Shown: positions 1-64,000 of the stretch, one piece after another
Layout of the letters: every line of letters starts with the position of its first letter
Numbering within the stretch: the stretch's first letter is position 1
Assembly: GCA_012512265.1 (NCBI GenBank)
Contig: JAAZEM010000188.1
Span: forward strand, 36,822 to 100,821
DNA length: 64,000 nucleotides
Direction of reading: 5' to 3'
From: Armatimonadota bacterium
GTDB taxonomy: Bacteria > Armatimonadota > JAAZEB01
Position numbers and translations under genes: made by a program
Notes under the pieces: model-generated
Told to the model about the DNA's origin: nothing
Seen by the model: only the letters and a program-made list of their open reading frames with translations
Database searches by the model: none

Positions 1-37
1 ACTCCAGCGCGGCAATTGCTCTCTCTTTCGGCTTCAT
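1..37 (-). CDS. 5' end of a uroporphyrinogen decarboxylase-like (URO-D) protein, cut by window edge
   Basis: Reading minus from 37, an ATG opens a frame running off the window start, giving the peptide MKPKERAIAALE. This matches the usual N-terminus of URO-D-domain proteins (typically M-x-x-R/K-E-R-x-x-A-A-L followed by the active-site loop). A purine-rich GGAGAGCGAG lies just upstream of the ATG. Only 12 residues are visible, so the family call rests on this short signature. Corrinoid/methyltransferase-type URO-D proteins are common in carbohydrate-rich clusters of such genomes. It is divergent from the GH36-like gene. Confidence 0.42.
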   Translation of the reverse strand, partial: MKPKERAIAALE

Positions 38-248
38 CGCTTTCTCGCTCTCCACGCGCCCCACGGCGCTGGCGGCTCCTCGATACCGTGCATGGATGCC
101 CGCCCATACTCTGGCTCGAGCCTCTTCACGCTGCCAATGGAATAGGCCCTGCCTAGAAGTTCAGGATAGAGCGCGGAGATCCTGGGAGTCTGCGCTTCCC
201 GCGTCGCAGCGGGAAGGGGTGGCGCGGCCCGGGGCGAATCCCTCCGAT

Positions 249-2306
249 ATGACACTCACCACGCTCTCACCACGGCCGGGCTCGGTGGCCTTCGGCCGAT
301 GTACCGTCGAATGGACCGGAGAGGAGCTGGCGCTCGCCAACACCCGGATCGAGCGGCGATGGCGGGTGGCCAATGGGCTCCTCTATCCGCTCTCCCTGAA
401 GGATCGGGCTTCCGGTCGGGAATGGCTGGCGCGCCCTGCGGAGCAGCCGGCGCCTTGCCCGGAGGTGCCGCTCCCGGAGGAGCCGCGCGCGATCCGCGTG
501 ATGGCCGGCCATGGCGTCTTTGGCCCGACCGAGGCGCCCGCGCTCCGGGTGGAGGTCGTCTCCACCGGCCCCACGCTTGCGTTATGCACCTGCCTCCAGC
601 TGTTCGACGACGCGCCCGGCATCCAGGTCCAGCTCCACGCGGAACCGGTCGAGGCTCCCGCCGGAGAGGCGCGCTCTGGCACCGCCTCGGGCGAGGATGC
701 GGCACCGACAGGGATCGAGGGCCCGGCACACGAGGCGGGCACGCCCGCCGGTCCGGTGGATCTCCTGGAACAACTCGCGCTCTCGCCGGCGCACTTGCGC
801 CTCACTCAGGTGACGCTTCTGGATCAGACCGATATCCGAAACGAGCTCCTCTTCGAGAGTGAGTGGCTGCTCCACCCGAACGAGCTCCGGCTGGAGCTGA
901 GCGGGAATCTCTTCGCCATCGAGGAGCTTTTCTCGGGCGATGGCCTGCTCTTCTTGAAGCAGGCTCCTCTGCCACATGCCCGTCCAGTGCAAGCGGGGCC
1001 CGATCTGCGCGTCAACGGTGCCAGCCGCGTCTTCCACTTCCTCGGGCACGGGGCCGGATCCGGTGGCGGCCAGGGCTATCCCTACGTCATCCTGGTCTAT
1101 CGGGGTGGTGCCTCCGGGCGGACGGAGGCGCTGCAGGCCTATCAACGCCAGATCCGCGCCTTCAACCCCGCGCGCGATGGTCTGCTGCTGAGCAACACCT
1201 GGGGCGACCGCTCGCAAGACTCGCGCGTCTGCGAGGAGTTCATGCGCCAGGAAGTGAACGCGGCGGCATCTCTCGGCGTGGATGTCATTCAGATCGATGA
1301 TGGCTGGCAAAAGGGCCGGACGTCCAACTCCGCGCAGGCGGGTGGGGTGTGGGGTGGCTTCTGGGCGGCAGACCCGGAGTTTTGGGCGCCGCACGCAGAG
1401 CGCTTCCCGAACGGCCTGGAGCCGATCATCGCCGAGGCCCGGGAACGGGGGATGCAGTTCGGGCTCTGGTACGCGCCGGATCCCGCGGATGACTACGCCA
1501 ACTGGGAGCGGGATGCCGCGCGCGTTCTGGAGCTGCACCGGGCGCATGGGATACGCACCTTCAAGATTGACGGCGTGAGGATGGAGAGTAAGGCCGCGGA
1601 GACCAACCTGCGCCGCTTCTTCGACCGCGTGCTGGAGGAGACGCGTGGCGAAGTGGTCTTTGACCTGGATGTCACCGCCGCGGTCCGGCCTGGCTACTGG
1701 GGGATGATGCACGTGGGGCCGCTCTTCATCGAGAATCGCTACACGGAGTGGCGTCGCTACTGGCCCCACCAGACGCTGCGCAACCTCTGGAAGCTGGCGC
1801 GCTATGTGGACCCGCTGCGCCTGCGCATGGAGTTCCTCAACCACACGCGGAACACGCATCTCTATGGAGATGACCCGCTGGCGCCTGCGTCGTACTCGCC
1901 CGCATATCTCTTCGCCATCACCCTCTTCGCGAACCCGCTCGGGTGGTTCGAGGTCTCCAACCTGCCGGCGGCCTATGTTGAAGAGGTGGCGGAGCTGGTG
2001 AAGGTGTGGAAGGCGCATCGCGAGCGCCTCTTCCAGGGGTATATCCATCCGATCGGCGAGACCCCCGATGGCACGTCGTGGACCGGCTTCCTCTCCGTGG
2101 GCGAGGACAGGCATGAGGGCTACCTGATCCTCTTCCGCGAGGTGAACGACCGTCCGAGCTACTCGCTCGCGTTGCCGATGCTCCAGGCCGGAGAGTATGC
2201 CGTCGAGTGCCTGGCGGGGCAGGGGAGTGCTGTCGTCCATGCTGGCCGGGTGGAGGCAGAGATTCCGAACGCGCGGGGCTTTCTCTTCGCGCGGCTGTAC
2301 CAGTAG
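249..2306 (+). CDS. GH36-like alpha-galactosidase / melibiase family glycosidase
   Basis: A 685-residue protein with an N-terminal beta-sandwich-like region (to about residue 310) and a TIM-barrel part of the GH36/melibiase type. The barrel carries the segment VIQIDDGWQ (Asp about 350) and GIRTFKIDG, whose Asp (about 441) sits where the GH36 nucleophile lies. A later acidic strand (VFDLDVTA) may carry the acid/base. No signal peptide is evident, suggesting a cytoplasmic enzyme that removes terminal galactose or similar units from imported oligosaccharides. I start at ATG 249 because the 51 residues added by the longer ORF start are Arg/Ser/Pro-rich and unlike the family; no clear Shine-Dalgarno decides it. 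Substrate is not predictable from sequence. Confidence 0.78.
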   Translation: MTLTTLSPRPGSVAFGRCTVEWTGEELALANTRIERRWRVANGLLYPLSLKDRASGREWLARPAEQPAPCPEVPLPEEPRAIRVMAGHGVFGPTEAPALRVEVVSTGPTLALCTCLQLFDDAPGIQVQLHAEPVEAPAGEARSGTASGEDAAPTGIEGPAHEAGTPAGPVDLLEQLALSPAHLRLTQVTLLDQTDIRNELLFESEWLLHPNELRLELSGNLFAIEELFSGDGLLFLKQAPLPHARPVQAGPDLRVNGASRVFHFLGHGAGSGGGQGYPYVILVYRGGASGRTEALQAYQRQIRAFNPARDGLLLSNTWGDRSQDSRVCEEFMRQEVNAAASLGVDVIQIDDGWQKGRTSNSAQAGGVWGGFWAADPEFWAPHAERFPNGLEPIIAEARERGMQFGLWYAPDPADDYANWERDAARVLELHRAHGIRTFKIDGVRMESKAAETNLRRFFDRVLEETRGEVVFDLDVTAAVRPGYWGMMHVGPLFIENRYTEWRRYWPHQTLRNLWKLARYVDPLRLRMEFLNHTRNTHLYGDDPLAPASYSPAYLFAITLFANPLGWFEVSNLPAAYVEEVAELVKVWKAHRERLFQGYIHPIGETPDGTSWTGFLSVGEDRHEGYLILFREVNDRPSYSLALPMLQAGEYAVECLAGQGSAVVHAGRVEAEIPNARGFLFARLYQ

Positions 2307-2387
2307 CGGTGGAAAGACAGCCCCGACCGGGCGAACGCGGAATCCCGGGTGCCGGGGAGTATCCGGGCATGGGAGCCGTGAGAGAGG

Positions 2388-4349
2388 ATGGGACGGATGT
2401 TTCGCGCCAGGTTACCACTTTACCAGGTGTTCTGCCTGGGTCTGATGGTGATGCTTTGGTCCCCGCGGGTATGGGCCGGACAGGCGCAGCCGGACAAAAT
2501 CGCGCTTTCAGAGAGCTTCGAGGGCGAGCTCCCAGACTTCCACACGTACCAGGCCACTTACGCCGCGGATGAGATGCGCGCGCGCACCGGCAAGCGCTCC
2601 TTGCGGGTGATGCCTACGGGCGGATCTGGCGGCGCCTACTTCAAGCTCCAGGGCCTGATTGATCCCACCCGCGACTATGAGTTCTCGGTGTGGGTCCACG
2701 CGGAGAGCGCGCACGCCGCGAGCCTCTACATCTCGGCGAGCGACGGCAAAACCCGGCACACCAAGGGCCGGGCCCGGCGAGAAGCGAAGCAGGGCGACTG
2801 GGTGAGGCTGGTCGGCCATGTGCGCGCGAAGGAGTGGCGCGAGACCGACCAGGAGATCATGCTCGCGATGACCGGGAGCCAGGAGATCTGGGTCGATGAC
2901 GTCACCCTCCTGGCGACCACGGTGCCGGACCCGCCGTCACAGGTCTACCCGGAAGTCGAGCGGCGGCTGCGGGCGGAGGCCGACAAGCGTCCCATCCGGC
3001 TGGCTCGTGGCAAGCGAATTGTGGCGCGTGCATCGAACGGGGCGTTCGCGTCCGATTCCGCGGTGATGGAGGCGCGCGCGGTTCAATCCGACACGCTGCA
3101 GATCACGCCGAATGGCCTTCTCACCTTCGCGATTGACGCGGACGAGCCGCTCTACGTCACCGGGTCGCTCCTTCTCACACCAGATAGCGATCTCCGCCCC
3201 GGCTTGCGAGTCACGGTGCTCTGCAACACCACGGTGGTTGCCGCGCCGATGGTCGAGGCCGAGGCATGGGAGGGAGTCGGGAATCCGCTCACCGGGCCGG
3301 CGCCGGAGATCACCGGCACGCGGCCTCCCGACCGCGTGCCCCTGGTGGAGTGGCGGCTTCCCAAGGGGAGAAGCTACCTCACTCTGGCCGGACCGCACTT
3401 CCGGCCCGGGGGCACCTTCCGCGAGCTGGAGCTGCGCGCGCTAGAGCGGAAAGCGGACGCGCCCTCCTACCAGTTCGCGCTGTTCTCGGACACGCACCTG
3501 TCGACGGCGAGCCCCGGCGAGTGGATGAACGTCAAGATGGGGAATGCGACGGCCCCTGAGCTCGCCACCACCCTCCAATCGCTCGCGAAGGAGGGGATCG
3601 ACTTCGCGGTCCTGGCCGGCGACATGACGGACCGGGGCACGCGCGAGGATGTTCAGGTGCTCGCTGGCGTCCTCGAAAAAGCACCCTTGCCGGTGGCCGG
3701 CTGCATCGGCAACCACGACGCCTACCACTCCTCTTCGCGCCCGGATCTGCTGGAGCTCTGCGGGCGGCTCTTCCCGGGCGGCAGAACCGACTACGTGATC
3801 CAGAAGCCGCCCCTGCGCTTCATCGTTCTGGATGCCTCGTACTGGCGAACGCCGGAAGGCGACTTCGTGGATCGCTACGATGCGAAAAACGCGCGCGGCA
3901 TCGGCCTGCGCCCCGCTCAGGTCGAGTGGCTGCGGAAGACGCTGACCGAGGATACGCGCACGCCCACCGTGGTGATCTGGCATTACGCGTTCACCAACCG
4001 GCGCGGGAACTCGTCGTGCGGCTACAAGTTGCCCGGCGCGATCTGCCTGAGCAGCCAGGATGTGCTTGGAATCCTCGAAGCTGCTCCCAACGTGGTCGCC
4101 ACGCTCTGTGGGCACGCGCACTGGAACGAGGTCAACCGCGTCGGGCGGGTCACCCATCTCCAGAACCCCTCTTTTGCCGAATGGCCGAACGCGTTCCGCG
4201 TGGTCCGCGTTTACCCGGATCGATTGGAGTGGGAGGTGCGGCAGCCGGGCAATCGCGGCTTCATTCGCGAGTCGTTCCTGGCGCATAAGGCGCTCTCGTG
4301 GATGCTCTCGACCGGCGAGGGCGACCTGGCCGGAGAAGTGCGCTTCTGA
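2388..4349 (+). CDS. secreted calcineurin-like metallophosphoesterase with N-terminal beta-sandwich domain
   Basis: 653 residues. An N-terminal signal peptide (hydrophobic FCLGLMVMLW, cleavage near VWA-GQ) is followed by a carbohydrate-binding-like jelly-roll domain (to about 180) and a middle beta-rich linker. The metallophosphoesterase core begins about residue 360 and shows all metal-ligand blocks in order: SDTH (Asp 368, His 370), GDMTD, GNHD, a lone His in VIWHYAF, and GHAH. It is predicted to hydrolyse phosphodiesters or phosphomonoesters outside the cytoplasm. It follows the GH36-like gene by 81 bases on the same strand. The N-terminal domain suggests action on, or attachment to, glycan surfaces; this is inference. 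Confidence 0.87.
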   Translation: MGRMFRARLPLYQVFCLGLMVMLWSPRVWAGQAQPDKIALSESFEGELPDFHTYQATYAADEMRARTGKRSLRVMPTGGSGGAYFKLQGLIDPTRDYEFSVWVHAESAHAASLYISASDGKTRHTKGRARREAKQGDWVRLVGHVRAKEWRETDQEIMLAMTGSQEIWVDDVTLLATTVPDPPSQVYPEVERRLRAEADKRPIRLARGKRIVARASNGAFASDSAVMEARAVQSDTLQITPNGLLTFAIDADEPLYVTGSLLLTPDSDLRPGLRVTVLCNTTVVAAPMVEAEAWEGVGNPLTGPAPEITGTRPPDRVPLVEWRLPKGRSYLTLAGPHFRPGGTFRELELRALERKADAPSYQFALFSDTHLSTASPGEWMNVKMGNATAPELATTLQSLAKEGIDFAVLAGDMTDRGTREDVQVLAGVLEKAPLPVAGCIGNHDAYHSSSRPDLLELCGRLFPGGRTDYVIQKPPLRFIVLDASYWRTPEGDFVDRYDAKNARGIGLRPAQVEWLRKTLTEDTRTPTVVIWHYAFTNRRGNSSCGYKLPGAICLSSQDVLGILEAAPNVVATLCGHAHWNEVNRVGRVTHLQNPSFAEWPNAFRVVRVYPDRLEWEVRQPGNRGFIRESFLAHKALSWMLSTGEGDLAGEVRF

Positions 4350-4400
4350 ACCACGGGCTGTGTGCGGATGGCAGCCACGTGCTTAGCGCGTGAAACTTCC

Positions 4401-4429
4401 TTGACACCAAAGGGGTCTTAGGGTATAGT
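4401..4429 (+). promoter_or_regulatory. sigma70-type promoter of the 4436-4621 RNA
   Basis: TTGACA at 4401-4406 and TATAGT at 4424-4429 are separated by exactly 17 bases. The spacer starts with a CCAAAGG dyad flanked by GAC and GTC. Transcription would start near 4436. A similar TTGAC-CCAAAGGGG core occurs in the promoter at 41494. Confidence 0.75.
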
Positions 4430-4435
4430 AGATTT

Positions 4436-4621
4436 CATGGAGTGGGCGCCGGCCCGCGAGGCTGCAAGGCAGATCGGCCGGGCCGCCCCAAGGCGATGAA
4501 CGCGGATGGATGGGAGGCTGTGAGGCGAGAGCGCTTGCGGAGGCCGCAGGAGGACTTCTTTCCCTCACATGCTGTCCCGATCCAGTGAGGGAGCTCTGGG
4601 TTAGACCGGGCTCCCTTTTTT
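4436..4621 (+). ncRNA. structured leader RNA or small RNA ending in an intrinsic terminator
   Basis: The transcript from the strong promoter carries no plausible gene before a terminator. A long 5' hairpin pairs GGGCG+CCGGCC (4444-4454) with GGCCGG+CGCCC (4476-4488). Three later helices are mutually exclusive: TGTGAGG (4519-4525) with CCTCACA (4563-4569); CCCTCAC (4562-4568) with GTGAGGG (4585-4591); and GGGAGC (4589-4594) with GCTCCC (4610-4615). This 1:2, 2:3, 3:4 layout is typical of transcription attenuators and riboswitches, with the 4781 gene as the likely controlled target. I recognise no known riboswitch, T-box, 6S, SRP, RNase P or tmRNA signature. A stand-alone small RNA remains possible. 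Confidence 0.5.
4589..4621 (+). terminator. intrinsic terminator of the leader RNA
   Basis: Stem GGGAGC/GCTCCC with a 15-base loop, followed directly by six T residues (4616-4621). Its 5' arm overlaps the alternative GTGAGGG arm, so formation of the terminator can be switched. Confidence 0.78.
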
Positions 4622-4780
4622 GTCGGTTGGGAGAGAGCCTTCCAGGAAGGTTCTGAGCGCCCTGCCGGCTCATTCTCAGTGAACTGACAGAGCGCGAGCA
4701 GGCGTAGGATGAGGCATCCGGTGGGAGGATTCCTGCAATCCGTGCCGGGTGCGGCATCTCGTGACGGGAAGGAGACGAGG

Positions 4781-5275
4781 ATGGAACTGAGACGCTTGAC
4801 TTTGGCGGAGCTGTCGCAGTATCTGGAGGGCCGAACCCCGGGCCTGCAAGACCTCGAACCGGCGGATCGCGACTCGGTAGTGCGCATGGCGCGCCGGCTC
4901 GCCGAGCAAGGCATCGCATCCCGCTTTATCCTTTCGGCTGTCCGTGACACCGTCGACCTGATGCGCGCCCCCGAGGTGCCGCCCGATCTGGAGCGGCCCG
5001 CCTCTGTGGAACTCCCTCCGGCCGACGACCGGCAGCAGGCTGCGCGCCGGTTGAAGAGCTATACCCAGGCCACCCTCCGCGAGGCCCGCGCCGCCCGGCG
5101 CAGCAACGAGATCCGCCACATGCGCGGCGTGCTCCGGGGCATCGACCGCGGTCACCTGCGCGAGACGCTCGGTGACGAGGGTGAGAGCCTCTGCCGCGAG
5201 ATCGACACGGTTCTATCGCGTCTGTCCCTCCCTGTGCGTCGCGGCCGGCCGCGCTCCCAACGGATCGCGGCGTAA
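4781..5275 (+). CDS. small helical protein of unknown function
   Basis: 164 residues, strongly charged and predicted almost entirely helical, with no signal peptide or membrane segment. I do not recognise the family. The C-terminus is basic (RRGRPRSQRIAA), which would fit nucleic-acid contact but is not diagnostic. The start at 4781 is favoured over 4709 because AAGGAGA lies 5 bases upstream and the extra N-terminal residues look non-coding. The gene stands alone and follows the leader RNA and terminator at 4436-4621 by about 160 bases, so it may be controlled by attenuation. Confidence 0.68.
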   Translation: MELRRLTLAELSQYLEGRTPGLQDLEPADRDSVVRMARRLAEQGIASRFILSAVRDTVDLMRAPEVPPDLERPASVELPPADDRQQAARRLKSYTQATLREARAARRSNEIRHMRGVLRGIDRGHLRETLGDEGESLCREIDTVLSRLSLPVRRGRPRSQRIAA

Positions 5276-5280
5276 GCCGT

Positions 5281-5339
5281 TCTGAACGCTTTTCAGAAAC
5301 CTCGGTCAGGTGGCTCGGGCTGATCGAGCCACCTGACCG
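5281..5339. terminator. two hairpins after the 4781 gene, including a 15-bp perfect inverted repeat
   Basis: TCTGAA/TTCAGA (5281-5297) lies just after the stop codon. It is followed by a perfect 15-bp inverted repeat at 5303-5317 and 5325-5339 with a 7-base loop. No T-run follows, so it is either a Rho-independent-like hairpin lacking a U-tail or a protein-binding palindrome. Confidence 0.55.
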
Positions 5340-5611
5340 GGTCTAGCGACGCCCTGGCCGTGGGGAGATCCGCCTCAGACGCCTGGCTTGCTCGGGCCAA
5401 TGCCCGGATTCCCCGCAGCGGAGATCGGGAGCAACGCTGCCCTCTCGCGCGGGCAGCGAAGGTGTCCTCTTCAAGCGCTTCGCACGAACTCAAAGCAGGT
5501 GCCTCGGCATCGGGAGCCGAACTCTACTCCGGTGGGATTGTGTTGGCGTGCCTGGCACACCTGCTCGGTGGTGGGCGGCGCGCGATTTTGTAAGATTCAG
5601 GGGAGATTGCC
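5340..5611. other. intergenic stretch without a supported gene
   Basis: Between the 15-bp inverted repeat and the GTG start at 5612 I see only shadow ORFs. A GGGGAG Shine-Dalgarno lies just before 5612. No clear promoter boxes are visible. Confidence 0.5.
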
Positions 5612-8194
5612 GTGAGCGATAGGCTGAAGGAGTATCGAGAGAACCCAACGGCGACGCCGTCTACGATGTTGGCATGGCCGCTGTATGGAGCGGGCCTGGA
5701 GAACCTGGGCGACGAGGGGAAGCCGGTCGAGATGCGCGTGCCGCAGCCGGGGCCCGATGAGCTGCTGGTGCGCGTGGATGCCGCCGGCCTCTGCTTCAGC
5801 GATATCAAGGTTCTGACGCAGGGGAACCAACACCCGCGCATCCTGGGGCGCGACATGGAGCGCGAACCGGTCATCCTCGGGCACGAAGCCTCGGTGACGG
5901 TGGTGGCCGTCGGCGAGAACCGCCGCGGGCAGTTCAAGCCGGGCGACCGCTTCATCGTTCAGGCGGATGTCTACTACAAGGGCAAGAATGTGGCCTACGG
6001 CTACCAGCTTCCGGGCGCCCTCGAGCAGTTTGGCGTCATCCCCAAGGAGATGATCGATGGCGATGAGGGCTGCTATCTGCTGCCCGTGAAGCCGGAAACA
6101 GGCTATGCCGAGGCGGCGCTCTCCGAGCCGTGGGCGTGCGTGGTCGCTAGCTACCGCGCGTCGCACCGGTCAACCCTCCTCAACGGCGGTGCGCTCTGGG
6201 TGGTCGGTGGACCCGCCGCAGCCAGCGTGCCCGCCTCGCTGCATGTCAGCCGTGGCCTGGATGCAGACTCGCATCCGCGCGTCGTCATCCTCACCGATGT
6301 CCCGGCGGCGATTGCCGACCGCCTCGAAGCGCAGGCCAAGGCGGCGGGTGCGACGGTCGTGCGCACCGGGGCGCTTGCCTCGCTGGACCTGGAGGCACTG
6401 AAGGCGGATCAGACCGGTGGCGCGGGGTTCGATGACATTGTGGCCCTTGGCGCGGATGCACCGATGGTCGCGCAGCTGGATACCATGCTGGGCAAGCACG
6501 GCATCCTCAACCTGGTGGGGGCTGCTGACGGCGACGCCTACGTCGAAGTGGATGTCGGTCGCATCCATTATGATTTCCTGGTGCATTTGGGCACCCGCAG
6601 TGATGACATTGCCGAGGCCTACACGCGCTCGCGTTCCTCGGACCTCATGCCGGGCGGCCGCGCCTGGATCTGTGGCGCGGGCGGCCCGATGGGCCAGATG
6701 CATGCCCAGCGCGCCGCCGAGAAGCCGGACGGCCCGAGCCTGGTCGTCGTGACCGATATTGATGGCGAGCGTCTAAATGTCGTGCTGGAGCGTTTCGGCC
6801 CGCTGGCCGAGGCGCGCGGCGCAAAGATGGTTGCCCTCAACCCCAAGGAGATGACGCCCGAGGCGTTCGACCAGGCACTGCGCGAAGTGACGGGCGGCCA
6901 GGGATTCACCGATGTCGCGGTGATGGTGCCGGTTCCGGCAGTGATCAGCCACTGCGCCACGCACCTGAGCGAGAGGGGCCTCCTCAACATCTTCGCCGGC
7001 GTTCCCAAGGGGACGATGGCGCGCGTGCCAGTGCTCGACGCGGTGCGCAAGGACGTGCGCTTTATCGGCACCAGCGGCTCGCGGATCGAGGATCTGAAGA
7101 GCACGCTCGGCGCGACCGAGGAAGGCACGCTCAGCCCCAACCGCTCGGTAGCTGCCATTGGCGGCATCGAGGCAGCGCATGACGGCTTGGCCGCGGTCAA
7201 GGCAGCGCGCTTCCCGGGCAAGATCGTCATCTTCCCGCAGATCCGGAACCTGCCGCTCACGCCGCTTCCGGAACTGAAGGATCGCCTCCCCGAAGTGGCC
7301 GCGAAGCTGAGCCCCGCGGGCGAGTGGACGCGCGAGGCGGAAGCGGCGCTCTTCGAGAAGATGCTCGGTCCAGCGCCTACGCCGAGAGGGCCGAAGTCGC
7401 GCCCCTTTCGTCGATTAGAAGGCCGGACGGCGATGGTGACGGGCGCCGCGCAGGGCCTGGGCGAGGCACTGGCCTCGCGCCTTGCCGCTGAGGGATGCCA
7501 TGTCGCCATTGCCGATATCAACGAGGCGAAAGCGGAAGAGACTGCGGCGCGCATCCGCAAGGAGTACGGCGTCCAGGCCCTCGCCTTCGGCATGGATGTG
7601 ACGGACGATGCCCAGGTTGGCCAGGTGGTCGACCAGGTCGTGGCCGCCTTCGGCGGGCTCGATATCATGGTCTGCAACGCGGGCATTCTGATCGCGGGCG
7701 ATGCTGTGGAGTTTGACGCTGAGAAATGGCGCAAAGTGATCGATGTCAACCTCATCGGTTACTTCATCACGGCGCGGCATGCCGCGCGCGTCATGCAAGA
7801 GCAGCGCCGGGGGAGCATCATCCAGATCAACTCGAAGTCGGGCAAGAAGGGGAGCTTCAAGAACTCGGCCTATGCGGCCAGCAAGTTCGGCGGCATTGGC
7901 GTCACCCAGAGCCTGGCGCTTGAGCTGGCGCCGTTCAACGTGCGCGTCAACTCCGTGTGCCCCGGGAACCTCCTCGACTCGCCCCTGTGGGTGAACAGCC
8001 TCTACGAGCAGTATGCGAAGCGCTGGAACCTCACCGTCGAGGAAGTGCGCCGCAAGTACGAGGAGCAGGTGCCCCTCGGGCGCGGGTGCGCGTATGAGGA
8101 CGTGGCGAACGTGGTCGTCTTCCTGGCCTCGGACGAGTCATCGTACATGACTGGTCAAGCGATCAACGTCACCGGCGGGCAGGAGATGAGGTAG
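5612..8194 (+). CDS. MDR alcohol dehydrogenase-like / SDR sorbitol-6-phosphate dehydrogenase-like fusion
   Basis: 860 residues. Residues about 15-190 resemble the zinc-type MDR catalytic lobe (GLCFSD, ILGHEA, FKPGDR), but the four-Cys structural-zinc lobe is not visible. Two Rossmann-like segments follow (about 195-325, starting WVVGGPAAAS; and about 348-560, starting WICGAGGPMGQ), as if the MDR nucleotide domain were duplicated. The C-terminal 255 residues form a complete classical SDR: TGAAQGLG cofactor loop, CNAG, Ser in INSKSGKKG and Y-AASK. The tail (NLLDSPLW, LTVEEVRRKYEEQVPLGR) is like sorbitol-6-phosphate 2-dehydrogenase. GTG start with AGGGGAG upstream. It probably oxidises a polyol or sugar phosphate; the exact substrate is unknown. 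Confidence 0.88.
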   Translation: MSDRLKEYRENPTATPSTMLAWPLYGAGLENLGDEGKPVEMRVPQPGPDELLVRVDAAGLCFSDIKVLTQGNQHPRILGRDMEREPVILGHEASVTVVAVGENRRGQFKPGDRFIVQADVYYKGKNVAYGYQLPGALEQFGVIPKEMIDGDEGCYLLPVKPETGYAEAALSEPWACVVASYRASHRSTLLNGGALWVVGGPAAASVPASLHVSRGLDADSHPRVVILTDVPAAIADRLEAQAKAAGATVVRTGALASLDLEALKADQTGGAGFDDIVALGADAPMVAQLDTMLGKHGILNLVGAADGDAYVEVDVGRIHYDFLVHLGTRSDDIAEAYTRSRSSDLMPGGRAWICGAGGPMGQMHAQRAAEKPDGPSLVVVTDIDGERLNVVLERFGPLAEARGAKMVALNPKEMTPEAFDQALREVTGGQGFTDVAVMVPVPAVISHCATHLSERGLLNIFAGVPKGTMARVPVLDAVRKDVRFIGTSGSRIEDLKSTLGATEEGTLSPNRSVAAIGGIEAAHDGLAAVKAARFPGKIVIFPQIRNLPLTPLPELKDRLPEVAAKLSPAGEWTREAEAALFEKMLGPAPTPRGPKSRPFRRLEGRTAMVTGAAQGLGEALASRLAAEGCHVAIADINEAKAEETAARIRKEYGVQALAFGMDVTDDAQVGQVVDQVVAAFGGLDIMVCNAGILIAGDAVEFDAEKWRKVIDVNLIGYFITARHAARVMQEQRRGSIIQINSKSGKKGSFKNSAYAASKFGGIGVTQSLALELAPFNVRVNSVCPGNLLDSPLWVNSLYEQYAKRWNLTVEEVRRKYEEQVPLGRGCAYEDVANVVVFLASDESSYMTGQAINVTGGQEMR

Positions 8195-8256
8195 CCCTCG
8201 GGGTGTGGGAATCCCGCATGCCGGAGGCGTCGCAGGCGTTTCGCCTGGCGGAGTAT

Positions 8257-8292
8257 GGGTGCCGGATGGCGCGAAGCGCCATTCCGGCACCC
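8257..8292 (+). terminator. strong GC-rich hairpin after the fusion dehydrogenase gene
   Basis: GGGTGCCGGA-TGGCGC pairs with GCGCCA-T-TCCGGCACCC across a GAA loop: 16 base pairs with one bulged T. A smaller CAGGCG-TTT-CGCCTG hairpin lies just upstream. No U-tail, so termination strength is uncertain. Confidence 0.5.
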
Positions 8293-8369
8293 GGTGTGTT
8301 GGTTAACCGGCGGCTTCCTGGCGGCCGCGACGACGCAGAGCGGATGGTGCCGCCGGAGATGGTGAGAAG

Positions 8370-9089
8370 ATGGAGTTAGAGGGGAAGAGCGCCCTCGTTA
8401 CCGGTGGAGGGCGAGGAATCGGACGGGCGACCGCGCTGGCGCTCGCCCGCCAGGGGTGTGCCGTCGCCGTCTGCGCGCGCACCCGGGAAGAAGTGGAAGA
8501 GACTGCCCGGCAGGTTCGCGGGGCCGGGGGAAAGGCGCTGGCGTTCACCGCGGACGTCTCGCTGGAAGCCGATGCGGAGCGTGTGGTCGCCGAGACGATT
8601 TCGCAGTTCGGCGGCCTCGACATCCTGATCAACAACGCGGGCGTCTTCGTGCTCGCCTCCGTGCTCGAAACCCCGGTGGAGGAGTGGGACCGCCTGATGG
8701 CGGTAAACGCGCGCGGCGCTTTCCTCTTCTCCCGTGCGGCGCTGCGGCACATGCGCGAGCGGCGCGCCGGCGCGATCATCAACATCTCTTCTACCGCGGG
8801 GAAGCGCGCCTACCCGGAGCAAAGCGCCTATGTCGCCTCGAAGCACGCCCTTCTCGGCTTCACGAAGGCGCTGGCGCTCGAAGCCCAGCCCTACGGGATC
8901 CGGGTGCACGCCGTCTGCCCCGGCGTGGTCGCCACTCAAATGTCGGCGGTAACCCACGCCGACCGCCCCGACCGCATGGAGCCAGAGGATGTAGCCCAGG
9001 CGGTCGTCTATCTCCTGTCGCTCTCGCCCCAGGCGGCGGTCGACGAACTCGTGCTCCGGCGCAACGGCGCGGTGCCCTGGTCGTCGTAG
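8370..9089 (+). CDS. short-chain dehydrogenase/reductase (FabG-like SDR)
   Basis: 239 residues with the classical SDR layout: TGGGRGIG cofactor loop at residues about 11-18, NNAG (about 89), catalytic Ser in NISSTAGKRA, YVASK tyrosine-lysine pair and PGVV. The Arg/Thr following the second strand (CARTRE) suggests NADP(H) preference. The C-terminus (VDELVLRRNG) departs from the usual Asp-Gly-Gly ending. It reduces a carbonyl or oxidises an alcohol in the cytoplasm. The surrounding sugar dehydrogenases suggest a polyol or sugar substrate rather than fatty-acid synthesis. It follows the fusion dehydrogenase by 175 bases across a strong hairpin. Confidence 0.87.
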   Translation: MELEGKSALVTGGGRGIGRATALALARQGCAVAVCARTREEVEETARQVRGAGGKALAFTADVSLEADAERVVAETISQFGGLDILINNAGVFVLASVLETPVEEWDRLMAVNARGAFLFSRAALRHMRERRAGAIINISSTAGKRAYPEQSAYVASKHALLGFTKALALEAQPYGIRVHAVCPGVVATQMSAVTHADRPDRMEPEDVAQAVVYLLSLSPQAAVDELVLRRNGAVPWSS

Positions 9090-9194
9090 GTCGAAAAGAA
9101 CGCCAGCCTCCAACGCGGTATCTGGATGCAGGGGAGTGGGGAGCGGAGCGCGAAGCTTGAAGGCGAAGAGTCCCTTCGGATGGAGGAGAAGACT

Positions 9195-10175
9195 GTGTCT
9201 GACAAGCTCAGGATAGGGTTGATTGGTTGCGGTGGGATCGCCGGTGCGCATCTGTCAGCGTATCAGAACAGCGGCTTGGCCCAGGTCGTCGCCGTTTCGG
9301 ATATCGACGAGGCAAAGGCGTCCGCGCTGGCCGCCAAGGCGGAGGCGACCGCCTACACCAGCTACATGGAGATGATTGAGAAGGAGCGGCTGGATGCCGT
9401 GAGCCTGCTCACGCCTCCGCATAACCACCGGCAGATCGCCGAAGAGGTGTTGGCAGCGGGCGTGCCGATCTTCTCAGAGAAGCCGCTTGCGAAGACGGTG
9501 GCCGATTCCCAGGCGATGGTCGACGCCGCGCGCCGCACGGGCAAGCTGTTGCTCGTGGCCCAGTGCCATCGGTTCCATGAGCCGGTTCGCCGCGCGAAGG
9601 CGCTTATTGAGAACGGCGATCTGGGGAAGATCGTCAACTACCGGAACCGCTTTGGCTACGTCGCGGGCACGCCCGACGCGCGCACGCGCGGCCGCGGCGG
9701 CATCCTGCTGGATAACGGCTCTCATTCCAGCTACCTCTTCCGCTACCTGGTCGGCGAGGTGAAGAGCGTCTTCGGGTGGGCGCCCGCCAACCAGCGCGGC
9801 GCGATCGAGGACCTGTGCGTCTGCACGCTGCTCCTGGAGTCCGTGGACGGCCCGGCTGGAATCATCGAGCTCGACGGCGCGAGCAAGCCGTGCCCCAACG
9901 CCATCGAGGTTTTCGGCGAGAAGGGCGCCGTCGTCATCGATTATAGCAGCGGCAAGAGCTTCTTCAAGCCCGCGACGGGCGACCCGGTGGAGCTGAACGA
10001 CCCCAGCCTGCCGGGAGCTCACCGGTTCGACCGCGAGGTGCTCCACTTCCTCCGCTGCGTGCGCGGCGAGGAAGAGCCGGAGATCGGTGCTGAGGAGGGC
10101 CTGGCCGACGTGCGCGTGCTCCAGGCCGCCTACGCCTCGATGAACAGCGGCAAGGCCGAGCTGGTTACGGGCTAA
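9195..10175 (+). CDS. Gfo/Idh/MocA family oxidoreductase
   Basis: 326 residues. The N-terminal Rossmann fold has GLIGCGGIAGAH and the family lysine motif in FSEKPLA (about residue 92), which places the catalytic Lys. The C-terminal alpha/beta domain includes a GGILLDNGSHSSYL segment matching the family G-G-x-x-x-D-x-G-x-H block. It oxidises or reduces a sugar or cyclitol with NAD(P). GTG at 9195 is chosen because GGAGGAGA lies 5-6 bases upstream, whereas the in-frame ATG at 9180 would overlap that ribosome-binding site. It is followed by a textbook terminator. Confidence 0.9.
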   Translation: MSDKLRIGLIGCGGIAGAHLSAYQNSGLAQVVAVSDIDEAKASALAAKAEATAYTSYMEMIEKERLDAVSLLTPPHNHRQIAEEVLAAGVPIFSEKPLAKTVADSQAMVDAARRTGKLLLVAQCHRFHEPVRRAKALIENGDLGKIVNYRNRFGYVAGTPDARTRGRGGILLDNGSHSSYLFRYLVGEVKSVFGWAPANQRGAIEDLCVCTLLLESVDGPAGIIELDGASKPCPNAIEVFGEKGAVVIDYSSGKSFFKPATGDPVELNDPSLPGAHRFDREVLHFLRCVRGEEEPEIGAEEGLADVRVLQAAYASMNSGKAELVTG

Positions 10176-10196
10176 GCGCCCGCCCTATCGCAATAC

Positions 10197-10237
10197 GCGC
10201 GGCTGAATGCCCGAACCGGCGTTCAGCCGCGCTTTTT
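10197..10237 (+). terminator. intrinsic terminator
   Basis: GCGCGGCTGAA pairs perfectly with TTCAGCCGCGC (11 bp, extended inside the loop by GCC/GGC pairing), then TTTTTATT. It closes the 8370-10175 transcription unit. Confidence 0.88.
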
Positions 10238-10285
10238 ATTGCCCGGCTTCGGCCCCGAAGCGGCTTTTCAAGGAAGTAGCGTGGG

Positions 10286-10306
10286 GCTTCGAGCTCCGCG
10301 CGCGGG
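10286..10306. repeat. copy 1 of a 21-base dispersed hairpin repeat
   Basis: The 21 bases beginning GCTTCGAGCTCCGCGC are identical to 49849-49869. With the preceding GCGTGGG they form a short hairpin around a TCG loop using G-T pairs. Both copies lie in intergenic DNA upstream of plus-strand genes. The rest of 10238-10518 holds no gene I can support. Confidence 0.45.
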
Positions 10307-10518
10307 TGGCCGTTCCTCTCCATTGTATCCTTCTTTCGGAATCCCAACTGGCAGGCACTTGCTTCGCCGGCCGCGAACCAGGAACCCCGGCTGCATTCAC
10401 GCCGGCGAGAAGAACGGCCGGGCGATGCGCCATATGGCTGCCGGCGATAGCCGGGCAATCCGGACAATTGATATGGGCCGATGGGTGCGGCGCTGCTGGT
10501 AGCCGGAGGATGATTTCC

Positions 10519-13500
10519 GTGGCAGACAAGGGGAAGATGATCGCGCTCCGGATCGATACGGGGCGCATCCGAACGCTGGCGCCGATCCGTGCGGAGACGG
10601 TGCTGGTCGAGCGCGGCGAAACGGCTGCTCTGGTGTCTCCCGCGCGGGATGGTTACCGCGAGGTGGCCGAGGGGTTGCGGGGGGACCTGTCTCGCCTGAC
10701 CGGCGTCGAGTGGCCGCCCGCGGTGGATGGGGATGAGTGGCAAGATAGTAGGGGCGCCTCCGATCTCATCGCGCTGGGGCACGCCGGAAACAACCGACTC
10801 CTGCGCCGGCTGCACGACCTCAGATACCTGGCCGATAGCGATTACCCTTCGGAAGGCGCGCGCGTCGTCTCGATCCACAACCCCTTTGGCGATGGCCGGA
10901 ACGTTCTGGCCGTGCTGGGCCGCACGCGCGAGGTGTGCGCGCGCGGTGCGGAGCAGTTGCGCGAGGTCGTGACGGAGCGGGATGGACGCTGGCTCGTGGA
11001 AGGCCGCCTGCTGATCCAGACGCCCAGGCCAAAAACCCCGGATCTGGACGAGATGCTGCGTGCCGGCCGCGCGGTCCGGCGCGCGCGTTCTGGCCGGCCC
11101 AGTGCCTTTCTGCAGGCCCTGAACTGCCTCAACGCCACGGGCGAGGAGCGGTGGGCGCGTGCCTTCATCGAGCTGGTCACCCCCTATGCCACGGGCGAGA
11201 TCCTCCTCTCCTTCTGGCGGATGTCCGCCGTGGACTTCTGGACGGACGCGCTCGCGACGGCATGGGATTGCGCTGAGGAGTTTCCGTTTTTCACGGATGA
11301 GGAGCGGCTGCTGGTGGCCAACTTCGTGGCCTCCTGCACGGAGTACTGTCACGACGCGCTCACCTACCAGAAATGGCGGCTGGCCGAGACCGAGCACCAG
11401 GTGTTCAACCACCACACCTTTCCGGCTATCGGGCTCTACTTCGGCACGCGCTACCTGCGGCTGCATGGCTACCTGCTCGACACCCTCGACGCCTGGGAGG
11501 AAAAGGCGCTGGCGATCTTCGCGCGCGCGGCGCAGGCCGGGCGCTCCTTCGACGAGGGCGGAGCCGGGTACAGCTGGCTGGTTGGCAACCACCTTCTCTC
11601 GGTGACGCTCGCCCGGGGCGACGAGACGTACGTTCGCAGCGAGAAGCTGAAGCGCTACGCGGATCTGGCCACCGTGATCCAGAACAACCACTTTGAGCTG
11701 GTGCCGTTCGGCGATTGCGGCGGCTACCACACCAGAGGAACCGGGGCCACGAGCATCCTCCTTCGCGCGGCGGAGTGGCATCACCATCCGGGTTACAAGT
11801 GGCTCGCCGAGCGCCACGCGCCGGAGGCCGCCGCAGCCGACATCCTCGCCGCCGACGTGCCCGCAGCGCCGCCTGCGGAGCACGTGGGCCTCTTCGTGCT
11901 CCCGCTCGACCCGGTGATCCACCGCTGGACGACGCTCCCGCGCTTTCCCGGCTATCCGCTCCCGAATGTGCTGCCGAACGTGCCAGCCGCGGAGGGGTTT
12001 GATAAGCTCTCGCTGCGCGGGGGGTGGGGGCCGGACGACGACTACCTCCTCTTGCAGGGCTTTGGCGATGGGCAGCACGGCCACCCGGATGCCAACGCCA
12101 TCAGCCAGTACCAGGTGAAGGGTCGGCTCTTCCTCGCCGAGAGCGACTACATCCGGCGCATGCCGAAGCAGCACAACATGGTAATGGTGATCCGCGACGG
12201 CGCGCACGCCCCGATCCCGGTAACTGCCCGGCTGGACGGCGCTAGGGAGTTTCCGTGGGGTGCCATCACGCAGACCAGCCTGCTCGACTACAACGGCTGC
12301 GACTGGCAGCGCACGCTGATCTGGCTTCGCGGCGATTGCGTTCTGTGCGTGGATGCGTTACGCGCGCGCGTTGCTGGAGATTATGAGCTTCGCTGCTATT
12401 GGCGCACTCTGGGCGACGCGGAGCTGACGGAGCAGGGCCTCCACGCCGAGCACACGGGCGAGCACTTCCACATTCTGGCACGTGGCGAGCCGGAGAGGCG
12501 CCTTGATATCGAGCCGGTGCCGCTGAACACGACGCGCTATCCCGAGTATCGCTATGGCGACCCGCGTCCCAAGGTGCTCCAGGAGCGCCTGCGGGTCCAT
12601 CTCGATGCCGGTGAAGAGGCGTGCTTCGTCAACCTGCTCCTCCCAAATGGCGAGCATGCTGCGCCCAGGCGCACCTTGGAGCGCCCCGGAGCCGGGCAAA
12701 TCCGGATTGGGGGAGAAGGTCCGGCGGTCGAGGTGGACCTGGACGGAGTGCAGGTGGCGGGCCACACGCGTGTCACCTTCCCGTCCGGAGCGCGACTGAC
12801 CGCGCTGGCGGCGGCCCCCGCCGCGATCACGGGCGCGGCTTGCCTCCCGGACACGCTGGCCGGGCCAGGCCGGCGCATCGCGCTTCCTGCCCCGGTGACG
12901 GCGCTCACGCCGCTCGAGGATGGCGCGGTCCTGGCCGGCTGCGCGGATGGCAGTCTCCTGCGGGTGGAGGCGTCGGGAAAGACGGTGCTCCTGGCGAAGG
13001 CGGGCGACCGCGTCGGCGTGGTGGCCGCCGGACGGCTATGGGGCGAGGAGGAACTCACCCTTCTGGCCGCATCCTATGATGCCACCTTGCGCCTCTTGCG
13101 GCCGGATGGCGAGCCGCGGCTGACCGTCGAGCTCCCTGCCAATGGGCACATGCCGGCCTGGGGGAAGGCGATCTGCCTGGCCAACCTGGATGGCGATGGC
13201 CGGCTTTGGCCCGTGGCCGGCACCGCCGCGTGGCGAGTTCACGCGCTCTTGCCGGATGGCGGCTTCCGCTGGACCGCCGACACGGCCGCCCACGCGACCA
13301 CCTGCCTGGCCCGCGGAGACCTCAACCACGATGGCCGCGATGAGATAGTTGCCGGCACGGTCTACTTCTGCGTGCCCGCCTTCACGGCGGATGGCGAGCG
13401 GCTATGGCAGGATGAGGATTACAACGACTACTGGCAGGCGGGTCCGACCTTCCCCTTTGTGGCCGTCGCCGACGTGGACGCCGATGGCGACCTGGAGGTC

Positions 13501-13896
13501 CTCACGGTGGGCAGCGACACCCTGGTGCACTGCATCAGCCACCTGGGGGAGAAGAAGTGGACGCACAGCATCGGCGACGAGGCCGCCGGGCTCGTGGTCT
13601 TGCCACAGGGGATCGTGGCGGCCTCGCTCACCGGGGATCTCCACCTGATCGATGGCCGAGGCAACCGCGCGTGGCGAAGAGAGCTGGGCAGCCCCTGCAC
13701 CGCCCTGACCCAGGCTGGCCACGGGGTGTGCGTGGCCACGGAGGCAGGTGACCTGGTGTGGGTGGATGCCGCGAGCACGCCCCTCTCCCGGTGGAGGCTG
13801 CCCGCCCCGGCGGAGTGCCTCCTGGGAACCCATGCGGCGATTTGGGCCGGCACGCGCGACGGGGCTCTCTGCTACCTGGACCTCCCGCCGCGCTAG
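10519..13896 (+). CDS. heparinase II/III-like lyase fused to FG-GAP/beta-propeller repeats
   Basis: 1125 residues. Residues about 150-500 form an alpha/alpha-toroid-like region. It is followed by a beta-sandwich whose HGHPDANAIS segment matches the His-containing signature of heparinase II/III-like polysaccharide lyases. From about residue 750 the protein becomes a propeller-like series with FG-GAP/VCBS calcium-loop motifs (LDGDGR, LNHDGRDE, VDADGDLE) and PQQ-like repeats to the end. No signal peptide is visible with the chosen GTG start, which has GGAGGA 8 bases upstream; the alternative ATG 10510 overlaps that site. The predicted job is eliminative cleavage of a uronic-acid-containing polysaccharide. 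The missing export signal is odd for such a protein. Confidence 0.8.
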   Translation: MADKGKMIALRIDTGRIRTLAPIRAETVLVERGETAALVSPARDGYREVAEGLRGDLSRLTGVEWPPAVDGDEWQDSRGASDLIALGHAGNNRLLRRLHDLRYLADSDYPSEGARVVSIHNPFGDGRNVLAVLGRTREVCARGAEQLREVVTERDGRWLVEGRLLIQTPRPKTPDLDEMLRAGRAVRRARSGRPSAFLQALNCLNATGEERWARAFIELVTPYATGEILLSFWRMSAVDFWTDALATAWDCAEEFPFFTDEERLLVANFVASCTEYCHDALTYQKWRLAETEHQVFNHHTFPAIGLYFGTRYLRLHGYLLDTLDAWEEKALAIFARAAQAGRSFDEGGAGYSWLVGNHLLSVTLARGDETYVRSEKLKRYADLATVIQNNHFELVPFGDCGGYHTRGTGATSILLRAAEWHHHPGYKWLAERHAPEAAAADILAADVPAAPPAEHVGLFVLPLDPVIHRWTTLPRFPGYPLPNVLPNVPAAEGFDKLSLRGGWGPDDDYLLLQGFGDGQHGHPDANAISQYQVKGRLFLAESDYIRRMPKQHNMVMVIRDGAHAPIPVTARLDGAREFPWGAITQTSLLDYNGCDWQRTLIWLRGDCVLCVDALRARVAGDYELRCYWRTLGDAELTEQGLHAEHTGEHFHILARGEPERRLDIEPVPLNTTRYPEYRYGDPRPKVLQERLRVHLDAGEEACFVNLLLPNGEHAAPRRTLERPGAGQIRIGGEGPAVEVDLDGVQVAGHTRVTFPSGARLTALAAAPAAITGAACLPDTLAGPGRRIALPAPVTALTPLEDGAVLAGCADGSLLRVEASGKTVLLAKAGDRVGVVAAGRLWGEEELTLLAASYDATLRLLRPDGEPRLTVELPANGHMPAWGKAICLANLDGDGRLWPVAGTAAWRVHALLPDGGFRWTADTAAHATTCLARGDLNHDGRDEIVAGTVYFCVPAFTADGERLWQDEDYNDYWQAGPTFPFVAVADVDADGDLEVLTVGSDTLVHCISHLGEKKWTHSIGDEAAGLVVLPQGIVAASLTGDLHLIDGRGNRAWRRELGSPCTALTQAGHGVCVATEAGDLVWVDAASTPLSRWRLPAPAECLLGTHAAIWAGTRDGALCYLDLPPR

Positions 13897-14055
13897 CCCG
13901 AAGTATTCACCAGAATACTTCAAGAGAAGACTCTTGCCTGGTAGCACGCCGTTGCCGCCACAAACGCCCGGCGGCAGAGTGTTTTCGGGGCAGTGCCCGC
14001 GAACCCGTGCCACGCCTGGCAGTGAGACTTCTTTTCATTATTCTGATGAATAATG
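13897..14055 (+). repeat. palindrome-bounded intergenic element, copy 1 (subfamily A)
   Basis: Starts with CCCG directly after the TAG stop of the lyase gene. The left palindrome AAGTATTC-ACCA-GAATACTT is at 13901-13920 and the right palindrome CATTATTC-TGAT-GAATAATG at 14036-14055. The interior contains AGAAG.../GACTTCTT long-range pairing and a GTTTTCGGGGC-TGTGCCC-like core shared with the other copies. It lies between the lyase gene and the convergent exporter operon. Confidence 0.82.
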
Positions 14056-14081
14056 TGGACTAGCCGGGCGCGGAGCCGGTT

Positions 14082-15203
14082 TCAATCAACCTGCTTGCGG
14101 AAGCGCCACATCCCGAGCGCGAAGATGAGCATGCCCAGGCCGAGCATCCAGAGGAGCTGCGGCAGGACATCTGCGAGCTCGGCGCCCCGGAGGAAGATCG
14201 CGCGCTCCGCCTTGAGGAAGTGCGTGGTGGCAATCGCGTAGGAGAGCGGGCGCAGGAGGGCCGGCACGTTCTCCACGGGGAAGATGAATCCGGAAAGCAG
14301 GATCGAGGGGTTGACCAGCAGGAACGCGGTGAGCTGCGCCTCCTGCTGAGTGCGGCTGATCGTGGAGATGAGCAGCCCGGTGCCAAGCGTGTTCAGCATC
14401 AGCCCGAGGACGCAGATGAGGACGAGCCCGGGCGAGCCGAGCATCGGCACGCGGAACCAGAAGCGGATCACCGCCAGGATGATCGCCGCGTCGAGAAGGG
14501 CGAGGATGCCCAGCGGGATCATCTTGCCGGCCAGGAGCTCCCATCCCCGGAGGGGCGTGACCACGAGCTGCTCCAGCGTGCCCACCTCGCGCTCGCGCAC
14601 GATGGAGAGGCTGGTCGCGATGGTCGTGGTGACCACCAGGACCAGGGCGAGCACGCCGGGCACCATGTAGTGCGTGCTGAGGAGCTGCGGGTTGAACCAG
14701 ACGCGCGGCTGTGGGCTGACGCCTGGCCGCGTTCCCTCGTCCCGGGGGCGCCTCAGCGTCTCGATCATCAGAGACGAGTGCGCCGCTTGAAGATCGAGCG
14801 CGAGGTACTCGGCCGCGAGGGTGGCGGAGGTGGAGTCGGATCCGTCCACGAGCACCTGCACCGATGGCGTCTCGCCCCGGAGGATGCGGCGCGTGAACTC
14901 GGGCGGGATCGCGAGCGCCACTTCGGCCCGGCGGTGAGCCAGCATCCGGGGGAGGTCGCGCGGGTTCTCCACCGGGTGGATGATGAAGTGCTGGCTGGCC
15001 GCGACCGCCTGCACAAGCGCGCGGCTCTGCTGCGAGCGGTCGCCGTCATACACTGCCAGCGGCACGTTGCGCACGTCGTTGGAGACGGCGTAGCCGACGA
15101 TGATGAGCTGCAGCACCGGGGCCACGGTGAAGAGCGCCAGCGTCCGGCGGTCGCGCCGGAGCTGCTGGAACTCTTTCCGGATCATCGTGAGCAGTCGTTC
15201 CAC
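14082..15203 (-). CDS. ABC-2 type permease, YbhR-like
   Basis: 373 residues. An N-terminal membrane anchor (LALFTVAPVLQLIIVGYAV) is followed by a large extracytoplasmic domain (about 45-170) and then five hydrophobic segments, the ABC-2 exporter permease topology. The cytoplasmic N-terminus MERLLTMIRKEFQQLRRDRRT is typical of YbhR/YhhJ proteins. It is the last gene of the operon TetR-MFP-ATPase-ATPase-permease-permease, starting 21 bases after the other permease. With that permease it forms the transmembrane core that exports small toxic compounds; substrate unknown. The order matches E. coli CecR-YbhGFSR. Confidence 0.9.
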   Translation of the reverse strand: MERLLTMIRKEFQQLRRDRRTLALFTVAPVLQLIIVGYAVSNDVRNVPLAVYDGDRSQQSRALVQAVAASQHFIIHPVENPRDLPRMLAHRRAEVALAIPPEFTRRILRGETPSVQVLVDGSDSTSATLAAEYLALDLQAAHSSLMIETLRRPRDEGTRPGVSPQPRVWFNPQLLSTHYMVPGVLALVLVVTTTIATSLSIVREREVGTLEQLVVTPLRGWELLAGKMIPLGILALLDAAIILAVIRFWFRVPMLGSPGLVLICVLGLMLNTLGTGLLISTISRTQQEAQLTAFLLVNPSILLSGFIFPVENVPALLRPLSYAIATTHFLKAERAIFLRGAELADVLPQLLWMLGLGMLIFALGMWRFRKQVD

Positions 15204-15224
15204 CGGACCTCCCTCAGTTCATGG

Positions 15225-16391
15225 TCACAACTGCTTCCGAAAGCGCCGGGCGCACGCCAGCAGGAAGAAGGTAGCGAACCCGGCCAGGATGAGCGCCGGG
15301 CGCCACAGCACGTCCCAGCCAACCGCTTTCAAGTAGATCCCCCGGACAATCACCAGGTAGTGCGTGGCGGGAAAAAGGTTCGATAGCGTCCTTAGCGCCG
15401 GGGGCATGTTGCGCAAGGGGAACGCGAACCCCGAGAGGAGCATCGAAGGCACGACGGTCACCATGATCGCCGCCATCAGCGCGATCTGCTGTGTCGGCGC
15501 GACGGTCGATACGAGCAGGCCGGTCCCAAGCGCCGCGAGCAGGAAGATGAGCGACAGCCCGGCGAGGAGCCACACATCGCCCCGTGGCCACACCCCGAAA
15601 AAGAGCCACCCGGCGAGCATCACCAGGAGGACGTTGCCGGCGGAGAGGAGCACATACGGGAGCAGCTTCCCCACCATCAGCTCCAGCGGCTTCACGGGAG
15701 TGGCGATGAGCGCCTCGAAAGTGCCCCGCTCTTTCTCGCGCGCCATGGCGTTGGATGTGAGGAGCGCGGCGATCATCGTCAGGATCACCGCCATCAGCCC
15801 TGGCACCAGGAAGTTGGCGCTGCGTAGCTCCGGGTTGTAGAGGACGCGAGCGCGCACGTCCAGGGCAGCCGGCTGGCGAGAGGAGACGAAGACGGCCTGA
15901 TCGGAACCGCTCTCGGCGGGGGCAACCGCGCGTATCGGGTGTTCTCGCAACCACTCGCGCGAGAAGCTCTCGATCAGGCCGCGCGTGTAGCCCAGGGCGG
16001 TGCCGCCGGTGGTCGGATCGGCGCCGTCGAGGAGCACCTGAACGGGCGCGGGCTGGCCGAGACGCAGCGCGCGCTCGAAGCCGGCGGGGATGACTACACC
16101 CAGGCGCGCCCTGGCGTCCACCACCATGCGCTCCACCTCCGCCGCACGCCCGGCCGCCGGGATCACCTCGAAGTGCTCGCTCCGGTCGAAGGCGGCGACC
16201 AGCGCGCGGCTCGCCTGGCTGCGGTCGTAATCCGCGACGGCGACATGGACCCGCTTCAGGTCGAAATCCATGCCGTAGCTAAAGAGGAGCAGCTGGGTGA
16301 TTGGGAGCAGCCAGATGACGGCCAGGGTGCGCGGGTCGCGCCGGATCTGAATCCACTCTTTCCGGCAGATCGCCCACAGCCGGCGCCACAT
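15225..16391 (-). CDS. ABC-2 type permease, YbhS-like
   Basis: 388 residues with the same topology as its neighbour: N-terminal KEWIQIRRDPRT, a membrane helix (LAVIWLLPITQLLLFSYGM), an extracytoplasmic domain to about 190 and five more hydrophobic segments ending in a basic tail. The two permeases share the KE-x5-RRDxRT start, showing they are paralogues. It begins 2 bases after the end of the second ATPase gene, so translation is probably coupled. Predicted role: half of the inner-membrane channel of a drug exporter. Confidence 0.9.
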   Translation of the reverse strand: MWRRLWAICRKEWIQIRRDPRTLAVIWLLPITQLLLFSYGMDFDLKRVHVAVADYDRSQASRALVAAFDRSEHFEVIPAAGRAAEVERMVVDARARLGVVIPAGFERALRLGQPAPVQVLLDGADPTTGGTALGYTRGLIESFSREWLREHPIRAVAPAESGSDQAVFVSSRQPAALDVRARVLYNPELRSANFLVPGLMAVILTMIAALLTSNAMAREKERGTFEALIATPVKPLELMVGKLLPYVLLSAGNVLLVMLAGWLFFGVWPRGDVWLLAGLSLIFLLAALGTGLLVSTVAPTQQIALMAAIMVTVVPSMLLSGFAFPLRNMPPALRTLSNLFPATHYLVIVRGIYLKAVGWDVLWRPALILAGFATFFLLACARRFRKQL

Positions 16392-16393
16392 CG

Positions 16394-17335
16394 CTACGCC
16401 TCCTTCCCGGAGCGGTCTGCCTCGGCAATGAGCGAGATGAAGAGATCCTCGAGCTGAACTTCCGCCGGCGTGACCCGCGCTCCGGGAAAACCGGCATCCA
16501 CGAGCGCCTTCTCCAGCATCGCTTCTGGGATGGGCGTTCGCGTGCGCACGTGCAGCGCCGTGCCGAAGAGTGCCGCGTCCTCAACGCCTTCGACGCGCTC
16601 CAGCGCCTTCAGGGCGGCGAGCGCGGGCTCGACGCGCACCTCGTAGAGGGCGCCGGGCAGGCTCGCCTTCAGCTCCGCCGGGGTACCCAGGGCGATTTGC
16701 CGCCCCTGGTAGATCAGCACGGCGCGGTGGCAGTGCTCGACCTCCTCCATCACATGCGTCGTGACCATCACCGTGACGCCCTCCTCAGCCAGCCCGGCGA
16801 TCAGATCCCAGAAACCACGCCGGGAGACGGGGTCGACGCCGCTCGTGGGCTCGTCCAGGAAGAGGATCTCCGGCTCGTGCGCCAGCGCGCACCCGAGTGC
16901 CAGGCGTTGCTTCCACCCAACGGAGAGCGTGCCGGTCAGCCGGTTTCGGTGCTCCTTCAGCCCGGCCATCTCCAGCACCCACTCCAGGCGCTCCTTCCGG
17001 CGCGCGCGGGGCACCCGGTAGATCCCGGCGTAGAAGAGGACATTCTCGGCGACGGTCAGGTCCTCATAGAGGCTGAAGCGCTGCGACATGTAGCCGATGC
17101 GCTCTTTGATCTGCTCGGCTTCGCGGGTGATATCGTAGCCCATCACGCTCCCGCTCCCGCTGGTGGGCCGGAGGAGTCCGCACAGCATCCGGATCGTCGT
17201 GCTCTTGCCAGAGCCGTTCGGACCCAGGAAGCCGAGGATCTCGCCCCGGTTCACGGTGAGCGAGAGGTGGTCGACCGCGACGAAGCGCCCGAAGCGCTTC
17301 ACCAGGTCTCTCGCCTCGATGATCGCCTCAGGCAT
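16394..17335 (-). CDS. ABC transporter ATPase 2 of YbhF type (variant signature motif)
   Basis: 313 residues. Walker A GPNGSGKST, Q-loop MSQRFSLY, Walker B ILFLDEPTSGVDP and an H-loop His in VTTHVMEE are present. The ABC signature is LSVGWKQ instead of LSGGQ. E. coli YbhF is one protein with two such ATPase halves; here the second half is a separate gene. I start at ATG 17335, which overlaps the end of the upstream ATPase gene by 8 bases, because the 52 extra residues of the ORF-track version are an out-of-frame shadow of that gene. It powers the adjacent permeases. Confidence 0.9.
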   Translation of the reverse strand: MPEAIIEARDLVKRFGRFVAVDHLSLTVNRGEILGFLGPNGSGKSTTIRMLCGLLRPTSGSGSVMGYDITREAEQIKERIGYMSQRFSLYEDLTVAENVLFYAGIYRVPRARRKERLEWVLEMAGLKEHRNRLTGTLSVGWKQRLALGCALAHEPEILFLDEPTSGVDPVSRRGFWDLIAGLAEEGVTVMVTTHVMEEVEHCHRAVLIYQGRQIALGTPAELKASLPGALYEVRVEPALAALKALERVEGVEDAALFGTALHVRTRTPIPEAMLEKALVDAGFPGARVTPAEVQLEDLFISLIAEADRSGKEA

Positions 17336-18263
17336 GAGCGGCCTCCTGGGCGCGCGTGAGCGCCACGAACGCGTCTTCCAGTGACGGCGCCACGCGCTCC
17401 GGAGGCGAAGCCGTGAAGCCGGCACCGGCAAGAAGCGCCGCGAGCGCCTTGCCGTCTCCTTCGCGGAGCGAGACGTGAAGCCGGTCGCCAAACAGCTCGG
17501 CGCCCTCTACCTCCGGTCGGCCCCGGAGGAAGTCGCGCGCCGCGCGCAGGGGCTCTACACGAACCCGGTAGATCACCGCGGGGGCATATTGCTTCAGCGC
17601 CTGAGGGGTATCGACTGCGAGCAGCCGGCCCTGAGCCATGAAGCCAAGGCGGTGGCACCGCTCTGCTTCATCCAGGTAAGGCGTGGAGACAAGGAGGGTG
17701 ATTCCCGCTGATGGCAGGTCGGCGAGGAGCTTCCAGAACTCCCGGCGTGAGACGGGATCGACGCCGGTCGTCGGCTCGTCGAGCAGGATCACCTCCGGAC
17801 GGTGGATGAGGGTGCAGATCAGCGCGAGCTTTTGCTTCATGCCACCAGAAAGGTCTTGTGCACGCCGGTCACGGAAGGGCGCCAGGCGCGTCATCTGAAG
17901 GAGCTCGGCCTCTCGCTCGCGCCGCGCGGCCCGGGGAACGCCGAACATCTCGGCGAAGAAGGCAATGTTTTCGGCGACGGTCAATTCGCCATACATGCTG
18001 AAGCGCTGCGAGAGGTAACCGAGGCGCGGGCGCACGCTCTCCGGGTCGCGCACGATATCATGCCCGGCGACGCGGAGGATGCCCTCATCGGGCGGGAAGA
18101 GCGCCGCCAGGAGGCGCATCATCGTGGTCTTGCCGGCGCCGTCCGGGCCGACCAGGCCGAAGATCTCTCCCCGGGGGATGGCGAGCGACACCCCGTCCAC
18201 GGCGACCACGTCGCCGAAGCGCTTGCGCACGCCCTCGGCCAGGATTGCCAGCTCAGCGGCCAT
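17328..18263 (-). CDS. ABC transporter ATPase 1 of YbhF type (H-loop His replaced)
   Basis: 311 residues. Walker A GPDGAGKTT, Q-loop LSQRFSMY, a consensus signature LSGGMKQK and Walker B VILLDEPTTGVDP are visible. The switch segment reads VSTPYLDEAE, so the H-loop histidine is Pro. This is complementary to ATPase 2, which keeps the His but has a degenerate signature. ATG 18263 has GGGAG 7 bases upstream and is preferred over 18281; it overlaps the 3' end of the membrane fusion protein gene, implying coupled translation. Confidence 0.9.
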   Translation of the reverse strand: MAAELAILAEGVRKRFGDVVAVDGVSLAIPRGEIFGLVGPDGAGKTTMMRLLAALFPPDEGILRVAGHDIVRDPESVRPRLGYLSQRFSMYGELTVAENIAFFAEMFGVPRAARREREAELLQMTRLAPFRDRRAQDLSGGMKQKLALICTLIHRPEVILLDEPTTGVDPVSRREFWKLLADLPSAGITLLVSTPYLDEAERCHRLGFMAQGRLLAVDTPQALKQYAPAVIYRVRVEPLRAARDFLRGRPEVEGAELFGDRLHVSLREGDGKALAALLAGAGFTASPPERVAPSLEDAFVALTRAQEAAHA

Positions 18264-19881
18264 TGCCCGCTCCCTGGCCATCGAAGAGCGCGTCGGCGGG
18301 TAGCCCCGGCTTCAGCTTCCCGCTCGAGTTCTCCACCGCCACCTTCACCCAGAAGACGAGCTGGGTGCGCTGCTCCTGCGTCTGCACGTTTTTCGGGGTG
18401 AACTCGGGGATCTGGCTCAGCTCGACCACGCGCCCCGGAAACTCCTCTCCCGGAAAGGCATCGACGCGCACTCGTGCCGGAGTCCCCACGCCGATCTGCC
18501 CGAGGAGCGTGACCGGGAGATAGACCTTCACCCAGGTGTCGCGCGGGTTGACCAGCGTGAGGATGCTCTGCCCTGCGGAGATGACTTCGCCCTCCTCGGC
18601 GATCTGCTCGGCGACCACGCCATCGATCGGCGCCATGATCCGGGCATCATCCAGGCGGGCGCGAAGCTGATCGAGGGCTGCCTTCGCCTGGTCGCGGGCG
18701 GCGCGCGCGGCTTGAACCGCCTCAGGAGTTGCACCGGCCCGAAGCAGCTCCAGCTGGGCGCGCGCTTCCTCCACCTGGTGCGCAGTGACGCGGACCTGTG
18801 CCTCCGCGGTCTCGCGTTGCCCGCGCGCCTGAAGCCGCTCGCGATAGAGCCGACGCGCGTTGGCGAGCGCCGTCTCGCACCCTTCAACGTTTGCCTGCGC
18901 CCGGCGCAGTTCGGCTTCCGCGGCGGCGATCTCCTCTTCGCGCGTTCCCGCTTCCAGGAGGGCGACCTGCGCTTCGAGCCGGCGGACTTCGGCCTCGGCC
19001 TGCTCCTTCTCCTCGGGCCGGGTTCCAGCGTGGAGGGCGCGCGCCCGGGCCCGAGCGGCATCCACGGCGGCACGGGCGCGGTCTCGGGCGGTGAGGGCGT
19101 CATCCAGTTGCTGGCGGGCCACGGCGCCCTCCTGGAACAGCTTCTGGGTGCGCTTCAGCGTGGCTTCAGCGTTCTCCAACACCGCCTCGGCCTGGGCCAG
19201 GCCGGCCTCCGCCTCCTGGATCTCCTCCTCCCGGGGGCCTTTCCGCGCGAGCGCCAGGCGTGCCTTCGCGGAGGCCAGGGCGGCGCGGGCCTGGTCCAGC
19301 TCCTCGGGCCGGGGGCCGGCGCGCAGGAGGGAGAGCCGCGCCCGCGCCTGCTGCTCCTGGGCACGCGCGGCGCGCAGGTTTGCTTCGGCGGTATCAACCT
19401 GGCGTTTGAGCTCAGTGCTGGTCTCATGGCCCTCCCGGGCTGTTCGTGCCGCGTCCAGAGCGCCGGAGTGCGCGGCTTCGGCCCGGGCGAGCGCGGCGCG
19501 AGCGCGCGCCAGCTCCTCGGGCCGGGCGCCTTTCTCCAGCTCTTGCAGCCGCGCCTCCGCGGCGGCGACCGCCGCCTCCAGCTCGGCCTGCTTCGCCTCC
19601 AGCTCGCGCGCGTCGAGCCGGGCGAGTGGCTGGCCGCACTTCACGACATCGCCCTCATCGGCGAGGAGGCGTTCCAGGCGCCCGGAGAGCTTCGAGCTCA
19701 CCGCGACCTGGGTCATCTCGACCGTGCCGGAAGCGATGATCACGCCTTCGGGTGTTTCTGCCGCCCGGCGCGACATGCCCGCGCGATAGACCAGCAGCCC
19801 CGCGACGATGGCAATCGCCAGCACGGGCACGGCCACGCGCACGCGGGAGTGAGTGAGACTCATCTTCTTTCCGATCCTCAT
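18253..19881 (-). CDS. HlyD/YbhG-type membrane fusion protein with expanded coiled coil
   Basis: 542 residues. A membrane anchor (VAVPVLAIAIVAGLLVY) is followed by a biotinyl-lipoyl-like half (SGTVEMTQVAVSSKLSGRL), a very long Ala/Glu-rich helical hairpin (about 95-425) and the second lipoyl half plus beta-barrel (AQIGVGTPARVRVDAFPG). The hairpin contains six recurrences of a motif like AG-x-R-P/E-E-E-L/I-x3-A-x-A, at roughly 30- to 60-residue spacing. Typical YbhG proteins are about 330 residues, so the periplasmic arm here is much longer. It should link the inner-membrane exporter with an outer-membrane channel; no TolC gene is in the window. Confidence 0.9.
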   Translation of the reverse strand: MRIGKKMSLTHSRVRVAVPVLAIAIVAGLLVYRAGMSRRAAETPEGVIIASGTVEMTQVAVSSKLSGRLERLLADEGDVVKCGQPLARLDARELEAKQAELEAAVAAAEARLQELEKGARPEELARARAALARAEAAHSGALDAARTAREGHETSTELKRQVDTAEANLRAARAQEQQARARLSLLRAGPRPEELDQARAALASAKARLALARKGPREEEIQEAEAGLAQAEAVLENAEATLKRTQKLFQEGAVARQQLDDALTARDRARAAVDAARARARALHAGTRPEEKEQAEAEVRRLEAQVALLEAGTREEEIAAAEAELRRAQANVEGCETALANARRLYRERLQARGQRETAEAQVRVTAHQVEEARAQLELLRAGATPEAVQAARAARDQAKAALDQLRARLDDARIMAPIDGVVAEQIAEEGEVISAGQSILTLVNPRDTWVKVYLPVTLLGQIGVGTPARVRVDAFPGEEFPGRVVELSQIPEFTPKNVQTQEQRTQLVFWVKVAVENSSGKLKPGLPADALFDGQGAGNGR

Positions 19882-19950
19882 GCCGCCGCGATGAGCGCGG
19901 CGTGCCTTGATCCAAGCCAGGGGGCTCGCGTCGAATGGATCGACCTTCGC

Positions 19951-20592
19951 TTATTTCCGGGCGCCTGTCGCCTTGGCAGGCGCGTCGCCCAGTGGGTCGC
20001 GCAAGCCATCCACCAGAAGGTCGACGCTCTCCTCCATGAGCGCGTCGATACGCGAGCCGTCTTCAAAGAACGCCGGTCCTTCCAACAGGAAGAGTTGCAG
20101 TAGCGAGGAGAGGAAGAGGCGGATCGCCGTCTCCAGCCTCTCCGGGCGATAGCCAGTCAGGTCCGCGTGCGCGCGCACGGCTTCCGCAGCGAGGGGCAGC
20201 CCGGCGGCCAGCGTCTCGCGGAGGGCGCGGCCCATTTCGGGCACGCGATGGATCTCCCGGATGACGAGCGTGACCAGGTGATGGCGCTCGCGGATGAAGC
20301 GCCGCCAGCGGGTGCCCAGCTCCAGAAGCTGGTCGCGCAGAGGCGCCTGACCTTCGAGCGCGGCGAACTCGCGCAAGTAGGGGAGAAACGAGTGCCGCTG
20401 GAACACCCCGCGCAGCACCGCTTCCTTGCTCTCGAAGTGGAGATAGATGACCGGCTCGGTGATCCCCGCGCGCCGGGCCAGCTCGCGCGTGGTCGTGGCC
20501 GCGTAACCTTTCTCGGCAAACAGCTCGAGCGCCGCGTCCAGGATCCGCTCGCGCCGCTCCTCAGCCGTCAATCGCTTCCGCTTCTCCGCCAT
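19951..20592 (-). CDS. TetR family repressor (CecR/YbiH-like position)
   Basis: 213 residues. The N-terminal helix-turn-helix is typical of TetR (RILDAALELFAEKGYAATTTRELARRAGI, then YLHFESKEAVL), with a helical ligand domain behind it. It is the first gene of the exporter operon, 69 bases before the membrane fusion protein, as cecR precedes ybhGFSR in enterobacteria. ATG 20592 has AAAGGTGA 5 bases upstream and is preferred over 20616. A promoter lies upstream, overlapped by an inverted repeat, indicating autorepression released by a transported compound (inference). Confidence 0.92.
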   Translation of the reverse strand: MAEKRKRLTAEERRERILDAALELFAEKGYAATTTRELARRAGITEPVIYLHFESKEAVLRGVFQRHSFLPYLREFAALEGQAPLRDQLLELGTRWRRFIRERHHLVTLVIREIHRVPEMGRALRETLAAGLPLAAEAVRAHADLTGYRPERLETAIRLFLSSLLQLFLLEGPAFFEDGSRIDALMEESVDLLVDGLRDPLGDAPAKATGARK

Positions 20593-20622
20593 CGTCACCT
20601 TTCTATCCAGGCCCATCAGCGA

Positions 20623-20644
20623 ACTTAGTAATCACTAGCTAAGT
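20623..20644. promoter_or_regulatory. candidate TetR operator (inverted repeat)
   Basis: Half-sites ACTTAG and CTAAGT are separated by 10 bases, with further partial symmetry inside. The site overlaps the -10 box and predicted start of the minus-strand promoter, the usual position for TetR-type autorepression. Confidence 0.6.
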
Positions 20645-20670
20645 ATATTCCAACGCCCTCCCGGCGTCAA
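20642..20670 (-). promoter_or_regulatory. sigma70-type promoter of the TetR-exporter operon
   Basis: On the minus strand TTGACG (20670-20665) and TATACT (20647-20642) are separated by 17 bases. Transcription would start near 20635, about 43 bases before the preferred TetR start. Confidence 0.78.
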
Positions 20671-20792
20671 TAGGTGTTTTCGATTGTTTGCGATTGGCGC
20701 GCCGGTCTTGCGGCAGGGATGGGGGCCTGCGCCGCGAATCCACCGGTAAGCCGTGGTGAGAGGCCGTGAGGGGGAGGCTTGGAGAGTATCGG

Positions 20793-21599
20793 ATGGCGAA
20801 AGGCGCGAGGGTGCTCCTGCCAGCGGAGCATGGGTCGTGGTCGCTGATGCTCACGCCGTTCCTGATTGGCGCGGGCGTGGCCTGGGTGGCAGGGCATGAG
20901 ACGAGTGGCCTGGCGCTGACGCTCGCGCTCGTGGCGGTGCTGGCGCTCTTTCTTGCGCGGCAACCGCTGGCGACGTGGCTGCGCGCTCGAACACGCGCGC
21001 CCGAGGCCGCGGCGGAGGCCTTCCGGTGGGGCCTCGCGATGCTGGTGGTCGCGGCGCTCACCGGCCTGGGCCTGCTTGCCCTGGGGCGGGGCGTGGTTCT
21101 GTGGCTGGCACTGCCCGCGGCAATGCTCCTCGCGGTCACCCTGGCGATGAGCTCGTGGCTGGGGCCACGCCGGCTGGCGACGGAGCTCGCGGGTGTGGCC
21201 GGCCTGGCGCTTGCCGCCCCGGCGGCCTACGTGGCCGGAACGGGGGCACTCGACGCGACCGCGGCGGGTGTCTGGGCGATCAGCGCGTTGTATAGCGGGC
21301 TTAGCGTGGTCTACGTGCGCCTGCGCCTCCACCAGCGCAACGAACGGGTATCGCGTGGCGAGGGGATATGGGTGGTCGTGGCGCATCTCCTGGGGGGAGC
21401 GGCCGTTCTGGCAGGGATCCGGGCGGGGTGGCTTCCCGCTCTCCTGGCGCTTCCCTTCGGGCTGATGGCGGCGCGTGCGGCGGTCGCGGCGTGGCGCAAC
21501 CCGCCGCTGGAGAGCGTGCGCCGGTTCGGGTTCACCGAGATGGCACTGGCGCTTTGCTTTGCCGCGCTGGCGATCTTCGCCTACGCGCGAGAGTACTAG
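20793..21599 (+). CDS. YwiC-like integral membrane protein
   Basis: 268 residues, about eight to nine hydrophobic helices and little else. The N-terminal LLPAEHGSWSLMLTPFLIG is the recognisable signature of the YwiC-like family, whose function is unknown. ATG 20793 has GGAGAG 6-8 bases upstream, while the GTG at 20766 has none. It is divergent from the TetR regulator and its TAG stop directly abuts repeat element copy 2. It could be transcribed from the same intergenic region, but I see no plus-strand promoter there. Confidence 0.8.
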   Translation: MAKGARVLLPAEHGSWSLMLTPFLIGAGVAWVAGHETSGLALTLALVAVLALFLARQPLATWLRARTRAPEAAAEAFRWGLAMLVVAALTGLGLLALGRGVVLWLALPAAMLLAVTLAMSSWLGPRRLATELAGVAGLALAAPAAYVAGTGALDATAAGVWAISALYSGLSVVYVRLRLHQRNERVSRGEGIWVVVAHLLGGAAVLAGIRAGWLPALLALPFGLMAARAAVAAWRNPPLESVRRFGFTEMALALCFAALAIFAYAREY

Positions 21600-21758
21600 C
21601 CCGAAGTATTCACCAGAATACTTTTTCAAGAAGACACATGCCTGGTGACATATGTCGCCACAGGCGTCCGGAGGCACAATGTTTCGGGGCTGTGCCCGCG
21701 AACCCGCACCACGCTTGGCAGAGAGACTTCTTTTCATTATTCTGATGAATCATGCGGG
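21600..21758 (+). repeat. palindrome-bounded intergenic element, copy 2 (subfamily B)
   Basis: CCCG directly follows the TAG stop of the YwiC-like gene. Left palindrome AAGTATTC-ACCA-GAATACTT is at 21604-21623; right palindrome at 21735-21754 has one change (GAATCATG). It is followed by CGGG, the complement of the left CCCG. The interior is nearly identical to copy 4 reversed, including a GACATATGTC palindrome. Confidence 0.85.
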
Positions 21759-21809
21759 CAGGGGTACTTTGAGCGCGCGGGAGGCATTCGGAAGGAACCG
21801 GGGGAAAAG

Positions 21810-23063
21810 ATGGCGGAGAAGAAAGTGCGCGTCGGGGTGTTCGGCATTGGCCGGGGGCGGATGTTCGCCCGGCAGGCGGCCGCGATGGAAGGCGTCGAGC
21901 TTGTCGCGATCTGCGACCAGCGCGAGAAGCCGATGCGGGAGTTCGCGGCGCAATATCCCGGGGTGGCGACCTACACGGAGTACGAGCGCTTCCTGGAGCA
22001 CGATATGGACGCCGTGGTCCTGGCGAACTACGCCACGGAGCACGCGCCCGCGGCAATCCAGGCGATGCGCGCGGGCAAGCATGTGCAGAGCGAGAACATC
22101 GCGGTGAAGACGATGGCCGAGGCGGTGGCCCTGGTCCGCGCGGTGGAGGAGACCGGCAAGATCTACATGTATGCCGAGAACTGTTGCTACATGAACACGG
22201 TCCAGGAGATCCGCCGGCTCTATGCCGCGGGCGAGCTGGGCGAGTTCCGCTACGGGGAGGGGGAGTACGTCCACCCCGTCTCGCCGGACGAGAAGATCCG
22301 GCTCTCGCCCACCTGGGACCACTGGCGCAACTGGCTCCCCGCCACCTACTACTGCACCCACGCCATGGGCCCCCTCATGTACATCTCGCGGACGCGCCCG
22401 GTGCAGGTGACCGGCTTCGAGGTGCCCTACGACTTCGAGGACCCCACTTGCACCCAGACGGCCAAGCGGAGCGACACGGCGGGCATCATCATCTGCCGGA
22501 TGGATAACGGCGGCTATGTCAAGCTACTCCAGGGGAACCTGAAGTGCCACCTCAACTGGTACCGGATCTATGGGAACCGGGGGAGCGCCGAGACGCTCCG
22601 CCACGGCGACACCGCCTCGATCCGCGTGCGTAAGGAGCCCTGGGAAAAGGGCGAGGAGGAGCCGGTCGAGCGGATCTACAGGCCGGAGTTCCCGGAGTTT
22701 CACGATCTGGCCTCGCGCACCGGGCATGGCGGTGGCGATTTCTTTGTCGTTCACGAGTTCATCCGCGCAATTCGCACGGGCGAGCCGCCGTACCTGGACG
22801 TGTACACCGGGCTGCAGATGAGCTGCGTGGGGATACTGGCGCACCGGAGCGCGCTCAACAACAACGCCACCTACGAGGTGCCGCGTTTCCGCGACCCCGC
22901 GGAGCTGAAGCGTTGGGAGAACGACCATCTCTCGCCCGACCCGGCAGACCCGACCGAGGCGCGAATCCCCGCGAGCACCCTGGGCGAGATTGAGAAGCCG
23001 CCCGAGGTACGCGCCTCGTTTGAGCGGCGCGCGAGAGAGCTGTGCCCCGACTGGTACGAGTGA
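21810..23063 (+). CDS. Gfo/Idh/MocA family oxidoreductase
   Basis: 417 residues. The Rossmann segment reads GVFGIGRGRMFA, slightly off the usual G-x-G-x-x-G. The expected E-K-P lysine block is replaced by QSENIAVK, so the usual catalytic lysine position is altered and the lysine lies four residues later. The C-terminal domain has YCTHAMGPLMYI, matching the family His-containing block. ATG 21810 follows GGGGGAAAAG; the longer ORF start lies inside repeat element 2. It probably acts on a sugar derivative from the neighbouring polysaccharide genes. It ends just before a bidirectional hairpin terminator. Confidence 0.85.
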   Translation: MAEKKVRVGVFGIGRGRMFARQAAAMEGVELVAICDQREKPMREFAAQYPGVATYTEYERFLEHDMDAVVLANYATEHAPAAIQAMRAGKHVQSENIAVKTMAEAVALVRAVEETGKIYMYAENCCYMNTVQEIRRLYAAGELGEFRYGEGEYVHPVSPDEKIRLSPTWDHWRNWLPATYYCTHAMGPLMYISRTRPVQVTGFEVPYDFEDPTCTQTAKRSDTAGIIICRMDNGGYVKLLQGNLKCHLNWYRIYGNRGSAETLRHGDTASIRVRKEPWEKGEEEPVERIYRPEFPEFHDLASRTGHGGGDFFVVHEFIRAIRTGEPPYLDVYTGLQMSCVGILAHRSALNNNATYEVPRFRDPAELKRWENDHLSPDPADPTEARIPASTLGEIEKPPEVRASFERRARELCPDWYE

Positions 23064-23071
23064 GACCTGAG

Positions 23072-23104
23072 CCGAGCAGGCGGCGCGAAGCGCCGCCTGC
23101 TCGG
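23072..23104. terminator. bidirectional hairpin terminator between convergent genes
   Basis: A perfect 15-bp stem (CCGAGCAGGCGGCGC with its complement) closes on a GAA loop. It sits 9 bases after the plus-strand gene stop and 13 bases beyond the minus-strand gene stop. Confidence 0.75.
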
Positions 23105-23117
23105 CCGATACCGGGCG

Positions 23118-24449
23118 CTACTGGCCGGCGTCCTCCTCCCACAGCTTCCACAGCGCCTTCTGGATTGCGTCCGTCATCCGCCGGCCGGCATCGGAAGAGA
23201 GCCGGCGCGAGAGGATGGGCCGCGCGCCGTAGGCTCCGCGCTCCGCCTGGTCGGTCGTCGGTACGTAGCCGAACCAGTCGTTGGCCAGCTCCGCGATGAA
23301 GGTGAAGGCGGCGGGCGACCACTTCTTCACCTCCAGACCATGGGCGACGAAGATCTCGCCCGGTAGGCCGACGAAGGCGATCTCGCCGACGCGGAACGCC
23401 TGCACCGGCACCGTCGCCATCTGCCCGTCCAGAGGCCACTCGTCGAACGCCTTGATCGTATACTCTTCGAAATCGCTCCGGTTCGGTTTCTCGCGCAGGC
23501 TATCAACATACGCGCGCATCGCGCTCTCGCGCGTATAGTAGGGGATCGCGAGCTCTTCCAGGCGAGCCGCGATCCGGTCGACCGCCACCGGCTCGGCCTT
23601 CTCGGCGGCGTTCATGGCGACGCCGGCGAACGCCCGGCCCAGCTGCACCGACTTCGCCGGCCCGCTGCGGGGCAGCGAAGTCGGCTGGTGAGGCACGTGG
23701 TTGATATCGCCACAGCAGCCGTTGAGGAAGAGCGTGACTACGTCCTGGCCGTAGATCGCGGAGAGCGCGCGCGCCATCTCGCCTGGCCAGTCCGCGGAGA
23801 GGAAGCGTCCGCCACCACCCCCGATGACGTCCACATGCAAGGCGTGGTTGACCACGAACGCGCGCGGTCGGCCCTCGGAGTCACTCACCTTCAGCACGAG
23901 CACTTCGGGGTCGATGCCGCCAGCGGGGCCGATGGCGCTTCCGGCGGGGCCGCGCCCGAACAGTTCGGTAGCGTCCTTCATGCGGAAGAGGCGGTTGAAC
24001 GAGAGATCGCCCTCCGAACCCCTCGCGGGAGAGAGCTGCGCCGCGAAACGCGATTGGTCGGCGGTGACCACGGCATCGGCAATCAGCCCGGGCAGGCGCT
24101 CCAGCCACGGCTCATTCACCTCGCAGATCCGGCCGGGGCGCACCTCCGGGCCGGTGTGCGTGTGCGTGGCGCAGAGGAGCACGTTCTCGGGTGGGATCCC
24201 GGTTCGCGCCGCGATCCGCTCCTTGGCGGGCTGCGCGAACCCCTTCTCGATGCAGATCAGGTCGCACGAGACCAGCGCTACCGCCGCATTCCCCTGGCGG
24301 AGCACCAGCGCGCGCGCGAAAAGGTCGTCGCGCACGCTTTCGGAGACGCGCTGGTGGAAATACCCGGCCAGCTGCGTGCCCACCGGCGGGGTGATGCAGA
24401 CCTGAGCGGCCCCTGCCTCCAGGGCCGGTTGATTTTCAACTTCAGCCAT
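23118..24449 (-). CDS. neutral/alkaline ceramidase N-domain-like protein
   Basis: 443 residues. The start AGAAQVCITPPVGTQLAGY, the LVSCDLICIEK strand and the metal-binding CATHTHTGPE segment match the N-terminal domain of neutral ceramidases, as does FLNGCCGDINH. No signal peptide is visible and the C-terminal Ig-like domain of true ceramidases is missing. Such proteins are common in carbohydrate clusters of Planctomycetes-like bacteria, where the real substrate is unknown. ATG 24449 has GGAGG five bases upstream. It is last in a three-gene minus operon with the GH123-like and heparinase genes. Confidence 0.82.
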   Translation of the reverse strand: MAEVENQPALEAGAAQVCITPPVGTQLAGYFHQRVSESVRDDLFARALVLRQGNAAVALVSCDLICIEKGFAQPAKERIAARTGIPPENVLLCATHTHTGPEVRPGRICEVNEPWLERLPGLIADAVVTADQSRFAAQLSPARGSEGDLSFNRLFRMKDATELFGRGPAGSAIGPAGGIDPEVLVLKVSDSEGRPRAFVVNHALHVDVIGGGGGRFLSADWPGEMARALSAIYGQDVVTLFLNGCCGDINHVPHQPTSLPRSGPAKSVQLGRAFAGVAMNAAEKAEPVAVDRIAARLEELAIPYYTRESAMRAYVDSLREKPNRSDFEEYTIKAFDEWPLDGQMATVPVQAFRVGEIAFVGLPGEIFVAHGLEVKKWSPAAFTFIAELANDWFGYVPTTDQAERGAYGARPILSRRLSSDAGRRMTDAIQKALWKLWEEDAGQ

Positions 24450-24503
24450 ACTCTCCTCCATCCAATCCCTGCTCTCGTGGGAGCTTCCGCGAAGGGCAGA
24501 CGA

Positions 24504-26894
24504 CTACCGCTTCGCTCCGGCGCGCTCGATTCGGCGAGCGATCCGGTCGCGCTGGGCCAGGACCGTTTCGGGATCGCGCGTAAACTGGGTGAGGCTGGTC
24601 GTCACCGGCAGGCACGCCTGGCGCGCTTTCTCAATGGAGCCCTCGCGCTCCGCGAGCAGCGAGAGGTAGTCGTAATCTTCCAGGCCGTCGCGGATGTTCG
24701 CCAGCCGGATGCTGCCGATTGGGCCATCCTTCCCCGGGTAGAGAAGCAGGCCATCGCCGTGAAGCCGGTCGGCCCATACCGCTTCGGTGGTGATGCCAAA
24801 GTTGAGCAGGGGGCCGTCCTTCTCCGGGTCGATCATCGTCTTGTTGTTTGCGCGGCCCCAGATGTTCAGGCCCCAATAGAGCATGCCGTCCATCTTCTGG
24901 TGATACGCTTGCCACCAGATCACGCGTGCCTCGACGAGCGGGTCGTCGGCCAGCCAGTTGGCATAGGGATAGCGGGGCGAGCAACAGACGTAGGCCCACA
25001 CCTGCAACCCGGCTGCGCGGCAGCGCTCGGCGGCGTCCAGATCGTAGCGCGCCGTGAGCGGGCAGTTCCAATCGACGTTGAGCTCCTTCATCACCGCCGG
25101 GTCTTGCGGGATCTTGGCCGTGGTCAGGGTGGGAATCCCCCAGCGCTCCTTCACCAGGCCAAAGTACTCGCGGATGATCGGCCAGAACTCCTCGCCGCGC
25201 TCGTCGAAGGAGTAGACGTAGGCCTTGCTCGCCAGCCCGCGCCGCTTCAGCTCCGCCGCGTAAGGGTCGAGGCGCTGGATCAGGCTCTCCTTGAACTGTG
25301 GCGTGTAGACGCTAATCGGGCTCCAGCAGACCCAGGTGCGTTTCCCGCGCGGCTCCACCAGGTTCTGCACGTTGAAGGCGTTCAGGCCCCGGGAAGCGTA
25401 GTGGGTCAGGTCGTCCAGGTCCGGCGGGTCGGTGCGCGAGATGTCGTCCGGATTGAGCCGGTGCCGGAGGACGTAGTCGCCGTACTTGCGCCGCAGTTCC
25501 GGGGTCAGTGGCCCGTAAACACTCTCCAGGAAGCCATCCATGAGCGCGAACGCCGTCTTCAACCGGGGCTGGGTGGGCAGCGTGAAGCCGTAAACGCGGG
25601 CTTCGACCGGGATCTTTAGCGCCGGCGCGTTTCCGGGCGTCACGGTGAACTCGCCGCGGTAGGTGCCGGCTGGGGTGCCCGGCGGGGCGTAGAGGGTGAA
25701 CCACACGCTCTGGGTTGTGCCGCCCGACACGTCGAAACGGCTCACGGGGAGCAGGGGATCGGGCCACCAGCCCGGCAGAGCGTCCTTCATCTCCGGATGC
25801 GGGTAGAGTTCTGAGATCTTCACGAAGCCGACCTGGTGCCACTCGAAATGCTCTTTTTTCAGCACATTCCCGCGGCTGTCACGCAGGTCACTCAGCGAGA
25901 CGGTGCATGCCTCCAGGTCCTTGCCCGGGGTGGCGCGCAGGCAGAGCTGGAAGCTCTCGTACTCGTTGCCCGCGAGCGCTACGGAGGCGCGGAGCGGCCT
26001 CTTCCGGGAGGGGGGCAGCGCGTCGCGCAGCACACGGTGCATGCTCCTTTCCACCCAGGCCAGGTAGGCCGCTCCCGGGCCGCGCGGGGTTCGCACCGGC
26101 CACTCGCGGCGCAGCGCCTCGTCCGAGCTGGTTTCCTGGGCATCCAGGCGGAGCGTGTAGGCGCCGCCGGGGAGCGCGCGCCCGGCGGAATCGGTGCCGG
26201 GCCACTGGAAGGCGATTTGCTCCCCCTCGCCCGATGCGGAGTAAACCGCCTCGTCTCCCCGCAGGACGGATGCTGTCCACCGCCCCGGGAAGCTGAGGAT
26301 CCCGCGGAACTCCAGGTTGTTCCCCCCGCCCAGGCCGGCCACCAGGCGCTCGGACTCCACCCGGAACGGGACGAGCGAGATCGAAACGTCGTCAAACCAC
26401 GCCTTGCCGGTACACTTGCGGAAGAGGATGAAGTACTGGATCTTCGCGACCGGCTTCTTCACGTCGAAGGTGTAGGAGACGCGCTCCCAGTCGTGCGTGC
26501 CCCGAGAGAAGTCGCCGCGCACTCCCCATAAGTTCGTGCCATCGGCGTAGAAGACGTCCATGTAGAGGCAGTAGTCGATGCCCTCCGCGTTCTCCGCTTT
26601 GCTCCAGCCCGAGACCTCGAACGGGTGCTGGAGCGGCGGGTTGAAGTGGACCTCCTGCATCGCGCCGTAGTATTCGTCCGGCTGGGTGGCCGCACAGGCG
26701 ATCGCGTAGCCGCCTCTTCGCCCGGATCCGGGAGCGAGTGTGTAGCCCTTGCCCGCAGGGTTCCAGCTGGCGGCTGCGGTCTCGACCGCCTGCTCAAATC
26801 CCGGATTGGCGAGCAGGTTCTCACCGCGCTTTGGCGCCGCCATCGCCTGCGTCGCCACCAGCAGCAAGATAAAGCAGAAGCCTGGCCATCCCAT
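24504..26894 (-). CDS. secreted DUF4091/GH123-like glycoside hydrolase
   Basis: 796 residues. A signal peptide (FCFILLLVATQAMA-A) is followed by a CBM-like beta-sandwich (ENLLANPGFE to about 190), a linker beta domain, then an extended region with PAGTYRGEFTVTP and a TIM barrel. The barrel contains YVYSFDERGEEFWP, the Asp-Glu pair where GH123 enzymes carry their catalytic residues. It ends in the DUF4091 block (VIWWQAYHQKMDGMLYWGLN). GH123 enzymes release N-acetylgalactosamine from glycosphingolipids or glycans, so hexosaminidase activity is plausible. ATG 26894 follows GGAGGAG by 8 bases. Middle gene of the minus operon. Confidence 0.84.
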   Translation of the reverse strand: MGWPGFCFILLLVATQAMAAPKRGENLLANPGFEQAVETAAASWNPAGKGYTLAPGSGRRGGYAIACAATQPDEYYGAMQEVHFNPPLQHPFEVSGWSKAENAEGIDYCLYMDVFYADGTNLWGVRGDFSRGTHDWERVSYTFDVKKPVAKIQYFILFRKCTGKAWFDDVSISLVPFRVESERLVAGLGGGNNLEFRGILSFPGRWTASVLRGDEAVYSASGEGEQIAFQWPGTDSAGRALPGGAYTLRLDAQETSSDEALRREWPVRTPRGPGAAYLAWVERSMHRVLRDALPPSRKRPLRASVALAGNEYESFQLCLRATPGKDLEACTVSLSDLRDSRGNVLKKEHFEWHQVGFVKISELYPHPEMKDALPGWWPDPLLPVSRFDVSGGTTQSVWFTLYAPPGTPAGTYRGEFTVTPGNAPALKIPVEARVYGFTLPTQPRLKTAFALMDGFLESVYGPLTPELRRKYGDYVLRHRLNPDDISRTDPPDLDDLTHYASRGLNAFNVQNLVEPRGKRTWVCWSPISVYTPQFKESLIQRLDPYAAELKRRGLASKAYVYSFDERGEEFWPIIREYFGLVKERWGIPTLTTAKIPQDPAVMKELNVDWNCPLTARYDLDAAERCRAAGLQVWAYVCCSPRYPYANWLADDPLVEARVIWWQAYHQKMDGMLYWGLNIWGRANNKTMIDPEKDGPLLNFGITTEAVWADRLHGDGLLLYPGKDGPIGSIRLANIRDGLEDYDYLSLLAEREGSIEKARQACLPVTTSLTQFTRDPETVLAQRDRIARRIERAGAKR

Positions 26895-26990
26895 AATAAC
26901 TTCTCCTCCGTGGCGCCGGCCAGGCGGCCGGCACATGGATAGGCGAGCCCCTTCCCACCGGGCCAAGAGGGGGAAGGGGCATGCCGCGTA

Positions 26991-29366
26991 CTACTTCACT
27001 AGGCGCACTTCCAGGTCGTCCAGGAACGCCTCGACCTGCGAAGCGTTGAAGCTATGGATCCAGAGCCGGATCGCGGCGGTTTCCGGGGGCGTGGTGAAGC
27101 GGTAGGAGAAAGGCACCCACTGGCCTGCCTGGCCCGCGAGCGTTCCGACAGGGGCGATGCCGCCTCTCTCATCCTTCTCGTTGAGCATCTCGCCCCGGGC
27201 GTTGAGGTAGTGGACGTACATCCCGATTCCCTCGCCCGTCACGTGAAACACCTTGCCGCTCACCTCCATCTCGCGCCCGGCTTCGGCCGGGATCCGTCCG
27301 GAGGTGACGTTCGAGCCCGCCTTCGTGTCGTTATCCGTGATCTTCAGCGAGTGCTTCCCAGTCGCGGCGCGCTCGGTCGAGAGCTCGCCCTGGCCGTTGC
27401 GCGGCAGATTCCAGCCCCACGTGCCGTACTCGAAGCCGCCGTTGCGGAGCAGGTTCCCCGTGCCATCGCTCGTCGGCCCCTCGAAAGGCGTGATCTTCAG
27501 TGTCACCGTGGCCTTTTTCACCGGCTGCTCCAGCGCAATCCCTATGCGGGTGGGGAGCACCGGCGCGTCCTCGCGGATCTCCTCGGCGGTTATGGTGTAG
27601 GCGGCGCCGCCCGTATCGATCTCCACGCGCACCGCCTCATCCACGTCGTAGACCATCAGCGCGCCGTCGTCCAGGCGCCGCCATCCGCCGAGGGTCACCA
27701 GCGCCGTGCCGAAGCTTTGTGGCGACGTCAGCTCCACCTGGTCGGTGACAGTGAGCGAGCCGGCACCCTCGCGCGAATAGACGAACGCGCGCTTCAGCTG
27801 GACCAGCTCAGGCACGGGGTAGGCGGACGTCAGGTCGAGCTCCAGGGTATCACTTTTCTCGGTGAAGTTGGTGCGCAGGACCTTTGCCACGGCTTCCCGC
27901 CCCGGCTGTTGCAGTTTCCCGGCGACGACGGGCACCGGATGGCCATAGGAGTTGAGGAGATTGCTCTCGTAGCGCCGGGCGCTGAAGGTGCGCGCGGAGT
28001 AGGTCTCCGAGCCCGGATCGAGAAGGACGGCCCGGTCTCCCAGGACGACGACGTAGGAGCCGAGGTCGTTGTGGTTGTGGTGCTCCGCGTTGTTCCCGCC
28101 CTTGAGCGCGACGGCCATACGGCAGTTGGAACCCTCGGCGGGCCGGGAGATGAGGATGCCGGCATCCTGGAACCACGACCGGATTCTCGGGCCGACGGTG
28201 GCCTTCTCGCCGATAGGGGGCAGGGAATCGGGGAAGCAATAGAGCATCGTAGCGAAGAGGCTGTCTCGGCGCCCCATGGCGAGCGTCTCATACTGCGGCA
28301 GGCCGAGGCGGAACCGCCGGTTGAGGAGCCACATCGACCACTGATCCGGCTGGGCGCGGACGCCACAATCGGCGAAGGCGGGCGAGACGCCGCTCTGGAT
28401 CTGAATCCGCGCGGCGAAAGTGGCCGGCGCTGCGGCTTCGGGCTGGGCGAGGAGATCGAGCTGGTTGCCGGTGGCCCGGCGTACCGCCTCGCTGAGGAGC
28501 ACGAAGTGCCCAAAGCCGTAGTTCCAGTAGCCCAACCCCTCGCTACAGTAGCCGTCCGGCGTGAAGCCTTTCAGGAAGTTCCGGGAGTATCTCTCGGCCG
28601 CGGCCACGAACCGGGCGCGCTCCTCGCGCGACTCCACCTGTGCCAGCGCGGTTCCCGTCACTCCGGCCAGGCAGACGGCGTTCCAGTTGCTCGTCGTGTG
28701 CATCCACCAATCGGCGTTGCGCTTGCCGTCCAGGGTGGCCAGATAGGGATCGAGGATGAAGTGGCGGAGACGGTCGCGGAGGCGCTCTCGGATCGCGGGC
28801 TTTAGCCGGTCGCCCAGCAGCCAGTCGGCGGTGGCCAGGTTCCACGCGAGGCCCGAGGAACCGAGGTCGATGGTGATGTGCGTGCCGTGGAAGTTGGTCA
28901 GCTTCGCATCATGCGCCGGCATCACCCAGGTGCGTTCGGCGCACAGCGTCTCGAGAATAGCCTCGATGGCGGGGATGAACCGGCCTTTGTTCTCGATGCA
29001 TTCGGCCAGGACCAACGTGTTTACCCGGCCCCGGCGCTGCGAGGCGACCCGCTCCCAACGCGTGCGGTTGCCGTTGCGTGTGTACTCCAGAAAGAGGTCG
29101 TCCGGCTGCTCCGGGATCGGCTCTTCCAGGAGCTCGGCGGCGCGTTCCAGGATCTTCATCTCCGCCGCCTCGGCGGCAAAGCGTTCCCAGGCAGCGCGAT
29201 CGGAGATCGGACGGCCCAGACCCTCGGGGCGCTCCGGGAGCATCGCCGCAATCGCCGCGACGCGGTCGGGATCGAGCGGCGGCTCGGCTGCTTCTGCCCC
29301 AGGTGTCGCTGCCGCGAGTGCTGTGAGTGCGAGAGCCAGGTGAGGTAAATTGAGGGAAGCGCGCAT
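26991..29366 (-). CDS. secreted heparinase II/III-like polysaccharide lyase with CBM-like C-terminus
   Basis: 791 residues. Signal peptide (LALALTALAAATPGAEA-A) and an alpha/alpha-toroid (about 60-370, with NFHGTHITIDLG and WWMHTTSNWNAV) precede the heparinase II/III-like beta-sandwich. The HHNHNDLGSY motif and buried LDPGSETY segment are characteristic of that domain. The last 150 residues (NLLRNGGFEYGTWGW) look like a carbohydrate-binding jelly roll. It should cleave uronic-acid-containing polysaccharides outside the cytoplasm. First gene of the minus operon, with its own promoter about 160 bases upstream. Confidence 0.87.
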   Translation of the reverse strand: MRASLNLPHLALALTALAAATPGAEAAEPPLDPDRVAAIAAMLPERPEGLGRPISDRAAWERFAAEAAEMKILERAAELLEEPIPEQPDDLFLEYTRNGNRTRWERVASQRRGRVNTLVLAECIENKGRFIPAIEAILETLCAERTWVMPAHDAKLTNFHGTHITIDLGSSGLAWNLATADWLLGDRLKPAIRERLRDRLRHFILDPYLATLDGKRNADWWMHTTSNWNAVCLAGVTGTALAQVESREERARFVAAAERYSRNFLKGFTPDGYCSEGLGYWNYGFGHFVLLSEAVRRATGNQLDLLAQPEAAAPATFAARIQIQSGVSPAFADCGVRAQPDQWSMWLLNRRFRLGLPQYETLAMGRRDSLFATMLYCFPDSLPPIGEKATVGPRIRSWFQDAGILISRPAEGSNCRMAVALKGGNNAEHHNHNDLGSYVVVLGDRAVLLDPGSETYSARTFSARRYESNLLNSYGHPVPVVAGKLQQPGREAVAKVLRTNFTEKSDTLELDLTSAYPVPELVQLKRAFVYSREGAGSLTVTDQVELTSPQSFGTALVTLGGWRRLDDGALMVYDVDEAVRVEIDTGGAAYTITAEEIREDAPVLPTRIGIALEQPVKKATVTLKITPFEGPTSDGTGNLLRNGGFEYGTWGWNLPRNGQGELSTERAATGKHSLKITDNDTKAGSNVTSGRIPAEAGREMEVSGKVFHVTGEGIGMYVHYLNARGEMLNEKDERGGIAPVGTLAGQAGQWVPFSYRFTTPPETAAIRLWIHSFNASQVEAFLDDLEVRLVK

Positions 29367-29531
29367 TTCAGACCGACCCGGGGGCAGGGGAGGGATCGCT
29401 CGCCCCTCCGAATGCGGGGTGCGCGAGGGAGAGAGAAATCATCCCCTGCAACGCCCGGCCTCCTCTCCGGTTTCGTTCTGTGCCACTATCCACGCGGCAG
29501 CCGGGCCATCGCCAGCCACCGCTTTGCAGGG

Positions 29532-29560
29532 AGTATAACAGGCCCGTGGGGGAGAGTCAA
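29532..29560 (-). promoter_or_regulatory. sigma70-type promoter of the heparinase-GH123-ceramidase operon
   Basis: Minus-strand TTGACT (29560-29555) and TATACT (29537-29532) are 17 bases apart, giving a 5' UTR of about 158 bases. A weaker plus-strand TTGACC at 29578 with TAGAGG at 29600 (16-base spacer) may drive the divergent lyase gene. The rest of 29367-29831 shows no gene. Confidence 0.72.
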
Positions 29561-29831
29561 GCAAATCGAGCTGCCAATTGACCGCACCGATACCGCGGAT
29601 AGAGGGACGGGCGCGAATGGTAAGGACGGGCACCCTGGGGGGCGTGTTCCCTTCGGAGGTGCCCGCGAGCCCCATGCGGTAGCCCCCCTTCCTTGGGGAT
29701 GGCACGGGGTTGGGAGTTAGGCGAATGCCCGCCGGAGCCCAGCTGCGGATAATGAACACCCGGAAGGGGATATCCTCTTGGGGCCGAACGATTCCCCGGC
29801 GGCCCGCGACCGCCGCGAGGAGAGTGACTGG

Positions 29832-32800
29832 ATGCCATACCCGCGATTGGCGCCCGGCTTCCGGGCTTTGTTTCTGTTTCTGATTGCCACCGGCGTGGCG
29901 TGCTTGCCCGCGTGGGTTGGAGCGGCGCCCCTGCCGCCCCCGTGCAGGCATGTGCCCGTCGATCAGGAGATCTCGCTGGAGGAGGTGCTCCGTCTGGTCG
30001 ATCCCGGCCATCCCGCGATGCGCGAGGTGGTGGCGGCGCGAGACGCGGGCAATCTCACGCGCGCTCGCGACCTTTTAGCCCGGCACATGGCCGCCCGCGA
30101 GAGGCCCGTGGTGCCGCCCACGCGTTTTCCAGGGCTTGGTCCGGGTAACTCCACGCTTATCCTCCCTGGGAGCGCCGCCGACCGCGCGCGCGTCGATCAG
30201 ACGACGATGCGCCACCGGTTCACCCTGCGCAACAACGACGCCGGCACGGTGGAGACTTACGACCTCGGGCCGCGCATCGAATGGATGAAGAACCCGGGCA
30301 AAGCGCTCAGCTGGATCCTCTACCTGAACCAACTCAACCACCTGGCGGAGCTGGCCGGCGTCTATCGCGACACGCGCGACGAGAAATACGCCGCCGAGAT
30401 CGTCGCGCAGCTCTCCAGCTGGACGCAGCAGTGCTGCCGGTGCTACGGCTACATGCGCGCCGAGCGGATGGTTCCCTCGGGCATGGAGGTGCGCAACCGG
30501 CTCTGCAACATGGTGGCCGCCTACGACGTGGTCCGCCGCTCGCCTTCGCTCACGCCGGATGCGCACCTCACCTTCTGGAAGTTCTTCATCGCGTGTGCGC
30601 GCGAGCTGATGCGCTACGGGGGCACCTCCTATCCCGGGCTGCTCCCGCTCGCGGTGATCTTCCCCGAGTTCCAAGAGTCGCGCGCCTGGTTTGAGGCGGG
30701 CGCGGCTAACCTGCGCGCCATGATCGTGGACCGCACCTCGCCCGAGGGTGCCTGGGATACCCACTCCATCTCCTACCAGACGGTCTCGGTGCCGTGGGCG
30801 GCGCGGGTGCTCGAGTTCATGGATGCCAACCCGGGCGCGCCCGGCGTGGACGAGCTTGCGGCGATGGTGAAGCGGCAAGGGGGCAAGCTCCTTAGCGCCC
30901 CGCTCTGGGTTGTGATGCCCAACGGCGGCCTCCCCAACATCGGCGATACCTACGGCCGGCCGGACTGGGATGGGAGCACGGCCCAGGGCTTCCTCCGCTC
31001 CTACCTGGCCGGGTTCACCGGATTGCCGCCGGCGGAGGAAGCGCGCCTCAGCAACATCGCCGACCCCTATGAACGCCTGCTGGCCACGCTGGCCGCTGTC
31101 TCGGGGAGCGACGGCCCGGTGCCCGCGGTCACCTCGGTTGCCCTGCCCGGATCCGGGTGGTACGCGATGCGCGGCGGCTGGAACCGCGATGCCGCCTATC
31201 TTTACTTCGACCTCTCGACCCAGGCCATCGGGCACGCCCATGAAGACGCCTGCCACTTCGACCTGTATGCCTACGGGAAGCCGCTCCTGACCGATACCGG
31301 CGACTACTTCCTGGGGTGGGGCTACCGCACGGCGCTCCACAACACGGTGGAGGTGGACGGGCGCTCACAGGCGCGGGGTGCGAACGCCCCGATGATTCCC
31401 ATCGAATGGGTCACCACGAGGGACTTCGACTTCGTCGATGGCGCCCACGGCGGCTATGGCGACCTGGGCGTGACCCACCGGCGGAAGATCCTCTTCGTGA
31501 AGCCGGGCTACTTCGTCCTCTGCGACCTCCTCACCGGCGCCGGGCGCCACCTCCTCGAGCAGTTCTTCCACTTTGCCGGGCCGGCACAGACACTGCCCGC
31601 GGAGGTGAGCCTCGATCCGAAAACCGGACGCGCGCGCACTCTGCACGCGAACACGGCGAACGTGGAGGTGATCCCCGCCTACACCGCCGGGCTGCGCTCC
31701 GGCTTCGCCGAGGCGGTGGAGACCGATATGAGGGTGGAGGATCAGCGCGAGCGCAAGGCAATGCTCGGGTGGATGGTCACCACGGGGAGCTTCCAGCGGG
31801 TGAAATCGCCCGTGGCGGTCTACACCCGGGAAGGCGACCTGCCGCAGGCGTTCTATGACGTGCTCTTCCCCACGCCGCGCGGTGGAGAGGCATCGGTTAC
31901 GCTCCGCGAGCTGCCCGTGGAGGAGGATGGGAGGTCGCTCTCGCCGCATGAGGCCGCCGGCCTGGAGATCCGCTGCCGGATGGCGCGTCCGGCGCCAGAG
32001 GCAGAGAGCGCTCAGATGGAGATGGGCCCCAACCTTGCCCTCGGAAAGCCAGGGTTCGCCGAGATATCGCGGGGGCAGTTCCCCGAAGGCGCGAAGCTCC
32101 TGACCGATGGCGATACCGGCCCACGCACTATCAGCGCGGCACTCTCCTCGGCGCCGCACCAGCCCGGCGTGCCCCTCACAGGGCGTTTCGGGGTCGATTT
32201 TGGCACCCCAGTCGCGGTGAACGCGGTCGTTTTGCACCACGGCATCTGGAATGGGAAGACGATCCTCTACCCCGCGGAGAAGATGAGCATCCAGTATTGG
32301 GATGGGAGAGCCTGGCACGACGTCACCGGCGCTCGGACCAGCTGGCACGACGACCAGGTGAGCCGGACGTTTTTCGACACCGTGCGCACCACCCGGCTGA
32401 GCGTGGCCGTGGAGCGCGCGGGGGGAGGCCGGCTGGCGCTCCGCGAGTTTGAGGCCTACCACGTCTCGTCGGAAGAGCTTGCGCGCTTCGAGAGAGCCCG
32501 TCAGGCGAGGGTGACCGAGGAGTGGACCGACGTCATCCTGATCTCCCACCGCGGCGCCCGCGGGCGCCGGTATGGCGACTATCTCTTCGACGGCGAGATC
32601 GCGCTCATTCGCAAGGACACGGCGGGGAGGGTGGTCCGCGTGGGCGTGAAGACGGGGAAGAGCGTGCGCGAGGGAGGGCGGACGCTCCTGGAGAGCCCGG
32701 AGCTCCTGGACAGCTTCTGCGCGGAGTGGCAGGGCGAAGCCGTCCGCCTCGATGGTCCGGCGCCGCGGGGCCTGGCGCTCCTCGCGCAGAATGCCCGGCG

Positions 32801-33170
32801 CAAGGAGTGTGCTGGAAGCGCGCTCGCGGCAGAGCCGCGCGGCGGCGCACTGGTGGTGACCCGCGCTCCGCAAGCCGCGCCGCCCCGGATCACCGAGGTG
32901 CGCGTTCGCCTGGAGCCGCCCCAGAAGGGGCTGGCCGGCGCGCAGCCGTTCGCGTGGGTCACCTGGAAGACGGACGTGCCGGCCACTTCGCGCGTGGAGT
33001 ACATCGCGGAGGGCCAGCCGGCGCGGCGCACGCCGGTCGACGCGGCGTTGAAGCGGGAGCACCGCGTCCGGGTCGATTTCCTGGTTCCGGGCGAGGAATA
33101 CTCCTTCCGCGCGATCTCGGTCGATGCCTGGGGCCAGAGGGCCGAGGCGCCCGCCACGCGTGCGGATTAG
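29832..33170 (+). CDS. large secreted heparinase II/III-like lyase with discoidin and Fn3-like domains
   Basis: 1112 residues. A signal peptide (ALFLFLIATGVACLPAWVGA) leads into a toroid domain (about 45-430; NQLNHLAELAGVYRDT). Next is a heparinase II/III-like domain with GHAHEDACHFDLYAYGKPLL (His about 460) to about 690. An F5/8C (discoidin)-like domain follows (about 730-890; NLALGKPGFAEI, LREFEAY), then a beta-rich insert and a C-terminal Fn3/purple-acid-phosphatase-N-like module (WVTWKTDVPATSRVEY). ATG 29832 with GAGGAGAG upstream is preferred over 29778. It is the lead gene of a plus-strand set with a glycosidase and an oxidoreductase. Confidence 0.86.
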   Translation: MPYPRLAPGFRALFLFLIATGVACLPAWVGAAPLPPPCRHVPVDQEISLEEVLRLVDPGHPAMREVVAARDAGNLTRARDLLARHMAARERPVVPPTRFPGLGPGNSTLILPGSAADRARVDQTTMRHRFTLRNNDAGTVETYDLGPRIEWMKNPGKALSWILYLNQLNHLAELAGVYRDTRDEKYAAEIVAQLSSWTQQCCRCYGYMRAERMVPSGMEVRNRLCNMVAAYDVVRRSPSLTPDAHLTFWKFFIACARELMRYGGTSYPGLLPLAVIFPEFQESRAWFEAGAANLRAMIVDRTSPEGAWDTHSISYQTVSVPWAARVLEFMDANPGAPGVDELAAMVKRQGGKLLSAPLWVVMPNGGLPNIGDTYGRPDWDGSTAQGFLRSYLAGFTGLPPAEEARLSNIADPYERLLATLAAVSGSDGPVPAVTSVALPGSGWYAMRGGWNRDAAYLYFDLSTQAIGHAHEDACHFDLYAYGKPLLTDTGDYFLGWGYRTALHNTVEVDGRSQARGANAPMIPIEWVTTRDFDFVDGAHGGYGDLGVTHRRKILFVKPGYFVLCDLLTGAGRHLLEQFFHFAGPAQTLPAEVSLDPKTGRARTLHANTANVEVIPAYTAGLRSGFAEAVETDMRVEDQRERKAMLGWMVTTGSFQRVKSPVAVYTREGDLPQAFYDVLFPTPRGGEASVTLRELPVEEDGRSLSPHEAAGLEIRCRMARPAPEAESAQMEMGPNLALGKPGFAEISRGQFPEGAKLLTDGDTGPRTISAALSSAPHQPGVPLTGRFGVDFGTPVAVNAVVLHHGIWNGKTILYPAEKMSIQYWDGRAWHDVTGARTSWHDDQVSRTFFDTVRTTRLSVAVERAGGGRLALREFEAYHVSSEELARFERARQARVTEEWTDVILISHRGARGRRYGDYLFDGEIALIRKDTAGRVVRVGVKTGKSVREGGRTLLESPELLDSFCAEWQGEAVRLDGPAPRGLALLAQNARRKECAGSALAAEPRGGALVVTRAPQAAPPRITEVRVRLEPPQKGLAGAQPFAWVTWKTDVPATSRVEYIAEGQPARRTPVDAALKREHRVRVDFLVPGEEYSFRAISVDAWGQRAEAPATRAD

Positions 33171-33240
33171 ACCCGGCCTAGCGTGGGCGCTCGGGAGAGA
33201 TGCCAGAGGGCCGGCTGTGTTGAGAAGGGGCAACGAGACG

Positions 33241-35241
33241 ATGGAGTTTCCAGGGAACACGCTTTACGGCACGGCGCCGGAGCCGTATGAGATTGAGGAA
33301 GATCGCGCGGGCGGGGCGCTCGTTTTGCGCACGCCTTTCTATGCCATCGAGCACGACCTGCGCGCCGGCGGGGCGATCCGCGCGATCCGGCTGTTCCAGG
33401 GCTCGGGGGAGAACCTGCTCCTGGCGCCGATGGGGTGCGAGGTTGTCTTGGAGGGCGACGCGCGCGTCTTCTCCACGCTGTCGGATTCCTCGCCCCGGGT
33501 GGATGTGTCTCGCGATGGGGAGAGGGTCCGGGTGGACGTCGCCGGAGTGATGCGCTCCCCCGAGGGCGAGAGCTGCGGCGTCGAGTATCAGATCCGCTAC
33601 GAGTACCGCTGGGGCGCGATCCGGCTCTGCCAGCGCTTCCGCTTCCCGGGGGATGGCGCGCGTGTCCGCCGGCTCACGCTGTTGCAGTGGAAGCTGCGCC
33701 CGGAGCTCGGCTCGTTCGCCGTGCGCCCTGGCGCACCCGCGGAGGCCTCTGCCTGGCTGGGCGCTTTCGGCGTCTGCCAGTGGGGCCGGTTCACGCCGGG
33801 CGCCTCTTTCGACTGCCCCTATGAGAGCCGGTTCGTGCCGCGCTACGTGGCGTGCGCGGAGCAGGGTCGCGAGGGCCTGGAGTGGTTCGCTGGCTCGAAG
33901 CTGTCGCAGTGGGATTACCAGGCATGTGGGCGCCCGGGGTATGGCCACCTCTACCTCGGCCCACAGTCGCGCCCGCCGGCGGTGGTGTGCACCATCTCGC
34001 CCGTGAACATCCCCTCGGGGGCGGTGCCGATGGCCGGCGACTACACGTTCGATTCCTGGCTGGGCATCCCGGTCCTCTCCGGGCGGGCGCACCGCCCCTT
34101 CCTCCATCGCTCGTTTAACCGCCACGACTGGCCGACGCGCGAGAAGATCCGCGCCTGGGCCGAGGCCGGGGTGCGTACGGCGCACTTCCACCACGATGGC
34201 GATACCTTCCGCGATGGCCTCTTCTGGCGCGATGGGAGCTACCCACCCTTCGGTCCGGAAGATATGAAGGAGTACGACCGCGTGATCCGCGAGCTCCAGG
34301 AGCACGGGATTCGCGTGGCCACCTACTTCTCGAACAAGGAGCTGCACCCGACGACGGCGGCCTACCAGGCGCACGGCGCCGAATGGGCGCGGCTTCCCGG
34401 CGAGCGCGGGCAGCAGCTTCACAATGCCTACGCGGGGGATGAATACGGCGCCCAGATGTGCCTCCGCTCCGGCTGGCTCGCCCAGCTCAAGGAGAATATC
34501 GACACCGTCCTGCGCAACCACCCGCTCGATGGCGTCTACTATGATTGGAACGTTGCCCTCTACTGCCATAACCCGGCGCACGAGCCAGACGCGGAGCCCG
34601 GGGAGCTTCCCGATTACGGCGGATGGGCGCTCTCGCCGGTCGGGCATTGGGACGTGGATGAGCTGGTAGAGCTGATGGAGTGGACGCGCCAGCGCGTCGG
34701 CCGGGATGGCCTTGTCATCATTCACAACACGATGGTGCCGTGCGCCGTGACCGAGAACCTGGCCGATTACGTGGTCGCGATGGAGTGGGGCTATGGCCGG
34801 CTCGCGACGGCGGCGCCGCCGCTCGCCTCGCTCCCGCTGGAGTGGAGCTTCATGGGTGCGCGCCCGCGCGGCGTCATTGGCTACGGCTGCCTGGAGCGCG
34901 ACGCCCCGGAATCGGTCCACCGCCAGATGACGCTGCGCTGCCTGCTCACTGGCACGGCCCCCTGGCCGGCGCAGGACCTCGACCTGGAGCTGTTCGCGCC
35001 ACTGCGCGATTACGACCTGAGCCAGTATCGCTTCTATGACTGGCGGAGTGCCCCCGTGCGCCTGGAAGAGGAGGGAGTGGCTGCCGCGGCCTATATCGGC
35101 GCGCGCGAAGCCCTGGTGGTTGTAGGCAACCTGACGGGAGAGGCGCGTACGGCGCGAGGCGCGCTCGCCTCGGGCGAGAGCTTCGCGGTGGAGCTACCGC
35201 CCGATGGGGCCACGGTGGTGCGCATCCCCCTGGATCGCTGA
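33241..35241 (+). CDS. TIM-barrel glycoside hydrolase-like protein, family unassigned
   Basis: 666 residues, no signal peptide. The N-terminal 290 residues are beta-rich, as in the supersandwich domains of GH31/GH36/GH97 enzymes. The second half is barrel-like with AHFHHDGDTF, HGIRVATYFSNKEL, DGVYYDWN (a possible catalytic Asp at a strand end) and VIIHNTMVP, followed by a C-terminal beta domain. I cannot name the family; a GH36-like or DUF6259-like enzyme is possible. It probably acts intracellularly on oligosaccharides released by the lyase encoded 70 bases upstream. ATG 33241 is chosen because the upstream extension is shadow sequence. Confidence 0.78.
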   Translation: MEFPGNTLYGTAPEPYEIEEDRAGGALVLRTPFYAIEHDLRAGGAIRAIRLFQGSGENLLLAPMGCEVVLEGDARVFSTLSDSSPRVDVSRDGERVRVDVAGVMRSPEGESCGVEYQIRYEYRWGAIRLCQRFRFPGDGARVRRLTLLQWKLRPELGSFAVRPGAPAEASAWLGAFGVCQWGRFTPGASFDCPYESRFVPRYVACAEQGREGLEWFAGSKLSQWDYQACGRPGYGHLYLGPQSRPPAVVCTISPVNIPSGAVPMAGDYTFDSWLGIPVLSGRAHRPFLHRSFNRHDWPTREKIRAWAEAGVRTAHFHHDGDTFRDGLFWRDGSYPPFGPEDMKEYDRVIRELQEHGIRVATYFSNKELHPTTAAYQAHGAEWARLPGERGQQLHNAYAGDEYGAQMCLRSGWLAQLKENIDTVLRNHPLDGVYYDWNVALYCHNPAHEPDAEPGELPDYGGWALSPVGHWDVDELVELMEWTRQRVGRDGLVIIHNTMVPCAVTENLADYVVAMEWGYGRLATAAPPLASLPLEWSFMGARPRGVIGYGCLERDAPESVHRQMTLRCLLTGTAPWPAQDLDLELFAPLRDYDLSQYRFYDWRSAPVRLEEEGVAAAAYIGAREALVVVGNLTGEARTARGALASGESFAVELPPDGATVVRIPLDR

Positions 35242-35277
35242 GCAGCACTCCGGCTATCTGCCCCAGAGGAGAAGAAG

Positions 35278-36186
35278 ATGATCCGTCTTGGATTTGTCGC
35301 CGGTGCCGGCATCTACCATGCCGTGCAGTTCGCGAAGATGTTCAACGGGCTGAACGAGGAGTTCAAGCACCTCGACCCGTATGGCGGCCGGCCGCCGATG
35401 GCGCGGATCGAGGGCGCCACCGTGGTCAAGGTGTTCGACGAGAACCGGCAACACGCCGAGAACCTGTCGCGGTTCGCCAACGTGCCCGTTGTCGCAAATA
35501 GCCTCGAGGAGATGTTGGAGGGCGTCGACGCGATCTACATCGGCGATGACTTGACGATGAAGCAGTATCAGTATGCCCGGCCCTTCATCGAGAAGGGGAT
35601 ACCCACCTTCATCGACAAGCCGATGGCAGACAGCGTCGCCGCGGCGCGCGAGCTGATGGACCTGGCGCGCTGGCGGAAGTGCCTCCTGATGTCCTCCTCG
35701 GCGCTGAAGTACACCAAGGAGTTCGCGCCGGTGACGAGCGGTGAGGCGGATGTGGGCGAGATCGTCATGGCGTGCACTCTGGGCCCGGCGGACCTGAGGC
35801 TCTCACGCCCGTTCCTCTTCTACGGGATGCACGCGGTGACCCTCGGGCACACGCTGATCAACAGCCGGCCAGTGGAGGTGTTCGACGTGGGAGAGCGCGG
35901 CCGGACCGCCGTTCAGGTGAAGTACCTCAACGGTGCCCAGCTGACGGTGATGTGCCCGCACGGCGTGCCGGTCGGCTTCCAGGGGCTGGTTCAGGGCACC
36001 CGGGGCAGCTTTTACGCGAAGGTGGCCGACTCGGCGCATTACTACTCCACCATGCTGAAAGAGTTTCTGGCGATGGTGGAGAAGGGTGAGCAGACGTTCG
36101 ACCTGCTGCAGGCGGTTGAGGTGATCCAGATCTGCTGTGCCGCCGAAGAGTCGGTGAGGACTGGCCGACCCGTGCGCCTCGGCTAA
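35278..36186 (+). CDS. Gfo/Idh/MocA-like oxidoreductase
   Basis: 302 residues, slightly short for the family. It has GFVAGAGIYHA at the N-terminus, a Rossmann-like strand with VFDENRQHAENL, and FIDKPMADS, matching the family E-K-P block with Asp-Lys-Pro. The C-terminal part contains YGMHAVTLGHTL, corresponding to the His block. GAGGAGAAG directly precedes ATG 35278. It closes the lyase-glycosidase-oxidoreductase set; its TAA stop abuts repeat element copy 3. Substrate unknown, probably a sugar or uronate derivative. Confidence 0.85.
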   Translation: MIRLGFVAGAGIYHAVQFAKMFNGLNEEFKHLDPYGGRPPMARIEGATVVKVFDENRQHAENLSRFANVPVVANSLEEMLEGVDAIYIGDDLTMKQYQYARPFIEKGIPTFIDKPMADSVAAARELMDLARWRKCLLMSSSALKYTKEFAPVTSGEADVGEIVMACTLGPADLRLSRPFLFYGMHAVTLGHTLINSRPVEVFDVGERGRTAVQVKYLNGAQLTVMCPHGVPVGFQGLVQGTRGSFYAKVADSAHYYSTMLKEFLAMVEKGEQTFDLLQAVEVIQICCAAEESVRTGRPVRLG

Positions 36187-36351
36187 CCCGCATTATTCAT
36201 CAAGAATAATGAAAAGAAGTCTCCCTGCCAGGCGTAGCGCGGGCCCGTAGGCACAGCCCCGAAAACACTCTGCCTCTAGGCGCTTGTGGCAGCAACGATG
36301 TGTCACCAGACAAGAGCCTTCTTCTTGAAGTATTCTGGTGAATACTTCGGG
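36187..36351 (-). repeat. palindrome-bounded intergenic element, copy 3 (subfamily A, reverse)
   Basis: In reverse orientation, with CCCG right after the TAA stop of the 35278 gene. The CATTATTC-end palindrome (36191-36211) has one extra loop base; the AAGTATTC-end palindrome is at 36328-36347. The reversed interior aligns with copy 1 (shared CAAGA-GAAG-CTCTTG segment and GAGTGTTTTCGGGGC). Confidence 0.85.
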
Positions 36352-36355
36352 CTAA

Positions 36356-36514
36356 CCCGCATTATTCATCAGAATAATGAAAAGAAGTCTCACTGCCAGG
36401 CGAGGCGCGGGTTCGTGGGCACAACCCCGAAACATCCTGCCTCCGGACGCCTGTGGCGACATATGTCACCAGGCATGTGTCTTCTTGAAAAAGTATTCTG
36501 GTGAATACTTCGGG
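36356..36514 (-). repeat. palindrome-bounded intergenic element, copy 4 (subfamily B, reverse)
   Basis: Lies head-to-tail with copy 3, only CTAA between their terminal CGGG and CCCG. Palindromes at 36360-36379 and 36491-36510 are both perfect. Its reverse complement matches copy 2 almost base for base (GACATATGTC palindrome, GCGTCCGGAGGCA), so it derives from the other subfamily rather than from duplication of copy 3. Confidence 0.87.
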
Positions 36515-36528
36515 CTGATGGTGCGCTG

Positions 36529-36572
36529 GAGAGGGGCGCCTGGCACCATGCCGCGTGAAGGGCGCCCCTCTC
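36529..36572. other. 12-bp inverted repeat next to element copy 4
   Basis: GAGAGGGGCGCC at 36529-36540 pairs perfectly with GGCGCCCCTCTC at 36561-36572 around a 20-base loop. It lies between the repeat pair and the 36711 gene; no U-tail. The remainder to 36710 holds no gene. Confidence 0.5.
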
Positions 36573-36710
36573 GCGCTCGCGTCCGGCGGGAATCGGGCGC
36601 TGGCCCGTGGAATCGAGAGATATGCTGGCGCTCTGGATGCCGCGCCGCCACGCTGGAGGAAGGGGCAGTCGGCCTTTCGCGTGGACGTTGGCGTAGAAGG
36701 GGCGGGAGAG

Positions 36711-37493
36711 ATGTTGCCGACAGTCGACTTTTGCGGTCTGACCGTGACCCGGCTGATTATCGGGGCGAACCCCTTTGGGGGCTTCAGCCATCAAAGCAAG
36801 GAGCGCGACCAGGAGATGGTGGCCTACCACACGCCGGAGCGGATTCGGGAGACGTGGGCGCGCGCCGAGGCGGCGGGGATCAACACGATGATCACCAACA
36901 ACGAGACGCCTCACGTGATCCGCACGGTGGAGGAGTATCTGGCAGAGGGCGGAAGGCTCCAGTGGATCGCGCAGGTTGCCAACCGCACCTACGCCAGCAT
37001 GTTCGAGGCGATCGATAAAGCCGTGGCTATTGGCGCCAAAGCCCTCTATTTCCATGGCGGCCTGGTGGATAACCTCTATGCCGAGCGTGACGAGGCAACC
37101 CTTCGCTCCTGGATCGAGCACGCCCGTGGCCACGACATTCCGGTCGGCGTCGCCGGGCATTCGACCGAGACGCACGATTGGGTGGATAGCCTGGACTTGG
37201 TAGACTTCCACGTCGTCTGCTTTTTCAACTGCGGCAGCCTGCACAGTGGCAAGGGGCACAAGTTCAAGCTGGCTGATGCCTTCGCCGCCGGCCAGTGCAT
37301 CCAACGCCTGGTAAAGCCGTGCATCGCCTATAAGATCATGGCGGCCGGCCGCATCGACCCAGTCATGGCGTTCGAGTATGCCTTCGAGACGATCAAGCCG
37401 GGCGATGTTGTGAACGTAGGCATGCACCGCGGCGACAAAGATAACATGGTCGAGGAGAACGTCGCCCTCGTTAAACAGATCCTCGGGGCATAG
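36711..37493 (+). CDS. aldo/keto reductase-like TIM-barrel protein, function unknown
   Basis: 260 residues. The N-terminal LIIGANPFGGFSHQS resembles the aldo/keto reductase opening. Barrel-like strands follow (INTMITNNETP, ALYFHGGLVDN, PVGVAGHS, PCIAYKIMAAG). The AKR tetrad is not evident: the usual catalytic Tyr and Lys environments are absent, so it may be a non-redox barrel such as a sugar isomerase or epimerase-like protein. ATG 36711 has GGGAG upstream; the extra 52 residues of the ORF track are shadow sequence. It stands between the repeat pair and a convergent dehydrogenase gene. Confidence 0.7.
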   Translation: MLPTVDFCGLTVTRLIIGANPFGGFSHQSKERDQEMVAYHTPERIRETWARAEAAGINTMITNNETPHVIRTVEEYLAEGGRLQWIAQVANRTYASMFEAIDKAVAIGAKALYFHGGLVDNLYAERDEATLRSWIEHARGHDIPVGVAGHSTETHDWVDSLDLVDFHVVCFFNCGSLHSGKGHKFKLADAFAAGQCIQRLVKPCIAYKIMAAGRIDPVMAFEYAFETIKPGDVVNVGMHRGDKDNMVEENVALVKQILGA

Positions 37494-37630
37494 GCCATCC
37501 GTCAGGGGACGACACCCGGGCGCCGCTCTCGGAAGACGTCTGTCGGGGGCGGGGGGCGCAACCTGCGAGGCTGTCGAGGGACTCGGCGGGGTCGGAGAAT
37601 GGCCACCCGCGTGGCCGCAGTTTGTGAGCC

Positions 37631-38686
37631 TCAGGCGCGGGTACCGGACGTCTGAGTCGGGGCAGGGGATCGCAGGCGCGTGAGCTGCTCCCAGACCTCA
37701 TCGGGCACGGGGATGCCCTCTTTCTGGCGGCGTTCTGCCTCGCGGCGCTCGACCTCGCCCGGAACCAGGATCTCTCGCGCGCCGGGCGCCAGGCGCGCGC
37801 TCTTCACCCAGGAGATCAGGCTGGCGGCGAACGCGGCGAACTCGTCGCGCCCGCAGAAGGCGCGTGGGTCGATGGCCAGGAAGGTGAAGGCATTCCCGCC
37901 CCTCCTGGCATCAGGACTGCTGCATCCGGCGCCACTGAGCGCGCCGGCCAGCACATCCACCATTAGGCCTAGCGCGAAGCCCTTGTAGCCAACGTTGCCC
38001 CCTAGCGGCAGGAGCGAACCGGGCGGTTGCTGGTAGAGGACGTTGGGGTCGCGCGTCGGATTCCCGTCGCTATCGACAATCCAGCCCTCGGGGACCGGCT
38101 TTCCCTGGATGCGGTAAGTTCGCACCTTCCCTTCGGCGACCGCGGAGGTGCTGATGTCGATGACGATGGGGGCGTCCCCCGTGGGGATGGCGCAGGCGAG
38201 CGGGTTGGTGCAGAGCCGGGCGTCGGCGCCGCCCCAGGGCACCGTGTTGTGCGCCCCGCCATGCCCGTTCACGAAGAGCATCCCGACCATGCCGCGTGCG
38301 GCAGCGATCTCCACGTACTCCCCCAGCCGGCCGATGTGCGTGGAGTTGTGCACCGCCACGCCGGCGAGGGAACACGCCTCCGCCTTGGCGACCGCTATCT
38401 CCGCAGCGCGCGTCGCCGCCACCTGCCCGAAGCCCCAGTGGGCGTCGAGCACCGCCGTGCTGGGCGTTTCACGGATTACCTCGATGGGCGCGCCCGGGAC
38501 AACGCTCTCTGCCCGGATCGCCTCCAGGTACTGCGGCAGGCGCATCACGCCGTGAGAGTCGTGCCCGGCCAGGTTGGAGGCGACCAACGACCGGGCCACA
38601 ACCCGCGCCTCGTCCACGGGCACCCCGTGTGCCGCCAGGGCATTCTCGGCGATCTCCGTCAACTCTTCCGCGGATACGAACGGCAT
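37631..38686 (-). CDS. Ldh2/malate-type NAD(P)-dependent dehydrogenase
   Basis: 351 residues of the malate/L-lactate/ureidoglycolate/2,3-diketogulonate dehydrogenase superfamily, which lacks a Rossmann fold. Diagnostic segments are the catalytic-His block AGHDSHGVMRLPQYL, the STHIGRLGEYVE block, the NPLACAIPTGDAPIVIDIST strand and GYKGFALGLMVD near the C-terminus. It reduces a 2-keto acid or oxidises a 2-hydroxy acid. In this sugar-acid setting a 2-keto-aldonate or diketogulonate substrate is plausible but unproven. It is 37 bases downstream of the GlpD-like gene on the same strand. The 137 bases after it are hairpin-rich (GGCCAC-CCGC-GTGGCC). Confidence 0.88.
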   Translation of the reverse strand: MPFVSAEELTEIAENALAAHGVPVDEARVVARSLVASNLAGHDSHGVMRLPQYLEAIRAESVVPGAPIEVIRETPSTAVLDAHWGFGQVAATRAAEIAVAKAEACSLAGVAVHNSTHIGRLGEYVEIAAARGMVGMLFVNGHGGAHNTVPWGGADARLCTNPLACAIPTGDAPIVIDISTSAVAEGKVRTYRIQGKPVPEGWIVDSDGNPTRDPNVLYQQPPGSLLPLGGNVGYKGFALGLMVDVLAGALSGAGCSSPDARRGGNAFTFLAIDPRAFCGRDEFAAFAASLISWVKSARLAPGAREILVPGEVERREAERRQKEGIPVPDEVWEQLTRLRSPAPTQTSGTRA

Positions 38687-38723
38687 GGCAACTCCTCTTC
38701 CGGCTACGTGGCCACGCGATGCG

Positions 38724-40352
38724 TCAGGGCTCGATTCCGGCGCTCAGGTAGTCGGCGGCGGCTTCATATCGGCGGCACTCCTCGCGCTCGTGCTCCGCGC
38801 TCCAGCCGAGGAGCAGGGCGAATTCGCGCGAGACCCGCTCCAGCGCGTCGAGGCCGTGATCCGGGCGGAAACCGATCCCGGTGCGCCGGAGGAGGAAGTC
38901 GGCGGGCGTGACGGCCATCTCCGCGCGACAGGCGTGGTGGATCTGGGCGAGAATTTCGGGATGGCCCGGGGTAATCCGCTCGCGCAGGCGCGCGTCGGCT
39001 TCGGCCAGGGCCAGCACCTCCGCGGCGCGCGTGCCATAGAGCCCAACCAGATGCTCGACCTGCTCCTCATCAAGGCCAATCGCGGAAGCGCGAGGGGCAA
39101 GCCGGCAGCGCGTGACCTCTGGGGCTTCGCTGCCGCCCGGGAGCGGCTCGACGGCGGTCCGGCAGGGCATCCGGCGCCCGAGGATGCGTCCGACGAGATC
39201 GACGGCCTCGGCAGCGATGGCGCGATAGGCCGTGATCTTCCCGCCGAAGAGGGAGAGGAGCCCGGGCGTACCCTCTCGGGCGTGGTCGACAATCCGATGC
39301 CGGCGCGAGACGTCCGACTCCGCCTTCTTCCGAGAGCGCACCAGCGCGCGCACGCCGGCAGTGGTCGCGAAGACGTGGCCGAGGTCGGCATGCGGGAAGA
39401 CGCGGCGTGTCTCCTCCACCAGGTAGCGCACCTCGTCCGGGAGGGCGGTGACCTGGTCTGGGCTTTCCTCGTAATCAGTGTCGGTGGTGCCGATGAGCGT
39501 GTTGCCTTCCCACGGCACGGCGAAGAAGATACGCCCGTCGCGCCGAGCCTGGAGCACGATGGCGTGCCGTGTGAACGAGGGGACCAGGAGGTGGATCCCC
39601 TTCGTGCGCCGGAGGACGGGCCGGGCCTCTGGGGAAGCGAGGCGCGCCACCTCATCGGCCCAGGGGCCGGCGGCGTTCACTGTGAGCCGGGCGCGGATGG
39701 GATGGGTTGCGCCCGTCAGCCGGTCTTCCACGAGGGCTCCGCAAACGCGCTGGCCGTCGCGCAACAGCTGGCGCGCTTCCGCATAGTTGGCAATCTGGGC
39801 CCCGTGTTTTTGGGCGCAGAGCGCGTTCTCCACGCACAGCCGCTCTGGATAGGCGACCTGGGCATCGTAGTAAAGCGCGCCGCCGCGCAGGCCCTCGCTC
39901 CGGATTCCCGGCTCCAGCTCGCGCACCTGCGCGGGAGTGAGCATCCGGTGCGAGGGAAGGCTTTTCCCCAGCGAGAGGAGGTCGTAAAGCACCATGCCGG
40001 CGCGGAGGAAGAGCGGACCCCAGCGGTCGCCGACATAACTCGGGGTGAGGAAGGGGATGCCGCGGACCAGGTGGGGCGCGATCTGGAGGAGGTGCTGACG
40101 CTCATGCAGCCCCTCATGCACCAGGGCGAAGTCGAACAGCTCCAGGTAGCGGAGCCCCCCGTGGATCAGCCGCGTCGATCTTGATGTCGTGCCATAGCCC
40201 AGGTCTTCCTTTTCGACGAGGGCCACACGGAGCCCGCGCATCGCGGGGTCGCGTGCCACGCCACACCCGAGGATGCCGCCTCCGATCACGAGGAGGTCAT
40301 ACTCTTCGCGCGCCATCGTCTCCAGGTCACCTCTGTTGCTCACCGATGCCAC
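38724..40352 (-). CDS. glpD: FAD-dependent glycerol-3-phosphate dehydrogenase (GlpD/GlpA-like)
   Basis: 542 residues. The FAD-binding loop VIGGGILGCGVARD is followed by the family block GTTSRSTRLIHGGLRYLE. NTLIGTTDTDYEESPD and LFGGKITAYRAIAAEA are also typical, and the C-terminal helical domain is complete. It oxidises sn-glycerol-3-phosphate to dihydroxyacetone phosphate, feeding electrons to quinone. The start is uncertain: the listed GTG (40352) directly follows a GGAGG, an internal GTG (40340) has GGAGG 9 bases away, and ATG 40316 has GGAG 4 bases upstream. No glpF, glpK or glpR lies nearby; instead it shares an operon with the Ldh2-type gene. Confidence 0.9.
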   Translation of the reverse strand: MASVSNRGDLETMAREEYDLLVIGGGILGCGVARDPAMRGLRVALVEKEDLGYGTTSRSTRLIHGGLRYLELFDFALVHEGLHERQHLLQIAPHLVRGIPFLTPSYVGDRWGPLFLRAGMVLYDLLSLGKSLPSHRMLTPAQVRELEPGIRSEGLRGGALYYDAQVAYPERLCVENALCAQKHGAQIANYAEARQLLRDGQRVCGALVEDRLTGATHPIRARLTVNAAGPWADEVARLASPEARPVLRRTKGIHLLVPSFTRHAIVLQARRDGRIFFAVPWEGNTLIGTTDTDYEESPDQVTALPDEVRYLVEETRRVFPHADLGHVFATTAGVRALVRSRKKAESDVSRRHRIVDHAREGTPGLLSLFGGKITAYRAIAAEAVDLVGRILGRRMPCRTAVEPLPGGSEAPEVTRCRLAPRASAIGLDEEQVEHLVGLYGTRAAEVLALAEADARLRERITPGHPEILAQIHHACRAEMAVTPADFLLRRTGIGFRPDHGLDALERVSREFALLLGWSAEHEREECRRYEAAADYLSAGIEP

Positions 40353-40528
40353 CCTCCATCTCGCCTCTTTCTATCAGGTTCCGTATCCCGGGTTGTTTTC
40401 CTGGAATCCTCGCTTACCAGCTCGGGAACGCATTTGCCGGTGGCTCGTCTGGTTAGTAGAGGCCGCTGCACTGGCATTGAGATGATGCCATGCGCCGCTT
40501 CCGGCAGCGGCCGCAGATGTGTTGAATG

Positions 40529-40544
40529 ATCGGGACCTCCCGAT
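40529..40544. promoter_or_regulatory. short palindrome upstream of the Spy-like gene
   Basis: ATCGGGA-CC-TCCCGAT, a perfect 7+2+7 inverted repeat in the 320-base divergent region between the GlpD-like and Spy-like genes. It is sized like a dimeric repressor operator. No clear promoter boxes or gene are visible in the rest of 40353-40675. Confidence 0.4.
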
Positions 40545-40675
40545 TCAGGTCCAAGGCAAAACACCAAGAAGTCGCAGCCCCATTTGCACTCGTCGCGCGG
40601 CATCCGACGCTGCGCGGTCGCGGGTTGGGGAAGGAGACGGCTTCTGCACGCTGCTTCTGAGGAAGGAGAGAGGAC

Positions 40676-41161
40676 ATGCTTCGACGATGGTGGTTCGTCG
40701 CGCTGGTTCCAGCGCTGTTGTATGCCGCGCCGGCGCAGGCGCAAGGGGGTTGGGGATGGGGGAGCCGCGTCGCCCCGGAGACGGAGAAGGAGAAGGCCTA
40801 CGTGGAGGATGCGCGGAAGCTGCGCTCCGAGCTCTGGCAGAAGCAGCGCGAGCTGTGGGATCTGCAGACTCAGGAGAAGCCGTCCGCTTCTGCCCTGAAG
40901 GCGAAGGAGACCGAGGTGAACACGCTGCGCCGCAAGCTCTCGGACCTCAACTACAAGAACCGCGAGCTGCGCTGGCAGATGATGGATCGCGCGCGTCAGA
41001 ACGCGGCCCGGTCGTGGATGGGGCGGGGTGTCCGCGGAATGGGGCCGGGCGCTGGTATGCACCCCCGGGGCATGGGCGGTCGTGGCGCCTGGATCCGCCG
41101 CCCAGGCAGCTGGGGTGGATGTGCCGCCGGTGTCTGCCCCTGGAAGGCGCCTGCGCGCTAG
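40676..41161 (+). CDS. small periplasmic helical protein, Spy/heavy-metal-sensor-like
   Basis: 161 residues. Signal peptide (WWFVALVPALLYAAPAQA-Q), then a charged helical hairpin (about 35-110; EKEKAYVEDARKLRSELWQKQ) and a low-complexity Gly/Met/Arg-rich tail (MGRGVRGMGPGAGMHPRGMG). This outline resembles CpxP/Spy/ZraP-family proteins and CnrR-like metal sensors, although the LTxxQ motifs are not found. The Met/His/Cys-containing tail could bind copper or another soft metal. GGAAGGAGAG lies just upstream of the ATG. Likely a periplasmic chaperone or stress sensor; low certainty on function. Confidence 0.7.
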   Translation: MLRRWWFVALVPALLYAAPAQAQGGWGWGSRVAPETEKEKAYVEDARKLRSELWQKQRELWDLQTQEKPSASALKAKETEVNTLRRKLSDLNYKNRELRWQMMDRARQNAARSWMGRGVRGMGPGAGMHPRGMGGRGAWIRRPGSWGGCAAGVCPWKAPAR

Positions 41162-41181
41162 CAAAGGGCTCAGCCGATAGT

Positions 41182-41284
41182 GGACAGGCAGGATTGCAGG
41201 CGGTCCTGCCTGTCCGAAGATCAAATCGGGAACACCCCAGGGCCGTGCTCTCTGCTGTCTCCTAGGAAGAGCACGGTCCTGGGG
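41182..41284. terminator. two long hairpins after the Spy-like gene
   Basis: GGACAGGCAGGA/TCCTGCCTGTCC (41182-41193 with 41204-41215, 12 bp perfect). Then a 17-bp stem with a single G-T pair starting CCCCAGGGCC (41235-41251 with 41268-41284). Neither has a long U-tail. They separate this gene from the kinase unit. Confidence 0.6.
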
Positions 41285-41458
41285 CTTCGGCTTGCGCCGG
41301 CCACACGAGAGGGGCGGCAAAAGGGTGTGGCGGGGGGGAGCAGAGCCCGTCTCGTTGCGAATGCACTTTGCCTCTCTCCCGGAGGGATAGTCCGGGCAAG
41401 GGAGGATGCCGGTGGCCCGCCCGACGAAACCTCATGCTCACACTTCCGAAACTCTCAT

Positions 41459-41482
41459 TAGGTAATTATAGGTAATTATAGG
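41459..41482. promoter_or_regulatory. tandem 10-bp direct repeats upstream of the kinase promoter
   Basis: TAGGTAATTA occurs twice in tandem followed by a partial third copy (TAGG), ending 11 bases before the -35 box. One-turn spacing and AT-richness in a GC-rich genome suggest a regulator-binding array or an UP element. Confidence 0.55.
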
Positions 41483-41493
41483 TGACTTCCCTA

Positions 41494-41523
41494 TTGACCC
41501 AAAGGGGCGTGTCCCGGTATACT
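41494..41523 (+). promoter_or_regulatory. sigma70-type promoter of the hybrid kinase gene
   Basis: TTGACC (41494-41499) and TATACT (41518-41523) with an 18-base spacer. The sequence after the -35 box, CAAAGGGG, matches the promoter at 4401 (TTGAC-A-CCAAAGGGG). Confidence 0.72.
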
Positions 41524-41529
41524 AGCCTC

Positions 41530-41879
41530 CATACCTACCAGGAGAAGAGCAGCCGGTCGTAGAGCTCCGGGGGGCAGCACTGGCCACTGGCATGCCAGAC
41601 GCGGGCGGCCCTTCACCATACGAGGATGCTCCTGCAGAAGGGCCAGCCTATCCATGCCGAGAGGGATGAGGCAGCCGCCGTTCTTAAGAGGGTGCCCTTA
41701 TCGCCGGGCCGGGCATGAAACGACGGATGGGGATGTCTCTCGCGCGTCTGTCTCGCACTCTACTGGAAGGTGGAAAGATCAACTCCAACAGGGAATCGCC
41801 TACCGGCTCTGTGACCGCCACGGAGTATCTTCCAGGGATTGGGCACGGCGTGTTCCCGGAGAGTAGGAATTCCGAGCGG
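41530..41879 (+). other. long structured 5' leader of the hybrid kinase gene
   Basis: From the predicted start to ATG 41880 lie about 350 bases with stems GGCCCTTC/GAAGGGCC and the palindrome CTGGCATGCCAG. I recognise no known riboswitch. The ORF track extends the kinase to 41715, but those 55 residues show no family similarity, and neither start has a strong Shine-Dalgarno. It could be leader RNA or a weakly conserved N-terminal extension. Confidence 0.45.
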
Positions 41880-44039
41880 ATGAACAGATCGTCCGACCGC
41901 AGTGAAGAGGCGCGGGCTGGCGCCCTGCATGCCTACGGCATCCTTGATACGCCTGCCGAGGAGGTGTTTGATGGCCTGGCGATGCTGGCCACCCAGGTGT
42001 GTGCCACTCCGATGGCCCTTCTCGGGTTCATTGACCGCGGCCGTGTATGGATCAAGGCGAAGGTCGGTTTGGATGTTGTCGAACTGCCGCGGGGCGGTTT
42101 TTGCGCCCGCGCGATGGAGCAGGACGGCCCACTGATCATCGCCGACGCGGCCATGGAACCGGATCTGGCGTCGGATCCGTTTCTGAATGGGCAGGTGAAG
42201 GCGCGTTTCTGTGCTGCGGTGCCCCTCAGGGATAGGCAGGGCTATACGATCGGTCTGCTCACGGTGTTCGACCGCGTGCCGCGCCGGCTGCGCCAGGATC
42301 AGGCGCAGGGCCTGCAGGCACTGGGCCATCAGGCGATGGCCCTCCTGGATGCGCGCTGTGAGCTCTCCAAAAGAGCCCGAGTGGCGCACGCACCAGGCGA
42401 TCCCAAACCGGCAAGCCACTCATCGCGCGGCACGCTCCCGGACGCGCGGTTTCGCAAGGCTTTCGACGCCAGCCCCGAGCTGATGGTCATCAGTGCGCTG
42501 AGCGACGGGCGCTACATCGAGGTGAACGAGACTTTCTTGCGCGTGACGGGCTACCGGCGCGAGGAGGTGATCGGGCGCACCGCGTCTGAAGTCAACTTCC
42601 TGGTCGACCCCTGGGAGCGCTCGCAGATCCGGCAGCTTTTGCGCCAGCGTGGGGCGGCTCACAACATGGAGGCGCGCTTCCGCCTGAAATCAGGCGAGGA
42701 GCGCGTCGGGCTTCTCTCGGCCACGACGATCCACCTGGGCTATGAGCGCTATGTGCTCTACGTAGTCAATGATATCACGGAGCGAGAGCGGGCCGAGGAA
42801 GAGCAGAAGCGCGCGGATGCGCGGATGCAGCGCGCGCAGAAGCTGGAGAGCCTGGGCATTCTGGCCGGTGGCATCGGACACGACTTCAACAACATCCTGA
42901 TGGGGATTCTGGGCAACGCCAGCCTGGCGCTGGAGCAGCTTCCCGACGATGCGCCCGCGCGGTATCACATCCGCGAGATCGAGAAATCCGCGTTGCGCGC
43001 AGCCGACCTGACGGCGCAGATGCTCGCCTACGCCGGCGAGGGCGAGACGGCTCGCGAGCCGGTAAATCTCTCGAAACTGGCAGAGGAGATGGGAGGCCTT
43101 CTCCATTCGGCGGTGTCGAAGAAGGCGACGCTCCGCTGTACCTACGCCGCCAATCTCCCCGTTGTCCTAGCCGATCCCGCTCAGATGCGCCAGGTGCTGA
43201 TGAATCTGGTGACCAACGCTTCCGAGGCGCTTGGCGACGACGAGGGTGCCATCCGCGTGAGCACCGGTATCCTGCAGGCCGACCGAGTCTATCTGGCCCA
43301 TGCCTACCCGGATCCCGAGCTCCCCGCCGGCACCTACGTCTATCTCGAAGTATCCGATACCGGGGTGGGCATGGACGCGCAGACGCGGGCACGCATCTTC
43401 GAGCCGTTCTACTCCACGAAGGGCCCTGGGCGCGGCCTGGGATTGGCCGCGTGCCTTGGCATTGTCCGCGGGCATGGCGGCGGCATTCTTGTCGACAGCC
43501 GGCCCGGGCATGGCACCACAATCCGTCTCCTCCTGCCGTGCGCTAAGGAGCAGCCTCCCGTTGAGACAAGCGTGCGGCCCTCCACCCTGCAGGCGGCCGC
43601 CCCGACAGTCGCGCCCCGGCCGTCCGCAGCGCAGCGAGAGGTGTCGGGCAAGATCGCGGACACCTGGCGCGGGAGCGGCACGGTGCTGGTCGTGGATGAC
43701 GAGGATGTAGTGCGCGCCGTTGCCCGGATGATGCTCGAGTTCGTCGGCTACACCGTTCTTGTGGCGAGCGACGGCGTGGATGCCGTGGAGGTGTTCCGCC
43801 AGCACGCGGACGAGATCTCCGTCGTGCTGCTCGACATGTCGATGCCGCGCATGAATGGCGAGCAGACATTCGATGCCATCCGGGCCATCCGCCCCGATGC
43901 CCGTGTGATCCTCTCAAGCGGGTATCAGGAGCGAGAGACAATCGAGCGTTTCTCTGGCAAAGGCCTGGCGGCGTTTCTCCCGAAGCCCTACCAGTTCCAG
44001 GCGCTCCTGCGCAAGATCCGCGAAGTCACGCAGTGCTGA
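41880..44039 (+). CDS. hybrid sensor histidine kinase: GAF-PAS-HisKA-HATPase-REC
   Basis: 719 residues, no membrane segment. A GAF domain (about 15-160; ALHAYGILDTPAEE start is typical of cyanobacterial-type kinases) is followed by PAS (about 205-310). The phosphoacceptor block is GGIGHDFNNILMGILGNA. The ATPase domain has N-box NLVTNASEAL, G1 DTGVGM and G2 GPGRGLGLA. A C-terminal receiver (about 600-715) has DD at its start, phospho-Asp in LLDMSMPRMNG and Lys in LPKPY. H-D-F-N-N-I kinases with a terminal receiver usually act in phosphorelays. No cognate regulator is adjacent. ATG 41880 chosen from family start; 41715 is possible. Confidence 0.87.
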   Translation: MNRSSDRSEEARAGALHAYGILDTPAEEVFDGLAMLATQVCATPMALLGFIDRGRVWIKAKVGLDVVELPRGGFCARAMEQDGPLIIADAAMEPDLASDPFLNGQVKARFCAAVPLRDRQGYTIGLLTVFDRVPRRLRQDQAQGLQALGHQAMALLDARCELSKRARVAHAPGDPKPASHSSRGTLPDARFRKAFDASPELMVISALSDGRYIEVNETFLRVTGYRREEVIGRTASEVNFLVDPWERSQIRQLLRQRGAAHNMEARFRLKSGEERVGLLSATTIHLGYERYVLYVVNDITERERAEEEQKRADARMQRAQKLESLGILAGGIGHDFNNILMGILGNASLALEQLPDDAPARYHIREIEKSALRAADLTAQMLAYAGEGETAREPVNLSKLAEEMGGLLHSAVSKKATLRCTYAANLPVVLADPAQMRQVLMNLVTNASEALGDDEGAIRVSTGILQADRVYLAHAYPDPELPAGTYVYLEVSDTGVGMDAQTRARIFEPFYSTKGPGRGLGLAACLGIVRGHGGGILVDSRPGHGTTIRLLLPCAKEQPPVETSVRPSTLQAAAPTVAPRPSAAQREVSGKIADTWRGSGTVLVVDDEDVVRAVARMMLEFVGYTVLVASDGVDAVEVFRQHADEISVVLLDMSMPRMNGEQTFDAIRAIRPDARVILSSGYQERETIERFSGKGLAAFLPKPYQFQALLRKIREVTQC

Positions 44040-44069
44040 GCGGCTTGTGGAGGTGAGATCCGCTCGGGA

Positions 44070-44100
44070 GAGCGCCCGCGGCCATCCATCACGGGCGCTC
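44070..44100. terminator. hairpin between convergent kinase and barrel-protein genes
   Basis: GAGCGCCCG (44070-44078) pairs with CGGGCGCTC (44092-44100), 9 bp perfect with a 13-base loop, 31 bases after the kinase stop. No U-tail. Confidence 0.5.
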
Positions 44101-44176
44101 CACGAGAGGGGAATGAGGGGCGCCCCCGAGCCCGTGTGAGGAGACCCCGGGAGCACGCCCCAAATGAGGCGGTTTC

Positions 44177-44698
44177 TTAGAAACCGTAGCCCAGGCTCAG
44201 GCCCAGGTAGCTGTGCGCTCCGGATGTGGTGGGGAAGACGAGCTCGGCCTGGCCCATAGTTCCCTTGCCATCGGTATCGCCATCGAAGAAGTGGCGGACA
44301 AAGATCCGGGCGCCGCTCGGGACGAACCCAGCGCCTATCTCTGTTGCATGAAGCTGCACGCCTGCGGAAGCCGCCACGCCGAACTTCTTCGCGGACTCCT
44401 GGTTCTCGCGGCCGATGGTCCAGCCCATCAGCCCGGCCTCGACGAAGTAAGGCTGCTCGAGTTGATACGAGCCCGCGAGCTGCCAGCTCCATCCGCTCTC
44501 GGACGAGCCATCGCGGAACGTGAGGAAGTTGATGATGCCGCTCGAGTTCACCCCCGCGGCGGCAACGAAGCGCACCTTCTTTGTCCACTCGGTTCCCGCG
44601 CCGGATTCCCGGTAGTAGTCGTACCTTCCGGCGCTGGCGGGGGAGGCCAGGAGTGCGAGGCCGAGGACGGACGTGATGGCGGCGACGTGCTTGAGCAT
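44177..44698 (-). CDS. small outer-membrane beta-barrel-like protein
   Basis: 173 residues. Signal peptide (AAITSVLGLALLASPASA-G) and then alternating hydrophobic/polar strands, ending in SYLGLSLGYGF. A terminal aromatic residue (Phe) is the usual outer-membrane barrel signal. The size fits an eight-stranded barrel. ATG 44698 has AAAGGAAAG upstream; the longer ORF version has an implausible 50-residue extension. Its presence supports a diderm cell envelope. Function unknown; it may be a structural or surface protein. Confidence 0.7.
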   Translation of the reverse strand: MLKHVAAITSVLGLALLASPASAGRYDYYRESGAGTEWTKKVRFVAAAGVNSSGIINFLTFRDGSSESGWSWQLAGSYQLEQPYFVEAGLMGWTIGRENQESAKKFGVAASAGVQLHATEIGAGFVPSGARIFVRHFFDGDTDGKGTMGQAELVFPTTSGAHSYLGLSLGYGF

Positions 44699-44934
44699 AG
44701 CAGGGCTTTCCTTTCGTATCTCCTCAGTATGTTGGCTCTTGCAAAGAACGCGCTTCATCCAGTTTCGACGGTACTGCAGTGCCGAATGTTCCCGGCAACC
44801 GCAGGCGCAACCGGGCCGGCTGGGGGTCCTCCCACGTTTGGGCCGCATAGCGCAGCGTGCCCAAGCGAGACCTCGCTCTGGCTGGCGGTCGGGATCCCTG
44901 GCCGGGCATTGCCGACTTAACTATCGGCATTTGC

Positions 44935-46206
44935 TCAGCGTGGCACAACCACGGAGCCCACCCGATAGTACCGGGTGATGGCAAGGCGCAGGTAGCCACC
45001 GTCATCATCGGTATAGCGGGAGATCAGGGTGTTGCCATTGATGGGCGGCGGGTTGGTGATGCCGTCGCGCTGCCTATCGTCGTAGTGGGTTGTGCCGGCG
45101 GCCCCGGCACCGAAGAGGATGGCGATGGCGCCCGCGCGCACATAGTCGGCGATGTGATTGCGGCTCTCCAGGAAGTACTCCGCCCGGTTATCCTGGAAAT
45201 GGCCCTCGGTGTTGTTCATCGTGCGGTAGCGACGATTCCCGATGGGCACCTGCCATAGGACGACGCGCAGATCCGCGCCCGTGGAAACCCCATCCACCCA
45301 CTGCCGGTAACGCTCGAAGTTGGGGAAAGCGCGGTTGGCCGGGTCCCACCAGTGGGTGCCCCCCGGGCGATAGCGGTCCATCCAGCCTGCATCGCGGTCG
45401 GATGGGCTGACAAAGACGAGGTTCCACCCCTCGCCGAATCCGCGCAGGAAACGGCCAGTGCGCACGCCGATCCCGCGCGCATCGACGCGAGGGTTCTGGC
45501 TGCTGCCGATGTCGGTGCCCGAGGCCCAATCGGAGGCGTGAATGGCCAGGAGAACACCCCGGCCGTAACGGTTGCGCAAGCGCAAGAGTGCCCGCCCGAA
45601 GCCTTGCCCCGTGTTTGGCAGGCCGCGCAGTTCCTGCATGCCGGTGGATGCGACCGCCGCCGAGACCTCCCGGGCGCTGCGCCGGCCACCATCGGCGTAA
45701 TCCCTTTGAAGGTAGCCGAAGAGGTCCGGCTCGACATGCACCACGGCCCGGTCGCCGGCGGCACTGGCACGCTGCATGAGGAGCTTGAAGTCCTCGTAAT
45801 AGGCGCGCATCGTCTCCGGATTGTTCAGGTTGCGATAGACCTTCTCGCTCTCGCTACTCCCGCGTGCGGGGCGAGAGTGGAGCATGTTATAGTACGTAAA
45901 GACCGGGATAGCTCCCACCGCCCGGCTATCACGGACGTAGTCCGCGGCATAGCGGGCTTTCGGCCGCCAGGTCGTCCAGCCCTGGCCGGTGTTCACCCCG
46001 CCCGAGAGATACTGATAGCGCATCTCAATCGGCACGCGCGCGTTTCGCAACCACTCCAGCTCGCTGGATCCGTTTGCCAGGCCCAACATGAAGTGCGCTG
46101 GCAAGAGGCGATGTACTCGCCCGCCCTGCGCCGACGCCGGCGTCGATGCGATGGTCAGGATCCCCGCCCACAGGAGCGCCTTGATCCACGAGAAGCTGTT
46201 CCGCAT
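44935..46206 (-). CDS. secreted protein of unknown function, glycosidase-like barrel suspected
   Basis: 423 residues with a signal peptide (LLWAGILTIASTPASA-Q). Segments such as GAIPVFTYYNML, AVVHVEPDLFGYL, GVLLAIHASDWASG and LVFVSPSDRDAGW look like successive strands of a TIM barrel lined with acidic and aromatic residues. This is common in glycoside hydrolases, but I cannot assign a family. DLFGYLQRD (Glu-Pro-Asp before it) is a candidate active-site region. It lies 39 bases downstream of the large secreted DUF6259-like gene on the same strand, so the two probably act together on an extracellular glycan. Confidence 0.68.
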   Translation of the reverse strand: MRNSFSWIKALLWAGILTIASTPASAQGGRVHRLLPAHFMLGLANGSSELEWLRNARVPIEMRYQYLSGGVNTGQGWTTWRPKARYAADYVRDSRAVGAIPVFTYYNMLHSRPARGSSESEKVYRNLNNPETMRAYYEDFKLLMQRASAAGDRAVVHVEPDLFGYLQRDYADGGRRSAREVSAAVASTGMQELRGLPNTGQGFGRALLRLRNRYGRGVLLAIHASDWASGTDIGSSQNPRVDARGIGVRTGRFLRGFGEGWNLVFVSPSDRDAGWMDRYRPGGTHWWDPANRAFPNFERYRQWVDGVSTGADLRVVLWQVPIGNRRYRTMNNTEGHFQDNRAEYFLESRNHIADYVRAGAIAILFGAGAAGTTHYDDRQRDGITNPPPINGNTLISRYTDDDGGYLRLAITRYYRVGSVVVPR

Positions 46207-46245
46207 GCCTGGGCGCGGTGCATCCGTGGTGCCACTTCAAGCCGC

Positions 46246-49200
46246 TCACTTGAGTTCGACAAGCTCTATCTGGTCAAACCACGCCGCCTTGCTGTTGCCG
46301 CGGTAGAGGTAAACGGCAGAGGAGCGCGGGCTCGGATGGGAGGTGAACTCGGTGGTGAACTCCTGCCACTCGTTCGCCTTGCCTCCCGCGCCGACCGACG
46401 CGCTGACGTGGAACTTCGAGCCCTCCTCATACTCGATCATCGCGACGCGCGTGTCGGATCCGGCGGTGTCGCGCTTGATGCGCGCGCTCAGTCGGTAGCG
46501 CGTCCCCGGCTTGATCGGAGTGAGGGTGCTCACGAAGCCGGTGTCGCCCTGGCCCTGGTCCTCCAGCTTCAGGCAGTGCTTCCCTTGTGCCGGCTCTTCT
46601 ACGCTGGGCGACGCCGGCCAGTAGGCGAGGTGGCCGTCGGGACGCAGGCGCTCCATGTCGCCGTTGACGAGCGGGGGGCAGAGGAGCGACCAGACGCTCG
46701 TCTTTCCACCGGGCCACTGGAGATCGGCGTGAATCTTCTCCCACCCCTGGAGAGAGGCCAGGCCACCCTCGGGCTCCCAGGCGCGGCGCTCGACGGCGGG
46801 CGATTCCTCGGGGCGCGGGGAATCTACCGCTCTCAGGGTCACGCCGGCCGGCGCTCGGAGGCGCACGTCGCACTTCTCCTTGCGCCCGGCCGGATAGAAG
46901 AGGGTGAGCTCTAGCCCGTCGCGGTCAGGCACCTGGATCTGCTCGAGGACCGGCACCACGCGCAGCGCGGGATCGACGGTGTCCACGAAGAGTACCCCGG
47001 CCACAGGCTCGGCAGGCGCTGTGAAGGAGACTTTCCCCTGGCCCGTCGGCGTGCTCTGCAGCGGGCGGATCCTTCCATCCAGCGTGAAGAGGTGGGCCGT
47101 GGTGATCGCGCGCATGGGGGCAAGATCCACCGTGATGGTGGCATCCTGCTTCAGACCCTCGTTCAGGAGAGTGATGAGCACGGCGCGGTTGCCGCCATCA
47201 TCGCGCACGAAACGCCTGGCTTGAACGGCGGGGTCGCTCGTGGCGACGCCGATCGTATCCACGAAGCGCGCCGGCCAGTCGATGAAGGGTCGCAGGCGCT
47301 TGCGCAGCCAGACGAGTTTGCGCACCTGCGCGTGGTAGCCATGCAGGTCAAACCGCTCGCCGCAGAGGAAGACGCGCCGGGCCTTCTCGACCTGCGTCCA
47401 TTTCCAGTAATGGTTGGAGAAACCGTCCACCAGGCAAAGCTCCGGGAAGGTGTAGCGGAACACCTCCGGGGTTTGCGTGGCGCCGGACATAAGGTGGAAG
47501 CCAACCCAGGGGGCTAGCGCGTCCTGACACCCCTCGATGGCGCAGGAGTAATCGGGGTTGATCGCCCGGCCCTCGCGGACGGTGCGCTCCAGCACCGCGG
47601 CGGAGCCGGCGGCCCAGCGGTTCTCGCCTTGATGCCCGTGCGCCTCGTTGAAGCACCGGAATGGCCCGTTACGGCCCATGACGTCCCAGTAGAAACCATC
47701 GGCCTCGAAACGCTTGGCATAGACATCGATCGCCCAATGGCGCATCCACTCCTGCCAGCCCGGCGACCCCAAGCACATCATCCGGTGCACCATGAAGGGG
47801 TGCTCTTTCGGGGGCCTGGCGCCGGGGCGCTCGACGAGGGCGTTTTTCTCGTAGAAATCGAGGCCTGGGATCGGATACTCCGGAGGAATCGCGGAGCGCG
47901 GCGCGGTGCCCAGGTCGTCGGAGACGGAGTGGCTGGGGGTCCAACGCTCGTACAGGAAGTAGAACATCACGTGCCCGCCGCGGGAGTGGATGTCGCGCAC
48001 CGCCTGGCGCAGCTGTTCCGGTGTGCCGAAGCGCGGGCTGGGGTAGAGGAAGGTGATCGCGTGTCCGTGACGCTTTCCATCGGCATCAAACCACATATTG
48101 TCGACGGCCTGGCCCTGGACGTGCAGGTAATCCACGCCCATCCACTCCGCGGAGCGATAGACATCCGGGATTCGCCAGAAGGGGACTCCGTTTTGGACGC
48201 CCATCAGGACCCAGCCATCGGCTTCCTGGATCCAGCGCGGCACGTCCGGGGTTCCAAGCCACTGGCGTGCCCACTCGCGATATCGGTCGGCGGCGATGTG
48301 CCAATCGCCCGCGTGTATCAGCAGCACATGTCTGGGGCCTGTCCAGGTGGTGTTCGGTCGGATCACCACCTCCTGGGAGAGGCTCATATCGAAGGTGTCG
48401 CCCGCGGCGGGCAGTGCGGTGAGGCGCGTGCCGGTGCGCGTCGTGTCGCGGGTGGAGAGCGAGAGGCCGCCCTTCTCGCCGTAGAGATCGAACCAGCCCA
48501 TCACCGCGCGTCCTGGGTAGACGGAGTCGCATCCCGCCGAGCGCAGCGCATCGCGCTGGATCTGGCCACACAGGTAGGGGTGGACCAGCGTGAGCGCCTT
48601 CGGGTCGGCCGCCGGGCGCACGGAGTAAACGAGGGGATAGGTGACCTCCAGGATGGAGCGGTCGGACCGATTCTCAACCTCGGCGGAGAAGGCGATCTCC
48701 CCGGGTGCGGAGCGCATCACCTGAAGGGTGACCCGAATGGGGAGGCCGCGCACAGCGTACGAGAGCGTGGCCCGGCTTCCATCGGGCGCCGCAGCGAACT
48801 GCTGCAGCGTGGCTCGGTCGAAGCCGATGGTCTCGGTTTGCCTCTCCTTGTCGATCACCGATAGCGAGAAGAGCGGCTGGCGTTCTCCGAGGGGCGCCAC
48901 AGTCTCTCCCGTGGCCAGGTTCTCGATGCCGCACAGCGCGCCTGTCTCGCGGCAAAGCCAGACGCGGCCGGCGGAGTCGCCGATGGCGACGCGCTGGCTC
49001 GCCGGGGCCTGGCCCAGGGCCAGGCGGGGGATGCGCTCCACGCGAAAGTCATCCAGCAGGAAGTCGTTCGCGGCGCCCTGTTGGGTGATCCAGATGCTAT
49101 GCGTGCCATCAGCGCGCGCTCGGAAGTCGCAAACAACCTGCATCCAGTCCGTGTCGAACGGGCGCCAGATCTGCTCGAAGGAGGTGCGGCCCATGCCGAT

Positions 49201-49530
49201 CCAGACCTCGCGTCCAGCGAGGGGGCGCAGCCAGAACGAGACGCGCACGCGATCTCCCTGCCTGAGCTCGCCAAGGGTGCGAGAGACTCCCTCGAAGCCG
49301 CCGCCCATCGTCTCCTTGTTATCGGTTTGCACGCGCAGCGCCCACTGCCCCGAGTGCGCCTGGCGCACCTTTTCAATGGAAACGGGCGTGCCATAGGTTT
49401 CCCAGGCATCGCGCCCCGGGCTCTCCATATCGGCGTCTGGGAAGGGGACGACCTCGGCCATCGCCGGCGCAACGCAGCTGGCTGCGAGGAGCATGAGGAT
49501 CAAAGCACGAGCGAGGATCATCAAAGCCAT
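46246..49530 (-). CDS. large secreted glycoside-hydrolase-like protein (DUF6259-like) with two CBM-like domains
   Basis: 1094 residues. Signal peptide (LARALILMLLAASCVAPAMA-E), N-terminal jelly-roll (about 30-165), a beta-supersandwich (about 170-390), then a TIM-barrel-like region. The barrel has GVDYLHVQGQAVDNMWFD, GGHVMFYFLYERW, DGFYWDVMGRN (probable catalytic Asp) and ALAPWVGFHLMSGAT. A second jelly-roll forms the C-terminus (about 955-1094; FDQIELVELK). The layout resembles DUF6259-domain enzymes. It is probably an extracellular exo- or endo-glycosidase of unknown specificity. It precedes the 44935 gene in one transcription unit. Confidence 0.78.
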   Translation of the reverse strand: MALMILARALILMLLAASCVAPAMAEVVPFPDADMESPGRDAWETYGTPVSIEKVRQAHSGQWALRVQTDNKETMGGGFEGVSRTLGELRQGDRVRVSFWLRPLAGREVWIGMGRTSFEQIWRPFDTDWMQVVCDFRARADGTHSIWITQQGAANDFLLDDFRVERIPRLALGQAPASQRVAIGDSAGRVWLCRETGALCGIENLATGETVAPLGERQPLFSLSVIDKERQTETIGFDRATLQQFAAAPDGSRATLSYAVRGLPIRVTLQVMRSAPGEIAFSAEVENRSDRSILEVTYPLVYSVRPAADPKALTLVHPYLCGQIQRDALRSAGCDSVYPGRAVMGWFDLYGEKGGLSLSTRDTTRTGTRLTALPAAGDTFDMSLSQEVVIRPNTTWTGPRHVLLIHAGDWHIAADRYREWARQWLGTPDVPRWIQEADGWVLMGVQNGVPFWRIPDVYRSAEWMGVDYLHVQGQAVDNMWFDADGKRHGHAITFLYPSPRFGTPEQLRQAVRDIHSRGGHVMFYFLYERWTPSHSVSDDLGTAPRSAIPPEYPIPGLDFYEKNALVERPGARPPKEHPFMVHRMMCLGSPGWQEWMRHWAIDVYAKRFEADGFYWDVMGRNGPFRCFNEAHGHQGENRWAAGSAAVLERTVREGRAINPDYSCAIEGCQDALAPWVGFHLMSGATQTPEVFRYTFPELCLVDGFSNHYWKWTQVEKARRVFLCGERFDLHGYHAQVRKLVWLRKRLRPFIDWPARFVDTIGVATSDPAVQARRFVRDDGGNRAVLITLLNEGLKQDATITVDLAPMRAITTAHLFTLDGRIRPLQSTPTGQGKVSFTAPAEPVAGVLFVDTVDPALRVVPVLEQIQVPDRDGLELTLFYPAGRKEKCDVRLRAPAGVTLRAVDSPRPEESPAVERRAWEPEGGLASLQGWEKIHADLQWPGGKTSVWSLLCPPLVNGDMERLRPDGHLAYWPASPSVEEPAQGKHCLKLEDQGQGDTGFVSTLTPIKPGTRYRLSARIKRDTAGSDTRVAMIEYEEGSKFHVSASVGAGGKANEWQEFTTEFTSHPSPRSSAVYLYRGNSKAAWFDQIELVELK

Positions 49531-49841
49531 CCTTTCGCTTGGGCAGGCGTGTGCCGCTGCCCGCTGTCGCCTCTGCTATTAGCCGGAATCTGGAGAATCT
49601 CCTGCGGGAGCACGCGTGCTCGTGCCGCGGCGGCAGCCAAAGGCATTTGAGTGCCTGGCGGCGAATCCTCCTACCGGAGCCGGGATTCCGAAATACCGAC
49701 GGTGGCGCGGAACCTGGCGCGCGGCGCCAAAGCACCGTGCTGCTTGCGAGCGAAGCTCTGCCGAGCTGGACCAGGCAATACTCCCGGGTGTTACAGAATG
49801 GCGGTGGCTGGGGGGGAGCTGAAGGGCTGTGCTGAGAAGCA
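49531..49841. other. intergenic stretch without a supported gene
   Basis: Divergent region between the large secreted glycosidase and the phosphatase gene. It contains only shadow ORFs and GC-rich minor inverted repeats; I find no convincing promoter boxes. Confidence 0.45.
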
Positions 49842-49869
49842 GCGCGGAGCTTCGAGCTCCGCGCGCGGG
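49842..49869. repeat. copy 2 of the 21-base dispersed hairpin repeat
   Basis: GCGCGGAGCT-TCG-AGCTCCGCGC forms a perfect 10-bp hairpin (49842-49864). Bases 49849-49869 are identical to 10286-10306. It lies about 107 bases upstream of the phosphatase start. A second small hairpin (GCAGGCA/TGCCTGC) follows at about 49919. Confidence 0.5.
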
Positions 49870-49975
49870 CGGAAGGACGCGGGATCCCGACCGCCGGGTT
49901 CGAAAACCACTACAGAGAGCAGGCAACTGCCTGCGCCCGTGTTACCTTGGAATCGCGGCTACCGGAGGGAACTCA

Positions 49976-50602
49976 TTGACACGCATCTACCTGATACGGC
50001 ATGGCGAAGTGTTGTGGAACCGGGAACACCCGGCCTACTGCGGGCATACTGACCTGGAGCTGAATGAACGCGGGCGCGAACAGGCAGAGTGCGTCGCTCA
50101 GCGGCTGGCCGGCGCGGAGCTATCGGCGATCTATTGCAGTGACCTGCGGCGCGCGCGCGACACCGCGGCCGCGATTGCGGCCCGGCACGGGCTGGAGCCG
50201 GTGGCCGATCCCGCCCTGCGCGAGGTGAATTATGGGGAGTGGGAAGGCGTCTCCGAGGAAGATGTGCGCGCCGGGTGGCCGGACCACTATGCAGCGTGGA
50301 AGCGCGACGCCGAGAAGGTGCGCATCCCGGGTGGGGAGAGCTTTGGCGAGCTGCGCGACCGCCTGGTGCCGGCGCTGACCGCGATAGCCGAGCGCCACGC
50401 GGGCGAGAATGTCGCCGTTGTGGCGCACAAGTCGAGCAACCGCGTCTTCCTCTGCGCCGTGCTTGGTCTTTCCCCCTCGCTCTACCGGCGCATCGGCCAG
50501 GAGAACGCGGCGGTCAACCTCATCTCCTACGAAGGATGCCGGTGGCGCGTGGATCTAGTCAACGATACCTGTCATCTCCGGCTGCCAGGGAACTCGGGGT
50601 AA
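49976..50602 (+). CDS. histidine phosphatase (phosphoglycerate mutase-like / CobC-like)
   Basis: 208 residues. The phosphohistidine motif LIRHGE sits at residues 5-10 and the second catalytic block is VVAHKSSNR. The acidic residue region LREVNYGEWEG is typical of the CobC/GpmB branch of the histidine phosphatase superfamily. It hydrolyses a small phosphorylated metabolite; mutase activity is unlikely. TTG 49976 is chosen because GGAGGG lies 6 bases upstream and the protein then starts right at the family N-terminus. Its 3' end overlaps the convergent glycosyltransferase gene by 44 bases. Confidence 0.85.
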   Translation: MTRIYLIRHGEVLWNREHPAYCGHTDLELNERGREQAECVAQRLAGAELSAIYCSDLRRARDTAAAIAARHGLEPVADPALREVNYGEWEGVSEEDVRAGWPDHYAAWKRDAEKVRIPGGESFGELRDRLVPALTAIAERHAGENVAVVAHKSSNRVFLCAVLGLSPSLYRRIGQENAAVNLISYEGCRWRVDLVNDTCHLRLPGNSG

Positions 50603-52115
50603 CGGGGATTCCTCCCAGCGCCGGGGCACCTTCACCGAAGGCAAAGACACGCATCCCCACGAACCGCCGGAAGGTGCCGGTGCCCTTGATCGCGGCAAGC
50701 CTCCGCACCAGCAGCAGGTCGGGGTCGCCATCTCCCGCGACGCCGTGAATGACGAAGATGGTGCCGCGTTGGGCGGCGCGGCGCGCGAGGGCATCCAGCT
50801 CCGCCGTGTCGGCCGGCGTCAGCGGGGCCCGGCCGCGGGGGCACCCCGTTCGGGGCGGGTTGCCGCGGCTATAGTAATCAAACGGCAGGTGGAGGAACGG
50901 CATCGTCAGAAAGACCTCGGTGTCCGGGTTGCGCGCCGAGCGCGCCGCCGTCTGCATCATGCGCACCGCTTCGCGCCACTCCTCTTTCTGCCATTCCCGT
51001 GTCGCCGCCTTCATCCCGCCAGCGTGTAGCAGCACCAGGATCGTCGCGAGGAGGACGCGCCGGGCCCCTTGCTGGCGGGTGAGAACCCACGCCAGTACCA
51101 GGAGGTAGCCGGGCAGCGCCACCAGCAGATACCGCTCTTGCCAGACTGGCTTCATGAGGGCCAGGCCGATAAAGAGTACCATCGGCACCAGCAGATAGAG
51201 GAGCGAGAAGAGGAGCGGGCGTCCGCCATCCGTATCCTCCCTCTTTGCCGAGCGTCCTGCCAGCCACAGGGGGTAGACCGCGGCGATCCCCAGGAGCAGG
51301 GCGCACGCCGCCTGGATCTCGGGCGGGTCGCTCGCGCTGGTGGGCTTGCCAAAGAGCTTGTTCACCATACGCGCCAAGGCGCCAGGAGTCACATGGCCTT
51401 GCCAAAACTGGTAACCATCGCGCAAGAGGAAGGTCGGCGCCAGGTACAACACAACGCCCGGCAGGCAGAGGAGGCCAAAGAGCGCCGCTGCGCCGACGGC
51501 GCGCCATCGCCTTGCGGCGACCAGGGCATAGGCGCCTTGAAACGCGGGAATGAGCATCGCCGAGTAGTGGATGTAGAAGGCCAGGGCGGCAAAGAACGCC
51601 GCACCTAGCCAATGCGCCCAGCGGTCCGTCTTGACGGCGCGCATGAAGAGCCAGGCCGAGACTAGGCCAAGGAACATCGCGGGGGTATACTGCCGCGCCT
51701 CCTGCGAGTAGAAGAGGTGGATGGGGGAGAACGCGAGCAGGAGAGCGGCGAGCGCGCCGGCTCTCCTGCCGAACAGCTCTCGTCCCAAGAGGTAGATCAC
51801 CGGTACTGAGAGGACCCCGGCCACTGCGGAGAAGCTGCGAAGGGCGATCTCAGAGTCGCCAAAAAGTGCCAGCCACTGGCCCAGCGCCAGGTAGTAGAGC
51901 GGTGGGTTCCCCGGATCCGCGTTGCGCGTCAGAAGCTCCGCGACCGGAAGCCGGGCAAACGACCAACTCGCTGCCTCGTCCAGCCACAGGCTCTCGACGC
52001 CAATCCGCCAGAATCGCAGTGCCGCGGCTACCACGATCAGCCCTGCGATGAGCGCCCACTCCAGGGACGCTCGATCCTCTCGGTTCTCCGCCGGATGGTT
52101 CGATGGCTTCAACAT
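50559..52115 (-). CDS. GT39/ArnT-like membrane glycosyltransferase
   Basis: 518 residues with about ten to eleven hydrophobic helices. The first periplasmic loop carries VESLWLDEAASW, the catalytic Asp-Glu of dolichyl-phosphate-mannose-type GT-C transferases, and then NPPLYYLALGQW. YSQEARQYTPAMFLG is a further family block. The C-terminal ~110 residues form a soluble domain. It uses a polyprenyl-phosphate sugar donor to glycosylate a protein or glycan on the outer face of the inner membrane. It is 108 bases upstream-oriented from acpS on the same strand. Confidence 0.85.
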   Translation of the reverse strand: MLKPSNHPAENREDRASLEWALIAGLIVVAAALRFWRIGVESLWLDEAASWSFARLPVAELLTRNADPGNPPLYYLALGQWLALFGDSEIALRSFSAVAGVLSVPVIYLLGRELFGRRAGALAALLLAFSPIHLFYSQEARQYTPAMFLGLVSAWLFMRAVKTDRWAHWLGAAFFAALAFYIHYSAMLIPAFQGAYALVAARRWRAVGAAALFGLLCLPGVVLYLAPTFLLRDGYQFWQGHVTPGALARMVNKLFGKPTSASDPPEIQAACALLLGIAAVYPLWLAGRSAKREDTDGGRPLLFSLLYLLVPMVLFIGLALMKPVWQERYLLVALPGYLLVLAWVLTRQQGARRVLLATILVLLHAGGMKAATREWQKEEWREAVRMMQTAARSARNPDTEVFLTMPFLHLPFDYYSRGNPPRTGCPRGRAPLTPADTAELDALARRAAQRGTIFVIHGVAGDGDPDLLLVRRLAAIKGTGTFRRFVGMRVFAFGEGAPALGGIPVTPSSLAAGDDRYR

Positions 52116-52223
52116 CCTGTGATGCCTCCTGAACGGGGGCAGGGCAGGATGCGTGCCAAGGAGGGCGCGATGGGGGAGTAGTCTCGCGCTCGAAGTGCCC
52201 GGAGATCAGGGGCACGCGGGAGC

Positions 52224-52583
52224 TTACGCCTCAAGCAGGGCGATAGCCACGGCGGTGGAGTAGGTCTCGCAGTGCGAGATGCTGACCAGCACGCGCCGGC
52301 CGGCGGCGATCTCGCGCGCTTTGCCATGGAGGGTGCAGACCGGCTTGCCACGCTCGTCGTTCAGGATCTCGATCTCGCGCCAGGGGACGGCGCGCCCGAG
52401 TGCCTTGATCACCGCCTCTTTGGCGGCAAAGCGGCCGGCGAAGTGCTGCGCCGGCCGGCCACGCGCGCTGCAATAGGAGACCTCCGCCTCGGTGAAGAGG
52501 CGCTTTGAGAAGGCAGGGCTGCGGTTCATGGCCGCTTCAATGCGCGCGATCTCAATGATGTCGGTACCGAGTCCATCGATCAT
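52224..52583 (-). CDS. acpS: holo-[acyl-carrier-protein] synthase
   Basis: 119 residues, normal for AcpS. GLGTDIIEIARIE contains the Mg-binding Asp, RFAAKEAVIKAL the metal-binding Glu and Lys, and LVSISHCETYSTAVA the C-terminal block. It transfers 4'-phosphopantetheine from CoA to acyl carrier protein. ATG 52583 matches the usual family start (M-I-x-G-x-G-T-D); a GTG at 52598 overlapping the proB stop is possible. Last gene of the rplU-rpmA-obg-proB-acpS run. Confidence 0.95.
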   Translation of the reverse strand: MIDGLGTDIIEIARIEAAMNRSPAFSKRLFTEAEVSYCSARGRPAQHFAGRFAAKEAVIKALGRAVPWREIEILNDERGKPVCTLHGKAREIAAGRRVLVSISHCETYSTAVAIALLEA

Positions 52584-52594
52584 GGGCTGGAGCC

Positions 52595-53677
52595 TCACAC
52601 GTTCACCACGAGGTTATCGCGGTGGACAGCCTCCTCGAAGTCACACGCGCCGAGGTAGTTGGCCACCTCGTCGGTGTGCAGGCCGCGTACGGCGGCGAGA
52701 TCCTGGGAAGCGTAGTTGGTGAGGCCGCGCGCCAGCTCCCGCCCCTCTTCATCTTCGATGCGGACCAGATCGCCCGCCTGGAAGCGCCCCTCCACCGCGA
52801 CGATCCCGGCGGGGAGGAGGCTATGCCCCTCTTCCACGAGCGAGCGACGAGCGCCCTCGTTGATGATGATGGCGCCGCGAGGCCTGGCCCCGAAGGCGAT
52901 CCACCGCTTGCGCGCGCGCAGGCGGTGCTCGCTGGGCGGAAAGACGGTGCCGAGGCGCTCTCCCTCCAGAAGGGCGCAGATGACGCCGTCGCGCCGGCCA
53001 TGCGTGATCACTGTGGTCGCCCCGCAGCGCGCGGCGATGCGCGCGGCCTGCAGCTTTGTGACCATCCCGCCCGAGCCGACTGCGCTCCCGGGGCCCCCCG
53101 CCAGGTGTGCCACGCGGGCGATATCGGGAACCTCCGGGATCACCTGGCCGCCTTCATCCAGGAGCCCTTGCACGTCCGAGAGGAGCACCAGGAGGTCGGC
53201 CTCAACGAGGGCGGCGACCAGAGCGGCGAGAGTGTCATTCTCGCCCACCCGGATCTCATCCACGGCCACGGTATCGTTCTCGTTGATAACCGGAACTGCG
53301 CGATTCTGGAGGAGCGCGAAGAGGGCGTTGCGCGCATTCAGGTAGCGCTGGCGCGAGTTCAGATCCTCTCGCGTCAGGAGGACCTGAGCGGCGGCCAGCC
53401 CGCGGCGGGCGAAGGCCTGGATGTAGAGGCCCATCAGTAGGCCCTGGCCGACGGCGGCCGCGGCCTGCTTCTCTGGGATCGTCCGCGGCCGGCCGATGCC
53501 CATACGGGAGGCGCCGGCAGTGATGGCACCGGAGGTGACCAGCAGTATCTCGGTGCCGCGTGCGCGCGCCCGTGCCAGATCGCGCACCAGGTCCTCGATA
53601 TAGGCCTCGTCTAGAACTCCCGTGCCTCCGGTGAGGGTGCTTGTCCCCACCTTCACCACCGCCCTGCGAACCGTCAT
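52595..53677 (-). CDS. proB: glutamate 5-kinase
   Basis: 360 residues. The amino-acid-kinase domain has KVGTSTL, LVTSGAI, VINENDTVAV and GSGGMVTKLQAA. A C-terminal PUA domain (about 270-360; GAIIINEGARRSL onward) makes it the full-length two-domain form. It phosphorylates glutamate in proline synthesis. Start and obg stop overlap as TGATG; a GTG three bases earlier is also possible. proA, normally the partner, is not adjacent in this window. Confidence 0.96.
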   Translation of the reverse strand: MTVRRAVVKVGTSTLTGGTGVLDEAYIEDLVRDLARARARGTEILLVTSGAITAGASRMGIGRPRTIPEKQAAAAVGQGLLMGLYIQAFARRGLAAAQVLLTREDLNSRQRYLNARNALFALLQNRAVPVINENDTVAVDEIRVGENDTLAALVAALVEADLLVLLSDVQGLLDEGGQVIPEVPDIARVAHLAGGPGSAVGSGGMVTKLQAARIAARCGATTVITHGRRDGVICALLEGERLGTVFPPSEHRLRARKRWIAFGARPRGAIIINEGARRSLVEEGHSLLPAGIVAVEGRFQAGDLVRIEDEEGRELARGLTNYASQDLAAVRGLHTDEVANYLGACDFEEAVHRDNLVVNV

Positions 53678-55065
53678 CACTTCTCTTCGCTCTCCCTCTG
53701 CTCGCGGCGGGCCCGCCGGCTCATAGCTGCCCTTTCCAGGCGCTCGTAGAGCTGCTCTTCCTCAACGAAATCAAACTCCAGATCCCCGATGCGGATTGTA
53801 TCGCCATCCTGGGCGCCTTCCGCGCGCAGGCGGTCGAAGACGCCCATTCGATCCAGTTTCTTCTGCAAGGCACGCAGGCTTCCCTCGTGCTGCAGGTCGG
53901 TCATAGCCACCATGCGCTCGACGCCCTTGCCTTGCACCACGAAGGTGTGGTCTTCGCCGCGATGCACGGACCACGGTTGCGCCCGAGGAGTGCGCGGCGG
54001 TTGATACACCGGGGGCTCTTCTTCCTCTTCAACGCCCACGCCGGGTGCAGGCGCCTCCGCGCGCGCCTGTTCCAGGGCCTCGGCCGCCGCGGCGATGAGC
54101 GCCGGCACGCCCTGGCCCGTGACGGCCGAGATCGCGAAGATCGCTCTCCCCTCCGGCTCGAGGGCAATTCGCGTCCGCTCCGCTATCTCCTCGGACCCAG
54201 GCAGGTCCACCTTGTTCAGGGCGATGATCTGGGGCAGGGAGGCCAGTCGCTCGTTGTAGGCAGCCAGCTCGCGGTTGATCGTGTGGTAATCATCCACCGG
54301 GTCGCGCCCGGTCATGCCCGAGACGTCGAGGATGTGGATGAGGATGCGCGTGCGCTCGATATGGCGAAGGAACTGGTGACCCAGGCCGGCACCCGCGTGT
54401 GCCCCCTCGATGAGCCCTGGGATATCGGCCATGACAAAGCTCTTCCAGTCACCCACGCGCACCACCCCGAGTTGGGGAACGAGCGTCGTGAAGGGGTAGT
54501 CGGCGATCTTCGGCCTGGCCGCCGAAACGCGGGAGATCAGCGTCGATTTGCCGGCATTGGGGAAACCGACCAAACCGACATCTGCCAGGAGCTTGAGCTG
54601 GAGGCGCAACTCGCGCTCCTCGCCAGGTTCTCCGTTCTCGGCGAAATGCGGCGCCTGGTTGCGTGCCGTGGCGAAGGCGGCATTTCCGCGCCCGCCGCGC
54701 CCGCCGCGCGCGATCACCACGCGCTCGCTGCCTGGCTCGCCCGTCAGATCGGCCACCAGCTCGCCGGTCGCGGCATCATACACCATCGTGCCCGGCGGCA
54801 CACGCAAAACGATGGAGGCGCCGTTGCTCCCTTGCTTGTTCGAGGGGCCGCCGTTCTTCCCGTTTTCCGCCTGGTAGAGCTGCCGGTTCTGGAAGTCGAG
54901 CAACGTGTTCTTGTTGCTGTCTACCTCGAGGATGACGTCGCCGCCCCGGCCGCCGTTTCCACCCGAGGGTCCGCCGCGGGGGACGAATTTCTCCCGCCGG
55001 AATGCGGTAATCCCATTCCCACCTCTACCGGCTTTGACATGGAGTGTTGCTTCATCGATAAACAT
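53677..55065 (-). CDS. obg: GTPase Obg/CgtA
   Basis: 462 residues with all three domains. The glycine-rich Obg fold ([18 protein letters not shown] to about 158) is followed by the G domain with GFPNAGKST, the DIPG switch and NKVD. An acidic linker (VEEEEEPP) leads to the C-terminal OCT domain (about 355-435). It is a ribosome-associated GTPase linking ribosome assembly with growth state. It lies between rpmA and proB, the common rplU-rpmA-obg context. Confidence 0.97.
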
Positions 55066-55185
55066 ACGTACACTCTACCCAGAGTATGGGCCGGGAATGA
55101 GCGCGGAGGAACCGAACGGATGCAGAGTAGCTCGGGGAGCGCCGCATGCGCGGACGCTCCCCGGAAATGTGCGCCACCAATGCGC

Positions 55186-55437
55186 TCAAGCGTTCAGCAC
55201 AGAAACCTTGCGGGTCTTGCCTTCGCCCTCGAAGCGAACCACGCCCTCGACCAACGCGAAGATGGTGTGGTCTTTCCCAAGACCAACGCCGCGCCCGGGC
55301 TTGAAGTGGGTGCCACGCTGGCGGACAATAATGCTTCCGGGGCGCACCGTGGTGCCGTCGCTCTCCTTCACTCCCAGATACTTCGGCTGGCTATCCCGGC
55401 CGTTGCGGGAGCTCCCCATACCCTTTTTGTGTGCCAT
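55186..55437 (-). CDS. rpmA: 50S ribosomal protein bL27
   Basis: 83 residues starting [16 protein letters not shown]. The third Gly of the usual KKGGGSS is Met. There is no N-terminal extension of the Firmicutes type that needs proteolysis. [21 protein letters not shown] is the conserved core. It lies at the ribosomal P site. Located 26 bases after rplU. Confidence 0.98.
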
Positions 55438-55463
55438 GGACTACTTCGCCTCCTGACCCGACC

Positions 55464-55775
55464 TCAAGCCTGGATCTCTTCAACAAGGAGCTTCGTGTAT
55501 GCCTGGCGGTGGCCGAAGCGCCGCCGGATGTTCTTCTTCGGCTTGTAGGTGAAGCCCCGAATCTTCTCGCCGCGGCCCTGCTCGAGCACGCGGCACACTA
55601 CCTTGGCGCCCTCGACGAAGGGGGTGCCGACGCGCGTCGCGTCCTCGGTGCGGACCATCAGCACACGATCCAGCGTCACCTGCTCGCCGACCGCCGTTTC
55701 AAGCTTCTCAACATCAACCACATCATTGGGGGCAACCCGAACCTGTTTGCCGCCCGTATGCACTACAGCGTACAT
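55464..55775 (-). CDS. rplU: 50S ribosomal protein bL21
   Basis: 103 residues. MYAVVHTGGKQVRVA is the family N-terminus and the C-terminal half contains the conserved KPKKNIRRRFGHRQAYTKLLVEEI. It binds 23S rRNA and is translated first in the bL21-bL27-Obg operon from a strong promoter about 90 bases upstream. Confidence 0.98.
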   Translation of the reverse strand: MYAVVHTGGKQVRVAPNDVVDVEKLETAVGEQVTLDRVLMVRTEDATRVGTPFVEGAKVVCRVLEQGRGEKIRGFTYKPKKNIRRRFGHRQAYTKLLVEEIQA

Positions 55776-55862
55776 CGCCTCGTCACAACCCCTTCACAAA
55801 AAGTCGCGGCGATGGCCTCGCCACCGTCGCGCTGGATCATCATGAGTGCGCTTTTCGCCACC

Positions 55863-55891
55863 ATCTTACCACAGGAGGCTCCGTCTGTCAA
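55863..55891 (-). promoter_or_regulatory. sigma70-type promoter of the rplU operon
   Basis: Minus-strand TTGACA (55891-55886) and TAAGAT (55868-55863), 17 bases apart, giving a 5' UTR of about 80 bases before the rplU start. Confidence 0.75.
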
Positions 55892-56183
55892 GGCCGATTT
55901 CAGGCTGTTGCTCGGATCTGAAGGTGTCTGGAGCTCTCGGGTGATGCGGCGGCGCGCACCCCCTCGGCGTCGAAACTGCGCCCACCCGCGAAGCGGTGAC
56001 GATGGGCCCGGCAATCGTCTGGCAGACCCGCCCTGGGCCTCTTTTCTCGGTGACGGCTCCCAGCCTGCGCATGGCCGAAACACCGTGAATGTTATGAGCG
56101 CGCATGTTTGGATCCGGGGAGCCGTGGGTAGACTGATCAGCGGTAGAGCATGGTACCTCCTTCTGGATAGTGGGATCTGTCGA

Positions 56184-56217
56184 AACGATGGGGCTCCCCC
56201 GCGGGCGCCCCATCGTT
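56184..56217. other. 11-bp inverted repeat between rplU and lepB
   Basis: AACGATGGGGC (56184-56194) pairs with GCCCCATCGTT (56207-56217) around a 12-base loop. Just beyond it on the minus strand lie a perfect AGGAGGT and a four-codon ORF (56151-56137). Nothing else in 55892-56573 supports a gene. Confidence 0.5.
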
Positions 56218-56573
56218 CGTAGACAGGCATCCAGAAGCGCCCCTCTAGTCCCTCCACCGACGGCTGTCGCCTCGAACACGAGCCTTGTTTTTGGCCCGAG
56301 GAGCGCCGGATGGCATGAACCGTGCTGCGGCGGTGTCACGCCGTCGCGTCTGCGAGCGAGACCCTTTGGGTGGTGAGATCGCCACCGGGCAAGCAGCCGG
56401 CGGGCAGGGGATCAGGATGGGGGAGCCCTGGCAGCGCGCGGCTCTCGCCACTGGCCGGGGGGAGAGGCGAGCGCTGGGAGGAAGATCGGCACTCCTGCCC
56501 CCGGCGGGCACCGCAGGGCTCTCGCCCTGGTCTCTCACGACAACGGCATCACGTGGGTGGAGTTCGCGGGGGG

Positions 56574-57050
56574 ATGGCATTGGCGTGGAAACGGTGGTTC
56601 GTCGTGCTGGGAGTGGTGTTGGGCGTGCGTCTTCTCAACCCGGTGAACGTGGCCGTGGTGGACGGTCGCTCGATGGAGCCGGCGATGCACGACGGCCAGC
56701 TCTTCCTCATCGATCGCCTGCGCTATCGGTTTGTGCCGGTGGCGCGGGGTGATGTGGTGGCGTTTCGCCACGGCAACGATGTCTTTATCAAAAGGGTAGC
56801 TGCCATTGGCGGCGACGTGCTTTGGGTGCTGGTCTCGCCTGACGGCGAGCAGATGGAGTGGAACCCTGATAGCGAGCTAGCGCGAGTGCGCGTCCTCGTA
56901 GAGCGCCATCCGGTGCTCGGGCGCATCGAGCGCCAGGTTGTTCCGGCGGGGCATCTTTTCGTTATGGGCGACCATCGGGATCTTTCCTACGACAGTCGCA
57001 GCTTTGGCCCGATACCCGTCTCCCGGGTGATTGGCCGGGCCATCTGGTGA
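56574..57050 (+). CDS. lepB: signal peptidase I
   Basis: 158 residues, short for the family. An N-terminal membrane helix (RWFVVLGVVLGVRLL) is followed by box B with catalytic Ser (VDGRSMEPAM), the box D Lys in FIKRVAAIGGD, and box E MGDHRDLSYDSRSFGPI. It removes signal peptides from exported proteins at the outer face of the inner membrane. ATG 56574 with GGGGGG upstream is chosen; the longer ORF extension is shadow. Stands alone. Confidence 0.93.
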   Translation: MALAWKRWFVVLGVVLGVRLLNPVNVAVVDGRSMEPAMHDGQLFLIDRLRYRFVPVARGDVVAFRHGNDVFIKRVAAIGGDVLWVLVSPDGEQMEWNPDSELARVRVLVERHPVLGRIERQVVPAGHLFVMGDHRDLSYDSRSFGPIPVSRVIGRAIW

Positions 57051-57219
57051 CGCTCCCGTTTCGCCGCCAGGCGCGGCAGCGATACCGGATGCGTTGACTG
57101 ATCTGCCGGCGCCGAACGGGGAAGGGGAGTGCCTGGCTGGCCGGTCGCTCAAGTTCTAATGTTATCCCTCCGATAATGGTACTTGATCGCGGGTCACTAT
57201 CAGGTTGTCGTGAGAGCAG

Positions 57220-59565
57220 ATGGGCAAACACCAGGAGAGCATGGATGCAGCGGGGGCGGACGCGCGCCTGCGCCCGGGAAGCCTGGCGCGTCTCGGGAGA
57301 GCGGCAGGCGGTCTCCTCTTCCTCCTGGTGGTTGTGCTCTACCAGGTTCACCTTGCCACGGGGGCTGGGCGCGGGCCGAACGCTCGTGTTCTGTGCGGGC
57401 TGGTGATGCTCCATGCGGTGGCGTTTCTTCTCGCCGATAGAGAGAATCTCCAGCGATGGCTCCGGGGCGGCGCCCTGATCCCGGTCTGGATGGCCCAGGC
57501 GACTGCCGTCGGAGTGGCCGTGTGGCTGACTGGGGGCAGCAGCAGCCCATTTCTCTTTCTCCTCCATCTTCTCGTCTTGGCGGCCGCTCTCACCGCTGGG
57601 GGGCTCGGCGCCGCGGCGGCCGCCGCACTGGCAACCGCTGCCGTTGTGGTCATCGCGGTGAGGCCACCGGGGGACACCGGCTTCGCGCTTCACGATGGGA
57701 TCCACCTGGGAGTGGTGCTGAGCTCGCTGTGGCTCGTGGCCTACCTCGGCCGGCGCATCGTGTGCGATGTTGCCAGCGAGCGCCGGCATCTGGAGAAGGC
57801 GAATGAGACGCTGGCGGCGCGCTATGCGGAGTCGTCACTCCTCTACGCCTTTAGCCATTCGCTTTCGTCTGCTACTAGCCTGGAGCACCTCGCATTGGCC
57901 GCGCTGGACCAGGTCGCTCGCGTGACCGGTTCCCGCATGGCGATGCTTTTCCTCTACCATCGCGAGACGGACGAGTTGACGCTTGAGGCGGCCACGGGTA
58001 TTTCGGAGAGCGCCCTCGCGGCATTGCGGCGCCAGAGCGTCGGTCCGGATGCGCCGGGCGTGGCGGGGCAGGTGGCCTTCAGCCGGGAAGGTCTCTACAT
58101 TCCGGATATGACCGCCTCGGAGGATCTGCACGTGCGGGTGCCCCTGGCGAATCTGATAGGGTGCCGGGGGATATTGGCCGAGCCATTGGTGGCCCGCGGC
58201 CAGCTGATCGGCATCTTGGAGGCGGTCTCCGCCACTCCATTCGCCTTGACCGCGAGTGACCTCCGGCTCTTCCGGGTGCTGTGCAACGATCTGGCACTCG
58301 CCCTCGAGAATATGCGTCTCGCGGTAGAAGCGCAGGACCGCGCGCGCATCGAACGCCTGGTGAACCGGATCAGCCAGCGCATTCAGAGCACGCTGGATGT
58401 CGATACCGTGATGGGGACCGCGGTGCGCGAGCTCTGCGTGGCCGCCGGTGCGAGCCGCTGTCTGATCATGCGCCATCAAGAAGGTGCGCCTGCCACCGTG
58501 ACTCACGAGTATTGCCAGCCGGGTATCGAGCCAGTGGGGGTGGGGCGCGAGCCAGCCGCAGGCGTCTGCCAGCGTGCGCTGGTGACGGATAGCACGGTGA
58601 TCTGCGACGACGTGCTGCACGATCCCGATCTCTCGCCCGAGGATCGCGAGGAACTACTCTCCCTCGGAACGCGCGCGGCCTTGGCTACCGCGCTTCGCCA
58701 TCGCGACCAGATCTTTGGGGCAGTGACCCTCCACGAGTGTGGCCGGCCCCGCCAATGGCGCGACGCGGACGTGGCCCTGGTCGAGACCGTGGCAGGACAG
58801 ATCGCGGTCGGCGTCGAAAACGCTCTTCTGTACGAGGAGACGCGGCGCAAGAGCGAGGAGATCTCCGCCAAGAACCGCGAGCTGGAGGCCTTCGTTTACA
58901 CGGCGTCGCATGATCTGCGCGCGCCCCTCGTCACGATCCAGGGGTTTGCCTCGATCTTGCTCTCCGATCATGGGGATGCGTTGGATGAGGACGCGCATTT
59001 CTATCTCGAGCGCATTCGCACCAACACGGGGCGAATGGAGCGCTTGATTGATGACCTTCTCGAGCTGTCGCGTGCGGGCCGCGCTACCGGACAATTCATG
59101 GATGTTCCCGTGGGCGAGGTGGTCGCTGAAGCGCTCGACGCTCTCCACGCGCGCCTGCGCGAGCGCGAGGTCGAGCTGGTCGTCGCCGACAGCTGGCCCA
59201 CGATTGCCTGTGACCGCGAGCGCCTGCTTCAGGTCTTCACGAATCTGGTGGGCAACGCGGTGAAGTTCCTCGGGCCAGACAACAAGCACCCGCGCATCGA
59301 GCTCGGGTGGTGTGAGCGCGAGGAGAGCGCCGAGTTCTTCGTGCGCGATAACGGGATTGGCATCGAGCCGGATTACCACGAACGGATCTTCGCTGTCTTC
59401 CAGCGGCTGAATGACCTGGAGGGGGTGGAAGGCACCGGGGTTGGCCTGGCAATCGTGAAACGGATCATCGACCTCCACGGGGGCCGGGTCTGGGTCGAGT
59501 CTTCTCGGGGGGAAGGGGCCACTTTCCGCTTCACGCTCCCATGGAGGCGCGAGGCCTCATCGTGA
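57220..59565 (+). CDS. membrane sensor histidine kinase with two GAF domains
   Basis: 781 residues. Five to six N-terminal membrane helices (to about 185) are followed by a short coiled coil, GAF 1 (about 205-370), GAF 2 (about 385-540) and a coiled coil. The HisKA block is FVYTASHDLRAPL (phospho-His about residue 563). The ATPase domain has NLVGNAVKF, RDNGIGIEP and GTGVGLAIVKRI. The F-x-Y-x-x-S-H-D-L-R-A-P-L type is common in bacteriophytochrome-like and Rcp1-partnered kinases. The next gene is an Rcp1-like regulator, a likely partner. ATG 57241 with AGGAGAG is an alternative start. Confidence 0.9.
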   Translation: MGKHQESMDAAGADARLRPGSLARLGRAAGGLLFLLVVVLYQVHLATGAGRGPNARVLCGLVMLHAVAFLLADRENLQRWLRGGALIPVWMAQATAVGVAVWLTGGSSSPFLFLLHLLVLAAALTAGGLGAAAAAALATAAVVVIAVRPPGDTGFALHDGIHLGVVLSSLWLVAYLGRRIVCDVASERRHLEKANETLAARYAESSLLYAFSHSLSSATSLEHLALAALDQVARVTGSRMAMLFLYHRETDELTLEAATGISESALAALRRQSVGPDAPGVAGQVAFSREGLYIPDMTASEDLHVRVPLANLIGCRGILAEPLVARGQLIGILEAVSATPFALTASDLRLFRVLCNDLALALENMRLAVEAQDRARIERLVNRISQRIQSTLDVDTVMGTAVRELCVAAGASRCLIMRHQEGAPATVTHEYCQPGIEPVGVGREPAAGVCQRALVTDSTVICDDVLHDPDLSPEDREELLSLGTRAALATALRHRDQIFGAVTLHECGRPRQWRDADVALVETVAGQIAVGVENALLYEETRRKSEEISAKNRELEAFVYTASHDLRAPLVTIQGFASILLSDHGDALDEDAHFYLERIRTNTGRMERLIDDLLELSRAGRATGQFMDVPVGEVVAEALDALHARLREREVELVVADSWPTIACDRERLLQVFTNLVGNAVKFLGPDNKHPRIELGWCEREESAEFFVRDNGIGIEPDYHERIFAVFQRLNDLEGVEGTGVGLAIVKRIIDLHGGRVWVESSRGEGATFRFTLPWRREASS

Positions 59566-59768
59566 GGGAGCTGGGGCGAACTCGCGAGACAGTGGGACGC
59601 GGGCGGAGCGCGGCTATAGGAAAGTCGTGAAGTGGCCGTTGGATAAGGTGGGAGGGGCAGCGGGAGCTCGCGGGCTCTCGTTCCGGGCGCCGTCGCCGCA
59701 GTGGGTGCGCCGCCCGGTGTGACCCCATGAGTGAGTGGTAGGCGTTCTTTCAGGGAGGAAGAAGCAGT

Positions 59769-60212
59769 TTGAACTCCTCTCCAGCATGCATTCTGTTGGT
59801 CGAGGATGATCCCGACCATGCGATCCTGACGATTCGATCTTTGCGTAAGGCCGGCTTCGAGCAGCAGGTCGTATGGGTGAAGGATGGGCGTGAGGCCCTC
59901 GATTTTATGAATCGGCGTGCGGCCTATGCCGATCCCGCAGTGGCGCCTCGTCCGGACCTGGTGTTGCTCGATCTGAACTTGCCGAAGGTAGATGGCTTGA
60001 GCGTTCTAGAGGAGATCAAGGGCTCGGAAGGCCTGCGCACCATCCCTGTGGTGGTGCTGACGACCTCTCAACGCCAGGATGAGGTGAAGCGCGCCTACGG
60101 CGCTGGCGCCAACTCCTACGTCACGAAGCCGGTGCAGTTCGCCGATTTCTCGGAAAAGATCCGGATGCTGGGTGCCTACTGGTTGTCCACGAGTAGCCTG
60201 CCCGGAAACTGA
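59769..60212 (+). CDS. single-domain response regulator, Rcp1-like
   Basis: 147 residues consisting of a receiver only: acidic pair in LLVEDDPDHA, phospho-Asp in LLDLNLPKVDG, Thr/Ser in LTTSQRQ and Lys in VTKPVQF. The E-D-x-P-x-H/D start and the insertion around FMNRRAAYADP are typical of Rcp1-type regulators paired with phytochrome-like kinases. TTG start with GGGAGGAAG upstream. It lies 203 bases after the kinase and before a diguanylate cyclase, suggesting a signalling cassette in which it carries phosphate between them (inference). Confidence 0.9.
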   Translation: MNSSPACILLVEDDPDHAILTIRSLRKAGFEQQVVWVKDGREALDFMNRRAAYADPAVAPRPDLVLLDLNLPKVDGLSVLEEIKGSEGLRTIPVVVLTTSQRQDEVKRAYGAGANSYVTKPVQFADFSEKIRMLGAYWLSTSSLPGN

Positions 60213-60330
60213 GCGGGCGAGGCGTGGCCGCGCTCTCACTAGATCCCCAGGATACCTGGCGAGACGCGCGCTGCCGAAAGCATCCGCGATTGTGGCCTGG
60301 CATCAGGCGGGATGGACACCTGCGTCGCTG

Positions 60331-61758
60331 ATGGATGAACTGAGCATCCGACATATTCTGCTGGTCGAGGACAATCCCGATCACGCCATGCTGGCTATGC
60401 GTACGCTCCACCGCCACTTCCGTGACGTCACGATCCAGCTGGCTACGTCTGCCGAGGAGGGGGAGGCGTTGCTCGCTGATGGCGAGTGGGACGCGGCGAT
60501 TGTCGACTATGGATTGCCCCGCGCCAACGGTCTGCAACTCCTGGAATCGGCGCGCGACCGCAGACCGCATCTCCCGATAGTGATGTTGACCGGCCGTGGC
60601 GATGAGCAGACGGCGGTCGCCGCCATGAAGGGCGGCGCGGCCGACTACGTGACCAAGACGGGCGACTATCTGGCGTTGCTGCCGGCGGCGGTGGATGCGG
60701 CCGTGCGGCGCAGCCGTGTCGCTGCCGATCGGGAGCGGCTAGCCAGGGAGTTGGAGCAGCGCAACCGCCATCTGGCCGCCGTGAGCACGGTGGCTGTGGC
60801 AGTCTCTCGCTCGCTGCATCTGGATGAGATGCTCCAGGAGGTCGTCACGCACGTGACGTCGATTTCCGGCCTGCCGGCTGCGCTCTTCCTGCCTGATGGC
60901 CAGAGCACGCGCCTGCGCCTGGCGGCCCATGCGAATCTGGCGCCAGCGATCGTAAGTTGCCTGGAAAACTACGGCCTGCCTGTGCCCCCCGCAGGTGCGA
61001 CGAGCGCAGGGGCTACCGTTCGGGTGGATGCGCTGGCCGGGTTGTCTGTGGAACCACGGTTCTTCTCGCTCGCGGCGGATGGGGAGCCACAAGGACTCCT
61101 GGCGGTCTTTCCAGAGAAGGGAAGGACGCTGGACGCGCCCGAAGCGGAGATGCTCGGGACGTTGGCCCACGTGGTGGGCATGGGCGTTCGCAACAGCCTC
61201 CTCTTCGAGGAGACCCGGTCGCTGTCGCTGCGCGATGAGCTGACCGGATTGGGCAACCGGCGCCTCTTCAACATCAAGCTCCAGAGTGATTTCAACACCG
61301 CCAGGCGCTATGGCACGCGCCTGGCGCTGCTCATGCTTGATATCGACCACTTCAAGGCGATCAACGACTGCTATGGGCATCCATCCGGTGACTGGGTCTT
61401 GAGACGCCTGGCCGCAGTGCTCCTGGAGCGCAGCCGGAGCTCTGATCTCACCTTCCGCTATGGTGGGGAAGAGTTCGCAATGCTCCTGCCGCACACGAGT
61501 GATGAAGCAGCGGTGCGCGTGGCAGAGCGCGTCCGCCGGATCGTGGCCGCGGAAGAGTTTGCCGTGCGCGGCGCCGTCGTCCAGATCACGGTCAGCATCG
61601 GCATTGGCTGCTACCGCGAGGCGATGGCGGATGAGACGGAGCTGATCAACGCGGCCGACCGGGCGCTCTACGGCGCCAAGCAGTCTGGACGCAATCGCGT
61701 GTGTATCTGCGACGGCACCCGGCTACGCCTGGCGGAGACGCCGGCCTCCTCGCGATAG
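60331..61758 (+). CDS. response-regulator diguanylate cyclase: REC-GAF-GGDEF
   Basis: 475 residues. A receiver (about 5-125; LLVEDNPDHA, phospho-Asp in AAIVDYGLPRANG, VTKTGD) is followed by a helix, a GAF-like domain (about 150-300) and a GGDEF domain (about 305-465). The active loop is GGEEF, and RSSD lies exactly five residues before it, the allosteric inhibitory site for c-di-GMP. It should make c-di-GMP from two GTP when phosphorylated, with product feedback. ATG 60331 is chosen because the upstream extension overlaps the previous gene and looks non-coding. Confidence 0.92.
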   Translation: MDELSIRHILLVEDNPDHAMLAMRTLHRHFRDVTIQLATSAEEGEALLADGEWDAAIVDYGLPRANGLQLLESARDRRPHLPIVMLTGRGDEQTAVAAMKGGAADYVTKTGDYLALLPAAVDAAVRRSRVAADRERLARELEQRNRHLAAVSTVAVAVSRSLHLDEMLQEVVTHVTSISGLPAALFLPDGQSTRLRLAAHANLAPAIVSCLENYGLPVPPAGATSAGATVRVDALAGLSVEPRFFSLAADGEPQGLLAVFPEKGRTLDAPEAEMLGTLAHVVGMGVRNSLLFEETRSLSLRDELTGLGNRRLFNIKLQSDFNTARRYGTRLALLMLDIDHFKAINDCYGHPSGDWVLRRLAAVLLERSRSSDLTFRYGGEEFAMLLPHTSDEAAVRVAERVRRIVAAEEFAVRGAVVQITVSIGIGCYREAMADETELINAADRALYGAKQSGRNRVCICDGTRLRLAETPASSR

Positions 61759-61789
61759 CCTCCTCTGCTCCCAGCCCGCGCCCCGTAGC

Positions 61790-62116
61790 CTATCCCAGGC
61801 GCACGGCCGTTCCAGAGACGGAGACCATCAGCATGCCGCCGCCTCCGCCCATCGTGATCGTCTCATAGTCGAGGTCGACCCCCACGACCGCGTCGCCCCC
61901 GAGTCTCAGAGCCTGTTGCTCCATCTCTCTCAGGGCGATCTGTCGCGCGCGCGCCAGTTCTTCCTCGTACTCTGCCGAGCGTCCGCCGACAATATCGCAG
62001 ATCGACGCGAAGAAGTCGCGGAAGATGTTCGTCCCCAGGATCGCCTCTCCGGTGACGATGCCGAGGTAGTGGGTGATCGCTCGCCCCTCAATGGTGGGCG
62101 TGGTCGTCACGAGCAT
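61790..62116 (-). CDS. YbjQ/UPF0145 family protein
   Basis: 108 residues, the normal family length. The YbjQ signature is present: [20 protein letters not shown], an acidic helix ([14 protein letters not shown]) and [15 protein letters not shown]. Members form pentamers; function unknown. ATG 62116 follows GGAGAGGAG. Divergent from the tRNA-Ser gene and convergent with the diguanylate cyclase. Confidence 0.93.
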
Positions 62117-62264
62117 TGGTCGCTCCTCTCCAGCTGGAGTGTCTCTCCGCGCTGCTATTCGGCATCGGGCCGCCCATCTCCCCCCGGAGCGCACGTCCCT
62201 GAACCCGTCTCGGAGCGCCCGCCCGCCCGAGCCGCCGCTGGTGAACGAACTTGACCAATAGCTC

Positions 62265-62294
62265 TTGACAGAAACCGCCTGCGTCGTGTAGGAT
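62265..62294 (+). promoter_or_regulatory. promoter of the tRNA-Ser gene
   Basis: TTGACA (62265-62270) and TAGGAT (62289-62294) with an 18-base spacer. The start would be near 62301, a few bases before the mature tRNA. Confidence 0.68.
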
Positions 62295-62305
62295 CTATAT
62301 GGTAT

Positions 62306-62392
62306 GGAAGGGTGGCGGAGTGGTCGATCGCGACTGTCTTGAAAACAGTAGTCCGATGAGGACCGGGGGTTCGAATCCCTCCCCTTCCGCCA
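62306..62392 (+). tRNA. tRNA-Ser (anticodon UGA), CCA encoded
   Basis: Acceptor stem GGAAGGG/CCCTTCC, anticodon loop CTTGAAA with TGA, a long class II variable arm (GTCC-GATGA-GGAC), T-loop GTTCGAATC and a genomic CCA end (62390-62392). Total 87 bases. Confidence 0.97.
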
Positions 62393-62738
62393 AATCAAGA
62401 TACATCTCGGTTATCTCCCGTGGCGCGGACGCGCGCGGTTCCATCGTGGAACTCGTGAGGTCGGCGCGTGAACGTGAGAGAAGTCCCCACATCCCCTCTC
62501 TTTGCTATTTGGATCTGCGGCTGGCATCATCCCGCGTGAGATAAGGGTATGAGAGAGGGATTTGTGTGGTGGGCGTCTCCTGCTGGCGTGCCTGCGTGTG
62601 GGAGAGCGAGGGTGACGGGGCGTGGCCAGAGCCCCGTTCGACCTGGGGGAAGAAGCGCCCATGCGGGTGAGAGGCGTTTCCTTCCTGCGTGGGAAGCCCG
62701 CGGGCTTCCGGCCTCCTAGGTGTTGCGAAGGGAGCTCA
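62393..62738. other. intergenic stretch without a supported gene
   Basis: Between tRNA-Ser and the phosphatase gene. A small hairpin (GTTCCA-TCG-TGGAAC) and a weak GAGAG/CTCTC pair before TTTGC could end the tRNA transcript. No ORF here looks real. Confidence 0.45.
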
Positions 62739-63293
62739 ATGACTCTCCCCATGCATGTCTTGTTTGTTTGTCATGCCAATATGTGTCGGAGCGCGCTGGC
62801 CGAGGGCCTGGCAAAGAAGCTTGCTGAGGAACGCTCTCTCCCAGAGAAGATCCTCTTCCGCTCATCTGGGCTTGCCGCTGAGCCCGGTCGGGGAGCCATG
62901 CCGCAGGCGATCAAGGTCGCGGCGCAGTATGGCGTGGATTTGACAACGCACCAGACGACGCCTCTCACGTTTGGCGTCGCCGATTGGGCCGACTACATGG
63001 TGGCCGCAACGCGTAACCAGAAGCGAGAACTGATCGCGCGGCTTCCCGTGCTGCGCCCTCGCATCTACACCTTCGCCGAGTTTGTCGGCGAGATGACCGG
63101 CCGGCGGCCTCGTTGGCGCGACATCCTCGATCCCGTGGGTGGCAGCGAGCACGATTACCAGCGTTGCGCGCGTCTGATTTACGAATCGCTCGTTTCCGTG
63201 TTCGATGCCCTATCGGGTGTGCAGCCGCGCGAGCGCAGCTTCCTCGAACGTCTGTTTCGCTCGCGGCAGCCCACCAGAGGATTTCCTTTCTGA
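62739..63293 (+). CDS. low-molecular-weight protein-tyrosine-phosphatase-like protein
   Basis: 184 residues. The N-terminal P-loop FVCHANMCRSALAEGL fits C-x5-R-S, and a downstream LDPVGGSEHDY supplies the general-acid Asp-Pro of LMW-PTP proteins. It is longer than the usual 150 residues because of a C-terminal extension after the last helix. It may dephosphorylate tyrosines on envelope or polysaccharide-synthesis proteins, or be an arsenate-reductase-like homologue. AAGGGAG lies 5 bases before ATG 62739. Confidence 0.85.
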   Translation: MTLPMHVLFVCHANMCRSALAEGLAKKLAEERSLPEKILFRSSGLAAEPGRGAMPQAIKVAAQYGVDLTTHQTTPLTFGVADWADYMVAATRNQKRELIARLPVLRPRIYTFAEFVGEMTGRRPRWRDILDPVGGSEHDYQRCARLIYESLVSVFDALSGVQPRERSFLERLFRSRQPTRGFPF

Positions 63294-63310
63294 CAAAGCG
63301 GGGGGCCTAC

Positions 63311-63943
63311 CTATGACTGTGGCAGTGCCCCCTCGTCGATGCAGCGTGGGTGGATCCGGAAGAAGGCATCCCACCACTCCTGGTAGTCGGCATCCTCTGG
63401 ACCCAGCTCGTTGAACGGACGGCCGTACCGTGTTTGCCACAGCTGAATGAACTCCGCGTGCAACTTGTCGAAGTACGTGTGGCTGCTGGTCCGGAAGTAG
63501 AGGTGCGCCATCTCATCGAGCATGACGATGGCGAGATGCCGTGGGGGCATCTTCAAGCAGACGGTTTGATCTAGGTAGACCATCTGCCCCTCAATGTCGG
63601 CGGCGCCATCCAGGCCAGACACCCCGAACTCATTCTTGCTGGGCGAGCCGAAGTCTACGAAACGGATGCGTCCCTTCTCCAGGAGATAGCGTCCATACTC
63701 CGCCCACTGATCCATGCCGACGCTCTCCAGGATATCGAGGGTCTCCACGACGGCGGCCCGGCGCTGCCCCTCCTCGTGAAGGCGTGCGTTCTGCTCGCCC
63801 GTTGCTCCACCGGTTCCTGCGCCCGAGCCACCGCATCCAAGGAGGGCGACAGCACCGGCGAGCCACACCCATGCAAGGCAGACGGCCAGCCTCCTCCGCC
63901 CTCCCTTTGGCGCTCCTTTGCCGGCACGCATCCGTTGCCACAT
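63311..63943 (-). CDS. lipoprotein of unknown function
   Basis: 210 residues. A basic N-terminus, a hydrophobic stretch (AVCLAWVWLAGAVALLG) and lipobox LLGC place it in the lipoprotein class, with lipidation near Cys 37. The mature part is helical with a segment HLAIVMLDEMAHLYF that recalls zincin active sites but does not match HExxH. I do not recognise the family. It is convergent with the phosphatase gene, ending 18 bases from its stop. The last 57 bases of the window contain no further feature. Confidence 0.7.
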   Translation of the reverse strand: MWQRMRAGKGAPKGGRRRLAVCLAWVWLAGAVALLGCGGSGAGTGGATGEQNARLHEEGQRRAAVVETLDILESVGMDQWAEYGRYLLEKGRIRFVDFGSPSKNEFGVSGLDGAADIEGQMVYLDQTVCLKMPPRHLAIVMLDEMAHLYFRTSSHTYFDKLHAEFIQLWQTRYGRPFNELGPEDADYQEWWDAFFRIHPRCIDEGALPQS

Positions 63944-64000
63944 GCTTCCATTCCTCCTTCACGCCCCGGCTGGGTCTCCACAGGCCTTATCGCGACATCC

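Follow-up and report, generated by a model that had tools for sequence, protein, structure and literature searches.

The window analysed here, a stretch of 64,000 nucleotides on contig C140 of a 5.0-Mb Armatimonadota assembly (G000), holds, directly ahead of an uncharacterised gene, a short RNA equipped with a promoter and terminator of its own, raising the question of whether this RNA is a regulatory leader of the gene or a transcript that merely adjoins it. An earlier note on this DNA had proposed a near-consensus promoter driving an RNA of 185 bases that ends in a terminator with six T, and all three elements were recovered (Table 1), the RNA extending from about 4436-4437 to 4621 (about 186 nt). 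The exact promoter pattern TTGACA-17-TATAGT occurred 12 times in the G000 genome and not once as its reversed control, so that it represents a working promoter class in this organism, and only one of these 12 promoters, the one considered here, has a terminator within 420 nt downstream. The RNA folds into a 5' hairpin, a long hairpin II and the terminator hairpin followed by six T; as a whole it folds better than shuffled sequences (z -2.55), and amongst the single modules, scored against dinucleotide-preserving shuffles, hairpin II alone does so.

Table 1. Sequence features of the leader candidate and of the gene that follows it (positions within the window).
Feature	Position	Strand	Remarks
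Promoter TTGACA-17-TATAGT	4401-4429	+	11/12 consensus matches; 0.1 expected
5' hairpin (proposed 'sensor')	4443-4490	+	z -0.02 against shuffles; not conserved
30-codon open frame overlapping hairpin II	4497-4588	+	AAGG before ATG; not conserved
Hairpin II, long imperfect stem	4507-4584	+	-41.0 kcal/mol; z -3.71
Helix 1:2 within hairpin II	4519-4525/4563-4569	+	TGTGAGG/CCTCACA
GAGAGC, 5' side of hairpin II	4527-4532	+	found in all three genomes
Apical element of hairpin II	4539-4548	+	GGAGGCCGCA
Segment 3, proposed antiterminator partner of 4561-4568	4585-4592	+	GTGAGGGA; not supported
Intrinsic terminator hairpin plus six T	4587-4621	+	hairpin 4587-4617, T4616-4621; -21.0 kcal/mol
Ribosome-binding site AAGGAG	4769-4774	+	GGAAGGAG also before the gene in G001 and G002
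Uncharacterised 164-aa protein, predicted all-helical	4781-5275	+	C-terminal tail PVRRGRPRSQR

Each of the family's three genomes keeps the order of promoter, RNA, terminator and gene; they represent three genera, the two relatives being Armatimonadetes bacterium NC_groundwater_1073_Ag_S2p5_69_131 and AS09scLD_256 (G001 and G002 respectively). Promoter hexamers and their spacing are identical in both relatives, whose RNAs measure about 187 nt (G001) and about 277 nt (G002). The terminator sequences are clearly similar (z 6.1 for the window against G001 and 4.8 against G002, the third value being 2.9) and share the element GGGAG(C/T)TC. The equivalents of hairpin II gave stability z-scores of -2.26 in G001 and -2.77 in G002 and have a common apical element, GG(A/G/C)(G/A)GC(C/T)GC(A/G), their sequence similarity being weak (z about 2, shuffle fractions 0.04-0.05). 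The unit is preceded in G000 by a metallophosphoesterase gene, in G001 by rpsU on the opposite strand and in G002 by no assignable gene, and is followed by an alcohol dehydrogenase fusion in G000 and G002 and by recO in G001; since most flanks differ and the unit is kept, the RNA and the gene travel together.

The earlier note had suggested looking for covariation in homologous leaders. Because plain MAFFT alignments misaligned either GAGAGC or the terminator, we used a hand-made structural alignment of the three sequences, padded with N, in which the terminator, the GAGAGC stem and the lower part of the hairpin II stem had 97% of their cells paired, compared with 39-68% when the partners were slid. 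The pairing thus held up, whereas covariation proper amounted to two pairs changed on both sides, a count equalled in 53 of 500 column shuffles, so that three sequences cannot give strong covariation. In leave-one-out covariance models the held-out member was the best independent match, G002 being found at E 6e-5 (next unrelated match 0.05) and the window leader at E 3e-5 (next match 0.08), a result that is somewhat circular in that the hand alignment comes from the same three sequences and part of the score from the terminator. No further site was found when the three-member model was run over 291 genomes of the phylum with Infernal's stricter filters. The RNA is single-copy and seen only at the orthologous gene in these genomes, nine of which carry the gene, and no such RNA lies upstream of the six more distant gene homologues from other families. 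Conservation of the RNA without the gene would, according to the earlier note, have marked it as a stand-alone transcript; it was not found apart from the gene in the 291 genomes. Nucleotide searches of the relatives returned, apart from the own copy, only short chance matches, and a search for more homologues gave the same two alone amongst genome contigs and none amongst viral contigs.

In each of the three genomes an intrinsic terminator lies on the same strand between promoter and gene, the association with the downstream gene is conserved, and no promoter common to all three was found between terminator and gene. Taken together, the sequence comparisons favour, by a slight balance of probability, reading the element as a 5' leader of the gene, with an intrinsic terminator that acts prematurely, and not as a stand-alone RNA. 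An alternative antiterminator is common to many attenuators, though not to protein-dependent antitermination, and as no conserved fold of this kind was found in the three leaders we call the element an attenuator-like leader candidate and not a proven attenuator.

The most serious competitor is a stand-alone small regulatory RNA that happens to adjoin the gene, the gene itself owing its transcription to leakage or to a promoter that escaped recognition, which we regard as possible and less likely than a leader. It would account for the full-strength promoter and terminator, for a default fold that wholly favours termination, for the missing antiterminator and for a weak promoter-like site after the window terminator (CTGACA-15-TAGGAT, 9/12), and the terminators of the three genomes, at -21 to -24 kcal/mol, resemble ordinary 3' terminators, for which the reported mean is -20.2 kcal/mol as against -16.5 kcal/mol for 5' regulatory terminators (PMC2965389), although high G+C content may be the reason for this strength. 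Against it, the same gene always follows the RNA in the same orientation, although the flanks have changed, no promoter-like site follows the terminator in G001 (where the 71-nt gap was tested) or in G002, and the RNA body evolves fast. Its overall form, about 190 nt with its own strong promoter, a strong terminator and two to three hairpins, is that of stand-alone terminated bacterial small RNAs, from which it differs in its constant position directly upstream of one gene. Two known RNA classes were considered and rejected, as neither the 6S RNA (RF00013) nor the bacterial SRP RNA (RF00169) covariance model matched at the leader; the genome's 6S RNA lies at C67:581-764 and its SRP RNA on C84. 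A second 6S-like match at C3:15297-15488 scored 44.3 bits against a cut-off of 46.4, and G000 may perhaps possess two 6S paralogues (both 6S loci being our L041 and L042).

If the RNA is a leader, the strong promoter at 4401 would transcribe hairpin II and then the terminator, the majority of transcripts would stop at about 4621 as the 186-nt RNA, and the downstream gene would be expressed only through read-through. We infer that termination at 4621 is partial and regulated. Regulation would most likely proceed via an agent acting on hairpin II, and not via a self-contained switch between alternative helices or a metabolite; candidates for this role are proteins, possibly including the basic-tailed one that the gene itself encodes, and antitermination factors of RNA polymerase.

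The encoded protein was described as uncharacterised in the earlier note and is so still: no Pfam or NCBIfam family matched above cut-off. Its orthologues in the two relatives are 59% and 57% identical. The structure model is all-helical (pLDDT 84, pTM 0.43) and gave no significant PDB match; DarP/YjgA ranked first in Foldseek at E 0.86 and was rejected as a structural relative, profile comparison giving it no support. All three leader-bearing species have the basic tail PVRRGRPRS(Q/H)R, which is missing from each of the five remoter homologues that were aligned, a correlation over one clade that offers only a lead towards autogenous binding. A more specific version of the leader reading is a family-specific autoregulatory pair, in which this helical protein, as the member of a new family, would have acquired its arginine-rich RGRP tail along with the terminated leader and would govern its own read-through by binding hairpin II at the conserved GAGAGC; this version is at present doubtful. 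As to gene neighbourhoods, three genomes of greater distance (L034, L037 and L038, the arrangement in L034 being read from a cut flank only) have the homologue and an ECF sigma-70 gene in divergent orientation; in L034, L036 and L037 the homologue stands beside a gene for a cysteine-rich protein without assignment (CPTC..PCC), and a functional link with these neighbours is possible. In G001 (L043, 3278-5507) the neighbourhood is of a translation and repair type, the gene lying between recO and the oppositely oriented rpsU, which is next to HD-domain and ybeY-like genes. The fusion downstream of the gene in the window (5612-8194), also found in G002, joins a zinc-type alcohol dehydrogenase region to a short-chain dehydrogenase over 860 aa.

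The earlier note had gone further and read the RNA as a switch of mutually exclusive helices, in which segment 1 pairs with segment 2, 2 with 3, and 3 with the terminator, so that a ligand or event trapping segment 1 would let 2:3 form and block termination. Segments 1, 2 and 3 are indeed exactly complementary as described, the perfect 8-bp Watson-Crick run between 2 and 3 having a shuffle frequency of 0.038 (0.17 if G-U pairs are allowed), and in G001 and G002 the hairpin II 3' arm is complementary to the terminator 5' arm in other, non-homologous ways. By duplex energy between these arms, however, the pairing is within chance in all three genomes (shuffle fractions 0.28 in the window, 0.35 and 0.24 in the relatives), so that the 2:3 match is at most marginally above chance, and at the homologous positions it is broken in both G001 and G002. 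Forcing 2:3 costs 12.8 kcal/mol once segment 3 has just been made and 14.6-16.7 kcal/mol after the terminator exists; with this penalty of 12-17 kcal/mol relative to hairpin II plus terminator, and a predicted pair probability of 0, the default state is termination and read-through needs an additional factor. Helix 1:2 persists merely within a longer hairpin; by eye, it is replaced at the same place in G001 by GGCCG-TTT with GAA-C-CGGCC and is nearly lost in G002; counted in a fixed register across the three leaders, this replacement was not significant. A self-contained attenuator of this kind is therefore improbable, and of the attenuator proposal it is the unit of promoter, structured RNA, terminator and gene that is borne out by conservation, whilst the switch logic is not.

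Ribosome-mediated attenuation, in which translation of the 30-codon frame would open hairpin II, is about as improbable: the frame spans hairpin II, ends at the base of the terminator and has AAGG ahead of its ATG, but it shows no run of regulatory codons and has no counterpart in G001 or G002, where frames differ in position, length and sequence.

Least credible of all is a metabolite riboswitch of unknown class with the 5' hairpin, the strong 'sensor' of the earlier note, as its aptamer. Riboswitches usually do place a structured 5' domain before a terminator, as is the case here, but the hairpin showed no excess stability in any of the three genomes (z -0.02 in the window, -0.57 in G001 and -0.80 in G002, against dinucleotide-preserving shuffles), so that base composition explains it, as it does not explain hairpin II. 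The 5' part of the RNA has no sequence similarity between the window and either relative and varies from about 65 to 160 nt in length across the three genomes. Searches of Rfam at gathering and relaxed thresholds gave no match to the leader except chance-level ones to sX12 and sR2, in agreement with the earlier view that no known RNA class is recognisable. With no conserved aptamer-like core in the three leaders, a riboswitch is unlikely.

Amongst known systems, the leader candidate resembles the uncharacterised premature-terminator leaders listed by Naville and Gautheret (PMC2965389) in having a terminator between promoter and gene, linkage to one gene family and a fast-evolving body, and differs from them in that its terminator is as stable as 3' terminators and that it is confined to one Armatimonadota family, with no identified antiterminator. 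With autogenous attenuators of the ribosomal-protein type, such as that of Bacillus subtilis rplJL (PMC4538822), it shares a leader hairpin before an intrinsic terminator and, as a conjecture here, the hairpin as a possible target of the encoded basic protein. Mutation has shown the antiterminator to be the default in rplJL (PMC4538822), whereas here the terminator is the default and no antiterminator is conserved.

We found no studies of RNA regulation in this phylum in a literature search, and the leader is a candidate for a new, lineage-restricted attenuator that is ordinary in kind. Premature terminators of uncharacterised kind are common, so this leader does not change general understanding. 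If confirmed, it would add a lineage-specific transcription attenuator to the phylum Armatimonadota, and it points to testable parts, namely hairpin II, the terminator and a protein without a known fold.
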